A stretch of DNA of 64,000 bases, taken from positions 985,001-1,049,000 of the forward strand of contig CALSLW010000001.1 of the NCBI GenBank assembly GCA_943787295.1, written 5' to 3'. The position numbers and the translations under genes were made by a program. This document shows positions 1 through 64,000 of this stretch, one piece after another; position 1 is the stretch's first letter, and every line of letters begins with the position of its first letter. This stretch comes from an uncultured Flavobacteriaceae bacterium (GTDB lineage: Bacteria > Bacteroidota > Bacteroidia > Flavobacteriales > Flavobacteriaceae). The notes beneath the pieces are model-generated. The model was not told the origin of the DNA. It saw nothing but the letters and a program-made list of their open reading frames with translations, and ran no database searches.

Positions 1-43
1 TCTAGAATTTCCTTTTCTATAAACCCCCCTAAACAAAAAAAAG

Positions 44-117
44 TAGTCTCGGGCAGACTCGAACTGCCGACCTCTACATTATCAGTGTAGCGCTCTAACC
101 AGCTGAGCTACGAGACT
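44..117 (-). tRNA. tRNA-Ile (GAT)
   Basis: Reverse complement AGTCTCGTAGCTCAGCTGGTTAGAGCGCTACACTGATAATGTAGAGGTCGGCAGTTCGAGTCTGCCCGAGACT; 7-bp acceptor stem, anticodon loop CTGATAA; lies just 3' of 16S, as in rRNA operons. Confidence 0.95.
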
Positions 118-221
118 CTACTTCCTACTTAGGTTTGTTATAGTATAATAAAAAAAATGACAGCCGAACAAAACGAGTTTTAAGCTTTCTTAAATAATTT
201 ACCTTAGTCGTCTTTCTCTAG

Positions 222-1752
<1,531 letters not shown>

Positions 1753-1890
1753 GTTTGTTTTAATTTGTCTACAACTAAAGTAAATTGAAAGGTCTCAAAA
1801 TGGTTTTGTTCTTCATGTATATTTGATACACGCTGTCATTTTCTATTTTTTCAAAGATCGTTTGCCAAAGCTATTACCCCTTAGCGGGTG

Positions 1891-1898
1891 CAAATATA
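1891..1898 (-). promoter_or_regulatory. Putative rRNA operon promoter -7 element (TATATTTG)
   Basis: Reverse strand TTG-(20 nt)-TATATTTG upstream of 16S, matching the Bacteroidetes TTG/TAnnTTTG promoter pattern. Confidence 0.55.
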
Positions 1899-1991
1899 AA
1901 ACGCTTTTTCTCCACCCACAACACTAGTGAGTAAAATTATTTGAAGTTTTTTTTTGATGTAAAATAAACACTTGCTTAACAGTCAATTATG

Positions 1992-4085
1992 CTACTGAAA
2001 AAAATTCCAAATTAATCCAAATCGTATGATACTGTCTCGATAGGGATATCCTACTGCGCTGTAATAATCGTATCCTGTTAAGGAAGCATTTGCATGTTCG
2101 TACTTGAAATAGATACGGGTTTGCTGGATTTTCCCATTAAAGAAGACATCTAACCGTGGAAAATTCCCGATCTCTTGACGATCCTGTCGCATAAAGTCGC
2201 CTAAGAGAGGATTATATTGGTCGGCATAATAATTCGTAAAATAATGCCCCGTGATTCCAGTTTGCATATACAAGGCCTTCTTAAATAAATGAGAACTAAA
2301 ACTTAGGGTGGTTCTTACATTCCATTCTGGAACGTTAATAGGAGGACTAGACGAATTGTCTGCCAACATTACTTTTTGATATTGCGCGGTAGTCGTTAAA
2401 CCAAATTTCCAAAGGCTGTAGTGCGAACTGTAACGCGCCTTTAGATAGGTGATGGTTTCTGGGGCTTGGACGACCTCAGCCAAAAGGGTTTGTGGGAGTA
2501 GTGTTTCTTCCGTCTGTTCTGGAAAAACTTGATTGTAATAGGTGTAATTGTCTAAGCGCTGAACAAAGCCAGATAATGCACCCCATAGAGGATGAGATAA
2601 AGTCGCTGAGAGACTGGTGATTTTTTCGTTGGCTAAATCATCATTGTACCAATTGTAATTGGTGTAGGCGCTTCTGTAACGGATAAAATTAAAGTTGGGA
2701 CTCTTATTGATAAAACTGGCTTTCGCCTGAAAGAAAACATCGTTTGCTAAGGTGATTTTAGCCTGAAGACTGATTTCATCACTTAAACGTTCACTAAATA
2801 AGGTTTTATTAAAGTGAGCAGTAAAATCAAAGCCACGCCATAAAAAGGCATAGTCTGCGTTGAGAAAAGTTTGGTTTGCCTCCAAATTCAAGGGTAAGGC
2901 TTCATTAGCATCTTCCTCTGGTACACTCCCCTCTTCTGAATCATCTTGGGGTAAAAGAATATTGTAGTCAATGGCAGAAATCTCTAGTCCAGCGGTAAGC
3001 TTTCCTAATAAAGGATTGTCGTACTCTGTTTGGAATCTGTTTTTTAAAATCGCCCATTGTACCTCATCAAGAACCGAGACTCCAGCTTCTCTTTGACCAA
3101 AGTAAGCAGCGTTTTGTGGATCCTCATAACGATAGAATTTAGACTCATTCATGATTTGTTGCCCCACGGTCCAGGACGAGCCCGTACTGTCTTTTGCATG
3201 AACTAAAGCATAGTTGTGTTCGAAAAAAGATCTTTTCCCTTTAAGGTTATTTAATGCTGTCGATAGTTTTACTTCTAAAACAGGGCGCTCAAGAAAGTCT
3301 GGATCTCCGGTTTCAAAGAGGGGAATACCTTCTTCGGTTATACCACCGTTTTCTTGGTTTTCATGGTTTTGATTGACATAGTGCATTTTTGCCTTATAGC
3401 GTTCGTTCAAACTTTGATAGGTCATCGACCATCGAAAAGCGGTATTGGCAGAGCGTTGATTGAGGTATTTCCCTAAAGATCGCATACCGCGAAAAGCGAA
3501 TGCAAAATTAAACTGCGGACTGGTATTGACACTGATCGTCGCATCTGTCATCTGTCCTTGTTCCATGGTGGTTCTAAAGAACAATTCAGTCAAAGGTGTA
3601 GGGACATGGTAATACTTTACGTCTTCAATTTCAAAATAACCATAGTGTTTTGACCGGGCTCCCATCTGCGGCTGTAAAGAGGTTTCTGTAAAGTCATGCC
3701 CTAAACGGTTAAAGGCAGAGCCTAAATTGACAAAAGGCAGTAACTCAAAGTAATCTTCACGCAAGAAGTTAAACTTGTATTCTTTTTGAATCGTTAAAGT
3801 GGTATCGACATAAACCGTTCGTTTTCCTTGCTGATAGATTTCATACATATCAATAGTCGCAGTATCTGCAACAACTTCTTCCAGTTCTTCGATAATCAAT
3901 CCTTTTTTTGGAGCAAGGCTATCCTTTTTAACTGCTAGGGTGTCTTGGGTTTGTATTGTTTTTTCTAGCGTGGAGGTCTCAATGATAGTAGTCGCCTCGT
4001 CAAGAGGGTTCTTTTCTGTTAGCTCTTGGGATAAGAGGCTTTGCAAGCCAAATAAAAAAAGGAGGAAAAAATACCGTTGTGGCAT
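1992..4085 (-). CDS. Putative beta-barrel porin (Bacteroidetes putative-porin family)
   Basis: ORF track 1992..4151; likely start at MPQRYFFLLFLFGLQSLLSQE (signal peptide); beta-barrel-like composition, motif EYKFNFLREDYFELLPFVNLGSAFNRLGHDF. Confidence 0.75.
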   Translation of the reverse strand: MPQRYFFLLFLFGLQSLLSQELTEKNPLDEATTIIETSTLEKTIQTQDTLAVKKDSLAPKKGLIIEELEEVVADTATIDMYEIYQQGKRTVYVDTTLTIQKEYKFNFLREDYFELLPFVNLGSAFNRLGHDFTETSLQPQMGARSKHYGYFEIEDVKYYHVPTPLTELFFRTTMEQGQMTDATISVNTSPQFNFAFAFRGMRSLGKYLNQRSANTAFRWSMTYQSLNERYKAKMHYVNQNHENQENGGITEEGIPLFETGDPDFLERPVLEVKLSTALNNLKGKRSFFEHNYALVHAKDSTGSSWTVGQQIMNESKFYRYEDPQNAAYFGQREAGVSVLDEVQWAILKNRFQTEYDNPLLGKLTAGLEISAIDYNILLPQDDSEEGSVPEEDANEALPLNLEANQTFLNADYAFLWRGFDFTAHFNKTLFSERLSDEISLQAKITLANDVFFQAKASFINKSPNFNFIRYRSAYTNYNWYNDDLANEKITSLSATLSHPLWGALSGFVQRLDNYTYYNQVFPEQTEETLLPQTLLAEVVQAPETITYLKARYSSHYSLWKFGLTTTAQYQKVMLADNSSSPPINVPEWNVRTTLSFSSHLFKKALYMQTGITGHYFTNYYADQYNPLLGDFMRQDRQEIGNFPRLDVFFNGKIQQTRIYFKYEHANASLTGYDYYSAVGYPYRDSIIRFGLIWNFFQ

Positions 4086-4179
4086 GGATAATATGTTTTG
4101 TGCGAAGTTATAACTAAATTTGAATAGATGTTTGAATTTATTTTTGGTCATCGACCATCAACATCAAGCGATTTATTCA

Positions 4180-4782
4180 ATGAAGCAACTCCCTACACAA
4201 CTCACCCAATTTGTAGAAGCCGGTACAGACGAAGCCGGGAGAGGTTGTTTAGCGGGACCTGTTACTGCAGCAGCAGTTATTTTACCTAAAGATTTTTCGC
4301 ACCCTTTGTTGAACGACTCAAAAAAGTTGACTAAAAAACAGCGCTATGCACTGCGTCCCATTATTGAAACAGAAGCCCTTGCCTTTGCCGTTGCACATTG
4401 TAGCGTGCAAGAAATTGAAGCAATCAATATCTTAAATGCTTCGATCAAAGCGATGCATAAAGCCATTAGTGGTCTTTCTACTTTACCTGAATTTATCGCC
4501 GTAGACGGGAACCGTTTTCATCAATATAAAGACATTCCCCACGAATGTATCATTAAAGGAGATGGTCGATACTTAAATATTGCGGCGGCCTCTGTTTTAG
4601 CAAAAACCTATCGGGATGATGTAATGATGGCTTTAGATCTTGACTACCCACAATATCACTGGAAAACAAACAAGGGCTATCCTACTAAATCCCACAGAGA
4701 TGGAATAAGAAATACGGGCGCGAGCCCTCATCACAGAAAAACTTTTCGATTACTTCCAGAACAACTAGAAATTGATTTTTGA
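4180..4782 (+). CDS. rnhB: Ribonuclease HII
   Basis: [35 protein letters not shown], [13 protein letters not shown] motifs; likely start at ATG 4180. Confidence 0.95.
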
Positions 4783-4813
4783 GTTTCTTAATTTTGCACC
4801 CATAACACATCCT

Positions 4814-7273
4814 ATGAATTTCCAACTACTTCTTCGATTCGCAATTAAATCATTCTTATGTGTCTTTTTATTTTACGCCTGTGAAACGACACAACAGAAG
4901 AACTCAAATCTAGTAGATTGGATTCCGCAAAACACCTCCTTAACGATTCAACTCAACAACCCAAACGAAGTTTCAAATGCGCTTAAGAATAATCCTGTAT
5001 TAAAACACCTACCAGAAAGCCTCCCAGAGCTTTCTAAAAAAATGATCGCCTTTGACAAGCAGGCGACTTCACCAAAAATTTTTAATCTTACGCCTTACGG
5101 CAAAAATGAAAAGGCCTTAAGTATTGTTTATAAAGCGCCTCTTGACAGCACCTATCTCTCTTACCCCAAAGAAGAATACAGCGGGGAAGCCATTTACCTA
5201 ACCCAAGAAAACGAAATCACTCTTTACACTGCTTTTATTGATGGTTTTACTTTACATGCTGATACTAAGATTGTTTTAGAGAATTGTATTCGCAATTACC
5301 AACAAAAGGCTAGAGGAATTAACGACCCTTCTTTTTACGATATCGTAAAAACAGCCGATAATAGTGCCCCAGTAAACATTCATGTCAAAGGACAAGAAGA
5401 AGGCTTGATTAAGGAAGTGATTGGTCAACTGCCATTGTTTCCAAAAGTTGGCCAAAACTGGGCAAGTCTAGACCTCAACATTACAGCAAATGCCTTTGAG
5501 GTAGATGGTTTAGTTCAAGTAATCGATTCTATTGGGGATCCAATAGGCTTATTACAATCTAGTGAACCAAAGAAAACCCTAATCTCTCAGGCGATCCCTG
5601 TACAAATGACTTCGGTATTTTTAATGACCTTAGACAATATTCAACTATTAGAAGACAAGTTTAAAAAATGGGTGCGCTTTCTCAACCTCGCCACATTAAC
5701 GACCGATCTCACTGCACTAAAAGGCATCGATGAATTAGGCATAGTCCAATTGAAAAATGACATTGCGTTGATTTTTCATTTGAGTAACGAAGCCACTGCA
5801 GAGGCTAACTTTATCCCAGAAAGTCAGCAGAAAAAATATCGCGACATTCCTTATTACAAAACTTCTTTGTCGAGAGAGTTGAGTTTATTGGTGATGAGCT
5901 TAGGGGAACAAGTCAACGCAGAATGGGTGGCTAAAATCGATGACTTCTTGTTCTTTGCAGAAAGTGAAGCGGGCATCAAAACATTAATCGCTGCGTATAA
6001 AGACGAAAAAACATTAGAGAAATCTTTAGCTTTTCAACGCTTCGCGGAAGAAACGCTTTCTGACAAAAGCAATCTATTATGGATTGGTAATACCGCAGCT
6101 ATAAAAAAGCAATTCTCAGAGAAGACGTTTTGGAAAGCCATAGAAAGCGACAAAATCCCCTATATTGCATTTCAAGGCGTAGTTGAAAACGATTATATGC
6201 ATTTGCATTATCGACTTTCTCAAAACGAAATCAAACAGAATGACAAGACTACGACTAATGTCGCTTTGATCTCTTTAAAAAATACAGTTTCCACAAAACC
6301 GCAGTGGCTCAAAAACCACCGAACTAAAGAGAGAGATATTGCCGTTCAAGACGAACAAAACATTCTTTATCTGTACTCTAATACGGGAACACTTTTTTGG
6401 AAAAAGCAACTGGAGAGAAAAATCATTGGGGATATACAACAGGTCGATTTATACAAAAACGGCCGCCTACAAATGGCCTTTAGAACAGCAGAGCGTTTTT
6501 ACATTTTAGATCGTAACGGAAAGGTCGTCCCGCCCTTCAACAAAAAAATCAAAACCAATAGTACAGCACAGCCTTTGGCTATTTTTGATTATGATCAAAG
6601 TAGAAATTATCGCTTTGTTCTGGCACAAGACCAAAACGTTTTGATGTTAGACAACAAAGGCAAAAAGGTCAATGGTTTTAAGTTTACCAAAAGTGCTTCG
6701 GCCATTAGTGCACAGCCTAAACATATTCGCATAGGGAACAAAGATTACATTTTGATCAAAGAGGAAAGCGGAAAGATTAACATCCTGAGCAGAACCGGGC
6801 AGAGCCGCGTAAAAATCAAGGAAGAATTTAAAGCGTCGAATCAAGCTATTTATGCTTATTTAAAAACCTTTACTACCACAGATCAAGCAGGAAATTTAAT
6901 TCAAATTGATCCCAAAGGAAATGTCATCACCACAAATCTAGGTTTAGAAGCTACGCATGAAATTACAGCGACCACAAAATCTTTGGTCACATTGACCAAC
7001 AATATTTTAACCATAAAAGGGATTCCTGTGACGCTGCCTTATGGACAATATAGCGTCCCGCAAATCTTTTACCTCAACAATATTGTTTATGTGAGTGTAA
7101 CAGATGTCGAAGCGCAAAAAGTCTATCTCTATTACAGTGATGGCAAAGCCGTGAGTGGCTTCCCAGTTTATGGAGTTTCTGCCATAGATTTAAGCAATGC
7201 AGATAAAGACAAGGCTTTAGAGTTTGTTGTACAGGGTGAAAATAAAGATCTATTGATCTACGAGATTAATTAG
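4814..7273 (+). CDS. Large lipoprotein of unknown function, possibly beta-propeller-like C-terminus
   Basis: Signal/lipobox-like LCVFLFYAC; ORF track 4772..7273, likely start ATG 4814 (MNFQLLLRF). Confidence 0.65.
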   Translation: MNFQLLLRFAIKSFLCVFLFYACETTQQKNSNLVDWIPQNTSLTIQLNNPNEVSNALKNNPVLKHLPESLPELSKKMIAFDKQATSPKIFNLTPYGKNEKALSIVYKAPLDSTYLSYPKEEYSGEAIYLTQENEITLYTAFIDGFTLHADTKIVLENCIRNYQQKARGINDPSFYDIVKTADNSAPVNIHVKGQEEGLIKEVIGQLPLFPKVGQNWASLDLNITANAFEVDGLVQVIDSIGDPIGLLQSSEPKKTLISQAIPVQMTSVFLMTLDNIQLLEDKFKKWVRFLNLATLTTDLTALKGIDELGIVQLKNDIALIFHLSNEATAEANFIPESQQKKYRDIPYYKTSLSRELSLLVMSLGEQVNAEWVAKIDDFLFFAESEAGIKTLIAAYKDEKTLEKSLAFQRFAEETLSDKSNLLWIGNTAAIKKQFSEKTFWKAIESDKIPYIAFQGVVENDYMHLHYRLSQNEIKQNDKTTTNVALISLKNTVSTKPQWLKNHRTKERDIAVQDEQNILYLYSNTGTLFWKKQLERKIIGDIQQVDLYKNGRLQMAFRTAERFYILDRNGKVVPPFNKKIKTNSTAQPLAIFDYDQSRNYRFVLAQDQNVLMLDNKGKKVNGFKFTKSASAISAQPKHIRIGNKDYILIKEESGKINILSRTGQSRVKIKEEFKASNQAIYAYLKTFTTTDQAGNLIQIDPKGNVITTNLGLEATHEITATTKSLVTLTNNILTIKGIPVTLPYGQYSVPQIFYLNNIVYVSVTDVEAQKVYLYYSDGKAVSGFPVYGVSAIDLSNADKDKALEFVVQGENKDLLIYEIN

Positions 7274-7979
7274 CGACCAGCTCTGCTTCAAAAAGTTCAC
7301 TTAGGTGTACTAGAATTTTTGCCTTTACCTCATCCAAAGGGATCTCGCGTTTTAATTCAGCTGCTAAAGAAGTGACCGCTTTCCCTTGAATCCCACAGGG
7401 AACAATATAATCAAAGTACCCCAAGTCTGTATTGACATTTAAGGCAAAGCCATGCATGGTTACCCAGCGACTTGCTTTGACGCCCATGGCACAAATTTTA
7501 CGGGCAAAAGGTGTTCCCACATCGAACCAAACGCCAGTTTCCCCCGCGCTCCTTTTGGCCGCAAGGCCATATTCTTTTAAAGTCAAAATAATGGCTTCTT
7601 CGAGTAGTCTAAGGTATTTGTGAATGTCGGTAAAAAAGTTTTCTAGGTCCAAAATGGGATAGCCGACTAACTGCCCCGGCCCGTGAAAGGTGATATCCCC
7701 CCCGCGATTGGTGGTGAAAAATTCAATCCCTTTTTCGGTGAGTTGTTGTTCGTTTAGCAATAAGTGCTTAGGCAAACCGCTCTTCCCTAAAGTAATTACG
7801 GGAGGATGCTCTACCCAATAAAAAAAATTAGGGGTAGGCACAGCAACCGCAGCAGCTCTATTGCTCTTTTTTAAGGTGACAATTTTCTGCAACTGCTGTT
7901 CTTGCAAATCCCAAGTGGGTTTATAGGACTGCCTGCCTAGGTCAATTACTGTGACCTGTTTGTTGCTTTTTTGATTCAA
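7266..7979 (-). CDS. lipB: Octanoyl-[acyl-carrier-protein]-protein N-octanoyltransferase
   Basis: PPVITLGKSG, RGGDITFHGPGQLVGYPILDL, GETGVW, KICAMGVKASRWVTMHGFALNVNTDL motifs; TTG start. Confidence 0.95.
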   Translation of the reverse strand: MNQKSNKQVTVIDLGRQSYKPTWDLQEQQLQKIVTLKKSNRAAAVAVPTPNFFYWVEHPPVITLGKSGLPKHLLLNEQQLTEKGIEFFTTNRGGDITFHGPGQLVGYPILDLENFFTDIHKYLRLLEEAIILTLKEYGLAAKRSAGETGVWFDVGTPFARKICAMGVKASRWVTMHGFALNVNTDLGYFDYIVPCGIQGKAVTSLAAELKREIPLDEVKAKILVHLSELFEAELVAN

Positions 7980-8137
7980 AACTGGTTGGTATTATTGAGG
8001 ATAACCAAAGCTGCGATGGTTCCTGGCACCCAGCCACAAAGCGTAAGCAGAAAGACAATCACAATAGAACCGCAGCCCTGATCTAACACAGCCAAAGGCG
8101 GAAAGAGTATCGATAATAAAACGCGAAAAAGACTCAT
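7976..8137 (-). CDS. YqaE/Pmp3 family small membrane protein (53 aa)
   Basis: Translated by hand: MSLFRVLLSILFPPLAVLDQGCGSIVIVFLLTLCGWVPGTIAALVILNNTNQF; family pattern FPPLAVxxxxG...LTLxGWxPGxIHA-like; stop overlaps the lipB start by 4 nt; absent from the ORF track because it is short. Confidence 0.85.
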   Translation of the reverse strand: MSLFRVLLSILFPPLAVLDQGCGSIVIVFLLTLCGWVPGTIAALVILNNTNQF

Positions 8138-8218
8138 GGACAAAAAAATATTTTACTAGGCTAATTTAACAACTTTCAATTGTAGCAGACTCCTTATCTT
8201 TGCTAAAATTTTTACACT

Positions 8219-9910
8219 ATGGCCGGTTTGAGCGAGCAGGAAATTATTCGAAGAGAGAAATTAGCAAAATTAAGAGCATTAGGGATAGATCCCTATCCTG
8301 CCCCACTGTATCCGGTTGATCACACTTCAGCAGATATAAAAAATACTTTTGCCGAAGGCAAAAAAGTGGTCATCGCAGGTCGTTTAATGTCCCGCCGTAT
8401 TCAAGGTAAAGCCAGTTTTGCAGAATTACAAGACAGTAAAGGCCGTATTCAAGTTTATTTTAATAGAGATGAAATCTGTACAGGAGAAGACAAGACCCTT
8501 TATAATGAGGTCTATAAAAAACTCTTAGACATAGGGGATATTATAGGGATTGAAGGAACCTTATTTACCACTAAGGTCGGTGAGCAAACAGTGCAAGTGA
8601 CCAACTTTTCTGTTCTAAATAAAACCTTGCGTCCGTTACCTTTACCTAAAACAGATGCAGATGGAAATGTTTACGACGAATTTAACGATCCAGAATTGCG
8701 CTACCGTCAACGTTATGTTGATTTAATCGTTAATCCAAAGGTAAAAGACACCTTTATCAAGCGAACAAAAATCACCAATAGTATTCGTTCGTTCTTTAAC
8801 GAAAGAGAATACCTGGAAGTAGAGACACCTATTTTACAGCCTATTCCTGGAGGTGCTTCTGCCCGCCCATTTATAACCCACCACAACGCACTAGACATTC
8901 CTTTATACTTGCGTATTGCGAACGAGCTTTATCTAAAAAGATTGATTGTAGGAGGTTTTGATGGGGTGTATGAGTTTTCGAAAGACTTTAGAAACGAAGG
9001 GATGGACAGAACCCACAATCCAGAGTTTACCGTAATGGAACTCTATGTCGCTTATAAAGACTATTTCTGGATGATGGAAACCACTGAAGCCTTATTAGAA
9101 AAGGTCGCTATAGAATCGAATGGTTCTTCTGCGGTTACAGTGGGAGATAACACCATAGACTTTAAAGCACCTTATCCTCGTGTGCCGATTTTAGAAGCCA
9201 TTAAGATTCATACAGGAGTGGATGTGTCTGAGATGGGAGAAGAAGCATTACGCGCTACCGCAAAAGACCTAGGTTTGGAAGTAGACGAAACCATGGGCGT
9301 AGGGAAATTAATCGATGAAATATTTGGGGAGAAATGTGAGCATCACTATATCCAACCCACCTTTATTACCGATTATCCAAAAGAGATGAGTCCTTTAACA
9401 AAGGAACACCGGGACAACAAACGCCTAACAGAACGCTTTGAATTAATGGTGAATGGAAAAGAACTCGCCAATGCTTATTCTGAGTTAAATGACCCTATCG
9501 ATCAAAGAGAGCGTTTTGAAGATCAATTAAAATTGAGCGAAAAGGGAGACGATGAAGCCATGTTTATCGATCAAGACTTTTTGCGTTCGCTAGAATACGG
9601 AATGCCTCCTACCTCTGGAATTGGAATTGGAATCGACCGTTTGGTCATGTTAATGACCAACAATAGCTCAATTCAAGAAGTACTTTTCTTCCCGCAAATG
9701 CGACCAGAGAAAAAAGATGTTGAATTGACAGAGGAAGAAAAAATCATCCACGGTTTACTCAAAAAATCCAATCCTATTCTTCTAGCAACACTAAAAGAAC
9801 AAGCGGGATTAAGCAATAAAAAATGGGATGTTTCTTTGAAAGGCTTAAGCAAAAAAGGCCTTACTAAGGTCGAAAAGAACGAAGAAGGCCTTTGGGTTAA
9901 TCTAAATTAG
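8219..9910 (+). CDS. lysS: Lysyl-tRNA synthetase
   Basis: Class II aaRS motifs [20 protein letters not shown] and [17 protein letters not shown]-fold N-terminus. Confidence 0.97.
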
Positions 9911-10617
9911 AAGACTTTAAATTCTGTGCGGCGATTGGTCAAATGTTGTTGATCGCTACAACTCACACCATTGGTGCAGCTATTGAGTAGTTTGGTTTCA
10001 CCATAACCCACGCCAATTAATCTCGAGGAGTCCACTCCTTTAGAAATCAAGTATTCGACTACATTTTTAGCTCGATTTTCTGATAAGGTCAAATTGAATT
10101 GATCGCTTCCTTGAGCATCGGTATGCGAACCTATTTCTACAATGGCGTTTAAATCATTCTCTAATACTTTGAGGACATATCGGTCAATAATCCGTTTTGC
10201 GCTAGCATTAAGTGCTGCACTCCCCAGAGCATAGTGAATGGGTAAAACCTTCCCTCTTTCTGGGATGGTACAAGGGACTTCTCTCCAGGCGTTCATTCCT
10301 CCTTTTTTGACCAACACTTTTTTAGTTACGTCTTTATAGACGGCAGGGATTGAGATTTTTCTTGTGGTTTCATCTTTGACTAAAACGCGACGTTGTATCG
10401 TTTGGGTTTTGGCAGGGATGGCTTGTTCACGGGTTTGGGCTGGACGACTTTCAACTTGACGGGTAATGAGTTTATACCGCCCATCAATACGACGTGCTGT
10501 GGTGTTTGCTGCTGCCACCATTTTTTCAACTGGAATATCGCGTTCGATGGCGGGAATCTCTCTGTAGTGGAACACACGACAATCTGCAGGATTAATTGAG
10601 GGACAGGCAGGATTTCA
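9907..10617 (-). pseudogene. C-terminal part of an interrupted OmpA-family protein (partner fragment at 22657..23028)
   Basis: Reading frame continues upstream of the ORF-track start as NPACPSINPADCRVFHYREIPAIERDI..., ending in an OmpA_C domain (IVEIGSHTDAQGSDQFNLTLSENRAKNVVEYL...NRRTEFKVF); no start codon or signal peptide; TGA immediately upstream. Confidence 0.8.
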
Positions 10618-10697
10618 AAATCAAAGTTTTGAATTTTTATTAAAGGCTTTAAAAATCATTTATTAATTTCAAAGTCACATCTTTAAGGTAGAGAAAT

Positions 10698-11144
10698 ATG
10701 AAATTATATAGGACTATTAGTGGAGTTATTTTATTCTTTAGCAGCAGTGTTTTTGCGCAAGTGGCATTAGATTCTAAAGCTGAAAAAGCTCTTAGTGAAA
10801 TAATGAAAGCTCAAGAATTTTATTGGAACAAAGGGGATATTGAAGGCTTTATGGAAGGTTACTGGAACAATGCTGAACTCGTTTTTGTAGGTAAAAATGG
10901 ACCTACTTATGGTTATCAAAACACCCTGGAAAATTATAAAAAAGGCTATCCCGATAAAGCAAGTATGGGACAGTTGCATTTTGATATTCTGCACACCCAA
11001 CAATGGGATGAAAACACCATACAATTGATTGGGAAGTACACCCTCACAAGGGAAAATGATCAGCCCACGGGTTACTTCACCTTGCTATTTAGAAAAATTG
11101 ATTCAGTTTGGAAAATAGTGAGTGATCATTCCTCTTCTTCTTAA
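10698..11144 (+). CDS. Secreted SnoaL/DUF4440-like protein, copy 1
   Basis: 148 aa with signal peptide (MKLYRTISGVILFFSSSVFAQ); NTF2-like composition (FWNKGDIEGFMEGYWNNAELVFVGKNGPTYGYQNTLENYKKGYP); paralog at 40691..41137. Confidence 0.8.
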   Translation: MKLYRTISGVILFFSSSVFAQVALDSKAEKALSEIMKAQEFYWNKGDIEGFMEGYWNNAELVFVGKNGPTYGYQNTLENYKKGYPDKASMGQLHFDILHTQQWDENTIQLIGKYTLTRENDQPTGYFTLLFRKIDSVWKIVSDHSSSS

Positions 11145-11178
11145 GCCTTATTAATACAATAATTTCTAACAGACATAC

Positions 11179-11206
11179 GTTAATAATTTGTATACAAATT
11201 ATTAAC
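11179..11206. repeat. 28-bp perfect palindrome GTTAATAATTTGTATACAAATTATTAAC
   Basis: Direct reading; left half GTTAATAATTTGTA is the exact reverse complement of right half TACAAATTATTAAC. Confidence 0.95.
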
Positions 11207-11216
11207 TATAATTATC

Positions 11217-14200
11217 ATTAAAAGGAATTTTTATTTTCTGTTTTTTCTGTTCTTTGCGCAGATAATAAGCGCCCAATGTCCAGGACCGGTAGGCGATTGT
11301 GACGGCGACGAAGTCTTAGACTACCTTGACCTAGATGATAATAATAATGGGATTTTAGATACGGTCGAATGTCCTATTACTTTTATAGATTTTTCTGCCA
11401 TTTCAGGAGCAGGCTTAGCCCCTGGGGATACTCCTGTAGTTTTTGATAAATTTTTAAATGGAGATATTTTAACCACCTCAATTACCATAGATGCTCCAGT
11501 TCAAGTGGTCGGGACAGACGGATTGGTCTCTATTTCATCAAGGAATGGAGGGAGCTTGATACGTTTTCAAGATGACGCCCCAGCAAATGTGGGTGATTCA
11601 TTTACTACAACAATGACCCTTGGGTCAGCCACTAAAATTCGTTTTGGCGCAGATAGTAGTATTGGAGCTTCAAATATTACTACAGCCGATCAATTTCAAT
11701 TTGTCGCAGTGGGCGTACCTGCAGAATTTGAGTGGGTCGTTCTATCTTCTTCTAACGCAAATGTTCAAGCTTCGGGAAATTCTTTCACGGTGTCTGGAAC
11801 AGGAACGGGATCTACTTTTGCAGAGTTTGATGTTTATAGCAATCTGCCCATCACACAAATGAGGGTAAATTATCTCAATTTGACTACGGTTAGCCCAAAC
11901 ACTGGACAATTTGTTTTTTCTATGTGTAGTGATTCTGATTTAGATGGAGTAGTAGACGAACAAGATTTTGATTCAGACAATGATGGGTGTTCAGATGCTA
12001 ACGAAGCCTATGGCGATAGAAGCGCTGATGGGGGAGATAGTGGAATTTATGGTGTAGATACCCCCACACGAACCAATGGAGGGGTAAATGCTAATGGACT
12101 AGTCATCGCCGCTGGAGTAACGGCAAATGCCTATACTACAACTCCAATGTCATCTGTGGTTAGCTCCGCTTTATCAAGCTATCAAATGGCGACTACAGTT
12201 GCGGTAGATCCTAGTGCCTTGATCGATCAGACAGTTTTTGCAGGTACTAGCACTAACTTTACTATTTCTTCTGCATCTGCCTCAAGTACAGTAATTTTTA
12301 ATCCAGATGGAACACCCAACTATTCTTCTGGTTTTGACGCTAGTGCTGGATTTTTGTACCAATGGCAAGAAGATGGGTTCAATATTTCAAATGGAGGTAT
12401 TTATGCAGGGGCAACTAGTAGTGCTTTAACCATATCTGATGTGAATGGTTTAGATGGGAAAGTATATCGCTTATTAATAATACACCAAGATAATGTTTGT
12501 TTTTCAAGCCAAAATAGTGCTACGCTAACTGTGGTTGGTCCTTGTTCTCCTCAGCCAAGTGATCCAGGATTAAATGCTCAATGGATTGAAGCTGATTGCG
12601 ACAGTGATGGTCTTAATAATGGAGATGAAGTCACTGTAGGAACAGACCCTTATGTTTTTGAAGATAATGATGGAGACGGTATTGCAGACCACTTTGATCC
12701 AGATGATGATAACGATGGAATCTTAGATAGTATTGAATGTGGCTTTATCAATGGTGGCTTAGTCAACGGAGGTTTTGAAGACGGAATGAATGGCTGTAAC
12801 GGCATCTTTAATGAGAGTTTGATTGATGGTTGGGAAACCACTGCAACAGACGATATGATGGAAATTTGGTGTGATGGACGCGTGCTTTCAAGTATCACTT
12901 ATAACGCAAGAGAAGGTAATCGTTTTGCAGAGATAAATGCGAATCAAACCGCTGGACTTTTTCAAACCATCTCTACCACACCTGGGACTTATATGATATG
13001 GTCAGTAAGCCATTTTGCTAGAGGAACTGGTGTAGAAGAAATTCAAATACAAGCAGGGATTTCCATTACTACAAATGTAGTTTTAGAGACACAAACAGCG
13101 ACCAGAACAGCATGGCGTGATTATTCTGGGGTCTATTTTGTTCCGACTGGACAAGTTTCTACCGTATTCCTTTTTGAAGCCACCTCTGGGGGAACATCAG
13201 GGAATTTATTAGATCGAATTTCTTTTGATCGCCCCGCGAATGCGTGTACCCTTGATACAGACGGCGATGGGATACAAAACAGCTATGATTTAGATAGCGA
13301 TGGAGACACTATACCAGATGCGACTGAAACTGCCAGTGACACCGACGCAGACGGTATTTTTGACTTTTTAGACCTTGACTCAGATGGGGATGGGATTCCA
13401 GACCAAACAGAAGGTATCGTCGATACCGATGGAGATGGTTTGCCCAATTACCTCGATCTAGATTCAGATAGTGATACTATTTCAGATACCATTGAAGGGA
13501 TAGTTGATACCGATGGTGATGGAACTCCTAATTACTTAGATCTGGATTCTGATGAAGATGGATATAGCGATACTATAGAGGGAAGCGTAAATGACAGTGA
13601 TAGAGACGGAATTGTGGATTATATCGATCCAAGAGAGGCTGGCTACAGTGTGAGCCCTAACAGTCTGATTACAGTAAACGAATCTGGTACAGTAACCGCT
13701 TCTATCTTTGTAACACTTGATCGGAAACCTAGCACCAACGTGACCATTCTTGTTGCCAATGCTGATACAGCAGAAGTAGGTTTATCGACTACCACCCTTG
13801 TCTTTACCCCTACCAATTGGAATGTTACCCAAACCATTGTAGTGTCTGGGGTAGATGAAGCTGTTCGCGATGGAGATAAAACAATCAATATTACTTTTAG
13901 CATCGATGATCCAAATTCAGACGATTTATTTGACCCACTAAGTGATCAAGTAAGACAGGTGAGAAATCAAGACGATGATCCAGAGTCTTGCGATAGGAGA
14001 GATTTTATTACCGCTGAATTTATCGATAATAACGATTCTTCTTATTCCTCTGGAGGGGTCTATGTTGTTACAACTGATTCTGGAGCGGTAAACGGTTCTA
14101 TTTGGTATCAAAGAAAACTTGATTTAAGGGTTGAATTTACCATCGATGTAGATGTTTATTTAGGCGATAAAGATGCGTTAGGAGCAGATGGTTTAGCCTT

Positions 14201-17200
14201 TATCCTTCAAAACCTAGATACAGGACAAGGATCCACAGGAGGGGGACTGGGCTATGGTGGAGGCTCCCCCATTGATCCATCTTATGCCATTGAAATTGAT
14301 ACGTATAAAAATTCTCCTGACCCCACTAGTGGGGCAGACCATATCGGTTTTGTAGAAGATGGAAATACAGGGGCTAATCAAGAAGGGTCTGCAGATGTTG
14401 TTGAAATCAAAAATGTGGAAGACAATACCTGGCATAATTTTGTTATTCAATGGGCCCCCATGACAAATACACTTTCTTATGTTTTCACCCATAGCGATAG
14501 AACTGTATATAGTGATTCTAAAGTAATTGATTTACAGGCAGTAATTGGAGCAAATATTGCCTATTGGGGCTTTACTGCTTCAACAGGAGGGAAACAAAAT
14601 GAGCACGCTGTTCGATTTGATAATAATTCAATTTGTATGGCCGATGAGATTTTAATGCCAACTGCTTTGAATGAAGTTTCTGGGGTAACAACACAATCTA
14701 TCTGTGCGACAGGTTCACCAAAACTATTTGATTTAGCTATTAGCGGAAGTCGTCCTGCAGGGGTAAACCCAAGAACTGATATCAACAGTAATTCCTTTAA
14801 TTTGGTATGGTTTGATGCAGCTTCTGGGGGGAATTTCCTTCCAGATACAACAGATGTTGCTGATGGGGGAGTGTATTATGTAGAAGCGGCAAGTTTATCT
14901 GATCCTACCGCCTTGACATACAGAGAAAGTGAAAACAGATTGCAAGTAATTGTTGATTTGGTTTATGGAAGCTTTATCTCAACCAATACACTTGCCACAT
15001 TGACTGAGGGAAGTGATACGAGCACCTTCTCTATTGTATTAGAAGATCAACCCACAGGAAATGTAGTTTATGATCTAACTTCTACTGATACTGCTCAAAT
15101 GACAGTTTTCCCTGCATCAATCACCTTTACACCGTCTAATTGGAATGTAGTGCAAACAGGAACCATTACCACTGTGGATGACCTTATTGCAGATGGAGAC
15201 CAAAATGAAACCTTTAGAATAGCACTAGATGCTGCAGCTTCAGACGACTGTTATGCAATCACCCCAGTGAACTATGTCATGAGTATATTAGACGACGAAG
15301 TAGCTGGATTTGCTTTGAGTACAGTTTCGGGAACTTTGGCCGAAGGCAATAGCCAAACAGCACAAGTTAGTGTGGTGTTGACTGCTGCTCCTTTAACCAA
15401 TATTATCGTTGATTTACAAAGTCTAGATACTACAGAAGTTACCATTGCAACAGCCAGCTTGACCTTTACTCCTTCCAATTGGAATGTGGCTCAAACAGTA
15501 TCTTTAACCTCTGTGGACGAATTGTTAGTCGATGGAACACAAACCGTTTCTATAACCGCTTCTGTTAATGGAAGTTCTGATCCAGCCTTTACAGGCTTAG
15601 CCTCACAAACGGTGACGGTTAAAAATAATGATAATGATATCCCTGGCTTTACCCTTTCGAGTATAATAGGAAATTTAACTGAAGCAGCGACACAAACTGC
15701 TAGTTTGACAATAGTCTTAAATGCACGACCCATAAGTGATGTTATTTTAAGCATCACCACCTCGCCAACAGATGAAATATCACTGTCCACCACCAGTGTA
15801 ACCTTTACTAATGCTAACTGGAACGCGACCCAAACGCTAGTATTTAGTTCATTAGACGACTTTTTGATTGATGGAACAATTAATACTTCTGTTACTTTTA
15901 GTATCGACTCTACTTCAGACGCTTCCTATGTGAGCAGTGTTACTGCACAAACTATTGCAGTAGCGAACCAAGATAACGAAATTGCTGACTTTACAGTAAG
16001 TCCGCTTTATGGAGGAGATCTAGAAGAGGGAAATTCAAGTACGGTTAGCTTTACCGTAGTTCTTGACGCACGCCCCAATCCGTCAGAATTTGTTATCATA
16101 GACATTACCACATTAGATCCCACAGAATCTCAAGTTAATACTACAACTAGCTCGCTTGTTTTTGATGATACCAATTGGAATGTTACCCAAACAGTCTCTT
16201 TGACCAGTGTAGAAGATATCATTTTAGACGGTACAGTAAGTAGTACGATAAGTATTGCTGTAAATACAGCATCGCCTGCTACAGCTTTTAACAGTCTTGC
16301 TTCTCAAACCCTAACCGTAGCCACATTAGATAACGATATTGCTGGCTTTAGTTTATCTCCAATATTAGGGAGCTTAACAGAAGGTGCAACCCCTACCATC
16401 ACCTATGGAGTAAGTTTGAATGTCCAGTCACTAACTGCAGTAACAATTGATTTTAGTTCAAGTGATACAGGAGAAGTAATTGTAGCAAATACCTCAGCTT
16501 ATTTGTTTAATCCGCTAAGCTGGAATACAACACAAACGATTACCTTACAAGCAATCGATGATTTCTTAATCGACGGGAGTCAAACCGTGAGTATTACGGC
16601 AATGATTAATCCAAGTTCTGATGCTGGATTTTTAGCCGTAGCTTCACAGACCATCTCAGTAACAAATGCAGACAACGATGTTGCAAGTATTACTTTGACC
16701 CCGATAGATAATCTCTCTAGTGAAGCAGGGGACACGGCAAGTTTTTCTGTTCAATTAACTGCCATTCCTACAGTAGATGTAAGTTTTGAATTGCGTTCGA
16801 CTAATCCTGCAGAGGCCCTCCCACAGCAAAGTATTGTGCAGTTTAACCCAGCGAATTGGAACATTCCTCAACTTATCTTAGTCGATGGAATTAATGACAG
16901 CCCTCCTTTTTCTGATGGAAGCCAAACCGTAACCATTGTGACAGAAAATGTTAGTTCTACCGATGTCAACTTTGGGGCTATTGCCTCAGTCGAGATAGAA
17001 GACTTTGTCGTCATGAATCAAGACGATGATGCTCCAGGAATAGTGATTAGTGCAATCGATAATAATTTTACTGCGACAGAATCTGGCGGAACCATAACCT
17101 TAACATTCGAGTTACTCTCGCAACCCACTGCAGATGTAACGATACCCCTCTCTCTTTCTGGAGAAACAGACGAGCTTTTGCTCTCCATTTCTAGTATAAC

Positions 17201-18860
17201 AATCTCTCCGGCGAATTGGGATCAGCCTCAATTGAACCAAGTTGTTTTGACTGGGGTAGACGACAATATAATCGATGGGAGAAGAAATGTTCTTTTAATT
17301 ACGGGCAATCCCACTAGTACAGATCTGCCCTATAATGGTATGACAGCATCGAATATTGCAGATGTCGCTTTGTATAACAATGACAATGACAATGCAGGTT
17401 TAACAATTAATGCTCCTTCTCCAGTATCAGAAAATGCTTCTACTAGTCTTATGACGGTTTCCTTACAAACAAGTATTGCAGCCACAACGACGATTTTAAT
17501 AAGCTTATCTGACACGACCGAACTAAGTGTTTCACCCACACAACTGTTGTTTACACCTTCAAATTGGAATACCCCTCAAGTGTTACAGATCAAAGGAGTA
17601 GACGACAATTTGATCGATGGAGATATATGGTCTAACGTTTTCCTAACAGTGGATGCGACCAGTTGTGATAGTTTTTACTGTAGCTTAACAGCAGAAGTTA
17701 TTAATGTATTGAATTTAGATAATGATGCCGATAGCGATGGGGATGGGATATTTGATCAAGTAGATAATTGTCCTTTAATCCCAAATGAAGATCAACTTGA
17801 TTTTGACGGGGATGGGATAGGAGATCTTTGCGACACAGATCGCGACGGTGATGGTGTGGAAAATGATCAAGAGCTTAGCGATAACACAAATCCAGAGGAT
17901 CCTTGTAGCTATCTATTCCAAAGTATCACCCTTCCCCCCTTAGAGTTAGGAGATTGTGATAATGATCAAGTCCCCAATACACTCGATTTAGATGATGATA
18001 ATGACGGTATTTTAGACAGCGATGAAGGATTTGTCGATACCGATTTTGATGGAATCCCAGATCTTCTTGATTTAGATGCAGATGGAGACAATTGCTTTGA
18101 TGTTATTGAGGCTGGAGGAGAAGATACCGACCAAGACGGAATTTTAGGGAGCAGTCCAGTAAATGTCGATGCGCAAGGTAGAGTTGTGGGAGAAGGAGGC
18201 TATCAAAACCCTAATGATGAAAATGCCAACGGAATTTTTGATTTCCAAGAAATAACGGCCCCATTAGCATGGCAGCTTCAGCCTGTTGAGCGAATCAGTT
18301 TCGCGCCAACTATGCAAGTGTCTGCCTCTGTAAATTCTCCTTCTATTACAGCTTATCAATGGCAAGAAAATAATGGAACACGGGCCTTACCCCTGTGGGA
18401 GGACGTGATGGATAATACAGTAATTCAAGGAAGTAACACCCGTCAATTGCAGTGGAATAACCCTGATCCTTCTTATGCAGGAAAACAATATCGCTTAACG
18501 GTAGAAAATCTTGCCTTTATCTGTCAGCCAATTTTAATTTCAGGTATCGTTACCCTTGGTTCTGCACAAATAATTATTCCCAATGGTTTTTCTCCCGACG
18601 GTGATGGGGTAAATGATACATGGGAAATACAAGGGTTAAATGGATCAATTGCTTATCGATTAAGTGTCTTTAATCGATGGGAAACTAAAGTATATGAAAC
18701 GACCCAGTACAACAATGACTGGGAGGGAACCTCTAATGTGTCTTCCTTTATTTCTAGTGGGAATAACCTTCCAGAAGGGACTTATTTCTACCTGTTAGAA
18801 TTTAATGATGGACAACCGCCTTTAACAGGATTCGTCTATATAAAACGCAGAACAAACTAA
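11217..18860 (+). CDS. Giant cell-surface adhesin: TSP type-3-like Ca-binding repeats, L-type lectin-like domain, Calx-beta-like repeats, T9SS type-B C-terminal sorting domain
   Basis: ORF track 11505..18860 begins at an internal GTG; the open frame extends upstream through IKRNFYFLFFLFFAQIISAQCPGPVGDCDGDEVLDYLDLDDNNNG (signal peptide); about nine NWN..Q......DD...DG repeats; C-terminus IIIPNGFSPDGDGVNDTWEI...GTYFYLLEF...GFVYIKR; exact start uncertain. Confidence 0.85.
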   Translation: MKRNFYFLFFLFFAQIISAQCPGPVGDCDGDEVLDYLDLDDNNNGILDTVECPITFIDFSAISGAGLAPGDTPVVFDKFLNGDILTTSITIDAPVQVVGTDGLVSISSRNGGSLIRFQDDAPANVGDSFTTTMTLGSATKIRFGADSSIGASNITTADQFQFVAVGVPAEFEWVVLSSSNANVQASGNSFTVSGTGTGSTFAEFDVYSNLPITQMRVNYLNLTTVSPNTGQFVFSMCSDSDLDGVVDEQDFDSDNDGCSDANEAYGDRSADGGDSGIYGVDTPTRTNGGVNANGLVIAAGVTANAYTTTPMSSVVSSALSSYQMATTVAVDPSALIDQTVFAGTSTNFTISSASASSTVIFNPDGTPNYSSGFDASAGFLYQWQEDGFNISNGGIYAGATSSALTISDVNGLDGKVYRLLIIHQDNVCFSSQNSATLTVVGPCSPQPSDPGLNAQWIEADCDSDGLNNGDEVTVGTDPYVFEDNDGDGIADHFDPDDDNDGILDSIECGFINGGLVNGGFEDGMNGCNGIFNESLIDGWETTATDDMMEIWCDGRVLSSITYNAREGNRFAEINANQTAGLFQTISTTPGTYMIWSVSHFARGTGVEEIQIQAGISITTNVVLETQTATRTAWRDYSGVYFVPTGQVSTVFLFEATSGGTSGNLLDRISFDRPANACTLDTDGDGIQNSYDLDSDGDTIPDATETASDTDADGIFDFLDLDSDGDGIPDQTEGIVDTDGDGLPNYLDLDSDSDTISDTIEGIVDTDGDGTPNYLDLDSDEDGYSDTIEGSVNDSDRDGIVDYIDPREAGYSVSPNSLITVNESGTVTASIFVTLDRKPSTNVTILVANADTAEVGLSTTTLVFTPTNWNVTQTIVVSGVDEAVRDGDKTINITFSIDDPNSDDLFDPLSDQVRQVRNQDDDPESCDRRDFITAEFIDNNDSSYSSGGVYVVTTDSGAVNGSIWYQRKLDLRVEFTIDVDVYLGDKDALGADGLAFILQNLDTGQGSTGGGLGYGGGSPIDPSYAIEIDTYKNSPDPTSGADHIGFVEDGNTGANQEGSADVVEIKNVEDNTWHNFVIQWAPMTNTLSYVFTHSDRTVYSDSKVIDLQAVIGANIAYWGFTASTGGKQNEHAVRFDNNSICMADEILMPTALNEVSGVTTQSICATGSPKLFDLAISGSRPAGVNPRTDINSNSFNLVWFDAASGGNFLPDTTDVADGGVYYVEAASLSDPTALTYRESENRLQVIVDLVYGSFISTNTLATLTEGSDTSTFSIVLEDQPTGNVVYDLTSTDTAQMTVFPASITFTPSNWNVVQTGTITTVDDLIADGDQNETFRIALDAAASDDCYAITPVNYVMSILDDEVAGFALSTVSGTLAEGNSQTAQVSVVLTAAPLTNIIVDLQSLDTTEVTIATASLTFTPSNWNVAQTVSLTSVDELLVDGTQTVSITASVNGSSDPAFTGLASQTVTVKNNDNDIPGFTLSSIIGNLTEAATQTASLTIVLNARPISDVILSITTSPTDEISLSTTSVTFTNANWNATQTLVFSSLDDFLIDGTINTSVTFSIDSTSDASYVSSVTAQTIAVANQDNEIADFTVSPLYGGDLEEGNSSTVSFTVVLDARPNPSEFVIIDITTLDPTESQVNTTTSSLVFDDTNWNVTQTVSLTSVEDIILDGTVSSTISIAVNTASPATAFNSLASQTLTVATLDNDIAGFSLSPILGSLTEGATPTITYGVSLNVQSLTAVTIDFSSSDTGEVIVANTSAYLFNPLSWNTTQTITLQAIDDFLIDGSQTVSITAMINPSSDAGFLAVASQTISVTNADNDVASITLTPIDNLSSEAGDTASFSVQLTAIPTVDVSFELRSTNPAEALPQQSIVQFNPANWNIPQLILVDGINDSPPFSDGSQTVTIVTENVSSTDVNFGAIASVEIEDFVVMNQDDDAPGIVISAIDNNFTATESGGTITLTFELLSQPTADVTIPLSLSGETDELLLSISSITISPANWDQPQLNQVVLTGVDDNIIDGRRNVLLITGNPTSTDLPYNGMTASNIADVALYNNDNDNAGLTINAPSPVSENASTSLMTVSLQTSIAATTTILISLSDTTELSVSPTQLLFTPSNWNTPQVLQIKGVDDNLIDGDIWSNVFLTVDATSCDSFYCSLTAEVINVLNLDNDADSDGDGIFDQVDNCPLIPNEDQLDFDGDGIGDLCDTDRDGDGVENDQELSDNTNPEDPCSYLFQSITLPPLELGDCDNDQVPNTLDLDDDNDGILDSDEGFVDTDFDGIPDLLDLDADGDNCFDVIEAGGEDTDQDGILGSSPVNVDAQGRVVGEGGYQNPNDENANGIFDFQEITAPLAWQLQPVERISFAPTMQVSASVNSPSITAYQWQENNGTRALPLWEDVMDNTVIQGSNTRQLQWNNPDPSYAGKQYRLTVENLAFICQPILISGIVTLGSAQIIIPNGFSPDGDGVNDTWEIQGLNGSIAYRLSVFNRWETKVYETTQYNNDWEGTSNVSSFISSGNNLPEGTYFYLLEFNDGQPPLTGFVYIKRRTN
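13252..13635 (+). other. Thrombospondin type-3-like DxDxDG calcium-binding repeat tract (N-terminal)
   Basis: DTDGDGIQNSYDLDSDGDTIPDATETASDTDADGIFDFLDLDSDGDGIPD... ; a second tract lies near 17731..18200. Confidence 0.85.
13990..14634 (+). other. L-type (legume-like) lectin domain within the adhesin
   Basis: DVYLGDKDALGADGLAFILQN...GGGLGYGGGSPIDPSYAIEIDTYKN...DHIGFVEDG...NTWHNFVIQW...YWGFTASTGG. Confidence 0.75.
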
Positions 18861-19789
18861 TGAAGAAGCTATTTTTATTTTTATTCTTGAGTAGTTTGAC
18901 CTGGATGGTCAGTGGACAACAAGAGTCCAGCTTTAGTCATTATATGTACAATCATCAAGCCATTAATCCAGGCTATGTGGGCGCACGTGGAGTAGCGAAT
19001 TTTACCTCAGTTTTACGCTCTCAATGGACTGGGATAGAAGGTGCACCCTTAACCCAAACCTTATCCTATAGCGGCCCTGTATCAACTAAAAATATAGGTT
19101 TTGGTTTAAGTGTTATTAACGATAAGATTGGGCCAATAAGTAATACTTCATTTAATATAGATTTAGCATATCATTTGCGTTTAAACCGAAATGATCATCG
19201 ACTTGCAGTAGGACTTAAAGCGGGAGTGTTGAATTATGTTTTAAATCCAGACATGATCAATACTTTTACCCCAAATGATCAAGCATTTATTCTGGATCAA
19301 GACAGGAAATTATTACCCAATGTGGGTTTTGGATTTTACTATTATACTCCAAAATTTTATTTAGGCGCGGCCATTCCTCAAATGATCGCCCATGAGGCCT
19401 ATCAACTTGAAAGGCACTTTTATTTGATCAGTGGGGGTTTAATCGAGTTTTCAGAGAATTTCATGTTGAAACCCAGTATGCTTTTAAAACAAACCAAGAG
19501 TGTTGCAGGCTATGATTTATCTGTGATGGCGATATTCAATCAAACTTTTTGGATAGGGGGGCAAATAAGGAATAATTTTAATGAAGATACCTTTCGTTCT
19601 TTTGCTGGAACTGGAACAAGTGCCCTTCTAGGAATCCATTTAGGGAAAAACTTCAGTTTGGGGTACTCTTATGGTTTTCCCTCTTCGATCATTAATAATG
19701 GGTTAAATGCAACGACTCACGAAGTCTTTTTGCGCTTCGACTTAACAACAAAATCTCAGACTATCTTACGTTCACCTAGATTCTTTTAA
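18860..19789 (+). CDS. PorP/SprF family type IX secretion system membrane protein
   Basis: QQESSFSHYMYNHQAINPGYVGARG...SVLRSQWTGIEGAPLTQTLSYSGP; GFGLSVINDKIGP; overlaps the adhesin stop by 1 nt. Confidence 0.95.
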   Translation: MKKLFLFLFLSSLTWMVSGQQESSFSHYMYNHQAINPGYVGARGVANFTSVLRSQWTGIEGAPLTQTLSYSGPVSTKNIGFGLSVINDKIGPISNTSFNIDLAYHLRLNRNDHRLAVGLKAGVLNYVLNPDMINTFTPNDQAFILDQDRKLLPNVGFGFYYYTPKFYLGAAIPQMIAHEAYQLERHFYLISGGLIEFSENFMLKPSMLLKQTKSVAGYDLSVMAIFNQTFWIGGQIRNNFNEDTFRSFAGTGTSALLGIHLGKNFSLGYSYGFPSSIINNGLNATTHEVFLRFDLTTKSQTILRSPRFF

Positions 19790-19791
19790 GC

Positions 19792-21957
19792 ATGAAACAG
19801 TTCTTCTTTTTTATGGTATTATTTTTCTTTGCTTCTAACAGTCTTATAGGGCAAAAAACGACCTCAAATCAAGAAGAAGATACTTGGGGAGATTATTATT
19901 TCATCAATGGTGAATATGAAAAAGCAATCAACTTTTTTGAAAACACCCAAAAGGAATTAAGATTAGAACAACAACGCAACCTTGCACAAGCTTATTTAGC
20001 CACCCGACAAGAAGTTAAAGCAAAAGTGACTTACGGCCCAGTAGCTAATTCAGAGGAGGCAAGCGTGCAAGATTATTATCGTTATGCTGATTTATTAATG
20101 GAAGAACAGCGTCTCGCAGATGAATACAGAACAAAAGCCTATAAACTTCCATGGTCAACTCCTGCTTTGTTCGATCAAGATAGTTTGTTATACAAACAAC
20201 GATTTGGGGCATCAATTTACACTATTAGTGGTGTAAAGGGAAACAGCGCAAACAACGAATTTGGGTTAATCTTTATGGATAAAAACCCTAACGGGAGCGT
20301 ATTTTATTTAAGTGATCAAGAAAAAACCAAAGAGCAAAAACGCGCTTTAAGGCGGGTCAAATCTGATTTACCTATTTATAATTTCTATCAAGCAACCTAT
20401 ACGACCAGTCCTTCTTCACTGCTTCCAGGCCCACCTTTACCCAACACCTTAAATACTTTTTTTCAAGAAGGGCCAGGGACCTATGATGCCAGCAGTGATC
20501 GTTTCTATTTTACCCGCTCTGATAGCAAATATGATAAGAAGAAAAAGGTGCATCTTAACATTTATTTTATCAAAAAGACAGAGATTAATCAAAGTAAAAT
20601 CGCCCTTCCGCTTCCTTTTAATAGGCAAGGTTATTCCACTTTACATCCTGCCATTTCTCCTAATGGAAAACGTTTGTTCTTTGCTAGCGACCGTCCAGAG
20701 GGCTTTGGGGGTATGGATTTATATTATGTTGATATTGAAAATGGACGTTTTTCTGACCCCATTAACCTTGGTCCAGATATTAATACAGAAGGAGATGAGG
20801 TTTTTCCCTATGCCTTTAGTGAAACACAGCTATTCTTTTCGTCTAATGGTCGAGAAGGAATAGGGAAGTTAGACGTGTTTTTAACTGAACATGTGATTGA
20901 AAAGCGTTGGGAAACTTTTATTTTAGGGAAAGACTTCAACACAAAAGAAGATGATTTTTCTTTTGGAATAGGAGAAGACCTTGAAATAGGATATTTTGCC
21001 TCTGATCGCGAAGGTGGAAAAGGAGCAGACGATTTATATACGTTCCCATTTATGCCAGAAATTACTGGTATAACAGATCATTATATCTATGTTCCATCAG
21101 ATACTTTAATTGTGGCGAATAGAGGGGTTTTAAACAATGATATCAAAATGCTTCAGGATAAAGACCCCTTACAACGGCTTTTACAAAAAGAAGCCATCCC
21201 TACTATCCCACCTCAAAACGGATCGATTTTTCTCAATAGAAATGGCTCTTTCCTATATAAAAATAATCAACCAATAGCCCAAAAAGATTCTTTTGCCTAT
21301 CGCCTAAAAACAGTAAAAGGTTATTCTGATAATATATGGGTACAATTAGAAAGAGTGGCGGTAGATTCTGGTGAACTCAATCAAGAACTTGCAGCGACTT
21401 TTGCTTCTATTTTTTACAATCTAGATAAAAGTAATATTTTAGAACAGTACCTCGATCGAGTAGACAAAGTGGTTGAGGTATTACAAAAAAATCCTAGCCT
21501 TGAAATTGAAGTAAGTTCTTATACAGATTGTCGTGGAAGTGCCTCCTATAATTTGGCTTTATCTCAGCGAAGAACACAAGCAATAATAGATTATGTGCAA
21601 GCACGCATTGAAAAGCCAGAACGTATTTATGGAAAAGGATATGGTGAAGAAGAAGTAAATAGTGCTGGGGGAAAAGATTATCAACTAGTGGCCGGTTCTT
21701 ATAATGAGCAAGAGAATACAGGCCGTTTAATCGCATTGCTTAAAGCATCTGGAATTCAAGCAAGAAAAATTTCGCAAGGTGCACTAACAAGAGTGATCGT
21801 TGCAGAGTCAGATCGTTTTGAAAGCCTTCAAACAGTTCAAGAACAACTCACCCAACAATCCATCAAAACTTGGATAACAAAAAGTCCTTGTTTTCAATTA
21901 AGTGAAGAGGAACATCAGGCCAATAGAAGAACAGACTTTAAAGTTATTAGACTTTAA
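19792..21957 (+). CDS. OmpA family protein with TPR-like N-terminus, WD40-like PD40 repeats and a SPOR domain inside the OmpA_C domain
   Basis: HPAISPNGKRLFFASDRPEGFGGMDLYYV (PD40); FYNLDKSNI...VVEVLQKNPSLEIEVSSYTDCRGSASYNLALSQRRTQAIIDYV (OmpA_C); YQLVAGSYNEQENTGRLIALLKASGIQARKI...LTRVIV (SPOR-like). Confidence 0.9.
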   Translation: MKQFFFFMVLFFFASNSLIGQKTTSNQEEDTWGDYYFINGEYEKAINFFENTQKELRLEQQRNLAQAYLATRQEVKAKVTYGPVANSEEASVQDYYRYADLLMEEQRLADEYRTKAYKLPWSTPALFDQDSLLYKQRFGASIYTISGVKGNSANNEFGLIFMDKNPNGSVFYLSDQEKTKEQKRALRRVKSDLPIYNFYQATYTTSPSSLLPGPPLPNTLNTFFQEGPGTYDASSDRFYFTRSDSKYDKKKKVHLNIYFIKKTEINQSKIALPLPFNRQGYSTLHPAISPNGKRLFFASDRPEGFGGMDLYYVDIENGRFSDPINLGPDINTEGDEVFPYAFSETQLFFSSNGREGIGKLDVFLTEHVIEKRWETFILGKDFNTKEDDFSFGIGEDLEIGYFASDREGGKGADDLYTFPFMPEITGITDHYIYVPSDTLIVANRGVLNNDIKMLQDKDPLQRLLQKEAIPTIPPQNGSIFLNRNGSFLYKNNQPIAQKDSFAYRLKTVKGYSDNIWVQLERVAVDSGELNQELAATFASIFYNLDKSNILEQYLDRVDKVVEVLQKNPSLEIEVSSYTDCRGSASYNLALSQRRTQAIIDYVQARIEKPERIYGKGYGEEEVNSAGGKDYQLVAGSYNEQENTGRLIALLKASGIQARKISQGALTRVIVAESDRFESLQTVQEQLTQQSIKTWITKSPCFQLSEEEHQANRRTDFKVIRL

Positions 21958-22666
21958 AATTGCCATTGAAGACTAGCGTAAATTTCTCTTGTGGGAGCGG
22001 CTTCAAAATACCGATTCCCGAAGGCATTAATGCGAATATTATCGCTGTATAGTGTGTTGAATAGGTTAGTACAACCCATTATTAAGGATGTTTTTTGCCC
22101 TATTTTTTTAGTGGAAGTCGAAGACTTACGTCGTCTCTAAAAAATTGATCTACTTGGTGTTCATTGCTATTATCTGCGAAAAGGTCCCCACGATAGGTTT
22201 TAGTATAATTGACTTGAAATTTATTTTCCCAGTGATAAGAAAGGTAAAGTATCCCAAAATCTGAGGGGAGACCAGGAAGGTTATTTCCACTATAATTTTC
22301 ACCATTTTGTTCAAAGTCTTGATACTTAAAGTTGGCATAGTTGTAGGTGATTTGAGCTTGAAATCTTTTGTTGAATTGATGTTTTATCAAAAATTCCACC
22401 CCTTTTCTAGTTGTACTTCCGGCGTTTTGATAAAATGTCCTTCCAGGTGAGTCGGCTAATTCATAAGCGACTAGATCATTGCTTGTGGTAATAGAAAAGT
22501 AAACTAAGCTAGCGTTTGTTTTTCTGCTCGTGTAATGAATTCCGCCCTCGAGATTATCGGCTACTTGAATATCAACAAAAGGATTGAAGCCGCCACTGCC
22601 AGTTGGGTTAGCACTTAATTCACTCAAGGTTGGGGTTTCATAGCTGCGGGATAAATTTACAAAACC
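21954..22666 (-). pseudogene. C-terminal remnant of a TonB-dependent receptor, frameshifted
   Basis: SYETPTLSELSANPTGSGGFNPFVDIQVADNLEGGIHYT... parallels the full-length receptor at 38416..40443; frame breaks at an A7 run (PLKK* / IGQKTSLIMGCTNLFNTLYSDNIRINAFGNRYFEAAPTREIYASLQWQF). Confidence 0.85.
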
Positions 22667-23028
22667 TCAACCCTTTCATAGTCTGTTGAGAAAGAGGCTG
22701 GAATCACTTTAAGTTGATGATAAGGATCTTTAATCCACAGCGTATCTGTAATGGTCTCATACTGCGCTGGCTCATAAATAAACCGTTTAGAAGCAGGTCG
22801 AATTACAACATCTTGATATTCGTTCTTATATTCTGCTGGAACAACTTCAAGTTGATCATAGGCTGGTCGAAGCAGCACACGCACAGTTTCGTCTTTGTAC
22901 TCATCTGGTACAATACACTTTGCATAACATTTGTTAGGCTCAGGATTTTCAGGTAATTCGGCTAAATACTCTTGCGCACAAATGGATGTGGCACATAGCA
23001 TAGCAATAAAAAAGTAGCTTTTTTTCAT
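22657..23028 (-). pseudogene. N-terminal part of an interrupted OmpA-family protein (partner fragment at 9907..10617)
   Basis: Signal peptide MKKSYFFIAMLCATSICAQ then CYAKCIVPDEYKDETVRVLLRPAYDQLEVVPAEYK... repeats typical of Bacteroidetes OmpA-family N-termini; truncated at RVEVL* with no OmpA_C domain. Confidence 0.8.
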
Positions 23029-23086
23029 AAGTAGGTTGTTAAGATTTTGGACCTACAAAGCAATCAAAAAAAGTTAGCTACAAAAA

Positions 23087-24373
23087 CTAGATGGATTTCA
23101 ACCAGCTCGCAAAGGCTTCAAGTGTAAAATCAATGTCTTTTTGTGAAAGGGCATCGTTTAAGAAATAACTTTCAAACGCACTGGGCGGTAAGTAGACCCC
23201 GCGTTCCAGCATCCCATGGAAATAGGCTTTAAAATGGTCGTTATTCCCCAATGCTGCGGTCTTAAAATCAACCACAGCTGTATCCGTAAAATGCAAGGAC
23301 AACATCGACCCCATTCGATTAAATTGATGCGGTAAACCTTTTTCTTCTATGAGTATTTTCATCTCTTGATGCAAACGTTCTGTTTTATCATCTAGACGTT
23401 TGAAAAGGTCTTTGTCCTCTTGCAACATATTCAGGGTAGTTAAACCAGCGATCATAGCCAGTGGGTTTCCGCTTAGGGTTCCCGCTTGATAAACTGGTCC
23501 TTCTGGGGCTAACTCATGCATTATTTCTTTTCGCGCAGCAAAAGCTCCTACCGGTAAGCCACCACCGATTACTTTTCCAAAGGTGACAATGTCTGCGTTT
23601 ATTCCCAGGCGTTCTTGTGCACCACCAAGCGCTAATCTAAAACCAGTCATGACTTCGTCAAAAATCAACAAAGCCCCATATTGATCGCACAAGCTACGCA
23701 GGCCTTCTAAAAAACCTTCTTGCGGAACGATGCAGCCCATATTCCCAGCAACAGGCTCAATGATAATCGCCGCAATGACTTCTTGATGTTGTTTAAAGAT
23801 TGCTTCAACGCTGTCTAGATCATTATAGTTGGCTAATAAGGTGTCTTTGGCTGTGCCTTGTGTTACCCCAGGACTATTAGGCGCGCCAAAGGTGACGGCA
23901 CCACTCCCCGCTTGAATCAAAAAAGCATCTGAATGCCCGTGATAACAACCCGCAAATTTGATGATCTTTTCTCTTTTTGTATAGCCGCGAGCGAGACGAA
24001 CAGCACTCATACAAGCCTCTGTCCCAGAATTGACAAAACGCACTTTGTCGATATTAGGCACAAGATCTACTACTAAAGTGGCGATCTCTGTTTCTAAAGC
24101 CGTGGGGATTCCATAAGAAGTTCCCTTTTGTGCTTGCGAAGTAATCGCGTCGATGACCTCTTGCTGCGCATGTCCTAAGATCATAGGCCCCCAGCTAGAA
24201 ATATAATCGATTAATTGGTTCCCGTCGGCATCAAACAAATAAGCGCCTTTGGCTTTTTCAATAAAAATGGGTTCGCCCCCTACAGATTGAAAAGCTCTTA
24301 CCGGAGAGTTTACCCCGCCTGGGATTACTTTTTTTGCGGCTTGAAAAAGTGCACTACTGCGTTGATATTGCAT
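23087..24373 (-). CDS. hemL: Glutamate-1-semialdehyde 2,1-aminomutase
   Basis: [63 protein letters not shown]. Confidence 0.97.
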
Positions 24374-24374
24374 A

Positions 24375-25193
24375 TTATTTTTTTGGTAAAATAAGTTCTT
24401 GTCCCAAATATATGGTACTGTCTTTTAGGTTGTTTTTGCGCTTTAAAACACTCACCTCTACTTGTAATTTTCTTGCGATAGCATAGAGGGTATCCCCTTG
24501 TTGTACCACATAAACTCTTTCGTTGGATTGGGATTTTTTTACTTTTTGAGTGATGATTTCTTGGGCCGCTTTTTTATCGTATGCTGCGAGATCAAATTGT
24601 TCGATTAAGCGAATTAATTTGTCGGGATATTTAGGATCAGTTGCATAGCCAGCTTTTTTCAAGCCTTTTGCCCAAGCTTTATAATCTCTTTTTCCTAAAC
24701 GGAAAAGAAAAGCATATCGATCTCTTTCTGATAAAAACAAAGAGTGGTCTTTATAAGATTCTCCAGCATCTGCATAGACCCTAAAGCATTCTCCCTTTTC
24801 GTCGTCGTCGTGATAAATTCTTCCGCCTTTCCAATCTCGATGGCATTTAATCCCAAAGTGGTTGTTTCCCTCTAGGGCTAATCGCCCTTCACCAAAACCA
24901 GACTCTAACAAGCCCTGTGCTAAAGTGATACTCGCTGGGATCTTGTATTCTTTCATTTCGCGTTGCGCGATAGGGCCAAAAATTTTAAGGTATAGTGCTA
25001 CTTTTTGTTGGGTACTTAAAGGTCTTTTGATGTTTTCAGTTACCGCTTTTGCTTCTAGCTGCTGCGGTTGAGTCACTTTTTGTTCAGCTGCTTTTTCTGC
25101 AGCCACAACCTTGGATTTGTTTCGCACACTCTTGGTCACCTTACAACTACTCAAAATAAGAAGGCTAATCGCCAAAAAAGTTAAGCGTCCCAA
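24375..25193 (-). CDS. Glucosaminidase-domain (FlgJ-like) lipoprotein with C-terminal LysM
   Basis: [39 protein letters not shown]; Lys[44 protein letters not shown]; likely TTG start at 25193 ([18 protein letters not shown]). Confidence 0.88.
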
Positions 25194-26095
25194 TTGATTA
25201 AGGGTTTCCCTTTTAATTCTTGCTGCTGATTGAAGCCTGCTATGCCTTGGATTCCTCCCGTGTGAATGATCAAAATGTTTTTCCCCCAACGCCATTTGTC
25301 CTGTTTAATTAGGGCAAAAATACCAAAAAGCAGCTTTCCAGTATAGATTGGATCAAGAAGAATTTTGTGCTCTTGATAAAAAGTATTGATAAAGTCAATT
25401 AATTCATTCGAGGCCTTTCCATATGCTCCCGCCTTTGGGACATCAAGAAGGGTATAGTTCTTATTAGCTGCTACTGTTTTAGCCACCCACTTTTGCACCT
25501 TTTGATCTTTCACCACATCAAAGCCCAAAAGGTGTTGTTGCGGGAAACAGCTATTGAGTAACCCCATAAAAGTCCCTCCAGTGCCCATGGTCACTGCTAT
25601 GGTATCGAACTCACGATCTTCTGGGAGAAGAATTTCTTCACAGCCTTTTATCGCTAAGTCGTTCGTCCCTCCTTCGGCTAATAATTCGTAATTATTTTCT
25701 TGGATGAGTTGTTGAACAATCGCTGCCTCTTCCTTTTGTTGATATTCCCCACGGCTTAAAAAGGTTAATTTCATGCCTTGAGCTTCGCAAAAGGCCAGGG
25801 TGGGATTGCGTGTTTTTTTGGCGAGTTCTTCGCCTCTAACAAAACCCATGGTGGGCAGACCAGCTAATTTTCCGGCGGCAGCCGTTGCTGCTAAATGATT
25901 TGAAAAGGCTCCGCCAAAAGTAGCAACGCCGCTTGCATTGATCCTTTTGTAGTGAGCAAAATTGTACTTGAGTTTACGAAACTTATTTCCAGAAACAAGA
26001 GGATGAAGTTTATCTTCTCTTTTAATTGTAATGGAAATGCCGTTTATTTGTGTAATAAATTCATTTTGAACAAGGTGCGTGGCAATCCAACTCAT
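25181..26095 (-). CDS. Pyridoxal-phosphate enzyme, ACC deaminase/D-cysteine desulfhydrase family
   Basis: KREDKLHPLVSGNKFRKLKYNF; GGAFSNHLAATAAAGKLAGL; MGTGGTFMGLL; IHTGGIQGIAGF. Confidence 0.88.
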   Translation of the reverse strand: MSWIATHLVQNEFITQINGISITIKREDKLHPLVSGNKFRKLKYNFAHYKRINASGVATFGGAFSNHLAATAAAGKLAGLPTMGFVRGEELAKKTRNPTLAFCEAQGMKLTFLSRGEYQQKEEAAIVQQLIQENNYELLAEGGTNDLAIKGCEEILLPEDREFDTIAVTMGTGGTFMGLLNSCFPQQHLLGFDVVKDQKVQKWVAKTVAANKNYTLLDVPKAGAYGKASNELIDFINTFYQEHKILLDPIYTGKLLFGIFALIKQDKWRWGKNILIIHTGGIQGIAGFNQQQELKGKPLINWDA

Positions 26096-26151
26096 AGCTT
26101 TTGTTGTCGCTAATGTACATTATTTAAACTACTTAAGGAAGAAGAAAGATT

Positions 26152-26310
26152 ATGCTGGGGGATCAAAAATTAGAAGAAGGGGATTATTATTTATCGCCAG
26201 AAGGTTACAAGGTTTTTACCGAACAATTTCATCTAAAAAGAGGCTATTGTTGTGAAAGTGGATGCCGACATTGCCCCTTTGGGTTTAACCAATCAAAAAA
26301 AAGGCACTAA
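26152..26310 (+). CDS. Small DUF5522-like cysteine-rich protein (52 aa)
   Basis: Translated by hand: MLGDQKLEEGDYYLSPEGYKVFTEQFHLKRGYCCESGCRHCPFGFNQSKKRH; FTEQFHLKRGYCCxxGCRHCPxG signature; too short for the ORF track. Confidence 0.8.
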   Translation: MLGDQKLEEGDYYLSPEGYKVFTEQFHLKRGYCCESGCRHCPFGFNQSKKRH

Positions 26311-26348
26311 ATTTGATAACTACCTACTAACCATAAAATAAAAAAAAC

Positions 26349-26891
26349 ATGAAACGCATTTTTCTATTTCTACTGGCAATTGTAAGTATAAACTGTTCTT
26401 CTATACGTGTATTTGCAGATCACGATTCTACTGTGAATTTTGATCAATACAAAACCTATGCGTTTTTTAAACCGGGCATAGAAGAAGTCGAAATTTCTGA
26501 TTTAGACAAAAGAAGAATTCTCACTGCTATAGAAGCACAAATGAAAGGCAAAGAACTTCAATTATCAGAAAATCCTGACCTGCTAATCAATATCGCGGTT
26601 AAGGCCACCGATCGCGTAACGGTCAATAACTTCAACAACCCTGCTTGGGGTTGGGGTTGGGGATGGAATCCCTGGCTGTGGGGTGGAAATAACACCAATG
26701 TCTCAACCCATACAAGAGGGGAATTATTTATCGATATCATTGATGCCAAAACAAAACTTCTCGTTTGGCAAGGAAAAGGTTATGGCGGCATTACAGAATA
26801 CAGTAAAAACCGCGATGAACGCATTCAAAGATTTGTTGCAGAAATTCTAGCCAACTATCCCCCCACAAAACCCGAAGGCGAGACATTATAA
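26349..26891 (+). CDS. DUF4136-like lipoprotein
   Basis: IVSINCSSIRVFADHDSTVNFDQYKTYAF; Gly/Trp-rich NNPAWGWGWGWNPWLWGGNN. Confidence 0.8.
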   Translation: MKRIFLFLLAIVSINCSSIRVFADHDSTVNFDQYKTYAFFKPGIEEVEISDLDKRRILTAIEAQMKGKELQLSENPDLLINIAVKATDRVTVNNFNNPAWGWGWGWNPWLWGGNNTNVSTHTRGELFIDIIDAKTKLLVWQGKGYGGITEYSKNRDERIQRFVAEILANYPPTKPEGETL

Positions 26892-26955
26892 AGTGATGTT
26901 TTTAGGTGGTTTAAGGTTTAGAAAGTTTACCTTTGCAGCTTCTTAAACTAACGTA

Positions 26956-28569
26956 TTGAAAACACTACTTTCCCGCCTCTCCCTAAATCCAAAAAATGAT
27001 ATTTTATCTGGTCTAACCGTTGCCTTAGCTTTAGTCCCAGAAGCAGTAGCTTTTGCTTTTATTGCAGGGATCGATCCCCTTGTAGGGCTCTATGGCGCCT
27101 TTATGATGGGTTTGGTCACGGCAGTATTTGGCGGTCGCCCAGGGATGATTTCTGGTGCAACAGGAGCTATGGCCGTAGTGATGGTTTATATGATTCAACA
27201 GGGAAATATTGTTGGTGATAATCTTGCTGAACCTATTGAACACTTGGGCTTATACTGGTTGTTTATCACTCTTCTAATCGTTGGAATCATTCAAATTGCA
27301 GCGGGAGTATTTAAATTAGGAAAGTTTGTTCGTCTTATACCGCATCCTGTAATGATGGGGTTTGTCAACGGCTTAGCCATTGTAATTTTCTTGTCTCAAT
27401 TAGGACTCTTTAAACAAACCGTCGATGGAACCACTAGTTGGCTATCTGGCGAGGCACTTTATATCATGTTAACCTTAGTTACATTGACCATGGCAATCAT
27501 GTATTTTTTACCCAAATTGACCACTAAAATTCCAGCTGCCTTAGCAGCAATTGTTATAGTGGCTTGTATCACCATTTTTGGTGGACTTGAGGTAAGCACT
27601 GTAGGTTCTTTTATTCTCGACGGTGGTGGCGAGGGGCTGCAAGGTGGTTTGCCGCAGTTTCAAACTGAAATATTTTCACTTTTTTACACCCTTAATGGAC
27701 ACTGGGACCTCATTCTTTCCACGGCATTTTTATTAGCTGCAGTTGGCTTAATTGAATCTCTAATGACCCTTAATCTTGTAGACGAAATCACAGAGACTCG
27801 CGGAAGCGGAAACAGAGAGTGTCTCGCACAGGGAGCTGCTAATATCCTCAACGGTTTATTTGGCGGTATGGGAGGTTGCGCCATGATCGGGCAATCTATC
27901 ATTAATGTAAACTCTGGTGGTCGCGGGCGTCTTTCTGGGATTGTAGCAGCTGTTGCGCTTTTATGCTTTGTGCTTTTTGGATCGAGTGTGATCGAGCAAA
28001 TTCCCATTGCTGCATTAGTTGGGGTAATGTTTATGGTGGTGATTGGCACCTTCGCATGGAGTAGTTTCCGTATTATCAACAAGATCCCTCGCAAAGATGC
28101 TTTTATTCTTATTACGGTATCAGCTGTAACAGTAGCAGAAGATTTAGCGATTGCTGTATTAGTGGGTGTGATTATCGCCGCACTTGTATTCGCATGGGAA
28201 AATGCAACGATGATTCGCGCCCGCAAAAGCTTTAAAGAAGATGGTACCAAAGTATATGAAATCTGGGGACCATTATTCTTTGGTTCCATTCAAAACTTTA
28301 ACGCAAAATTTGACGTCAATAAAGATCCAGAAAATATTGAGATCGACTTTATAGAATCTCGTGTGTCAGACCATTCTGGAATAGAGGCACTAGAAAACTT
28401 AGTCGACAAATATTTAAAAAAGAAGAAAAATATTCGCTTGACGCATTTAAGTCCAGAGTGTAAAACCCTCTTGCTTAAGGCGAACCCCGGTTTTGAAAAA
28501 GTAATTGAAGCTTCTATCGATGATCCTCGTTACTATGTTGTAACAGACTTAGTGGATCGCGAAGTTTAA
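26956..28569 (+). CDS. SulP family inorganic anion transporter with STAS domain
   Basis: [68 protein letters not shown]-like C-terminus; TTG start. Confidence 0.93.
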
Positions 28570-31175
28570 ATCAATTCTTTAGCTGCGTTAAGCGCAGCCG
28601 AAATGCCTTCTATATTTTTTCCTCCTGCAGTTGCAAAGAAAGGCTGGCCACCACCGCCACCTTGAATGTGCTTTCCAAGGTCACGTACAATCGCACCTGC
28701 ATTGAGATCTTTTGAAGCAACTAACTCTTTAGAAATATAACAACTTAGCACAGGTTTTCCGCCTTTTTTAGAGGCTAAGACTAAAAACAAATTGGTTTTG
28801 TTTTGCCCTAAAGAAAAAGCCAAATCTTTTATAGCTCCCCCATCGAGATCAACTTCCTTAATCAAAAAGTCAACATCGTTCTTAGTAGTCATTTCTGCTG
28901 CTAGAGATTGTTTTAGTGCCGCTAGCTGTAGCTTTGCTAGTCCTTGTAATTCTTTCTTTAGTTGGGAGGTTTCTTCTTGTAAGTTTTGGATCGCTTTTAA
29001 AGTATCCTGTGGCTGGTTTAAAAGCCCTTGTACTTGTTCCAACAATGCTGTTTGCTCTTCGAAATAGGCTTTAGCCGCATCTCCTGTAATCGCTTCAATT
29101 CGACGAATACCAGAGGCTACCGCTCCTTCTGAAGTGATTTTAAAGTGCCAAATATCTGCTGTATTTGAGACATGGGTTCCCCCACACAATTCAATGGATT
29201 GTCCAAAACGGATGGTACGCACGGTATCCCCGTATTTCTCTCCAAATAAAGCCATTGCACCTTGCTCCATGGCATCGGCTAGAATCGCTTCTCTATTTTC
29301 TTCTAAAGTCAACTGCTCTTGGATACGAGCGTTGACATATTGTTCTACTTGCTTAAGCTCTTCTGTGCTAACTTTTGCGTAATGCGAAAAATCAAAACGA
29401 AATTCTCCAGAATGCACCATGGAACCTTTTTGCTCTACGTGATCCCCTAAAACCTCTCTTAATGCTTGATGTAGTAAGTGGGTAGCGGTGTGATTACTCG
29501 AGGTGCGTTGACGCTGTTTTGCATCGACTACTGCTTTAAAGCCCTCTTCTAATTTAGTAGGAAGTGTCTCAGTAAAGTGTATGATAAGGTTGTTCTCTTT
29601 TTTGGTATTGAGGATATAGTAAATGTCCCCATTACTCGCTTCGAGATAGCCCTTGTCGCCCACTTGTCCACCACCTTCTGGATAGAAGGGAGTCAAGTTA
29701 AAAACCAGCTGATAAAAGTCTCCCTCTTTAGCGGTAGTCATTTTGCGATAGCGAGTCACTTTTACTTGGGTTTCTAGGGTATCATAGCCGACAAATTCTT
29801 CTAGCTCATCTTGGGCTAATACCACCCAGTCACCAGCTTTTGAAGAAGCCGCAGCTCTAGAACGATTTTTTTGTTGCTCCATAGAAGCTTTAAATCCTTC
29901 TTCGTCTACTGTATACCCTCTTTCACTTGCTATCAAAGCAGTTAAATCATAAGGGAATCCATAGGTGTCATAAAGCTCAAAAGCTTTTGCTCCGTCGAGT
30001 TCTTTTCCTTTGGTTCCCTTTAAAATAGCATCTAAAAGGATTAGTCCTTGATCTAAGGTTTTTAAGAAAGAATTCTCTTCTTCGCGAATCACATTAAAGG
30101 CCAACTTTTGCTCGCGCTTTAATTCTGGGAAAGCGTCTCCCATTTGTTTTTCTAAGGTTGACACCAAAAGGTGAATAAAGGCTTCCTTTTGGCCTAAGAA
30201 GGTAAAGCCATAACGAATGGCACGACGCAAGATGCGACGAATCACATAACCTGCTCCAGTATTGCTAGGCAGCTGTCCATCTGCGATAGAGAAGTAAACT
30301 GTACGCACGTGATCGGCAATCACGCGAATAGCGCGATCTACCTCTATCGAAGTCCCGTATTCTGTTTTTGTCAAGGCTTCAATCTCACGAATTAGGGGCG
30401 TAAAGACATCTGTATCATAGTTAGATTGCTTGTCTTGTAAGACCATGCAGAGGCGCTCAAAGCCCATTCCTGTATCGATGTGTTTTTCGGGTAATTGCTC
30501 TAGGCTCCCGTTTGCTTTACGATTAAATTCAATAAAGACTAAGTTCCATACTTCCACCACTTGTGGGTGGTCTTGATTGACTAAGTCAGCGCCAGAAACT
30601 TTTTGTTTTTCTTCTTCTGAGCGAATATCAACGTGAATTTCAGAGCAAGGTCCACAAGGCCCTTGATCGCCCATTTCCCAGAAGTTATCTTCTTTATTCC
30701 CTAAGAGAATTCTATCTTCTGGCACAAATTTCTTCCAAAAGTTATAGGCTTCCATATCGCGTTCAAGTCCCTCGCTTTGGTCGCCTTCAAAAATAGTGAC
30801 ATAGAGAATAGAAGGGTCGATTTTATAACGTTCGGTTAAAATCTCCCAAGCCCATGCAATGGCTTCTTCTTTAAAGTAATCTCCAAAGCTCCAGTTCCCC
30901 AACATTTCAAAGAAAGTATGGTGGTAGGTGTCAATTCCTACTTCTTCTAAGTCGTTGTGTTTTCCAGAAACACGGAGGCATTTTTGTGTATCAGCAACTC
31001 TTTTGCTTTTAGGGGTTTTATTTCCTAAGAAGAACTCTTTAAACTGGTTCATCCCTGCATTTGTAAACATCAAGGTTGGATCATCTTTGACCACCATGGG
31101 GGCAGAGGGAACAATCTGGTGTTGTTTTTCGTTGAAAAAATCTAAAAAGTGTTGGCGTATTTCAGCTGATTTCAT
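28566..31175 (-). CDS. alaS: Alanyl-tRNA synthetase
   Basis: [54 protein letters not shown]. Confidence 0.98.
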
Positions 31176-31281
31176 TGTCTAAAAACGTTAAAACGCAAAT
31201 CTTGCATGCAAAATTTGTTATATTTGTGGAACTTTTCATTTGCTACTGCAAAAGAAAACAAAATTTATAAGAAATCTGTTT

Positions 31282-32259
31282 ATGGCAAAGGTTAAATATT
31301 ATTACGATCCTGAAACGCTTTCTTACCGACCAATCCAAAGTGGTAAAACACTCAAAATCTCTAACTTCTTTTTGTTTTTGATTTCCTCTTTCTTGTTTGG
31401 ATTATTTACCCTTTTTGGTCTTTTAACTACTGATTTTTTAAACACTCCTAAGGAACTTTTACTCGAGAGAGAATTGAAGAATTATGAATTTCAATTTGAT
31501 CTACTCACACAGCGGCTAGAACAAATGGAAGGGGTAATGACCGAAATTGAAAATCGCGATAACGAAATCTATCGCGCTTATTTTGAGGCAAGTCCTATCC
31601 CAGAAGAGCAACGCCGTGCTGGTTTTGGGGGTGTAAATCGTTATAAAAAACTAGAGGGCTTTGGCAATTCTAATCAAATTATAGAAACCACTAAGCAAAT
31701 TGACATCCTCTCTAGAATGCTAGTGGTACAGTCAAAATCCTTAGAAGAAATTCAACAATTAGCCGAAAAGAAAGAAGATTTTCTTGCGGCAATCCCTACG
31801 ATACAGCCCATTAAAAAGGAAGACCTAAAACGCATGGCCTCTGGGTATGGATGGCGTATTGATCCATTTACTAAAAAGCGCAGAAAACACAAGGGGATGG
31901 ATTTCTCTGCTAATAGAGGCACTCCTATTTATGCCACTGGAGACGGGGTCATCAAAAGGGCCGATAATCGTTCTTCTGGCTATGGACGCCATATTCGAAT
32001 CGATCATGGATTTGGTTATGTTAGCCTTTATGCTCACTTAAATAAATACAATGTTCGCCGTGGTCAAAAAGTTAAGCGCGGGGATATTATTGGCTATGTT
32101 GGGAACACAGGACGCTCTGTCGCCCCCCACCTGCACTATGAAATTATAAAGGAGGGAGTTAAAGTCAATCCTTTGAATTTTTACTTAGACGATCTAAGTC
32201 CTGCCGAATTTGACGCCATCGTCAATCAGGCTTCGCAAGAGAATCAATCGTTAGATTAA
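31282..32259 (+). CDS. M23 family metallopeptidase
   Basis: SGYGWRIDPFTKKRRKHKGMDFSANRGTPIYATGDGVI...GYVGNTGRSVAPHLHYEI (LytM motifs); likely start ATG 31282. Confidence 0.93.
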   Translation: MAKVKYYYDPETLSYRPIQSGKTLKISNFFLFLISSFLFGLFTLFGLLTTDFLNTPKELLLERELKNYEFQFDLLTQRLEQMEGVMTEIENRDNEIYRAYFEASPIPEEQRRAGFGGVNRYKKLEGFGNSNQIIETTKQIDILSRMLVVQSKSLEEIQQLAEKKEDFLAAIPTIQPIKKEDLKRMASGYGWRIDPFTKKRRKHKGMDFSANRGTPIYATGDGVIKRADNRSSGYGRHIRIDHGFGYVSLYAHLNKYNVRRGQKVKRGDIIGYVGNTGRSVAPHLHYEIIKEGVKVNPLNFYLDDLSPAEFDAIVNQASQENQSLD

Positions 32260-32263
32260 TCTG

Positions 32264-32593
32264 ATGAAAATCAATTTACCTGAAAAAAGGTATTATTCTA
32301 TAGGAGAGGTCGCTAAGGCCTTTGGTGTCAACACCTCGCTATTACGGTATTGGGAAAAGGAATTTAAGCAAATTCAACCTAAGAAGAAAACCTCTGGTAT
32401 TCGCAAGTTCACTCCTGGAGACATTGAAAACATTCAGCTAATACATCATCTACTCAAAGAAAAAGGGATGACAATTGACGGGGCAAAGAATCAACTCTCT
32501 CAATCCCAAGACGCCGATAAAATCAAATTAAAACTGCTTAACCGCTTAGAGAAGATTAAAGCAGAATTGACTGCTCTTCGCGATAACCTTTAA
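32264..32593 (+). CDS. MerR family transcriptional regulator
   Basis: KRYYSIGEVAKAFGVNTSLLRYWEKEFKQIQP. Confidence 0.92.
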   Translation: MKINLPEKRYYSIGEVAKAFGVNTSLLRYWEKEFKQIQPKKKTSGIRKFTPGDIENIQLIHHLLKEKGMTIDGAKNQLSQSQDADKIKLKLLNRLEKIKAELTALRDNL

Positions 32594-33898
32594 TTATTTC
32601 TTTCTAAAGAAAATATTAATCGGAACCCCATTAAAATCATAAATTTCGCGCAATTGATTTTCTAAGAATCGCTTATACGGATCCTTTACATATTGCGGAA
32701 GATTACAGAAAAATGCAAATTGTGGATATGGGGAAGGTAACTGTGTACAGAATTTAATCTTGACAAACTTTCCTTTGTTCGCTGGTGGCGGAGTCGCTTC
32801 TATAATCGGTAAAACAGTGTCGTTTAATTTCCTAGTAGGGATTCTGTTTGATCTTGATTGATATACCTTAACTGCCGTTTCAATAGCTTTAAAAATACGC
32901 TGTTTTGTCAAGGCAGAAATAAAGACAATAGGGACATCGACAAAAGGAGCGGTTTCTTTGCGAATTTCTTGTTCGAAACCTTTTGTCGTTTTATGGTCTT
33001 TCTCAACAAGGTCCCATTTATTAACTAGTATAACAATCCCTTTGTTATTGCGATGGGCGAGCCAAAAGATATTTTGGACTTGTCCATCAAAACCACGGGT
33101 AGCGTCTACGACTAATATCACCACATCACTATGCTCTATCGCGCGAACAGATCGCATGACAGAATAAAATTCAATGTCTTCTTTGACTTTCTTTTTTCTT
33201 CGGATCCCTGCGGTATCAACCAAGTTGAATTCGAAGCCAAAACGGTTGTATTTAGTATCGATACTATCCCTGGTGGTCCCAGCGATATCGGTAACGATAT
33301 ATCTTTCTTCTCCTATTAAGGCATTGATAAATGAAGATTTCCCGGCATTAGGTCTTCCAACAACCGCAAAGCGCGGCAGTTCGTCTGAATCATCCTTGAC
33401 TTGCTCTGGTAAAGAAGCGACTAAGTCGTCTAAGAGCTCACCCGTTCCACTCCCATTAATACCAGAAATATTGTAAATCTTTTCAAAGCCTAAACTATAA
33501 AACTCGACTGCATCATCTTGACGCATAGCGTTATCAACTTTATTAACGACTAAGAAAACGGGTTTTCTTGAACGGCGCAACAACTGGGCGACTTCTTCGT
33601 CCATTCCTGTTACTCCAGTTTCTACTTCTACCATAAAGACAATGGCATCTGCTTCATCAATGGCGAGTTCTACTTGCTTGTCAATTTCTTTCTCGAAAAC
33701 ATCTTCACTCCCTACAACATAACCTCCCGTATCGATTAGGGAAAATTCGACACCATTCCAGTCAGATTTTCCATAATGGCGATCACGTGTCACACCACTA
33801 ACGGCGTCGACAATCGCTTCACGCTTTTGGATCATTCGATTAAAAAAGGTGGATTTACCCACATTGGGGCGTCCAACAATCGCTACTATCGCACTCAT
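32594..33898 (-). CDS. der: Ribosome biogenesis GTPase Der
   Basis: Two tandem GTPase domains: [14 protein letters not shown] / DTGG and [16 protein letters not shown] / DTAGIRRK. Confidence 0.97.
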
Positions 33899-33950
33899 GG
33901 AGGTAATTTTTATGCAAAAGTAACCTTTTTAAAAGGATATAATGCGGGGA

Positions 33951-34838
33951 TTAGTACTTATAACCAAAGCGTTTTAATTGTCGCTCGTTCGAACGCCAAT
34001 CTTTATTGACTTTTACATAAAGCTCAAGATGAACTTTCTTAGTAAAAAAAGCTTGCAGTTTCATTCGTGCGCCTACCCCTACCTTTTTTAAAGCTGATCC
34101 TTTATGACCGATTAAAATTCCTTTTTGAGTCTCGCGCTCTACCATAATTAAGGAACGGATTTTAATGATTTTTTCGGTTTCTTTAAACTCCTCGGTCACC
34201 ACCTCAACAGCATAGGGAACTTCTTTATCATAATGCTGAAGAATTTGTTCTCTAATCGCTTCATTGACAAAAAAACGTTCTGACTTATCGGTCATTTGGT
34301 CTTTGGGATAATAGGGAGGAGAAAGTGGTAAAAGTGAAATGAGATGATCCAGTACTTCTTGCACAGAAAAACCTGTTTTAGCAGAAATAGGAAAAATATT
34401 GGCTTGAGGAAAAAGTCCTTGCCAGTGCTCTACAGAGGCAATTAAAGCCGCCTGATCTGTGGTATCAATCTTGTTGATTAAGACCAAAACAGGAATAGAT
34501 AATCGCTGTATTTTTTCAAATAGCTTTTGATCTTTCATCTGGGTCTCCCCCACCTCAAGCATATAGATTAAAACATCTGCATCTTCTAGCGCTGTCTTGA
34601 CAAAATCCATCATCGAAGATTGCATTTCATAGCTAGGGGTGATTACACCAGGGGTATCAGATAAAACCAATTGATAGTCCTCTGCATTAAGGATACCTAA
34701 AATACGATGTCTTGTGGTTTGTGCCTTCGGCGTAATAATCGATAGTTTTTCACCTACCCAGGCATTCATCAAGGTAGATTTCCCTACGTTAGGATTGCCA
34801 ACGATAGAAACAAAGCCAGCTTTATGGTTTTCATTCAT
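33951..34838 (-). CDS. era: GTPase Era
   Basis: GNPNVGKSTLMNAWVGEKLSIITPKAQTTRHRILGI; KH domain IMVERETQKGILIGHKGSALKKVG. Confidence 0.97.
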   Translation of the reverse strand: MNENHKAGFVSIVGNPNVGKSTLMNAWVGEKLSIITPKAQTTRHRILGILNAEDYQLVLSDTPGVITPSYEMQSSMMDFVKTALEDADVLIYMLEVGETQMKDQKLFEKIQRLSIPVLVLINKIDTTDQAALIASVEHWQGLFPQANIFPISAKTGFSVQEVLDHLISLLPLSPPYYPKDQMTDKSERFFVNEAIREQILQHYDKEVPYAVEVVTEEFKETEKIIKIRSLIMVERETQKGILIGHKGSALKKVGVGARMKLQAFFTKKVHLELYVKVNKDWRSNERQLKRFGYKY

Positions 34839-34996
34839 TTATTACAAAGATACACAAGAAGCACTCACACTCGTTTATTTTGATCAATATCTAAAGGGAG
34901 ATACACAATATGCACGAGACACACAGAATCATGAGGAGACAGGTGACACTGTGGATTATTACTTGCACACTACCTAGCCACCATATACACCCCATA

Positions 34997-35070
34997 GAGG
35001 TCCTCCCGGCCGGACCTCCCTGAGAAGCCCCCTCTTAATAAGGGGTATTTCGACTTTGCCACAGGGGGCT
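34997..35070. repeat. GC-rich tandem inverted repeats (GAGGTCC..GGACCTC and AGCCCCCT..AGGGGGCT)
   Basis: Stem arms at 34997-35003/35012-35018 and 35026-35033/35063-35070, with a smaller CCCCT..AGGGG stem inside. Confidence 0.7.
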
Positions 35071-35492
35071 CAGTACTTCGAATGAAATTTTTTTCCAAAA
35101 AAATGGGTTAGGGGGGGGTTACTTCATAAATAAAATTTTCAGATTTTTTTCAGAAAATCACTTTTATACCTCTCGAAGTTTCTCCAGTATTTTGACCATT
35201 ACGTATGTGTCTATCTCTACAATGTGGTTTGGTTTTTTATCCATTAAATGGATTGTAGATTTTACAATTGGTTTTTTCAAAGGCGTTAGACTTAATTCTT
35301 AAAGGGTTCAAGTTGGATTGAAATTCACAAAAATAGATATCGAGTCTGTGTTAGATTTTTGTGCTACAAAATCCTATGAATTACCATCAAATGCGGGTTT
35401 TGAGTTAGAACTAAAAACACCTTCCTTTTTCTAAATTATATTCAAATAAACCATGTAGAACTTAAAAACTATCTTATATTTGCAGTATAAAT

Positions 35493-35565
<73 letters not shown>

Positions 35566-35576
35566 CTAAAACAAAA

Positions 35577-35614
35577 AAACGGTTATACTTTATAAAGTAT
35601 AACCGTTTTTTTTA
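35577..35614 (+). terminator. Rho-independent terminator downstream of tRNA-fMet
   Basis: AAACGGTTATACTTTATAAAGTATAACCGTTTTTTTT. Confidence 0.9.
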
Positions 35615-35660
35615 TTTCTGAAGTGATAATTTGGTCTAATATTCTACAGATACCCATATT

Positions 35661-36521
35661 TTACTCAGTACAAGAACTCACATCAATTTCGCTGTATAAA
35701 TTTGGGTCGTGGTTTGGGTCTTCGACCGTATTAGCCATCATTGAAATTTTAACAATTTCGTCACTTGTAGAAAAACAAAGTTGATGAAAGTTGTCGTTAT
35801 CATTTATATCTACTATGGAAATAGGTACATGCGGTATTAGATCTCCAGAACAGTAAGAATAGCCAACATAGTACTGAAATAAGTCAGATTCAGTATCACC
35901 ACCTATAAACGGTGTGATACCACCATTCCAAGCAACTTGAACCGTTTGTGTTCCCGAATTACATTCATTCAGATTGCCATCAATTCTTTGGGCAAAGAAT
36001 AAACTTGGTCCATCAGCAAGCGGAATAACATTTGTGGTAGTGATTCCGTTTAAGTTTATGATTGCTGAACATACGGACTCTCCAGATAAAGTATCAGTTG
36101 TAAATAAATCCCCTACAACTCTAACTTCAACAGGTGGATTAATAACAGCGGTACCGAATTCACCTAAGAGAAGTACAGTTCGATTTTCTCCATTTTCATC
36201 TGCGGGGGCCATAGAAACACAAATAGGGGTATGTATATTTCCTAGGCTATCTATAACTTCAAAATCAGTTTCCGATAAACTGGATGCATCTAATGGGAAT
36301 TTAAAATTAACAGGCATACCATCTAACAGGCCTGCTTGTTGATTACATAAAAATAGACTTGGTAGTGCATTATCAAGTCCAAAAAAAGCCGACACAAGAG
36401 TATCTTGTATTTCTTCTGAAGCATATTCTCCTGTGCAATCATTAGTGACCTGTTCTTGAGGGTCTTCTTTTTTGTTACACGAAAACATGACACAGGCTAA
36501 TGGTAAATAAATCATTTTCAT
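35661..36521 (-). CDS. Hypothetical lipoprotein with signal peptide overlapping the truncated hchA-like gene
   Basis: Likely start MKMIYLPLACVMFSCNKKEDPQEQ; the signal region overlaps 36475..37044 in a different frame. Confidence 0.55.
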   Translation of the reverse strand: MKMIYLPLACVMFSCNKKEDPQEQVTNDCTGEYASEEIQDTLVSAFFGLDNALPSLFLCNQQAGLLDGMPVNFKFPLDASSLSETDFEVIDSLGNIHTPICVSMAPADENGENRTVLLLGEFGTAVINPPVEVRVVGDLFTTDTLSGESVCSAIINLNGITTTNVIPLADGPSLFFAQRIDGNLNECNSGTQTVQVAWNGGITPFIGGDTESDLFQYYVGYSYCSGDLIPHVPISIVDINDNDNFHQLCFSTSDEIVKISMMANTVEDPNHDPNLYSEIDVSSCTE

Positions 36522-37044
36522 GAGCAAATCTAAGTATTTTTCCAACATTTTCATCCGTAGGCATGTCAATCATTGCACCATGACCACCTGGAACGAAAAC
36601 AGCTGAATAAGAATCTGTATGTTCTCTTGAGGTGTTAATGAAGTCTGAAAGTTTAATTGGTTTTTCAAAGTTTGATTTGAGTTCTTTGTAAATGGCTTTA
36701 ACGTATTCGTCTTTTTTTGGGAAAGCCCACATTTCAAATACCACAGGCTTCCCAGTTGGAGTAGCAATTACAAATTCGAATCCTGCATTTTTCAAATGGA
36801 GCATAGGTAATAATGCTTCGACAGGGTGATTCCCTGTAGAAAAATATTTTCCATTTTCCATTTTCAGATTCTTTTTGTCTGTGAAAATTACCAAGATCTT
36901 TGACTTCTTCCCTCCATATTTTTTATAGGTGACATTTTCAAAATCTGTTTTGTCAGATACTCCCATTTTTAGTGCCATTTTGGATGGACTGTATGAGCCG
37001 TCTGATTCCAATTTTGGTGCAAAACCCAATATTTTTTTTAGCAT
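36475..37044 (-). pseudogene. Truncated Hsp31/HchA-like (DJ-1/PfpI superfamily) protein
   Basis: NHPVEALLPMLHLKNAGFEFVIATPTGKPVVFEMWAFPKKDEYVK...VFVPGGHGAMIDMP...FAHENDLFTISLCH, then VFV*; C-terminal part after the nucleophile Cys-His is missing. Confidence 0.85.
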
Positions 37045-37117
37045 AACTTTTTGTATTTATTTAAACATCAAAATTAGCCATGTGATTTTAGATTAAAATT
37101 ACCCTATGGTAATAAAT

Positions 37118-37687
37118 CTAGTTGTTTTTCATCCGAATTCTGCTCAAACTTTGTTGAGTTATACCAAGATAAGAGGCAATATGATAGTTGGGAACGTGTT
37201 GTTCTATATTAGGGTATTTCTCAATGAATAGATTATACCTTTCTTGGGCTGTTAACTGCAATTGATTTAAAATCCTTTTGTGCAAGCTAGCGATATGTTT
37301 TTCTAAGTTTTTTCTTTGAAACGGTTCGAATTCTGGAAATTGAGTGTATATATTATTAAGCTTAAGAGCATTGAATTCTATAACAACCGAATTAGTTATA
37401 GATTCAACTGTAAGTGAAGCTGGCTCATCATTGTAAATTGCCATAAAATCACTAATCCACCAATCTATGGTTGCAAATTGCAATGTATGCTCCTTACCTT
37501 CTTAGTCAATACAAAACGAACGAAGACTTCCATTGATAACAAAAAAAGTCTTTTTCACAGCTTGACCTTGTCGAATTAAAATTTCTCCTTTAGATACCTT
37601 TTTCTCTTTAGCTATAGAAAAGATATATTCCTCGGCTTCAGAGGAGAGATTAATTGAACTTCTAATTTTATTGATCAAGAACCGCAT
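37118..37687 (-). pseudogene. Crp/Fnr family transcriptional regulator with in-frame stop
   Basis: N-terminal part IFSIAKEKKVSKGEILIRQGQAVKKTFFVINGSLRSFCID, then TAA (37502-37504), then in the same frame EGKEHTLQFATIDWWISDF...HIASYLGITQQSLSRIR. Confidence 0.88.
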
Positions 37688-38364
37688 GTGTTATTTTGTA
37701 ACTATTTTAAACATTTAGGTAAATATAATCGTTTAAAAACATTACCATTTTTTAAAATAAGACTAACCAAATTATGAGTATATATCAATTCTCATGGAGA
37801 AAGACTTAAGTTCTATATTTCCAATGAGTTATCTACTATAAACCTCACTTTTAAAAGAGGGTTTTTTTATTTCCCCTAAAACCTATTCGTATATTTGTTG
37901 TTTAAATTCTCAAAAGTCTCTCCTTCGATAAAATCTATATTGGATATATGTCCAACCTTATTCAACAATTTAAATCTCATAATCAGTTAGCAACAAAAGA
38001 ATACACCATTAGATACCGCCTATGGGAAGTGATTCATGTGGAAGTTTTTCAAACCAAAAAAACAGGCAGTTAACAGGGAACGCTAACAAAATTCGACTAA
38101 TTATTGCCTTAAAACTCAAAATAGTCTAAGGATTTTATCCTTTTTTATAAAAACATTTATCCAACAAATTAATATAGTGAATAATAGGTGATTCTGATTA
38201 GACTTCAAAATACTTATTATCAGTCTTTTACATCTGTTTGAGTTTTTTGTTTAACTTTTCTTAAAAACTATCTAATATTAATTTAAAATTTAATTTTAGT
38301 GTTTGAAATTAATTTTTAGATTTACAACATCAATTCTACACAAATGAATTGGTTTATGGTTAGA

Positions 38365-38395
38365 AGTCCTCGAGCTCTGTTCGAGGGCTTTTTTT
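38365..38395 (+). terminator. Rho-independent terminator/attenuator-like hairpin upstream of the TonB receptor
   Basis: AGTCCTCGA-GCTCTGT-TCGAGGGCT followed by a T run; start codon of the receptor at 38416. Confidence 0.75.
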
Positions 38396-38415
38396 ATTCC
38401 CTATCTTTACGAGGT

Positions 38416-40443
38416 ATGAAAAGAATCCTATTATTACTCCTGTTTTGTGGTCAATATAGCTGGGCACAAATCGATAGCTTAGCGGTGATTCAATTAGAAG
38501 AAGTTGAGTTAAAATCCATTCAACTAACAACACCAATCGAACAATTTCCAGCGGCTATTTACAAGAAAGAAATTTCAGCCTTATGGCAGGGATCACAAAG
38601 TTCACTACAAGAATACATAGAAGATTTACCCGGTTTAATAAGTTTTAATCGATCTAACTATGCGCAAGATTTACGTATCTCTATACGTGGTTTTGGGTCA
38701 CGAGCAGCCTTTGGCATTAGGGGCATCAAATTAATTGTTGACGGGATTCCAGAAACCACTCCAGACGGGCAGGGGCAATTAGACAATCTCCCTTTAGGGA
38801 TTTTATCCTCTATTGAAATACTAAGAGGTCCTAGTGCCGTGCGCTATGGCAATGCAGCTGGTGGAGTGCTCGCAATTAACACCCTCGAGGGGGTAGAGGA
38901 AGATTTTCATCAAATTGGACTTAGAATAGGGAGTTATGGCGCACAACAAGCACAATACACTGCTGGTTTAAAAAAAGATAAAACAACGGCTATTTTCCAC
39001 CTTAATCATGCTAAAGCAAAAGGCTATCGTGATAATAGCCAATTTGAAAACAATATGTTTAATGCGAAAGTTAGGCATCACTTCTCTCCTACTCTCCATG
39101 CAATGCTTCAATTTAATGCGACAAAGAGTCCCTATGCACAAGATGCTGGAGGGCAAACAATTGAAGAATTCAACAACAACAGACGCAGTGCAAGAGATCG
39201 CAACCTACAATACAAAACTGGAGAAAAAATAGCGCATTATAAAAGCGGAGCAACCATTTCTTATCAAAAAGGAAAGATCGAAGGCGCGCTGTATGGCTTT
39301 ATCGCCAAACGCAACTTTGAAGGAAAACTCCCCTTTGCTAATGGTGGATGGGTTGATTTAAACAGAAGAAATACTGGTCAAGGTGGTAGTTTTAGTTTTT
39401 CTAACAAAGAGCAAAAGTTAGGCTTTAAAACACAATTGAGCTATGATATTGCTACTCAGAGAGATCTTAGGAAACGTTTTGTCAATAGTGAGGGCGTAAA
39501 AGGGGAATTAACCTTAGATCAAAAAGAAAGCTTTAATAGCTTTGGCGTAGCCTTAATACAACATTTAACCTATGGACCCATGGTATTTAATGGGGGGCTT
39601 CGATGGGATGCAAATGAACTAAAGGTAGACGATTACTTTCTTAATGATGGGAACGATACAGCAGCTAGAACCTTAAATGCATGGAGCCCCCAAGCGGGAA
39701 TAACCTATACTTTTTTTCCAGGTTTATCTGGTTTTGGAAATCTTTCTAAAAGCTATGAAACCCCTACTTTAAGTGAATTAAGCGCCAACCCAAATGGCAA
39801 CGGTGGATTCAATCCTTTGATTGATATTCAAGTGGCCGAGAATCTTGAATGGGGTGTTCACTTTACAGCAAAAAAAACAAAAGGTAGTCTAGTCTATTTT
39901 AATATTAATACAACAAATGACTTAGTGGCTTATGAACTCGCCGATTCTCCGGGAAGGACTTTTTATCAAAATGCTGGAAGCACCAAAAGAGAAGGTATTG
40001 AACTCTTACTACAACACCAATTTAGTCAAAGATTGAGCGCTAATCTCACCTATAATTCCGCAAGTTTTACCTATAAAAATTTTGAGCAAAACGGAGAGAA
40101 TTACGCTGGAAATAGACTCCCTGGAATCCCTAAAAACTTTGGCGTTTTACGCCTTACTTATCAATGGAAAAATGGTCCATTGATCAATTATTCAAAGACC
40201 TATAGAAGTGACTTATATGCTGACAACAACAACGCAACTCGTGTTGATTCATTTTACAGAGATGATATAAACCTTAGTATTCCTTTGAATAAAATCAATG
40301 ATAAAACAGCCGTTTTTTTAGGTTGCAACAATCTGTTTAACAGCTTATATAGTGACAATATTCGCATTAACGCCTTTGGGGGGCGTTATTATGAAGCCGC
40401 TCCAGAACGAGAAATTTATGTAAACTTACAATGGCAATTCTAG
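38416..40443 (+). CDS. TonB-dependent receptor (full length)
   Basis: Signal peptide MKRILLLLLFCGQYSWAQ; plug motifs DLRISIRGFGSRAAFGIRGIKLIVDGIPETTPDGQGQLDNLPLG...IEILRGPSAVRYGNAAGGVLAI; C-terminal ...INLQWQF-type end. Confidence 0.95.
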   Translation: MKRILLLLLFCGQYSWAQIDSLAVIQLEEVELKSIQLTTPIEQFPAAIYKKEISALWQGSQSSLQEYIEDLPGLISFNRSNYAQDLRISIRGFGSRAAFGIRGIKLIVDGIPETTPDGQGQLDNLPLGILSSIEILRGPSAVRYGNAAGGVLAINTLEGVEEDFHQIGLRIGSYGAQQAQYTAGLKKDKTTAIFHLNHAKAKGYRDNSQFENNMFNAKVRHHFSPTLHAMLQFNATKSPYAQDAGGQTIEEFNNNRRSARDRNLQYKTGEKIAHYKSGATISYQKGKIEGALYGFIAKRNFEGKLPFANGGWVDLNRRNTGQGGSFSFSNKEQKLGFKTQLSYDIATQRDLRKRFVNSEGVKGELTLDQKESFNSFGVALIQHLTYGPMVFNGGLRWDANELKVDDYFLNDGNDTAARTLNAWSPQAGITYTFFPGLSGFGNLSKSYETPTLSELSANPNGNGGFNPLIDIQVAENLEWGVHFTAKKTKGSLVYFNINTTNDLVAYELADSPGRTFYQNAGSTKREGIELLLQHQFSQRLSANLTYNSASFTYKNFEQNGENYAGNRLPGIPKNFGVLRLTYQWKNGPLINYSKTYRSDLYADNNNATRVDSFYRDDINLSIPLNKINDKTAVFLGCNNLFNSLYSDNIRINAFGGRYYEAAPEREIYVNLQWQF

Positions 40444-40690
40444 AGTTGGATTTTTTTGCATCACCTCAACCACTTTATTTACTCGATCTAGGTATTCTGA
40501 AAGAAAATCGCTTTTATCTAGATTGTAGAAAATAGAGGCAAATGCCTCTGAAAGTTCTTCATTAAGTTCATCTGGATCAACCGCTGCACGCTCTAATCGT
40601 ACCCAAATATTATCAAAATAACCTTTCACTGTTTTTAAACGATAGGCAAAAGAATCTTTTTCGATCAATGGCTGATTATTTTTATAACAA
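40443..40690 (-). pseudogene. Internal fragment of an OmpA/PD40-family protein, paralogous to 21253..21505
   Basis: YKNNQPLIEKDSFAYRLKTVKGYFDNIWVRLERAAVDPDELNEELSEAFASIFYNLDKSDFLSEYLDRVNKVVEVMQKNPTLEL vs YKNNQPIAQKDSFAYRLKTVKGYSDNIWVQLERVAVDSGELNQELAATFASIFYNLDKSNILEQYLDRVDKVVEVLQKNPSLEI. Confidence 0.9.
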
Positions 40691-41137
40691 CTAAGAGGAA
40701 GAAGAATGATCACTTACAATTTTCCAGACTGAATTGATCTTTCTAAACAGAAGTGTAAAATAGCCTGTAGGTTGATCTTTTTCTCTTTTAAGGGTATATT
40801 TCCCAATTAATTGAATGGTGTTTTCGTCCCACTGTTGGGTATGTAAAATATCAAAATGCAACTGCCCCATGCTATCTTTATCTGGATAGCCTTTTTTGTA
40901 ATTTTCCAAGGTATTATGATAACCAAAGGTAGGACCGCTTTTCCCAACAAAAACTAAGGCAGGACTATTCCAATATCCTTTCATAAAGCTGTCGATATCC
41001 CCTTTATTCCAAAAATCTTCTTGGGCTTTCATTGTTTGTTGGATTGCTTTCTCTGCAATAGCATCAACCTTATATTGCGCTTTTATACTTCCGCTTAGAA
41101 GCAAAAAAATAGACAAATAAAAATATTTCTTTCTCAT
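40691..41137 (-). CDS. Secreted SnoaL/DUF4440-like protein, copy 2
   Basis: 148 aa, 79 of the last 86 residues identical to 10698..11144 by hand alignment; signal peptide MRKKYFYLSIFLLLSGSIKAQ. Confidence 0.82.
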   Translation of the reverse strand: MRKKYFYLSIFLLLSGSIKAQYKVDAIAEKAIQQTMKAQEDFWNKGDIDSFMKGYWNSPALVFVGKSGPTFGYHNTLENYKKGYPDKDSMGQLHFDILHTQQWDENTIQLIGKYTLKREKDQPTGYFTLLFRKINSVWKIVSDHSSSS

Positions 41138-41287
41138 AGAACTTGCTTAACCGTTAGATAATCAAATTAAAGAATGTTGTTGAATCACTAGTACAAATTA
41201 CTAAAACTTTGATTTTAAAGCAGATTCTGGAGTAGATGGCTGAAAAATTTTTATATTTAGATACTATATCTTGAAAACCTAACAAAA

Positions 41288-42349
41288 ATGAAACACTACT
41301 ACTATTTAAAATTATGCTCTATCGGTCTTTTTTCGCTCCTAATTATAGGTTGTCAAGATAAACCAGAAGAGAACAAATCCATAACCATTAGTGGAAACAT
41401 TAAAGAAGACAGTCACTGGACTGCAGATAAGCATTATATTCTAGATAAGCAGGTCACTGTTGAAGCGGGAACAACACTTACCATTGATCCTGGGACAGTT
41501 ATTAAGGCAAATCCGCAAGAAGCACCTAATGTCTCTATGCTTGTTGTCGCTCGAGGAGCAAAATTAATGGCTAGAGGAACCGCAGAAAAACCCATTATTT
41601 TCACTTCTGTAAATGACGATATAGACACTTCTAATGACGCAAAATCATCGCTTAGAAGTAATGATGTAGGTTTATGGGGTGGAGTAATTATCTTAGGGAA
41701 TGCACCTGTCTCACTTTCTAATGGTGATGATGAAACCTTTTATGTAGGCCTTGAACCCAATAGCAAAAACAGTTACTATGGTGGAACTAACCCAGAAGAT
41801 AATTCTGGGGTTTTAGAATATGTCTCTATTCGTCATGGAGGTGTTTTTATAGGAACTGGTAGCGAATCAAATGGTTTAACCTTATGCGGAGTTGGTGCTA
41901 AAACAATCATTAACCAAGTTGAAATATTTGCTAATCAAGACGACGGAATAGAATTGTTTGGCGGAACTGTAAATGTGGACAATCTAATCGTTCACGCCAG
42001 TGATGATGATGCCATAGACATCGATGAGGGATATGCTGGAAATATTTCAAATTTTTTAATCGAATTAGTGGACGCATCGGATAATGCTATTGAAATAAGT
42101 GGTGGACAATCCGAAGAAGCAGGTGCTTTTACTTTGAAAAATGGACTTATTGACGGAATGGGTTTAGCCTCTACCGCGATTTATTCAATTGATGAGAAAG
42201 CGAAAGGTATGATTTCAAACGTAAAAACAACTAATATGGGGGAATCGGTGACAAGTAATAATCAATCCAAAGGTGTTGTTATAAAAGAAACCGTTAATGA
42301 GACAAAGAATATAATGAATTTTGAGTGGACTCGCGCTAAGCAAAACTAA
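41288..42349 (+). CDS. Lipoprotein, right-handed beta-helix-like, unknown function
   Basis: Lipobox SLLIIGCQDKPEE; ITISGNIKEDSHWTADKHYILDKQVTVEAGTTLTIDPGTVIKA repeat-like pattern. Confidence 0.75.
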   Translation: MKHYYYLKLCSIGLFSLLIIGCQDKPEENKSITISGNIKEDSHWTADKHYILDKQVTVEAGTTLTIDPGTVIKANPQEAPNVSMLVVARGAKLMARGTAEKPIIFTSVNDDIDTSNDAKSSLRSNDVGLWGGVIILGNAPVSLSNGDDETFYVGLEPNSKNSYYGGTNPEDNSGVLEYVSIRHGGVFIGTGSESNGLTLCGVGAKTIINQVEIFANQDDGIELFGGTVNVDNLIVHASDDDAIDIDEGYAGNISNFLIELVDASDNAIEISGGQSEEAGAFTLKNGLIDGMGLASTAIYSIDEKAKGMISNVKTTNMGESVTSNNQSKGVVIKETVNETKNIMNFEWTRAKQN

Positions 42350-42383
42350 TCCACTTTCTACGACTATAAAAAAGGGCCCTTTT

Positions 42384-42563
42384 TTATTCTTCTAAATTCA
42401 TGGCCGAGAAATGGATTAATTCTCGATCATACAAATAAGTCAATTGTATGGGACGACAACACACCTCGCAATCTTCCACATAATGTTGTTCAGATTCTAT
42501 TGATTCTAAGAACATTGAAATGGTTTCCCAGCAATATGGACATTGAAAATGATGTTCAAACAT
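42384..42563 (-). CDS. CPXCG-motif cysteine-rich small protein (59 aa)
   Basis: Translated by hand: MFEHHFQCPYCWETISMFLESIESEQHYVEDCEVCCRPIQLTYLYDRELIHFSAMNLEE; start overlaps the upstream ABC-F stop (TAATG). Confidence 0.82.
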   Translation of the reverse strand: MFEHHFQCPYCWETISMFLESIESEQHYVEDCEVCCRPIQLTYLYDRELIHFSAMNLEE

Positions 42564-44473
42564 TAGTGTTCAAATTGCATTAATTCTTCTACAACTTCTT
42601 CCCATTGCTCCATAGCTTTTGCTAATTTTTCCTTTTTTTGGTTATATCCTTCAAAGAAATTAGGCAGCGCTATGGTCGCATCATAATTGATTTCTAATTC
42701 AACATCGATGGATTTGATTTCTTTTTCTAAATCAGCAATAGTACGTTCGATTTTAGATTGCTTATTCTGTAAGGATTTAATCTTCTTTTGAAGCTGATAA
42801 TCATTTATGTTCGTCTCCTCTTTTTTCTTTTTAACATTTACAACACGTTCCAACTCTACTAAGGAGTCTAATTTTTTCTGTTCTAAATAGAATTGAATGT
42901 CTCCCAAATATTCTGTTAATTTGTGGTCTTTGAACTCTAGCACACGGTCACTTAGCCCTTGAAGAAAATCCCGGTCGTGGGATATTAATATTAAGGTCCC
43001 TTGGAACTTTTTTAAAGCCTCTTTTAAAACATTTTTAGACCGAATATCTAGGTGATTTGTAGGCTCATCCATTACTAAGACGTTAAATGGAGAGAGTAAA
43101 AGTTTGCAAAGGGCTAATCGATTTCTTTCTCCACCAGAGAGCACCTTAACTTTCTTTTCCACATCATCCCCCCTAAACATAAATGCCCCTAACATATCTC
43201 GAACTCTAGAACGGTTCTCGTCTGTAGCAGCATCTTCCATGGTTTGCAATAGACTTAAGGACCCATCGAGATATTCTGCTTGATTTTGAGCAAAATATCC
43301 CAACATTACATTATGTCCTAGTTCACAACTTCCTTGAAAGTCGATTTCATTGACAATGATTTTAGCTAAGGTGGATTTACCTTGTCCATTTTGTCCTACA
43401 AAAGCGGTTTTTGTCCCTCTTTCGATTTCGACGTCTACTTCTTGTAATACTTTTTTCTCGTCATAATTTTTAGAAACTTTCTCGACCTGCAAAACTACCT
43501 TTCCTGGTTGTTGTGCTACAGGAAACTTAAGTTTCATTGCAGCGTTATCTTCGGCATCAACCTCGATACGCTCTATTTTATCTAATTTTTTAATTAAAGA
43601 TTGTGCCATAGAGGCTTTAGATGCTTTTGCCCTAAAACGCTCTATTAATTTTTCTGTTTGTTCTATTTCTTTGGCTTGATTTTTTTGAGCAGCTCTTTGC
43701 TGAGTCATAATCTCTTCCCGTAGCAATAGATAAGCAGAATAGGACTTTCTGTAATCATATATCCTCCCGGCAACAATTTCTATGGTTCTATTAGAAGTGT
43801 TATCTAAAAACATTTTATCGTGAGAAACAAGTACAACCGCGCCGCGATATTTTGTTAAAAAATCTTCTAACCAGATAATCGATTCAATATCGAGGTGATT
43901 CGTAGGCTCATCCAGCAGTAAAATATCATTGTCCTGCAATAATAATTTTGCTAGCTCGATACGCATTCTCCAACCTCCAGAAAAAGTATCTGTCTTCTTG
44001 TTAAAGTCGGCTGTTTGAAAGCCTAGTCCTTGTAGAATTCGTTCTGTCGTGCCTTGATAATTGTACCCGCCTATGAGTTCATAGCGTTCTGTGGCATCAT
44101 TTAAAGCAATGATAAGATCGTTATAGGCAGACGATTCATAGTCTGTTCTTGTGACAAGCGCTTGGTTAATTTCTTCCATTTGCGCTTCTAATTGCTTGAT
44201 TTCTTCAAAAGCTTGATAAGCCTCTTCAAGGACAGTTCTTCCTTTTTCAAAATCAATATCCTGACGCAGAAAGCCCAGTTGCACCTCTTTTTCTTTTGAG
44301 ATCGAACCAGCGGTTGGTTCTTGATCTTTTGCAATCAAGTGTAAAAGAGTTGATTTTCCCGCACCATTTTTTCCTACAAGACCTACCCTATCGCCGGCTG
44401 CTAAGCGGAAAGAAACATCACTAAATAAAGTTTCACCGCCAAAAGAGACCGTCATATTTTGAACACTAAGCAT
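42563..44473 (-). CDS. ABC-F family ATP-binding protein
   Basis: Two ABC domains: GKNGAGKSTLLHLIA / FSGGWRMRIELAKLLLQDNDILLLDEPTNHLD and GQNGQGKSTLAKII / LSGGERNRLALCKLLLSPFNVLVMDEPTNHLD. Confidence 0.95.
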   Translation of the reverse strand: MLSVQNMTVSFGGETLFSDVSFRLAAGDRVGLVGKNGAGKSTLLHLIAKDQEPTAGSISKEKEVQLGFLRQDIDFEKGRTVLEEAYQAFEEIKQLEAQMEEINQALVTRTDYESSAYNDLIIALNDATERYELIGGYNYQGTTERILQGLGFQTADFNKKTDTFSGGWRMRIELAKLLLQDNDILLLDEPTNHLDIESIIWLEDFLTKYRGAVVLVSHDKMFLDNTSNRTIEIVAGRIYDYRKSYSAYLLLREEIMTQQRAAQKNQAKEIEQTEKLIERFRAKASKASMAQSLIKKLDKIERIEVDAEDNAAMKLKFPVAQQPGKVVLQVEKVSKNYDEKKVLQEVDVEIERGTKTAFVGQNGQGKSTLAKIIVNEIDFQGSCELGHNVMLGYFAQNQAEYLDGSLSLLQTMEDAATDENRSRVRDMLGAFMFRGDDVEKKVKVLSGGERNRLALCKLLLSPFNVLVMDEPTNHLDIRSKNVLKEALKKFQGTLILISHDRDFLQGLSDRVLEFKDHKLTEYLGDIQFYLEQKKLDSLVELERVVNVKKKKEETNINDYQLQKKIKSLQNKQSKIERTIADLEKEIKSIDVELEINYDATIALPNFFEGYNQKKEKLAKAMEQWEEVVEELMQFEH

Positions 44474-44523
44474 ACCTTAAATTTGTTACAAAAGTGAGAA
44501 AACAGACGGACATAGAATTATTT

Positions 44524-45570
44524 TCAGTCCTTTTTTTCAAAGCGATTTATGTTCACTTCTTTGGGCAAAGCTTCTTGGCCATTAATATGCTTAAATAACC
44601 AACTAGCCGCCGTTGGCGCTGTTAAAACTCCGCGGGATCCCATTCCATTGAACAAATGTAAATTCTTATATTTCTTGTGGGTTCCTAGCAAAGGACGGCG
44701 ATCCTTTACAGTAGGACGAATATGGGTAATTTGCTTTTCAATGGTGTAAGGGACGTCGATCATTCGTTCAATTTTATCTTTTATCCATTTGGCACCTTCT
44801 GCTGTTATATTGAGGGATTTATCTTGTTGCTCAAAAGAGGCGCCAGCCCAGTATTTATCTCCCCCTAAGGGAGCAATAAAAATAGGTCCTTTTAAGATGG
44901 TCTCGAGCTTTAGCTCTGGCGCATCAATGATTAGAATTTGCCCTTTGGATCCCACCAGTGGAACATCTTTAAAATAAGGATTATTGATCATCGCATAACC
45001 CTCACAAAAAACAAGATGCTTTGCCTTAATCTCACCATAAGTCAAATATGAAGGAGTGATATTTAATTTTGAATACTCAAATGAAGAAGTCGTTAAGTGT
45101 GCGCTAATACAATTTTTATAGGCTTGAATTAAGGCAGTGGTATCTAGACGTCCACAGTGTTTTACTTTGGCGTAGCCTAAGGGTGCTTTAACACCCAAAA
45201 TGGAATTGTTATAAATCTTAGGATCTAAATAACTAGAGAGACCAGAACGGTCAGAAGCTACCATCCATTGATTGTGTTCTGCTGTCTGAGCAAACAATTT
45301 TATGATGGGGTGAGGAAAGATGAATTGTTTTGACAATCGTTCTTCTATCGCGCTATAAAAGGGCAAGGCAGCTGTGTGAAGTGCTTCCCCTTGCCAGGTC
45401 ATATTAAACCGTTTTAAAACAGTAGGATTATAAATTCCTGCTGCAATGACAGATGATCCTGCTTGCGCTTGATCGATCACATGAAAAGAATGTCCCTGTA
45501 GTTTCAAAGTTTCTGCATAGGCTAAACCAGCTAGACCAAAACCGACAATTAGGGTATCTACTTGTTTCAT
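44524..45570 (-). CDS. FAD-dependent (DAO-type) oxidoreductase
   Basis: VDTLIVGFGLAGLAYAETLKLQGHSFHVID; GSRGVLTAPTAASWL; likely start ATG 45570. Confidence 0.87.
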   Translation of the reverse strand: MKQVDTLIVGFGLAGLAYAETLKLQGHSFHVIDQAQAGSSVIAAGIYNPTVLKRFNMTWQGEALHTAALPFYSAIEERLSKQFIFPHPIIKLFAQTAEHNQWMVASDRSGLSSYLDPKIYNNSILGVKAPLGYAKVKHCGRLDTTALIQAYKNCISAHLTTSSFEYSKLNITPSYLTYGEIKAKHLVFCEGYAMINNPYFKDVPLVGSKGQILIIDAPELKLETILKGPIFIAPLGGDKYWAGASFEQQDKSLNITAEGAKWIKDKIERMIDVPYTIEKQITHIRPTVKDRRPLLGTHKKYKNLHLFNGMGSRGVLTAPTAASWLFKHINGQEALPKEVNINRFEKKD

Positions 45571-45587
45571 TGAGGAGCTAAAATACA

Positions 45588-45612
45588 AAACGCTGCCCTA
45601 GGGCAGCGTCTT
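45588..45612 (-). terminator. Terminator downstream of gldN (perfect palindrome ACGCTGCCCTAGGGCAGCGT)
   Basis: 20-bp GC-rich palindrome followed on the minus strand by TTTTGTATTTT. Confidence 0.7.
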
Positions 45613-45634
45613 ATAAAATATTAATCTAATAAAA

Positions 45635-46567
45635 TTAGTTGTTCCACATATCCTGTTCAAAATCGCGGATAACTGACTTAATTCGTTCTGATTCTAGGAG
45701 TTGCTGCAATGCATCTTCATAGATATAAGAATCAACTTGACGATCTTGATAAACATTTTCTTCTTTGTAGATCACAGAATTAAATCGACGTGAATTAAGC
45801 ATATGATCAAAAGAAATAGGCTGTGATGAATTACGAGTGTTAAAGACATAAGCCTCGTTTAAGACCTCACGTGCATCTGGAAACCAAACCCAGAACAAAG
45901 GATACAATTCTGTTTTATCAATTTCACCTTTTTCAAGTTGTGGGTTATAGATTTCTTTATCTGGTGCACAAGGAGCAATCCCTAGTAAGCGGAATTTCAT
46001 CTCACCTTGTCTTTTGTCAAAGTACCAAGTTCCTTTAATGCGATATTCTACTACATCTCTAGATTTGATTCTCTCGCTAAAGCCATACTTTTCTTCGATT
46101 TGTTGTTCTGTTAATATATCTTCATTAACAGCTCCCTCATACCCTAAGTTATATCCACTAAAGGTAATCTCTTCAAGTACTTGCTCGTAAGTGAATTTAT
46201 CTCTAAAATAACCATCGCGATCTCCATATACCTCTTTAATTCTTCCATCTTCAATACCTTGCACTAAAACATCATATAATGATCTTCTATCCTCGCCTAG
46301 ATTTTGAGGTTCAGTAGGGTAATAATAAGGAAAGTTTATTCGCTCGTCTAGATCAATTTTTTCCCAAACGGTTTTAGACCAAAGTACATCTCTGTCATCA
46401 ATGAATCCATACGCTAGGGGTTCTTCATCGTTTGCTAAAACTTGCTGTTCGTTTAATTTACCAACTTCTTGAGGCACTCTTGCATTAAGCAAATTAGCTT
46501 GCCCCATCACAGGAGTGACAGAAAAGGTAAGGGTAAACAAAAACGCAACAAACAATGACTTTTTCAT
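45635..46567 (-). CDS. gldN: Gliding motility / T9SS protein GldN
   Basis: DDRDVLWSKTVWEKIDLDERINFPYYYPTE...; LFWVWFPDAREVL; position in gldKLMN. Confidence 0.95.
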   Translation of the reverse strand: MKKSLFVAFLFTLTFSVTPVMGQANLLNARVPQEVGKLNEQQVLANDEEPLAYGFIDDRDVLWSKTVWEKIDLDERINFPYYYPTEPQNLGEDRRSLYDVLVQGIEDGRIKEVYGDRDGYFRDKFTYEQVLEEITFSGYNLGYEGAVNEDILTEQQIEEKYGFSERIKSRDVVEYRIKGTWYFDKRQGEMKFRLLGIAPCAPDKEIYNPQLEKGEIDKTELYPLFWVWFPDAREVLNEAYVFNTRNSSQPISFDHMLNSRRFNSVIYKEENVYQDRQVDSYIYEDALQQLLESERIKSVIRDFEQDMWNN

Positions 46568-46570
46568 GAT

Positions 46571-48151
46571 CTATAGAATTTCGATAAGCACTGGTGCTAC
46601 ACGTTTAAACTTATATTTTGGATTTGCAGGGTTTTGAACTTCTAAATCGACGATGCTAATTTCCTGTCCAGATCTAGCCCTACTAATTGCTTTAACCGCT
46701 TTAGGGCATAAAGAACTTCCGTTACATGTAATGGTTGGTGAACCAGGTACACGAATTTTAAACTTTAATACTCTAAGTGTTAAATCAAAGTCAAAGTCTT
46801 CCATTCTTGCTCCAACACTAGCTTTAGTAATAGAGGATTTAGGCATTCTTACACTTCCCGATTGATCGAAGAAGGTAGCATTAGGCCTTGGAAGATCTTT
46901 GATTCTAAATTTAGTTTTTGTAGAAATATTTTGTCCATCTGGTAAAGTTCCACTTGCAGTAATTCTTACCTCTCTTCCTTTTCCAGGGTTCATGATAAAC
47001 TTACTTCCTCTAACTCTTTTAAGACCCGGAGCAGAGGCTCGGATTTTATTGTCAGAGATTCCAGGGATAGAGATAGTCATTGGATTCTCAACCCCGCGAT
47101 AAACAACATTCATCTTATCTGCAGAAATCACTGCAGCATTAGGTTTAGAAATTACAGCGAATGATTGAGATACTGGGATACGTGATTCAACCCCTGCATC
47201 GCGGAAGATTAAATCTCCCTCAATAACATGATCTCCAGGACTACCAGCACTAATATTTAACTTAATCCCTCCAGGGATTTTTTCATATTGACTTTCATCC
47301 AGTTTACGACCATCAATAGTCACATCTACTGAATTAGGATTTTGTGCACCACTTTTTCTACCAAGTATAACACTACCGTCAAAAGTCTCGCCTTGATAAT
47401 AAGCCATTTTATCTGCTTTTAATAAAGTGATGTAGTTGTCTGTATTTACTTTACTACTTGCTTCAAGCTCTTTTCCTAATAATGCATTTAACACATCGCT
47501 TTCTGTTAAGCGGATATCGTTTTGCATCATCGTTAATTTAGCCAAAGAAGAAATTAGTGGAAACCCTTCAAAGTTATAAGATAACCATGGTTGTGGTTGT
47601 CCATCGCTATTTTGAACATTTCCCTCGAAATCACCAGTGAAGAAACGTTCTTCAACCAACTCAGTGTACTGAGGGTATTGTGAGGCAAATACCTGAATAA
47701 CACGCATTTTATAAGCGTTAATGATGTCAACAAATGCCTGCCCATCTGGACCTACACCGTTTGCATCAAAGAAAACAAGATCAAGGGCTTCGCCTTTATC
47801 CATTTGAGAATATTCCATTAAATCTGGATCAGCTTCTCTTTGTTTTTCAGTGATTTGATCTTTAATTTCTTGTATGCGTGCATAGAAGGCATCAGATTCT
47901 TTACGAATCTCTTTGGCGGTTCTATCATGACCAACCCATTTACCTTCTTTTTCTTGAGCGTTTACTTCAATTTTGTCATAATAGATAACATTTCCTTGAT
48001 TGACACGCTCGTTAGCGCTTTGAATTTTCTTGAACATTTGTCCAAAACCATCCAAAACTTCTTTACTAACATTTAATGCTAACATGGTAATAAATACCAA
48101 GTACATCAACGCAATAAGTTTATTACGTGGGGATTCTTTTGCTCCTGCCAT
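46571..48151 (-). CDS. gldM: Gliding motility / T9SS protein GldM
   Basis: MAGAKESPRNKLIALMYLVFITMLALNVSKEVLDGF N-terminal helix; position in gldKLMN. Confidence 0.96.
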   Translation of the reverse strand: MAGAKESPRNKLIALMYLVFITMLALNVSKEVLDGFGQMFKKIQSANERVNQGNVIYYDKIEVNAQEKEGKWVGHDRTAKEIRKESDAFYARIQEIKDQITEKQREADPDLMEYSQMDKGEALDLVFFDANGVGPDGQAFVDIINAYKMRVIQVFASQYPQYTELVEERFFTGDFEGNVQNSDGQPQPWLSYNFEGFPLISSLAKLTMMQNDIRLTESDVLNALLGKELEASSKVNTDNYITLLKADKMAYYQGETFDGSVILGRKSGAQNPNSVDVTIDGRKLDESQYEKIPGGIKLNISAGSPGDHVIEGDLIFRDAGVESRIPVSQSFAVISKPNAAVISADKMNVVYRGVENPMTISIPGISDNKIRASAPGLKRVRGSKFIMNPGKGREVRITASGTLPDGQNISTKTKFRIKDLPRPNATFFDQSGSVRMPKSSITKASVGARMEDFDFDLTLRVLKFKIRVPGSPTITCNGSSLCPKAVKAISRARSGQEISIVDLEVQNPANPKYKFKRVAPVLIEIL

Positions 48152-48158
48152 GGCTTAC

Positions 48159-48803
48159 TTAGTTTTTGTTCATAGCAGAAAGCATTCCACCATATACTTG
48201 ATTAAGTGTAGCTAAATTATCAGATAAAGCTTCCATTTGTGCTTTTAAACGCTCAGCGTTTTGTGCAACTTGATCATTGTATGCACCATGAGACCCCGCA
48301 CTTTGAACTTGAGCTTGGTATAATTCATTTAATGATGCTAATTGAACTGCAGCCTTATTTAATTGATCTGCATAGCTTTGAGAAGAGGATGCAGCTTCAG
48401 CCACTGGGGAAAGTGCTCTAGCCGAAGCTTCTAGATTTTGTATACTTTTTGTTAAGTTACCAACTAGACTAACGTCTAATTTTGCTTCTTTTAAAATATC
48501 ATCTATTTTTCCTGATAAACTTTCTTCTTTAGCTCCATCTGATTTACTTGTTCCACCAGAATGTTTACTTACATATTCGTCTTGTTCTTCGCGAACATCG
48601 TCTAACATTAATCCTCCTACAAGGAAAATAATTGCCTCTGTTCCTAATCCAAGTCCGAGTACTACTCCCCCTGTGATCGGTCCAATCTCAAGGTGGAGAA
48701 TTTTAAATAATGCTCCTACAATTACTACAGCTCCCCCAATTTGGAATAGCATGTGCATAATAATTTTTCTTCTTAACCGTCCTTTTAGTTGTTTTGCGTC
48801 CAT
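48159..48803 (-). CDS. gldL: Gliding motility / T9SS protein GldL
   Basis: Two N-terminal TM helices, FKILHLEIGPITGGVVLGLGLGTEAIIFLV; position in gldKLMN. Confidence 0.95.
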   Translation of the reverse strand: MDAKQLKGRLRRKIIMHMLFQIGGAVVIVGALFKILHLEIGPITGGVVLGLGLGTEAIIFLVGGLMLDDVREEQDEYVSKHSGGTSKSDGAKEESLSGKIDDILKEAKLDVSLVGNLTKSIQNLEASARALSPVAEAASSSQSYADQLNKAAVQLASLNELYQAQVQSAGSHGAYNDQVAQNAERLKAQMEALSDNLATLNQVYGGMLSAMNKN

Positions 48804-48843
48804 TTTTTTGAAATATATTAGTATTGCCTAAAGATAAAATTTT

Positions 48844-50223
48844 CTATTTAATTTTGACTTTTTCAGAACCTAAATAATCTTGAACAGTTCTAAAGCCAAT
48901 ATAACTTCTTGCAGTGTCTTGATATTCATAATCACGAGAACTTACTCGTAAGTAATACGCAACATCTTTCCATGATCCTCCACGAACCACTTTACGTCTT
49001 TCGTTGTTTAAAGACATATTAGGGTTTAAAGAAGAAACATATTCGTAAGCACCTGGATCATAAGAAGATTCAGTCCACTCAGATACATTACCTGCCATAT
49101 TGTATAGGTTGAAATCATTGGGTAAATAAGATTTTGCCTCAACTGCGTACATCGCTTGATCTGCAGAGTAGTCACCTCTTAAAGGTTTAAAGTTAGCCAA
49201 GAAACAACCGCGGTCGTTTAAAAGATATGGAGATCCCCATGGGTAAGTCCCTGCAGGAATTCCTCCTCTAGCTGCATATTCCCATTCAGCTTCTGTAGGC
49301 AATCTAAAGTTATTCACTAGTGGTTTCCCTTTTTCTTTTTGGTAAGAATTTTTATAGTGAGTTCTCCAGTTACAAAATGCTACAGCTTGTTTCCATGAGA
49401 TACCAACAACTGGATAATCCAAATAAGCAGGATGCCAGAAGTAATCGTTATGCATAGGTTCGTTGTAAGAATAATTAAAGTCTTTAATCCACACTGTTGT
49501 GTCTGGATAAATCTCTAATTCTTCTTTGTGTATAAATGGCAATCTATCGCGCGTGCCAGGATCCCTTTTTCTGGCTTGGGCAGCAGCTTCTGCATCAAAC
49601 CATGAATATTTATACTTTAATTTTCTAACGTCAATTTTCATCTCGCCGTTATACCAAACTTCTGGTGGTAAATAAAGGCTATCCATCACCTCAACATAGT
49701 CTAAGTCGACATAGCTGTTTGGGTCATATTCTACGTCTTGATCCCAGTTTAAAGGACGTCCTAAAAGAGGCTCCCCTGTTTCAGGATCAATATAGTTTTC
49801 CCGCATGTACTTTTGGAATGGGGTCATGTCTGCAGTATCTGCATCTTTAAAGGCAAATTCACCGATACCTTCTCCGGCATTACCGTCTTCACCTAAACCG
49901 TTTTCGTCAGCTTTACGCGCTAGCATAGCTAGAGCTACAGAGTCTCTTACCCAATAAACAAATTGTTTGTATTCACTGTTAGTGATTTCGGTTTCATCCA
50001 TGTAAAAAGAACGCACTGTAACAGTTTTAGCGGGTGCATTTTTTAACTGTGCCACATCGTCGTCTTGTTTACCCATGATAAAAGCACCCCCTTCTACAAG
50101 GGTCATACCATAGGGCTTTTCAGGGAACCATTTCTTCTCTTTTACACCAATAAGTTCTCCACGCTTATTTCCACAGCTGTAGATTAACATCATCGCAAAA
50201 ATGAAAACAATAATTTTTTTCAT
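48844..50223 (-). CDS. gldK: Gliding motility / T9SS lipoprotein GldK
   Basis: Lipobox MLIYSCGN; FGE-sulfatase-like GGAFIMG...DETEITNSEYKQFVYWVRDS...RLPTEAEWEYAARGG...VVRGGSWKD. Confidence 0.96.
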   Translation of the reverse strand: MKKIIVFIFAMMLIYSCGNKRGELIGVKEKKWFPEKPYGMTLVEGGAFIMGKQDDDVAQLKNAPAKTVTVRSFYMDETEITNSEYKQFVYWVRDSVALAMLARKADENGLGEDGNAGEGIGEFAFKDADTADMTPFQKYMRENYIDPETGEPLLGRPLNWDQDVEYDPNSYVDLDYVEVMDSLYLPPEVWYNGEMKIDVRKLKYKYSWFDAEAAAQARKRDPGTRDRLPFIHKEELEIYPDTTVWIKDFNYSYNEPMHNDYFWHPAYLDYPVVGISWKQAVAFCNWRTHYKNSYQKEKGKPLVNNFRLPTEAEWEYAARGGIPAGTYPWGSPYLLNDRGCFLANFKPLRGDYSADQAMYAVEAKSYLPNDFNLYNMAGNVSEWTESSYDPGAYEYVSSLNPNMSLNNERRKVVRGGSWKDVAYYLRVSSRDYEYQDTARSYIGFRTVQDYLGSEKVKIK

Positions 50224-50309
50224 ATAGTCTTTTAACGTGGGGTGGTCAAATATATTTTATCTAATGCTAATTTTTTCTTAAAAAATTTAATGTCCATCCT
50301 TTTTATCAA

Positions 50310-51458
50310 TCACACTCTCTTAGATGCCCTCCACCAGCGATCTGGTAATACATCACTGCACGCGTCTAGATAATCTTGATGTGTGCAAGATAATAACGTA
50401 CTTCTTTTATTTTTATTATCTAAATAGTTTTCTGTTCGCATTTCCATCCACCATCTTTGGCTTTTATTACTTTTAAAGAAAATCAATTCTCTATCTGACA
50501 TCTGGACGGCATACTTAGTAAAACCTTGACTTGTCGCTACTGGGTATTCATCAAAACGATTATTTACACCTTCAACAAAGTACCAAATAATTTGTGACAG
50601 TAATTTATGAAAAATAGTAGAATTAGGTAAATCAAAGCACCCTAAAACGCTAATTCTATCACTAATCCCTGCATATCTAGACATCGCACATATGGTTCTA
50701 CTGTCAATCCCATTAGGCATTCCTTGCGGGAAAGTACCATCTGCGAGACTACTTAAAACTTTCATATCAAAGCTTGCAATATCTGCTTCTCTAAAGATGG
50801 GTTCTGTTTTTTCTGGATAATCAAGGACATGACCTAAACGAAATGCTTCAAAAAACAACTTATCTATAAGGTCTAACTCTTCTTGTGCAATTAGATAAGA
50901 TTGATACCCCAAGTTTGTGAAATTAAACAGCTTACTAGGGTTTTGCATGATAATTTCACTCATGTAAGATCGCCCGGATATTAATTCTTCTTCTTGCGAA
51001 AAGTCAAAACGATTGTCTACAGAGACAATATTTACCCATTGACTTGATTGTTCAAAAGAACGGTATAAGGCTACGGTTAGGTCTTGACTTCCTCCTAAAA
51101 AAACTGGAATAATATTTAATTGTCTTAAATGTGTAGCTATTGCAGACAAGGCGAAATAAGTATCTTCTGGGGTGTCTCCAGAGGGCAGATTACCTAAATC
51201 TGCAACTTTAACATGCCAGTTTCCAGGATATAGTTGATAGAATTCTCTTCTAAAAGCATCTATGTCATACTCCATAACTGGGTAATAACTATTTCTACTT
51301 TCTTGAATCCCAATAATGGCAATTTTAATTTCCTTTAAATCTGGAAAGCCTAATTTTTCTGTGTGAACTTGAATAGATTTTCCCAATACTTGATTAGGCA
51401 TTAAGGTAGCTACTCCTAATACAGTATCATCTACAGGGGTGAGAAAATCAAAGCTCAT
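50310..51458 (-). CDS. Arginase/formimidoylglutamase-fold family protein, degenerate metal site
   Basis: IAIIGIQESRNSYYP, LGNLPSGDTPEDT, VFLGGSQDLTVALY, VSVDNRFDFS, ASFDMKVLSS: ureohydrolase scaffold with substituted metal ligands. Confidence 0.8.
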   Translation of the reverse strand: MSFDFLTPVDDTVLGVATLMPNQVLGKSIQVHTEKLGFPDLKEIKIAIIGIQESRNSYYPVMEYDIDAFRREFYQLYPGNWHVKVADLGNLPSGDTPEDTYFALSAIATHLRQLNIIPVFLGGSQDLTVALYRSFEQSSQWVNIVSVDNRFDFSQEEELISGRSYMSEIIMQNPSKLFNFTNLGYQSYLIAQEELDLIDKLFFEAFRLGHVLDYPEKTEPIFREADIASFDMKVLSSLADGTFPQGMPNGIDSRTICAMSRYAGISDRISVLGCFDLPNSTIFHKLLSQIIWYFVEGVNNRFDEYPVATSQGFTKYAVQMSDRELIFFKSNKSQRWWMEMRTENYLDNKNKRSTLLSCTHQDYLDACSDVLPDRWWRASKRV

Positions 51459-53945
51459 TTATTTCTTGGTTTTTCGTTTAGTTGCTGCCTTTTTCTTTTT
51501 TTGCTTTTTAGCTTCTAAACGTTTAATGGCTTCTTCCAGAGTGATTTTTGTAGGATCAATATCTTTAGATAATTCTATTTTGAGTTTTCCTTGAATAATA
51601 TTCGATCTTCCCCAGCGGGCTTTTTCTACTCGAATACCTTCTTCTTCCCAATTGTGAACAATCTTATCTTTCTCTTTTTGGATTTTATCCTCAATCAAAG
51701 TGATCAGGTCTTCATCACTCAAATTATCAAAATCATATTTTTTATTGACATTGATAAACATCCCACTCCATTTAATAAATGGCCCAAAACGACCTTTGCC
51801 TTTAGTGACTGGTAAATCGTTATAAGTATATATAGGAGCATCTGCTTTTTTCTTTTCTTCTATTAATTCGATGGCTAATTCGCGATCGACTTCCATGGGA
51901 TTCTTCCCCTTTGGTAAAGAAACGAACATGCTGCCAAATTTAACATAGGGGCCAAAACGACCATTGTTTACAGAAACGATTTCACCTTCGTATTCTCCTA
52001 AATCTTTAGGGAGTTGGAATAAGTCAAGTGCCTCTTCGAAACTTATCGTATCGAGTTGTTGATCTTGATTTAAGCTAGCAAATACAACTGGCTCTTCGTC
52101 GTCTGCATCACCTATTTGAGCAATAGGACCAAATTTCCCCAGACGCACTTTTACTGTTCTACCAGAGTCTGGATGCTCTCCTAAAACACGTTCCCCTGAC
52201 TCGCGTTCTGCGTGCTCTTTTACGTGCTTAACCGTAGATTGAAAATCCCCATAAAAGCCTTTGATCATTTTGACCCAGTCTTCTTTCCCTTCAGCGATTT
52301 CGTCAAAGTTTTGCTCTACTTGTGCAGTAAAGTTATAATCTAGAATATTTTCAAAATTGTTGACTAAGAAGTCATTCACAATCATCCCGATGTCTGTAGG
52401 GACAAGTTTTCCTTTATCAGAACCGACCATTTCAGTTAAACGACTGGCAGTAACTTCCCCTGCTTCAAGAGCAAACTGCTGATATGAGCGTTGCACTCCT
52501 TCGACAGTCCCTTTGGCGATATAGCCTCTATTTTGAACCGTGGAAATAGTAGGGGCATAAGTAGATGGTCGCCCAATACCAAGCTCTTCTAGTTTCTTAA
52601 CCAAAGAAGCTTCTGTAAAGCGATAAGGAGGACGAGAAAATCGCTGGGTTGAAACCAGAGATTTTAAATTCAATGCATCGCCTTTTTTCACTGGAGGTAA
52701 GATGCCTTGCGCTTCTTCTTCTTCTTCATCTACTCCTTCTAAATAAACTTTTAAAAAGCCTTCAAAAGTGAGGATTTCTCCACGGGCAGTAAAGAATTCA
52801 TTATGTTTATCTGCGTCTATTTTTAAGACGGTACGTTCTAATTTTGCATCACTCATTTGCGAAGCAATTGTTCGCTTCCAAATAAGGTCATACAATCGCA
52901 TTTGATCATATTCTGCTGCAATTTTATCCCTGCTTAAGTCAGTAGGTCGAATAGCTTCGTGTGCCTCTTGCGCCCCTTTACTTTTTGTTCTAAAACTGCG
53001 GGCTTGTGCATAATCTTCTCCATAGCGTCTTCCTATTTCACCTAGAGCTGCACCTTGCGCCTCTTTAGAGAGGTTTACACTATCTGTTCTCATATAAGTA
53101 ATTAAACCTGCCTCATATAATCTCTGGGCTAGGGTCATGGTTTTACTTACAGAGAAAAACAACTTCCTTGCGGCCTCTTGCTGTAAAGTGGAAGTGGTAA
53201 AAGGAGCCGTAGGGCTTTTCTTTGCCGGTTTAGTCTCTTTAGAGGCAACACTAAATTGTGCATTGGCATTTTGAGCTAAAAAGGCTTCTACTTTTTCTGC
53301 ATCATCAAAAGTTGTATTCAAGCCTGCTTTGATCAATTTATTTCCTTCTGTTAAGAATTCTGCCTGAGTTTTAAACATAGAAACAGGAACAAAAGCCTTA
53401 ATTTCTCTTTCTCGCTCTACAATAAGTCGAACAGAAACAGATTGTACTCGTCCTGCAGATAAGCCTCCTTTAACTTTTCTCCATAACACGGGAGATAATT
53501 CATACCCTACTAAACGGTCTAAAACACGACGAGCCTGTTGTGCGTTGACCAAATTGTAGTCTATTTCTCGTGGTGCATCGATGGCTTTTAAAATCGCATT
53601 CTTAGTAATCTCGTGAAAAACGATACGTTTTGTGTTGGTTTCTTTAAGCTCAAGAGTATTGGCTAAATGCCATGCAATGGCTTCTCCCTCGCGATCTTCA
53701 TCACTTGCCAGCCAGACGATTTCAGCTTTTTTTGCTAGGGATTTTAATTCTGAAACCACTTTTTTCTTGTCTGAAGAGACAATGTATTTTGGTAAAAAAT
53801 CCCCGTCAACATCTACCCCTAACTCTTTAGAGGGGAGGTCGGCGATGTGGCCAAAGCTGGAAGCCACCTTAAATTCTTTTCCTAAAAATTTTTCGATTGT
53901 TTTTGCCTTTGCAGGGGACTCAACAATAACTAAATTTTTTGCCAT
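51459..53945 (-). CDS. topA: DNA topoisomerase I
   Basis: KNLVIVESPAKAKTIEKFLGKEFKV; YEAGLITYMRTDSVNLS; GIGRPSTYAPTISTVQNRGYI. Confidence 0.98.
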   Translation of the reverse strand: MAKNLVIVESPAKAKTIEKFLGKEFKVASSFGHIADLPSKELGVDVDGDFLPKYIVSSDKKKVVSELKSLAKKAEIVWLASDEDREGEAIAWHLANTLELKETNTKRIVFHEITKNAILKAIDAPREIDYNLVNAQQARRVLDRLVGYELSPVLWRKVKGGLSAGRVQSVSVRLIVEREREIKAFVPVSMFKTQAEFLTEGNKLIKAGLNTTFDDAEKVEAFLAQNANAQFSVASKETKPAKKSPTAPFTTSTLQQEAARKLFFSVSKTMTLAQRLYEAGLITYMRTDSVNLSKEAQGAALGEIGRRYGEDYAQARSFRTKSKGAQEAHEAIRPTDLSRDKIAAEYDQMRLYDLIWKRTIASQMSDAKLERTVLKIDADKHNEFFTARGEILTFEGFLKVYLEGVDEEEEEAQGILPPVKKGDALNLKSLVSTQRFSRPPYRFTEASLVKKLEELGIGRPSTYAPTISTVQNRGYIAKGTVEGVQRSYQQFALEAGEVTASRLTEMVGSDKGKLVPTDIGMIVNDFLVNNFENILDYNFTAQVEQNFDEIAEGKEDWVKMIKGFYGDFQSTVKHVKEHAERESGERVLGEHPDSGRTVKVRLGKFGPIAQIGDADDEEPVVFASLNQDQQLDTISFEEALDLFQLPKDLGEYEGEIVSVNNGRFGPYVKFGSMFVSLPKGKNPMEVDRELAIELIEEKKKADAPIYTYNDLPVTKGKGRFGPFIKWSGMFINVNKKYDFDNLSDEDLITLIEDKIQKEKDKIVHNWEEEGIRVEKARWGRSNIIQGKLKIELSKDIDPTKITLEEAIKRLEAKKQKKKKAATKRKTKK

Positions 53946-54162
53946 AATAGATGTTTAACGAGAACAAAAGTAGGTGAATTTTTCTTCGGCTCAAATTTTA
54001 AGGCAAGATGAAAAATAAACTTTGTCATAAATGATGAAAAAAAGCAAGGGATTATCCTTGACTTTTATGCTGCTAAAAAAGCATGACAAAATGACGGTAA
54101 TTGCTTACTTTTGTATTGTTTTTGAAAGATAAAAATTAACGCCCAACTAAAAGCTTTCCGCA

Positions 54163-55620
54163 ATGGAACAAAGTTTAGACAAAAAAATCACCCCAGCAAC
54201 AGACGGTGTTGTGATCGATCATTCTTCGAAAAAAGAAGGTGAAAAGTCTGTATATATAGAATCTTATGGCTGTCAGATGAACTTTTCTGACAGCGAAGTC
54301 GTCGCCTCTATTTTAGCAAAAGAAGGTTATCAAACCACCCCAAAAATGGATACAGCCGACTTAATCCTGGTCAACACTTGCTCCATTAGAGAGAAGGCAG
54401 AATTAACCGTTCGCAAGCGACTGGAAAAATTCAATGCCGTTAAAAAAACGAATCCCAACATGAAGGTGGGCGTTTTAGGCTGTATGGCAGAACGACTCAA
54501 GCACAAGTTTCTTGAAGAAGAAAAAATTGTTGATATGGTCGTGGGACCAGATGCCTATAAAGACCTTCCAAACCTTTTAGCTGAAATCAATGACGGACGC
54601 GATGCGGTAAATGTTATTCTATCAAAAGAAGAAACCTATGGAGACATTGCTCCCATTCGAATCGACTCTAATGGTGTAAGCGCTTTTGTGTCTATCACAA
54701 GAGGCTGCGATAATATGTGTACGTTTTGTGTGGTGCCTTTTACCCGTGGCCGTGAACGCAGTAGAGACCCTAAAAGTATACTGCAAGAAATTGAGAATCT
54801 AGCCCAAAGGGGATTTAAAGAAATTACCCTTTTAGGACAAAATGTAGATAGCTATCTGTGGTATGGCGGAGGACTTAAAAAAGATTATGTCAAAGCCTCT
54901 GCGCTACAACAAAAAACTGCAGTTGACTTTTCAAAATTATTAACCATGGCGGCAGAAACTTATCCGCGTATTCGTTTTCGCTTTTCTACCTCAAACCCGC
55001 AAGATATGACCGTTGATGTCTTGCACACCATGGCAAAACACCCCAATATCTGTAAGTATATTCACTTACCTGTTCAATCTGGAAGTGATCGCATTCTAAA
55101 AGAAATGAATCGCTTACATACCCGTCAAGAATATTTTGAATTGATTGACAACATTCGTGAAATCATCCCAGGTTGTGCTATTTCTCAAGACATGATCGCT
55201 GGCTTCCCTACAGAAACAGAAGAAGATCATCAAGACACTTTAAGCTTGATGGATTATGTCAAATATGACTTTGGGTTTATGTTCGCTTATTCAGAAAGAC
55301 CCGGAACACTTGCTGAAAGAAAAATGGAGGATGACGTTCCTCAAGACGTTAAAAAAAGACGTCTAGCAGAAATCATTGATAAACAACAAGCACATAGCCG
55401 TTTTAGAACCGAAGAATTTTTAGGCAAAACAGTTTGTGTATTGATCGAAAAAGAATCTAAGCGCTCTCAAGAACATTGGAGCGGAAGAACAACTCAAAAC
55501 ACTGTAGTCGTTTTTTCAAAAGAAAATTATTCTGTAGGAGAGTTTGTCGATGTAAAAATCGAAGATTGCACCTCTGCTACATTATTGGGGACAGCAATAG
55601 GAATTTCAGCAGACATATAA
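54163..55620 (+). CDS. miaB: tRNA-2-methylthio-N6-dimethylallyladenosine synthase
   Basis: YIESYGCQMNFSDSEVVASIL; radical SAM CDNMCTFCVVPFTRGRERSR; TRAM C-terminus. Confidence 0.97.
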   Translation: MEQSLDKKITPATDGVVIDHSSKKEGEKSVYIESYGCQMNFSDSEVVASILAKEGYQTTPKMDTADLILVNTCSIREKAELTVRKRLEKFNAVKKTNPNMKVGVLGCMAERLKHKFLEEEKIVDMVVGPDAYKDLPNLLAEINDGRDAVNVILSKEETYGDIAPIRIDSNGVSAFVSITRGCDNMCTFCVVPFTRGRERSRDPKSILQEIENLAQRGFKEITLLGQNVDSYLWYGGGLKKDYVKASALQQKTAVDFSKLLTMAAETYPRIRFRFSTSNPQDMTVDVLHTMAKHPNICKYIHLPVQSGSDRILKEMNRLHTRQEYFELIDNIREIIPGCAISQDMIAGFPTETEEDHQDTLSLMDYVKYDFGFMFAYSERPGTLAERKMEDDVPQDVKKRRLAEIIDKQQAHSRFRTEEFLGKTVCVLIEKESKRSQEHWSGRTTQNTVVVFSKENYSVGEFVDVKIEDCTSATLLGTAIGISADI

Positions 55621-55630
55621 TACAGACCGC

Positions 55631-56893
55631 ATGGAAAACTTACAAGGTATAAAACAACGTTTTGGAATTATTGGGGTTAGTCAAGGATTAAACCGCGCTT
55701 TAGAAAAAGCCTTGCGGGTCGCTAGCACCGATATTTCCGTCTTAGTCACGGGTGAAAGTGGTGTGGGAAAAGAAAATATCCCTAAAATAATTCATCAAAA
55801 CTCCCACCGTAAACATGCAAAATATATCGCAGTAAACTGTGGCGCTATTCCAGAAGGAACCATTGACAGTGAACTCTTTGGTCACGAAAAAGGTGCCTTT
55901 ACTGGTGCTACTTCAACGCGAAATGGATATTTTGAAGTCGCCGATGGTGGAACAATTTTCCTCGACGAAGTAGGTGAACTACCTTTATCGACGCAAGTGC
56001 GACTATTAAGGGTGTTAGAAACTGGAGAATTTCTTAAAGTAGGTTCTTCTAAAACCCAAACCACCAATGTACGTATTGTCGCTGCCACAAATGTCAACAT
56101 GCGCGATGCCATCCAGAAAAATAAATTTAGAGAGGATCTCTATTATCGATTGAGTACAGTAGACATTCATCTACCACCGTTGAGAAATAGAAAAGAAGAT
56201 ATCCCGTTGTTGTTTAGAAAGTTTGCGGCAGACTTTGCTCAAAAGTACCGTATGCCCACCCTTAGGCTTGACGAACAAGCCCAAGAATTATTAGTGCAGT
56301 ACAACTGGAATGGAAACATTAGGCAATTGCGCAATGTTGCAGAACAAATATCTGTCTTAGAACAAGAACGCCTCCTTTCTGCAAATAGTCTTCGTCCTTA
56401 TTTACCTAATATGGGCGCACAACTTCCCGCTTTAGTCAAAGACAAAAAAGAACAAAGTGACTTTGCTTCAGAAAGAGAAATCCTTTACAAGGTTCTTTTT
56501 GACATGAAAAACGATCTAAACGATCTAAAGAAGCTTACCTTAGAACTCATGAATCAAGACATTAGTACGGAAGAAAAAGAAGGCTTGATTCAGAAAATTT
56601 ATGGGAGTGAACCCGTCAATAATAAGGAAGAAAACACCCTAACGGTGATGAATGCTAACCATGAATCTCAAAATGATACAGCCATTATTAGTGCGCAAGA
56701 CAACTACAGCTATGCCGAAACAATTGAAGCAGAAGAGCCCCTATCGCTTTTAGAAAAAGAGATTGAAATGATTAAAAAAGCATTAGAACGTTCTAATGGC
56801 AAACGAAAGCTTGCCGCAGAAGAATTAGGTATTTCAGAAAGAACGCTCTACCGTAAAATAAAACAATATGACCTCAATGAAGATGAAATTTAA
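55631..56893 (+). CDS. Sigma-54-dependent transcriptional regulator (AAA+ and Fis-type HTH)
   Basis: VTGESGVGKENIPKIIHQNS; GAFTGATSTRNGYFEVADGGTIFLDEVGELPL; C-terminal HTH GKRKLAAEELGISERTLYRKIKQY. Confidence 0.95.
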   Translation: MENLQGIKQRFGIIGVSQGLNRALEKALRVASTDISVLVTGESGVGKENIPKIIHQNSHRKHAKYIAVNCGAIPEGTIDSELFGHEKGAFTGATSTRNGYFEVADGGTIFLDEVGELPLSTQVRLLRVLETGEFLKVGSSKTQTTNVRIVAATNVNMRDAIQKNKFREDLYYRLSTVDIHLPPLRNRKEDIPLLFRKFAADFAQKYRMPTLRLDEQAQELLVQYNWNGNIRQLRNVAEQISVLEQERLLSANSLRPYLPNMGAQLPALVKDKKEQSDFASEREILYKVLFDMKNDLNDLKKLTLELMNQDISTEEKEGLIQKIYGSEPVNNKEENTLTVMNANHESQNDTAIISAQDNYSYAETIEAEEPLSLLEKEIEMIKKALERSNGKRKLAAEELGISERTLYRKIKQYDLNEDEI

Positions 56894-57407
56894 TCCCTTT
56901 GCATTCCTGTTTTATTTTCTTGCATGTTGGACCTTTACTCAATGTGGCATTTATTCTTTTACGGGAGCTTCCATCCCTCCTGGGACAGAAACTTTTCAAG
57001 TAAACTATTTTATCAATGAGGCCGGGAATCGACCGGGCTCAACCATAGAGCCTGGCCTTGATCAAGAATTTACCATTGCACTTCAAGATTTGTTAATCAA
57101 TCAAACCAATCTTAATCTTGTTACCAGCAATGCCCATTTAGTTTATGAGGGAGAAATCACCCGATACAGCATCACCCCCACCACCTCTACCGCTAATAAT
57201 ACAGCAGCACAAAACCGATTGACCATGGAGGTCAACGTGCGTTATATCAATAATAAGAATGAAGATGATTCTTTTGAACAACGCTTTTCTTTCTTTTATG
57301 ATTTTGACGCTAACCAGCAGTTATTCGATATAAAAAGCGCAGCAAACAAAGAGATATTTGAGCGCATTACGCAAGAAATTTTTAACGCCTCACTGGCTAA
57401 ATGGTAA
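56883..57407 (+). CDS. lptE: LPS assembly lipoprotein LptE
   Basis: TQCGIYSFTGASIPPGTETFQVNYFINEAG; conserved Bacteroidetes order with miaB, sigma-54 regulator, secG. Confidence 0.85.
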   Translation: MKFNPFAFLFYFLACWTFTQCGIYSFTGASIPPGTETFQVNYFINEAGNRPGSTIEPGLDQEFTIALQDLLINQTNLNLVTSNAHLVYEGEITRYSITPTTSTANNTAAQNRLTMEVNVRYINNKNEDDSFEQRFSFFYDFDANQQLFDIKSAANKEIFERITQEIFNASLAKW

Positions 57408-57411
57408 GTTT

Positions 57412-58212
57412 ATGAAAGCACAAGAATACAGTGATTTACTCATCAATTTTGATCCTAAGAGCGAGGATCAAAGAAAAGCTTTTGAAAAAATCACCTATCG
57501 CTATCCATACTTTCAGTCGGCTTATGTACACTATTTAAAAACCCTAAAAGCGCAGGAACAATACAATTATGAACTGATCTTGCGAAAGACAGCAGTATTA
57601 AGTCCAGAACGCGAAACCTTACATCAATGGCTCGAGCAAGACTTTGCCAATGAAAATCCTCAAAAGCTTAAAGTCGTTCAAACTTTGGCTGCACCAAATG
57701 CAGCCATAGAAGAAACAGTATCAACTAGCATAGAAGATCAAAACAGTGAGTCTCACGCGGTAAAAGCAAATAGCAAACCCCTTGCTACTACAGACGATCA
57801 AAAAGGGGTAAATAAAGAAATAGGGGTTAAGAAGGCAAAGCCAAAGAAAAAAGAGATCCCTGTGGCAATGACCTATGCCGACTGGGTAATTTATTCTTCC
57901 AAAGGTAAAATACAACCTAAAGAAAAAAATAGCAGTCTAGAAGAGAAAATATCGCTGATAAATACCTTTTTAGAAAACCGACCAAAGATTCCACCAGTAA
58001 GACAAGATCAACCAAAAGTTGACCTCTCGGCCAATAATGAGTTCAACAAAGAGGAATTAATGACCGAAACACTAGCGAAGGTATATTTACAACAAAAGAA
58101 ATATAAAAAGGCCTTATATGCCTATCAGATATTAAGTTTGAAATATCCAGAAAAAAATAGTTTCTTTGCAGACCAAATCAAGAAAATTAAACAGTTACAA
58201 CAAAAAAGCTAA
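57412..58212 (+). CDS. Hypothetical protein, possible TPR at C-terminus
   Basis: ETLAKVYLQQKKYKKALYAYQILSLKYPEKNSFFADQIKKI; likely start ATG 57412. Confidence 0.7.
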   Translation: MKAQEYSDLLINFDPKSEDQRKAFEKITYRYPYFQSAYVHYLKTLKAQEQYNYELILRKTAVLSPERETLHQWLEQDFANENPQKLKVVQTLAAPNAAIEETVSTSIEDQNSESHAVKANSKPLATTDDQKGVNKEIGVKKAKPKKKEIPVAMTYADWVIYSSKGKIQPKEKNSSLEEKISLINTFLENRPKIPPVRQDQPKVDLSANNEFNKEELMTETLAKVYLQQKKYKKALYAYQILSLKYPEKNSFFADQIKKIKQLQQKS

Positions 58213-58215
58213 GTC

Positions 58216-58566
58216 ATGAGCACTTTTTCAATATTCTTAACACTAATTCTTATCGTTTGCTTTCTCCTCATTCTTGTAGTGATGGTTCAAAACCCAAAAG
58301 GTGGAGGATTATCTTCTTCCTTTGGTGGCGGGGGTCAACAGTTAGGTGGTGTTCAAAAAACAACAGATTTCTTAGATCGAAGCACTTGGATCTTAGCCAC
58401 ACTTTTATTGGTTTTAATCTTATTATCCAACTTTGGACTTAATACCGGTGGAACTAAGACTACAAATGAATCTAAATTAATCGATGCCGCAACAGAGCAA
58501 AGCATTCCAGAAACTATCCCAGAAGAAATTCCAGAAGTTCCTGTAGAAACTACGCCAGAACAATAA
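58216..58566 (+). CDS. secG: Preprotein translocase subunit SecG
   Basis: LILVVMVQNPKGGGLSSSFGGGGQQLGGVQKTTDFLDRSTW. Confidence 0.95.
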   Translation: MSTFSIFLTLILIVCFLLILVVMVQNPKGGGLSSSFGGGGQQLGGVQKTTDFLDRSTWILATLLLVLILLSNFGLNTGGTKTTNESKLIDAATEQSIPETIPEEIPEVPVETTPEQ

Positions 58567-58588
58567 ACGGTAGCATATCATATAAATT

Positions 58589-58622
58589 AATGCCAGCTTA
58601 CTGCCAAGCTGGCATTTTTATT
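58589..58622 (+). terminator. Rho-independent terminator downstream of secG
   Basis: AATGCCAGCTTACTGCCAAGCTGGCATTTTTATTTT. Confidence 0.85.
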
Positions 58623-58688
58623 TTAAAAAAACTGTCAAAAAAAGCATTGGCATAATTTCTGAAAAAGAAAAATAAATTTAAAATCATT

Positions 58689-58967
58689 ATGAGTAATTTA
58701 AACATTAAACCCTTAGCAGATCGCGTTCTAGTAGAACCCGCTGCTGCAGAAACAAAGACTTCTTCGGGGATAATTATACCCGATACAGCAAAAGAAAAAC
58801 CACAAAGAGGAACTGTGGTTGCCGTAGGCCCTGGAACAAAAGACAATCCAGTAACCCTAAAAGTGGGTGACACTGTATTATATGGTAAATATGCTGGAAC
58901 AGAACTAAGTCATGAAGGAGGCGATTACCTCATCATGAAAGAAGCTGATATTTTAGCAATTGTTTAA
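58689..58967 (+). CDS. groES: Co-chaperonin GroES
   Basis: [48 protein letters not shown]. Confidence 0.98.
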
Positions 58968-58981
58968 TTCATTAAAAATAA

Positions 58982-60622
<1,641 letters not shown>

Positions 60623-60646
60623 GTAAAACATCTTATCAATTACTTA

Positions 60647-60674
60647 AGCCGCTCATTTTGAGCGGCTTTTTTTT
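60647..60674 (+). terminator. Rho-independent terminator downstream of groEL
   Basis: AAGCCGCTCATTTTGAGCGGCTTTTTTTT. Confidence 0.9.
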
Positions 60675-60723
60675 GATTTTATTTTAAAATGTTTACATTT
60701 AGGGGAACCAAAATCTTATTATT

Positions 60724-61101
60724 ATGTCAAAAAACCTACTTTTATCAGGTATTGCTGGAACCATCGTTTATTTTCTTTTAGGATGGTTAGTTTACGGAAT
60801 ATTATTTCCGGATTTAGTCAGTGAGGGAGAGTCTACCTCTTTACTTTACATCTTTTTAGGCTGCTTATTTTATGCTTTCATTTATGCGGTTATTTTCACG
60901 CGATTGGCAAACATCACCAATTTTAAAACGGGCTTTAACGCTGGATTAGTTTTAGGATTATTGTATTCTTTAAGTTGGCACTTCTTTATGCAACACGGTG
61001 CGATTGACGCATTGTATTTTGCAAAAGCAATCATCCTTGCGAGTTTAATCAATGGCTTTGTCGCGGGTACAGTTGCATTTGTAAATGGAAAAGTTTCTTA
61101 A
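60724..61101 (+). CDS. Hypothetical four-helix membrane protein
   Basis: ORF with hydrophobic segments; preceding TTTACATTTAG promoter-like sequence. Confidence 0.7.
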   Translation: MSKNLLLSGIAGTIVYFLLGWLVYGILFPDLVSEGESTSLLYIFLGCLFYAFIYAVIFTRLANITNFKTGFNAGLVLGLLYSLSWHFFMQHGAIDALYFAKAIILASLINGFVAGTVAFVNGKVS

Positions 61102-61119
61102 AATTATTTTTTAGTACAA

Positions 61120-61147
61120 AAAAAGCGACCCGTTTGGGTCGCTTTTT
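61120..61147. terminator. Bidirectional terminator between convergent genes
   Basis: AAAAAAAGCGACCCGTTTGGGTCGCTTTTT. Confidence 0.88.
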
Positions 61148-61492
61148 CTATTCTACTTTTTTCTTGCGTTCGTATAGGCAACACATCGGGAGCTTTTCAT
61201 ACACCTCGTCTGGTGCAGTAACTAAGGGAGTATCGTGACCCGCGTTCGCAACGGCTTGATGTACTTCTTCTAAACTAATTTTGTTAGCATCATATAAGAT
61301 GGTAAACTGATGCGTTGGAATATCCCAACTCGCTGTTTTGATCCCTTTTAATCCAAAGGCAGTTTTTTCAATTCTCGCTTTACACATCCCACAGACTCCT
61401 TCTACTTCAAAAGAAGTTTTCTGAATGTCTTTTTTCTGTGCTAATAAGCTTAAAGGCGCAGCCAAAAGGAGTATTAATATTACTTTTTTCAT
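61148..61492 (-). CDS. Heavy-metal-associated (HMA) domain secreted protein
   Basis: Signal peptide; TSFEVEGVCGMCKARIEKTAFGLKGIKTASWDI (CxxC HMA motif). Confidence 0.88.
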   Translation of the reverse strand: MKKVILILLLAAPLSLLAQKKDIQKTSFEVEGVCGMCKARIEKTAFGLKGIKTASWDIPTHQFTILYDANKISLEEVHQAVANAGHDTPLVTAPDEVYEKLPMCCLYERKKKVE

Positions 61493-61493
61493 G

Positions 61494-63728
61494 CTATAAA
61501 TTTTTTAAATTAAATCTTAATCCGGCATAAATCATTCGACCAAAAACTGGTGCATAGACTAAACTAGCGTCAAAATTCCTGCCAAAAGGTTGATCTATTC
61601 CAATCACAGGATTTGCTTGTCGTTGATTGCTAAGGTTTTCGCCCCCTAAATATATTTCAAACTGGGGAGAAAACACTCGGGTGAGTTGGGCGTTCCACAA
61701 ACCATAAGCGGGAGCAGAAAATCCTTGGCCATCCCGAGGATTAGCAGCTAAGCGTTGCTCTCCCACAAAATGATAGGTCAAGTCTGCACGCCACCCTTTT
61801 CCTGTTTCATTCACATTATTATAATCGGCATTCGCAAAAAAGCGGTGCTCAGGCTGTAGCGGTTTTTGTTTTAATCCATCGAGGTAAGTGGTTTTGACTT
61901 GGTGATTTTTATACGCAAATCGCATACTCACATTTTTAATGGGTGCATAATCCATCCCTAGTTGGAAACTTTTGGCGTAGCTTTCTCCTTCTAAATTATA
62001 AAATCTTATGTAGCGAGCAGTTTCCCAATCCACTACAACTTGATCTTGAAAAGTAGTAACATAATAATCTATGTTAAGCTCTGCTTGTTGCCCAAAAAGC
62101 GTAATGCCTTGCTGGATACTCCCACCATAATTCCAAGCTTTTTCTGGGCGGAGGCCGTAAATATTTCCGCTGTTTTGACGCAAATTAATCGCACGATTCG
62201 TGGCAAATAAAGTTTGATTCTCGGCAAATACATTTGCTGCTTTTCTCCCTTGACCCATAGAAAACCTCAATGCAGCACGTTCCCATGGGGTATAACGTGC
62301 ATGCAGTCTAGGGGTGATAAAAGTCCCTAAGTTATTGTGGCTATCTACCCTTAGTCCCGCAACGATATTCCATCGATCTAAACTGTCATAGGTGTATTCA
62401 AAAAAGGCTCCTAACACTTGGTCAGTTCTTTGGTAATTCGTCCCATCAACCCATTCGTCATAGCGATCCCAGGCGAGATTTAACCCTGTTTTAAATTTGT
62501 TTTTTGTGTTTCCTAAAATAGAATTAAATAGCAGGTTGCTAAAGAAACTTTTATGGTTGATATCGTATTGCCTCAGGCCATAATAAGCCTTTTGATCATG
62601 GCTGTTGTAGGCCGCTTGAAAACCAAAACTTTGATAGGTCAACAACGGGAAAACATAACCCAATTTTAATGAGGCATCAAATCGCTGAGTATCGATTTCA
62701 CTTCCCCACCTATTGGTCAAACCTCTGTCTGTATCGGGGTTAAAATTTTCCGCCCCAGTTTGTTTTTGATCATCGAGATAGCGTAAACTTAAAAAGCTTA
62801 CCCAACCTTTTTCGACATCGGTATATTGCCATCGATTAAGCAAATTAACTTGTTTTGTCAAGGGCAAATCAAGAAAATCATCCTTATTGCGATCTGTAGC
62901 TAAGCTACGTTGATTGCCATGGATATATAAACCAGTACTCCATTTATCTGACAGCTTGTTGTTCCAATGTGCATTCGCTTCTTGTCGCCCATTGATCGAA
63001 GAAAAAAGATTGACAAACAAGGGAGCATCTAAAAAGGGTTTTTGAAGTTCGGTATTAATTTGTCCGGCTATACTTTCAAAGCCATTGGTCACACTTCCCG
63101 CCCCTTTAGTGATTTGAATACTTTCGATCCAAGTTCCCGGTGTGTAGGTCAACCCATAAATTTGAGAAGCCCCTCTAACCGATGGGATGTTTTCTTCTGT
63201 AATTAATAAATAGGGGCTTGAGAGTCCTAGCATTCTAATCTGTTTTGTCCCCGTTAGAGCATCAGAAAAGTTAACGTCTATAGAGGGATTTGTCTCAAAA
63301 CTTTCAGAAAGGTTACAGCAAGCTGCTTTGAGTAATTCTGCACTATTGACCTGCATCACATTTTGCGCTGCGATATAAGATTTTTGCGCAGCTTTTCGTC
63401 TCTGTGTTAGTTCGACTTCTTCAAGACTTTCTACTGCATTTTCTTTCATGAAATGGAAGATTATTTTTCCAGGGGTAACCGTTAAAGTGTCTGTTTTAAA
63501 ACCTAGGTATTTTACGATCAATTGATCGGTTGAAGCAGCAGAAGGAATCACAAATTTTCCTTCTTGATCTGACACCGTCCCTATGGTGGTGTTTAGCCAA
63601 AAAATGTTGACTCCCGCTAAGGGGTAAGTTTCATTGTTTTCTTGGATAAGAATTCTTCCTTCTTCGGGCGTTTGCGCCATCAAAATAAAGGGAGATATCA
63701 GTAAAAAGCAGTATAGGATATTTTTCAT
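61494..63728 (-). CDS. TonB-dependent receptor with carboxypeptidase-regulatory-like N-terminal domain (probably metal-related)
   Basis: PLAGVNIFWLNTTIGTVSDQEGKFVIP; plug region; adjacent to HMA protein. Confidence 0.9.
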   Translation of the reverse strand: MKNILYCFLLISPFILMAQTPEEGRILIQENNETYPLAGVNIFWLNTTIGTVSDQEGKFVIPSAASTDQLIVKYLGFKTDTLTVTPGKIIFHFMKENAVESLEEVELTQRRKAAQKSYIAAQNVMQVNSAELLKAACCNLSESFETNPSIDVNFSDALTGTKQIRMLGLSSPYLLITEENIPSVRGASQIYGLTYTPGTWIESIQITKGAGSVTNGFESIAGQINTELQKPFLDAPLFVNLFSSINGRQEANAHWNNKLSDKWSTGLYIHGNQRSLATDRNKDDFLDLPLTKQVNLLNRWQYTDVEKGWVSFLSLRYLDDQKQTGAENFNPDTDRGLTNRWGSEIDTQRFDASLKLGYVFPLLTYQSFGFQAAYNSHDQKAYYGLRQYDINHKSFFSNLLFNSILGNTKNKFKTGLNLAWDRYDEWVDGTNYQRTDQVLGAFFEYTYDSLDRWNIVAGLRVDSHNNLGTFITPRLHARYTPWERAALRFSMGQGRKAANVFAENQTLFATNRAINLRQNSGNIYGLRPEKAWNYGGSIQQGITLFGQQAELNIDYYVTTFQDQVVVDWETARYIRFYNLEGESYAKSFQLGMDYAPIKNVSMRFAYKNHQVKTTYLDGLKQKPLQPEHRFFANADYNNVNETGKGWRADLTYHFVGEQRLAANPRDGQGFSAPAYGLWNAQLTRVFSPQFEIYLGGENLSNQRQANPVIGIDQPFGRNFDASLVYAPVFGRMIYAGLRFNLKNL

Positions 63729-63783
63729 TCTTTTATGTTTAAGGGGTTGTTTGAATCATTCCAATCTGGAATAAACAACCTAC

Positions 63784-64000
63784 TTATTCATAAAAAAGCG
63801 GGGCACAATTGATTTTGTAAAGCTTCCTTATGGAAGGAGGAGGATGAACCAATTGCAGGGCAATTCTTGGATCGAGTTTAGAAAGATTAATCTCATCATT
63901 TAATTCAAATTGGATGAAATTATCGACAAATTGCTTTTCTTGGTTTGTATTTTGATCACTGTCGTCTTGTGCAATGATGACATCATCTTGACAGCAACTT
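63784..64000 (-). CDS. Hypothetical protein, partial (runs off the window)
   Basis: Open frame ...SCCQDDVIIAQDDSDQNTNQEKQFVDNFIQFELNDEINLSKLDPRIALQLVHPPPSIRKLYKINCAPLFYE*, same strand as the TonB/HMA genes. Confidence 0.65.
   Translation of the reverse strand, partial: SCCQDDVIIAQDDSDQNTNQEKQFVDNFIQFELNDEINLSKLDPRIALQLVHPPPSIRKLYKINCAPLFYE

Follow-up and report, generated by a model that had tools for sequence, protein, structure and literature searches.

The window analysed here, a stretch of 64,000 nucleotides from an uncultured Flavobacteriaceae bacterium, contains two regions that carry the same genes in the same order, about 18 kb apart and in opposite orientation, and it raises the question whether one is a copy of the other or whether the two came to lie in one genome by separate routes. 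We refer to them as locus 1 (10.7-22.7 kb) and locus 2 (38416-41137), to the genome of the window as G000, to its sister genome as G010 and to the other genomes compared by labels of the same kind. The common gene order had been pointed out in a first-pass annotation, and blastn over the whole window bears it out: aligned with each other, 10.5-22.7 kb and 38.4-41.3 kb give exactly three matches with low E-values, all of them inverted and collinear. These are a DUF4440/SnoaL segment (40692-41037 versus 10798-11143, 80.9% nucleotide identity, E 9e-90), an OmpA segment (40448-40686 versus 21256-21494, 81.6%, E 2e-61) and a TonB segment (39730-40446 versus 21951-22666, 71.0%, E 3e-90). Searches of the genome found the SnoaL gene and, at the DNA level, the OmpA gene at these two loci only, and the TonB gene at both loci, with nothing beyond them except distant receptors at ~30%. 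Both loci lie inside a single 1.1-Mb contig.

On the minus strand, locus 2 reads DUF4440/SnoaL, OmpA scrap and a convergent TonB gene, and it is made up of the following parts:

38416..40443, plus strand: intact TonB-dependent receptor gene, a 675-aa ORF from ATG with plug and beta-barrel domains over the Pfam cut-off, found at the corresponding place in G013 and G011
40443..40450, no strand: deletion junction B (approximate), with AATTG common to both deletion ends in comparison with locus 1 OmpA at 21490-21510 and 21945-21965
40448..40686, minus strand: PorE-like OmpA scrap, 81.6% identical to 21256-21494, 80 codons without a stop
40680..40691, no strand: deletion junction A (approximate), the two deletion ends lying in similar, A/T-rich sequence
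40691..41137, minus strand: intact DUF4440 (SnoaL-like) gene, DUF4440 E 1.8e-7 (over the cut-off), in the orthologous place in relatives

The gene labelled SnoaL-like passes the Pfam cut-off for DUF4440 and falls under that for SnoaL_3. At junction A the 3' flank of this gene is joined to OmpA, with the adhesin, PorP and the 5' part of OmpA gone, and the SnoaL stop, CTCTTAG, runs directly into the scrap as TTGTTATAAAAATAATCAG. At junction B the OmpA gene is joined to its own end at AATTG (OmpA side GAAATTGAAG, OmpA/TonB end AAAATTGCCATTG). The first-pass annotation had quoted these junction sequences as they read in the DNA and had proposed two internal deletions, which gain support from the full cassette found at the same spot in relatives (see below); its view that locus 2 keeps TonB and only a remnant of OmpA also stands, the span of the remnant being corrected to 239 bp, roughly residues 489-568 out of the 721 in the OmpA protein. 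With the adhesin and PorP absent and OmpA reduced to this scrap, the type B cassette is no longer encoded at locus 2. Since the frame of the scrap is still open and, compared with locus 1, amino-acid changes are few relative to silent ones (pN 0.12, pS 0.44), the collapse was probably recent compared with the divergence of the two copies. Beside locus 2, a cNMP-binding regulator apparently falls into two frames (37502-37687 and 37118-37483), and at 36475 a DJ-1/PfpI-like gene is maybe shortened (region 36475-37687), both with sub-cut-off Pfam matches; these adjoining genes are possibly decaying. A perfect 40-bp palindrome at 35573-35612 is perhaps a terminator.

The relatives show where the cassette belongs. 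Its native order there is DUF4440, adhesin, PorP, OmpA and a convergent TonB gene, beside an ABC-F gene and gldLMN, and the same neighbourhood adjoins locus 2 in the window (41.3-50.2 kb). G013 has the complete cassette at this site; G003, G015 and G017 have both cassette ends with contig breaks between them, while in G006 the sequence covers the DUF4440/adhesin end and in G008 the adhesin-to-TonB end. Because the cassette of the relatives occupies the same gldLMN spot, locus 2, judged by its position, is the ancestral native site at which the cassette was lost, and not the second copy for which it had first been taken. Such losses are seen elsewhere too. In G011, DUF4440 and TonB stand directly end to end at the native site, and G010 has its own deletion there, between DUF4440 and OmpA, with breakpoints that differ from those of G000; an adhesin and a PorP copy were sought in G010 and not found. 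Loss or absence of the cassette thus recurs in the genus, as far as one genome per species, several of them fragmented, samples it; G010 itself is in 110 contigs, with its native locus at a contig end. The TonB receptor gene by the cassette of G015 holds a run of undetermined residues (L061, G015:C106, 4361-6040). The genus is probably Candidatus Arcticimaribacter, a member of the NS5 marine group (PMC9122927), in whose detailed description (PMC9122927) the main text does not mention adhesins, horizontal transfer or the type IX secretion system (T9SS).

Locus 1 presents a full cassette in the middle of another gene:

9907..10613, minus strand: OmpA-family gene, 3' part, split by the insert; OmpA E 1e-16, gene as it now stands at 9907-10575, in G010 joined without a break to the N-terminal part
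10614..22662, plus strand: insert of 12,049 bp with the full cassette, inside the OmpA-family gene; homology with G010 breaks off at 10613 and is taken up again at 22663, the target having lost 37 bp
10614..11043, plus strand: left end of the insert, near-identical to the G010 native locus, 2 differences in 430 bp
10698..11144, plus strand: DUF4440 (SnoaL-like) gene, 99.3% aa identity to the G010 native gene
11238..18860, plus strand: adhesin with L-type lectin and CHU_C secretion domains (Pfam), start codon uncertain; ORF 11505-18860, whose frame stays open further upstream but offers no ATG, GTG or TTG there
18860..19789, plus strand: PorP/SprF-like gene, PorP_SprF E 1e-61
19792..21957, plus strand: PorE-like OmpA gene with PD40, OmpA and SPOR domains (Pfam)
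21951..22662, minus strand: 3' portion of a gene for a TonB receptor, truncated at the insert edge and bearing a frame lesion (blastn; G010 comparison)
22663..23028, minus strand: OmpA-family gene, 5' part, split by the insert; gene as it now stands at 22657-23028, in G010 joined without a break to the C-terminal part

The split OmpA-family gene is whole in G010, between the same lysS and hemL neighbours, and is uninterrupted in G001 as well; among the genomes compared, only G000 has a cassette copy between lysS and hemL. By this comparison locus 1 is the more recent of the two and sits as an insertion in the OmpA-family gene. The insert edges fall at 10613/10614 and 22662/22663, where 37 bp of the target are replaced. 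At the right edge the target and a locus-2-type TonB gene have GGTT in common, and at the left edge at most one base is shared. No target-site duplication or terminal repeats were seen at the joins, and no transposase or integrase among the ORFs of the insert. The TonB piece reaches as far as the right edge; since it ends where the insert ends, the remainder of the gene most likely never came in with it. The first-pass annotation had read the TonB scrap of locus 1 and the OmpA scrap of locus 2 as reciprocal losses, a symmetry that dissolves once the former is the end of a transferred fragment and decay is confined to locus 2.

Some details of the cassette concern the adhesin start. In the frame at locus 1 (11180-11260) there is no ATG, GTG or TTG ahead of a signal-peptide-like start, which leaves ATT, ATC or ATA as possible start codons; by reading, the start looks likewise in G015 (L060), which has a TTG further in, and in G006 (L065), and an ATG is present in G013. 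A perfect 28-bp palindrome lies between DUF4440 and the adhesin (11179-11206), with a similar hairpin at the same place in G015.

The source of locus 1 can be approached through its left end. The 430 bp from 10614 to 11043, 84 non-coding bases included, differ from the native locus of G010 at only 2 positions (99.5%), whereas in the flanks of the two loci identity to G010 is 79-81%, and the best other 430-bp window within them reaches 89.5% (median ~81%). In the SnoaL tree, locus 1 groups with G010 and locus 2 lies outside. Between the two loci, pS (synonymous differences per site) is 0.72 (95% interval 0.60-0.86) for SnoaL and 0.74 (0.62-0.86) for TonB, against 0.56-0.69 for G000-G010 orthologues, intervals that overlap this yardstick, so that the two genes are to be read as not younger than the species split rather than as older than it. 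Only the OmpA segment is less diverged than host and sister, with a pS of 0.44 (0.29-0.58). One copy being far nearer to another species than its background is, and the site of that copy being empty in relatives, the two copies are most readily accounted for as xenologues rather than paralogues. It had been argued at the outset that segments of unrelated age, or segments scattered singly across the genome, would imply independent origins: the ages are indeed unequal, no single age fitting all pieces when the OmpA scrap segment looks younger than SnoaL and TonB, and no single segments are scattered over the genome.

A duplication within the genome, in which one locus was copied from the other and different parts were then lost from each, would account naturally for the shared gene order, the opposite orientation and the distance of 18 kb, for the TonB pieces of the two loci being each other's nearest relatives among the sampled genomes and for the low pS of the OmpA segment. 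A duplicate younger than the split from G010 is expected to be less diverged, and an older one to leave the G010 target gene interrupted. Since SnoaL and TonB do not fall below the G000-G010 range and the target gene in G010 is nevertheless whole, and since the left end of locus 1, down to its non-coding bases, matches the G010 native locus and not locus 2, we regard duplication as very unlikely, and with it the notion of two copies of one cassette with complementary losses, against which divergence and the empty G010 site both speak.

The confinement of near-identity to the first 430 bp, with the OmpA gene of the insert only 90% identical to that of G010, invites a variant in which an old paralogue at locus 1 had its left end overwritten by DNA of a G010-like strain, or in which G010 received these 430 bp from locus 1. 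Near-identity starts exactly at the insert edge, however, where the stop of an overwriting tract would be a coincidence, and an old paralogue should have left an interrupted target gene in G010; we hold this variant for highly improbable. Least credible, with a very low probability, is that an error of assembly or binning in G000 or G010 mimics a transfer. The fragmentation of G010 and the position of its native locus at a contig end would allow such an error, yet locus 1 and locus 2 share one contig in G000, and beyond the near-identical tract G010 carries on with the sequence of its native site rather than with the lysS-hemL target, which would not be expected of a stray G000 read.

We therefore return to deletion and transfer, and consider it very probable, from the comparison of these genomes, that the native cassette collapsed at locus 2 and that a 12-kb piece was transferred separately, from a G010-like sister lineage, into the OmpA-family gene. 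On this reading the ancestral place of the cassette, with its DUF4440 gene, type IX-secreted lectin-type adhesin, PorP-like anchor, PorE-like OmpA and convergent TonB gene, would be locus 2, and two deletions between short similar sequences would have collapsed it while sparing DUF4440 and TonB at its ends. In a separate event, 12 kb of the homologous locus would have entered from a sister lineage near G010 and been joined, with little or no homology, into the unrelated OmpA-family gene to give locus 1; such a piece would have ended inside TonB, which would account for the TonB scrap there. As the insert beyond its left end is less close to G010 (OmpA at 90%; adhesin and PorP missing there), the actual donor would be an unsampled lineage. 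Entry may have been as free DNA by transformation, with which the presence of a ComEC-type competence gene in the G000 genome and the failure of a search of that genome to find Ku fit. GGTT at the right edge, at most one base at the left and the lack of a target duplication point to end-joining of a linear fragment at both edges. A close PorP of the cassette kind is found in G000 at locus 1 only (next best <=36%), and locus 1 may now cover for the lost native cassette, performing its task.

The younger OmpA segment suggests a further layer. Between locus 1 and G015, pS is 0.43 for both PorP and OmpA, while it is 0.69 for SnoaL, 0.82 for TonB and 0.68-0.79 for core genes at the native site; in the PorP and OmpA trees G015 pairs with locus 1, whereas its partner in the core tree is G017. 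The OmpA scrap left at locus 2 likewise belongs to the G015 type (80% aa identity). As the inner genes are near G015 and the bookends and core are not, the inner block was probably swapped between lineages with the bookends staying, a reading that draws on few genomes; the unequal pS of OmpA against SnoaL and TonB is what would be expected if inner genes were exchanged. More tentatively, and with the balance tipped somewhat against it, the native site could be an exchange slot, in which the DUF4440 and TonB bookends stay fixed and the adhesin-PorP-PorE block is repeatedly swapped from species to species by recombination or dropped, adhesin turnover outpaces that of the neighbours and a lost block can be regained at a new site; on the same tentative footing, the block would have been dropped at locus 2 of G000, in G010 and perhaps in G011. 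G012 has two adhesin-PorP-OmpA cassettes, L148 (G012:C3) and L149 (G012:C6), one grouping with G018 and the other with G009, and may also hold a transferred copy.

A deletion and a horizontal gene transfer make an event of an ordinary kind, and here an empty site and a near-donor document it well. It presents a surface-adhesin cassette that decayed at home and is present again elsewhere through transfer from a sister species, and it illustrates that two collinear copies in one genome are not necessarily duplicates. If the exchange-slot reading is true, the site would be useful for measuring adhesin turnover in abundant marine flavobacteria, a turnover possibly driven by phage or surface colonisation. 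As to mode of entry, locus 1 resembles the illegitimate (microhomology) integration of foreign DNA in general, to judge from an insert whose ORFs include no transposase, the missing target duplication, the 37-bp target deletion and GGTT at one edge.

The cassette itself matches the type B scheme of T9SS, from which secretion and surface anchoring are predicted. In that scheme an adhesin with a type B C-terminal domain (CTD) is held by a PorP-like protein, and cell-wall anchoring is proposed where a PorE-like gene is adjacent (PMC9143113). Similarly, the giant adhesin of locus 1 ends in a CHU_C domain (E 8e-25, residues 2445-2535, at locus 1 only) and is followed by the PorP/SprF-like gene and a PorE-like gene with PD40 and OmpA domains over the cut-off, the TPR part of PorE being undetected by Pfam, and gldLMN lies near the native site. 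In contrast to the scheme, DUF4440 stands in front and a convergent TonB gene behind; the L-type lectin domain of the adhesin suggests glycan binding. At the level of the chromosome, the native site recalls the replacement flexible genomic islands of aquatic bacteria, in which inner genes are exchanged and edges keep an older history (PMC4033161). In both, surface-structure genes occupy a fixed chromosomal site and inner genes pass, in the present case probably, between lineages, and here too, between locus 1 and G015, the inner genes are younger in their shared history than the bookends. Unlike in those islands, the inner genes are not unrelated clusters but alleles of a single cassette, and in G000 the transferred copy did not take the place of the old one but lies at a new site.
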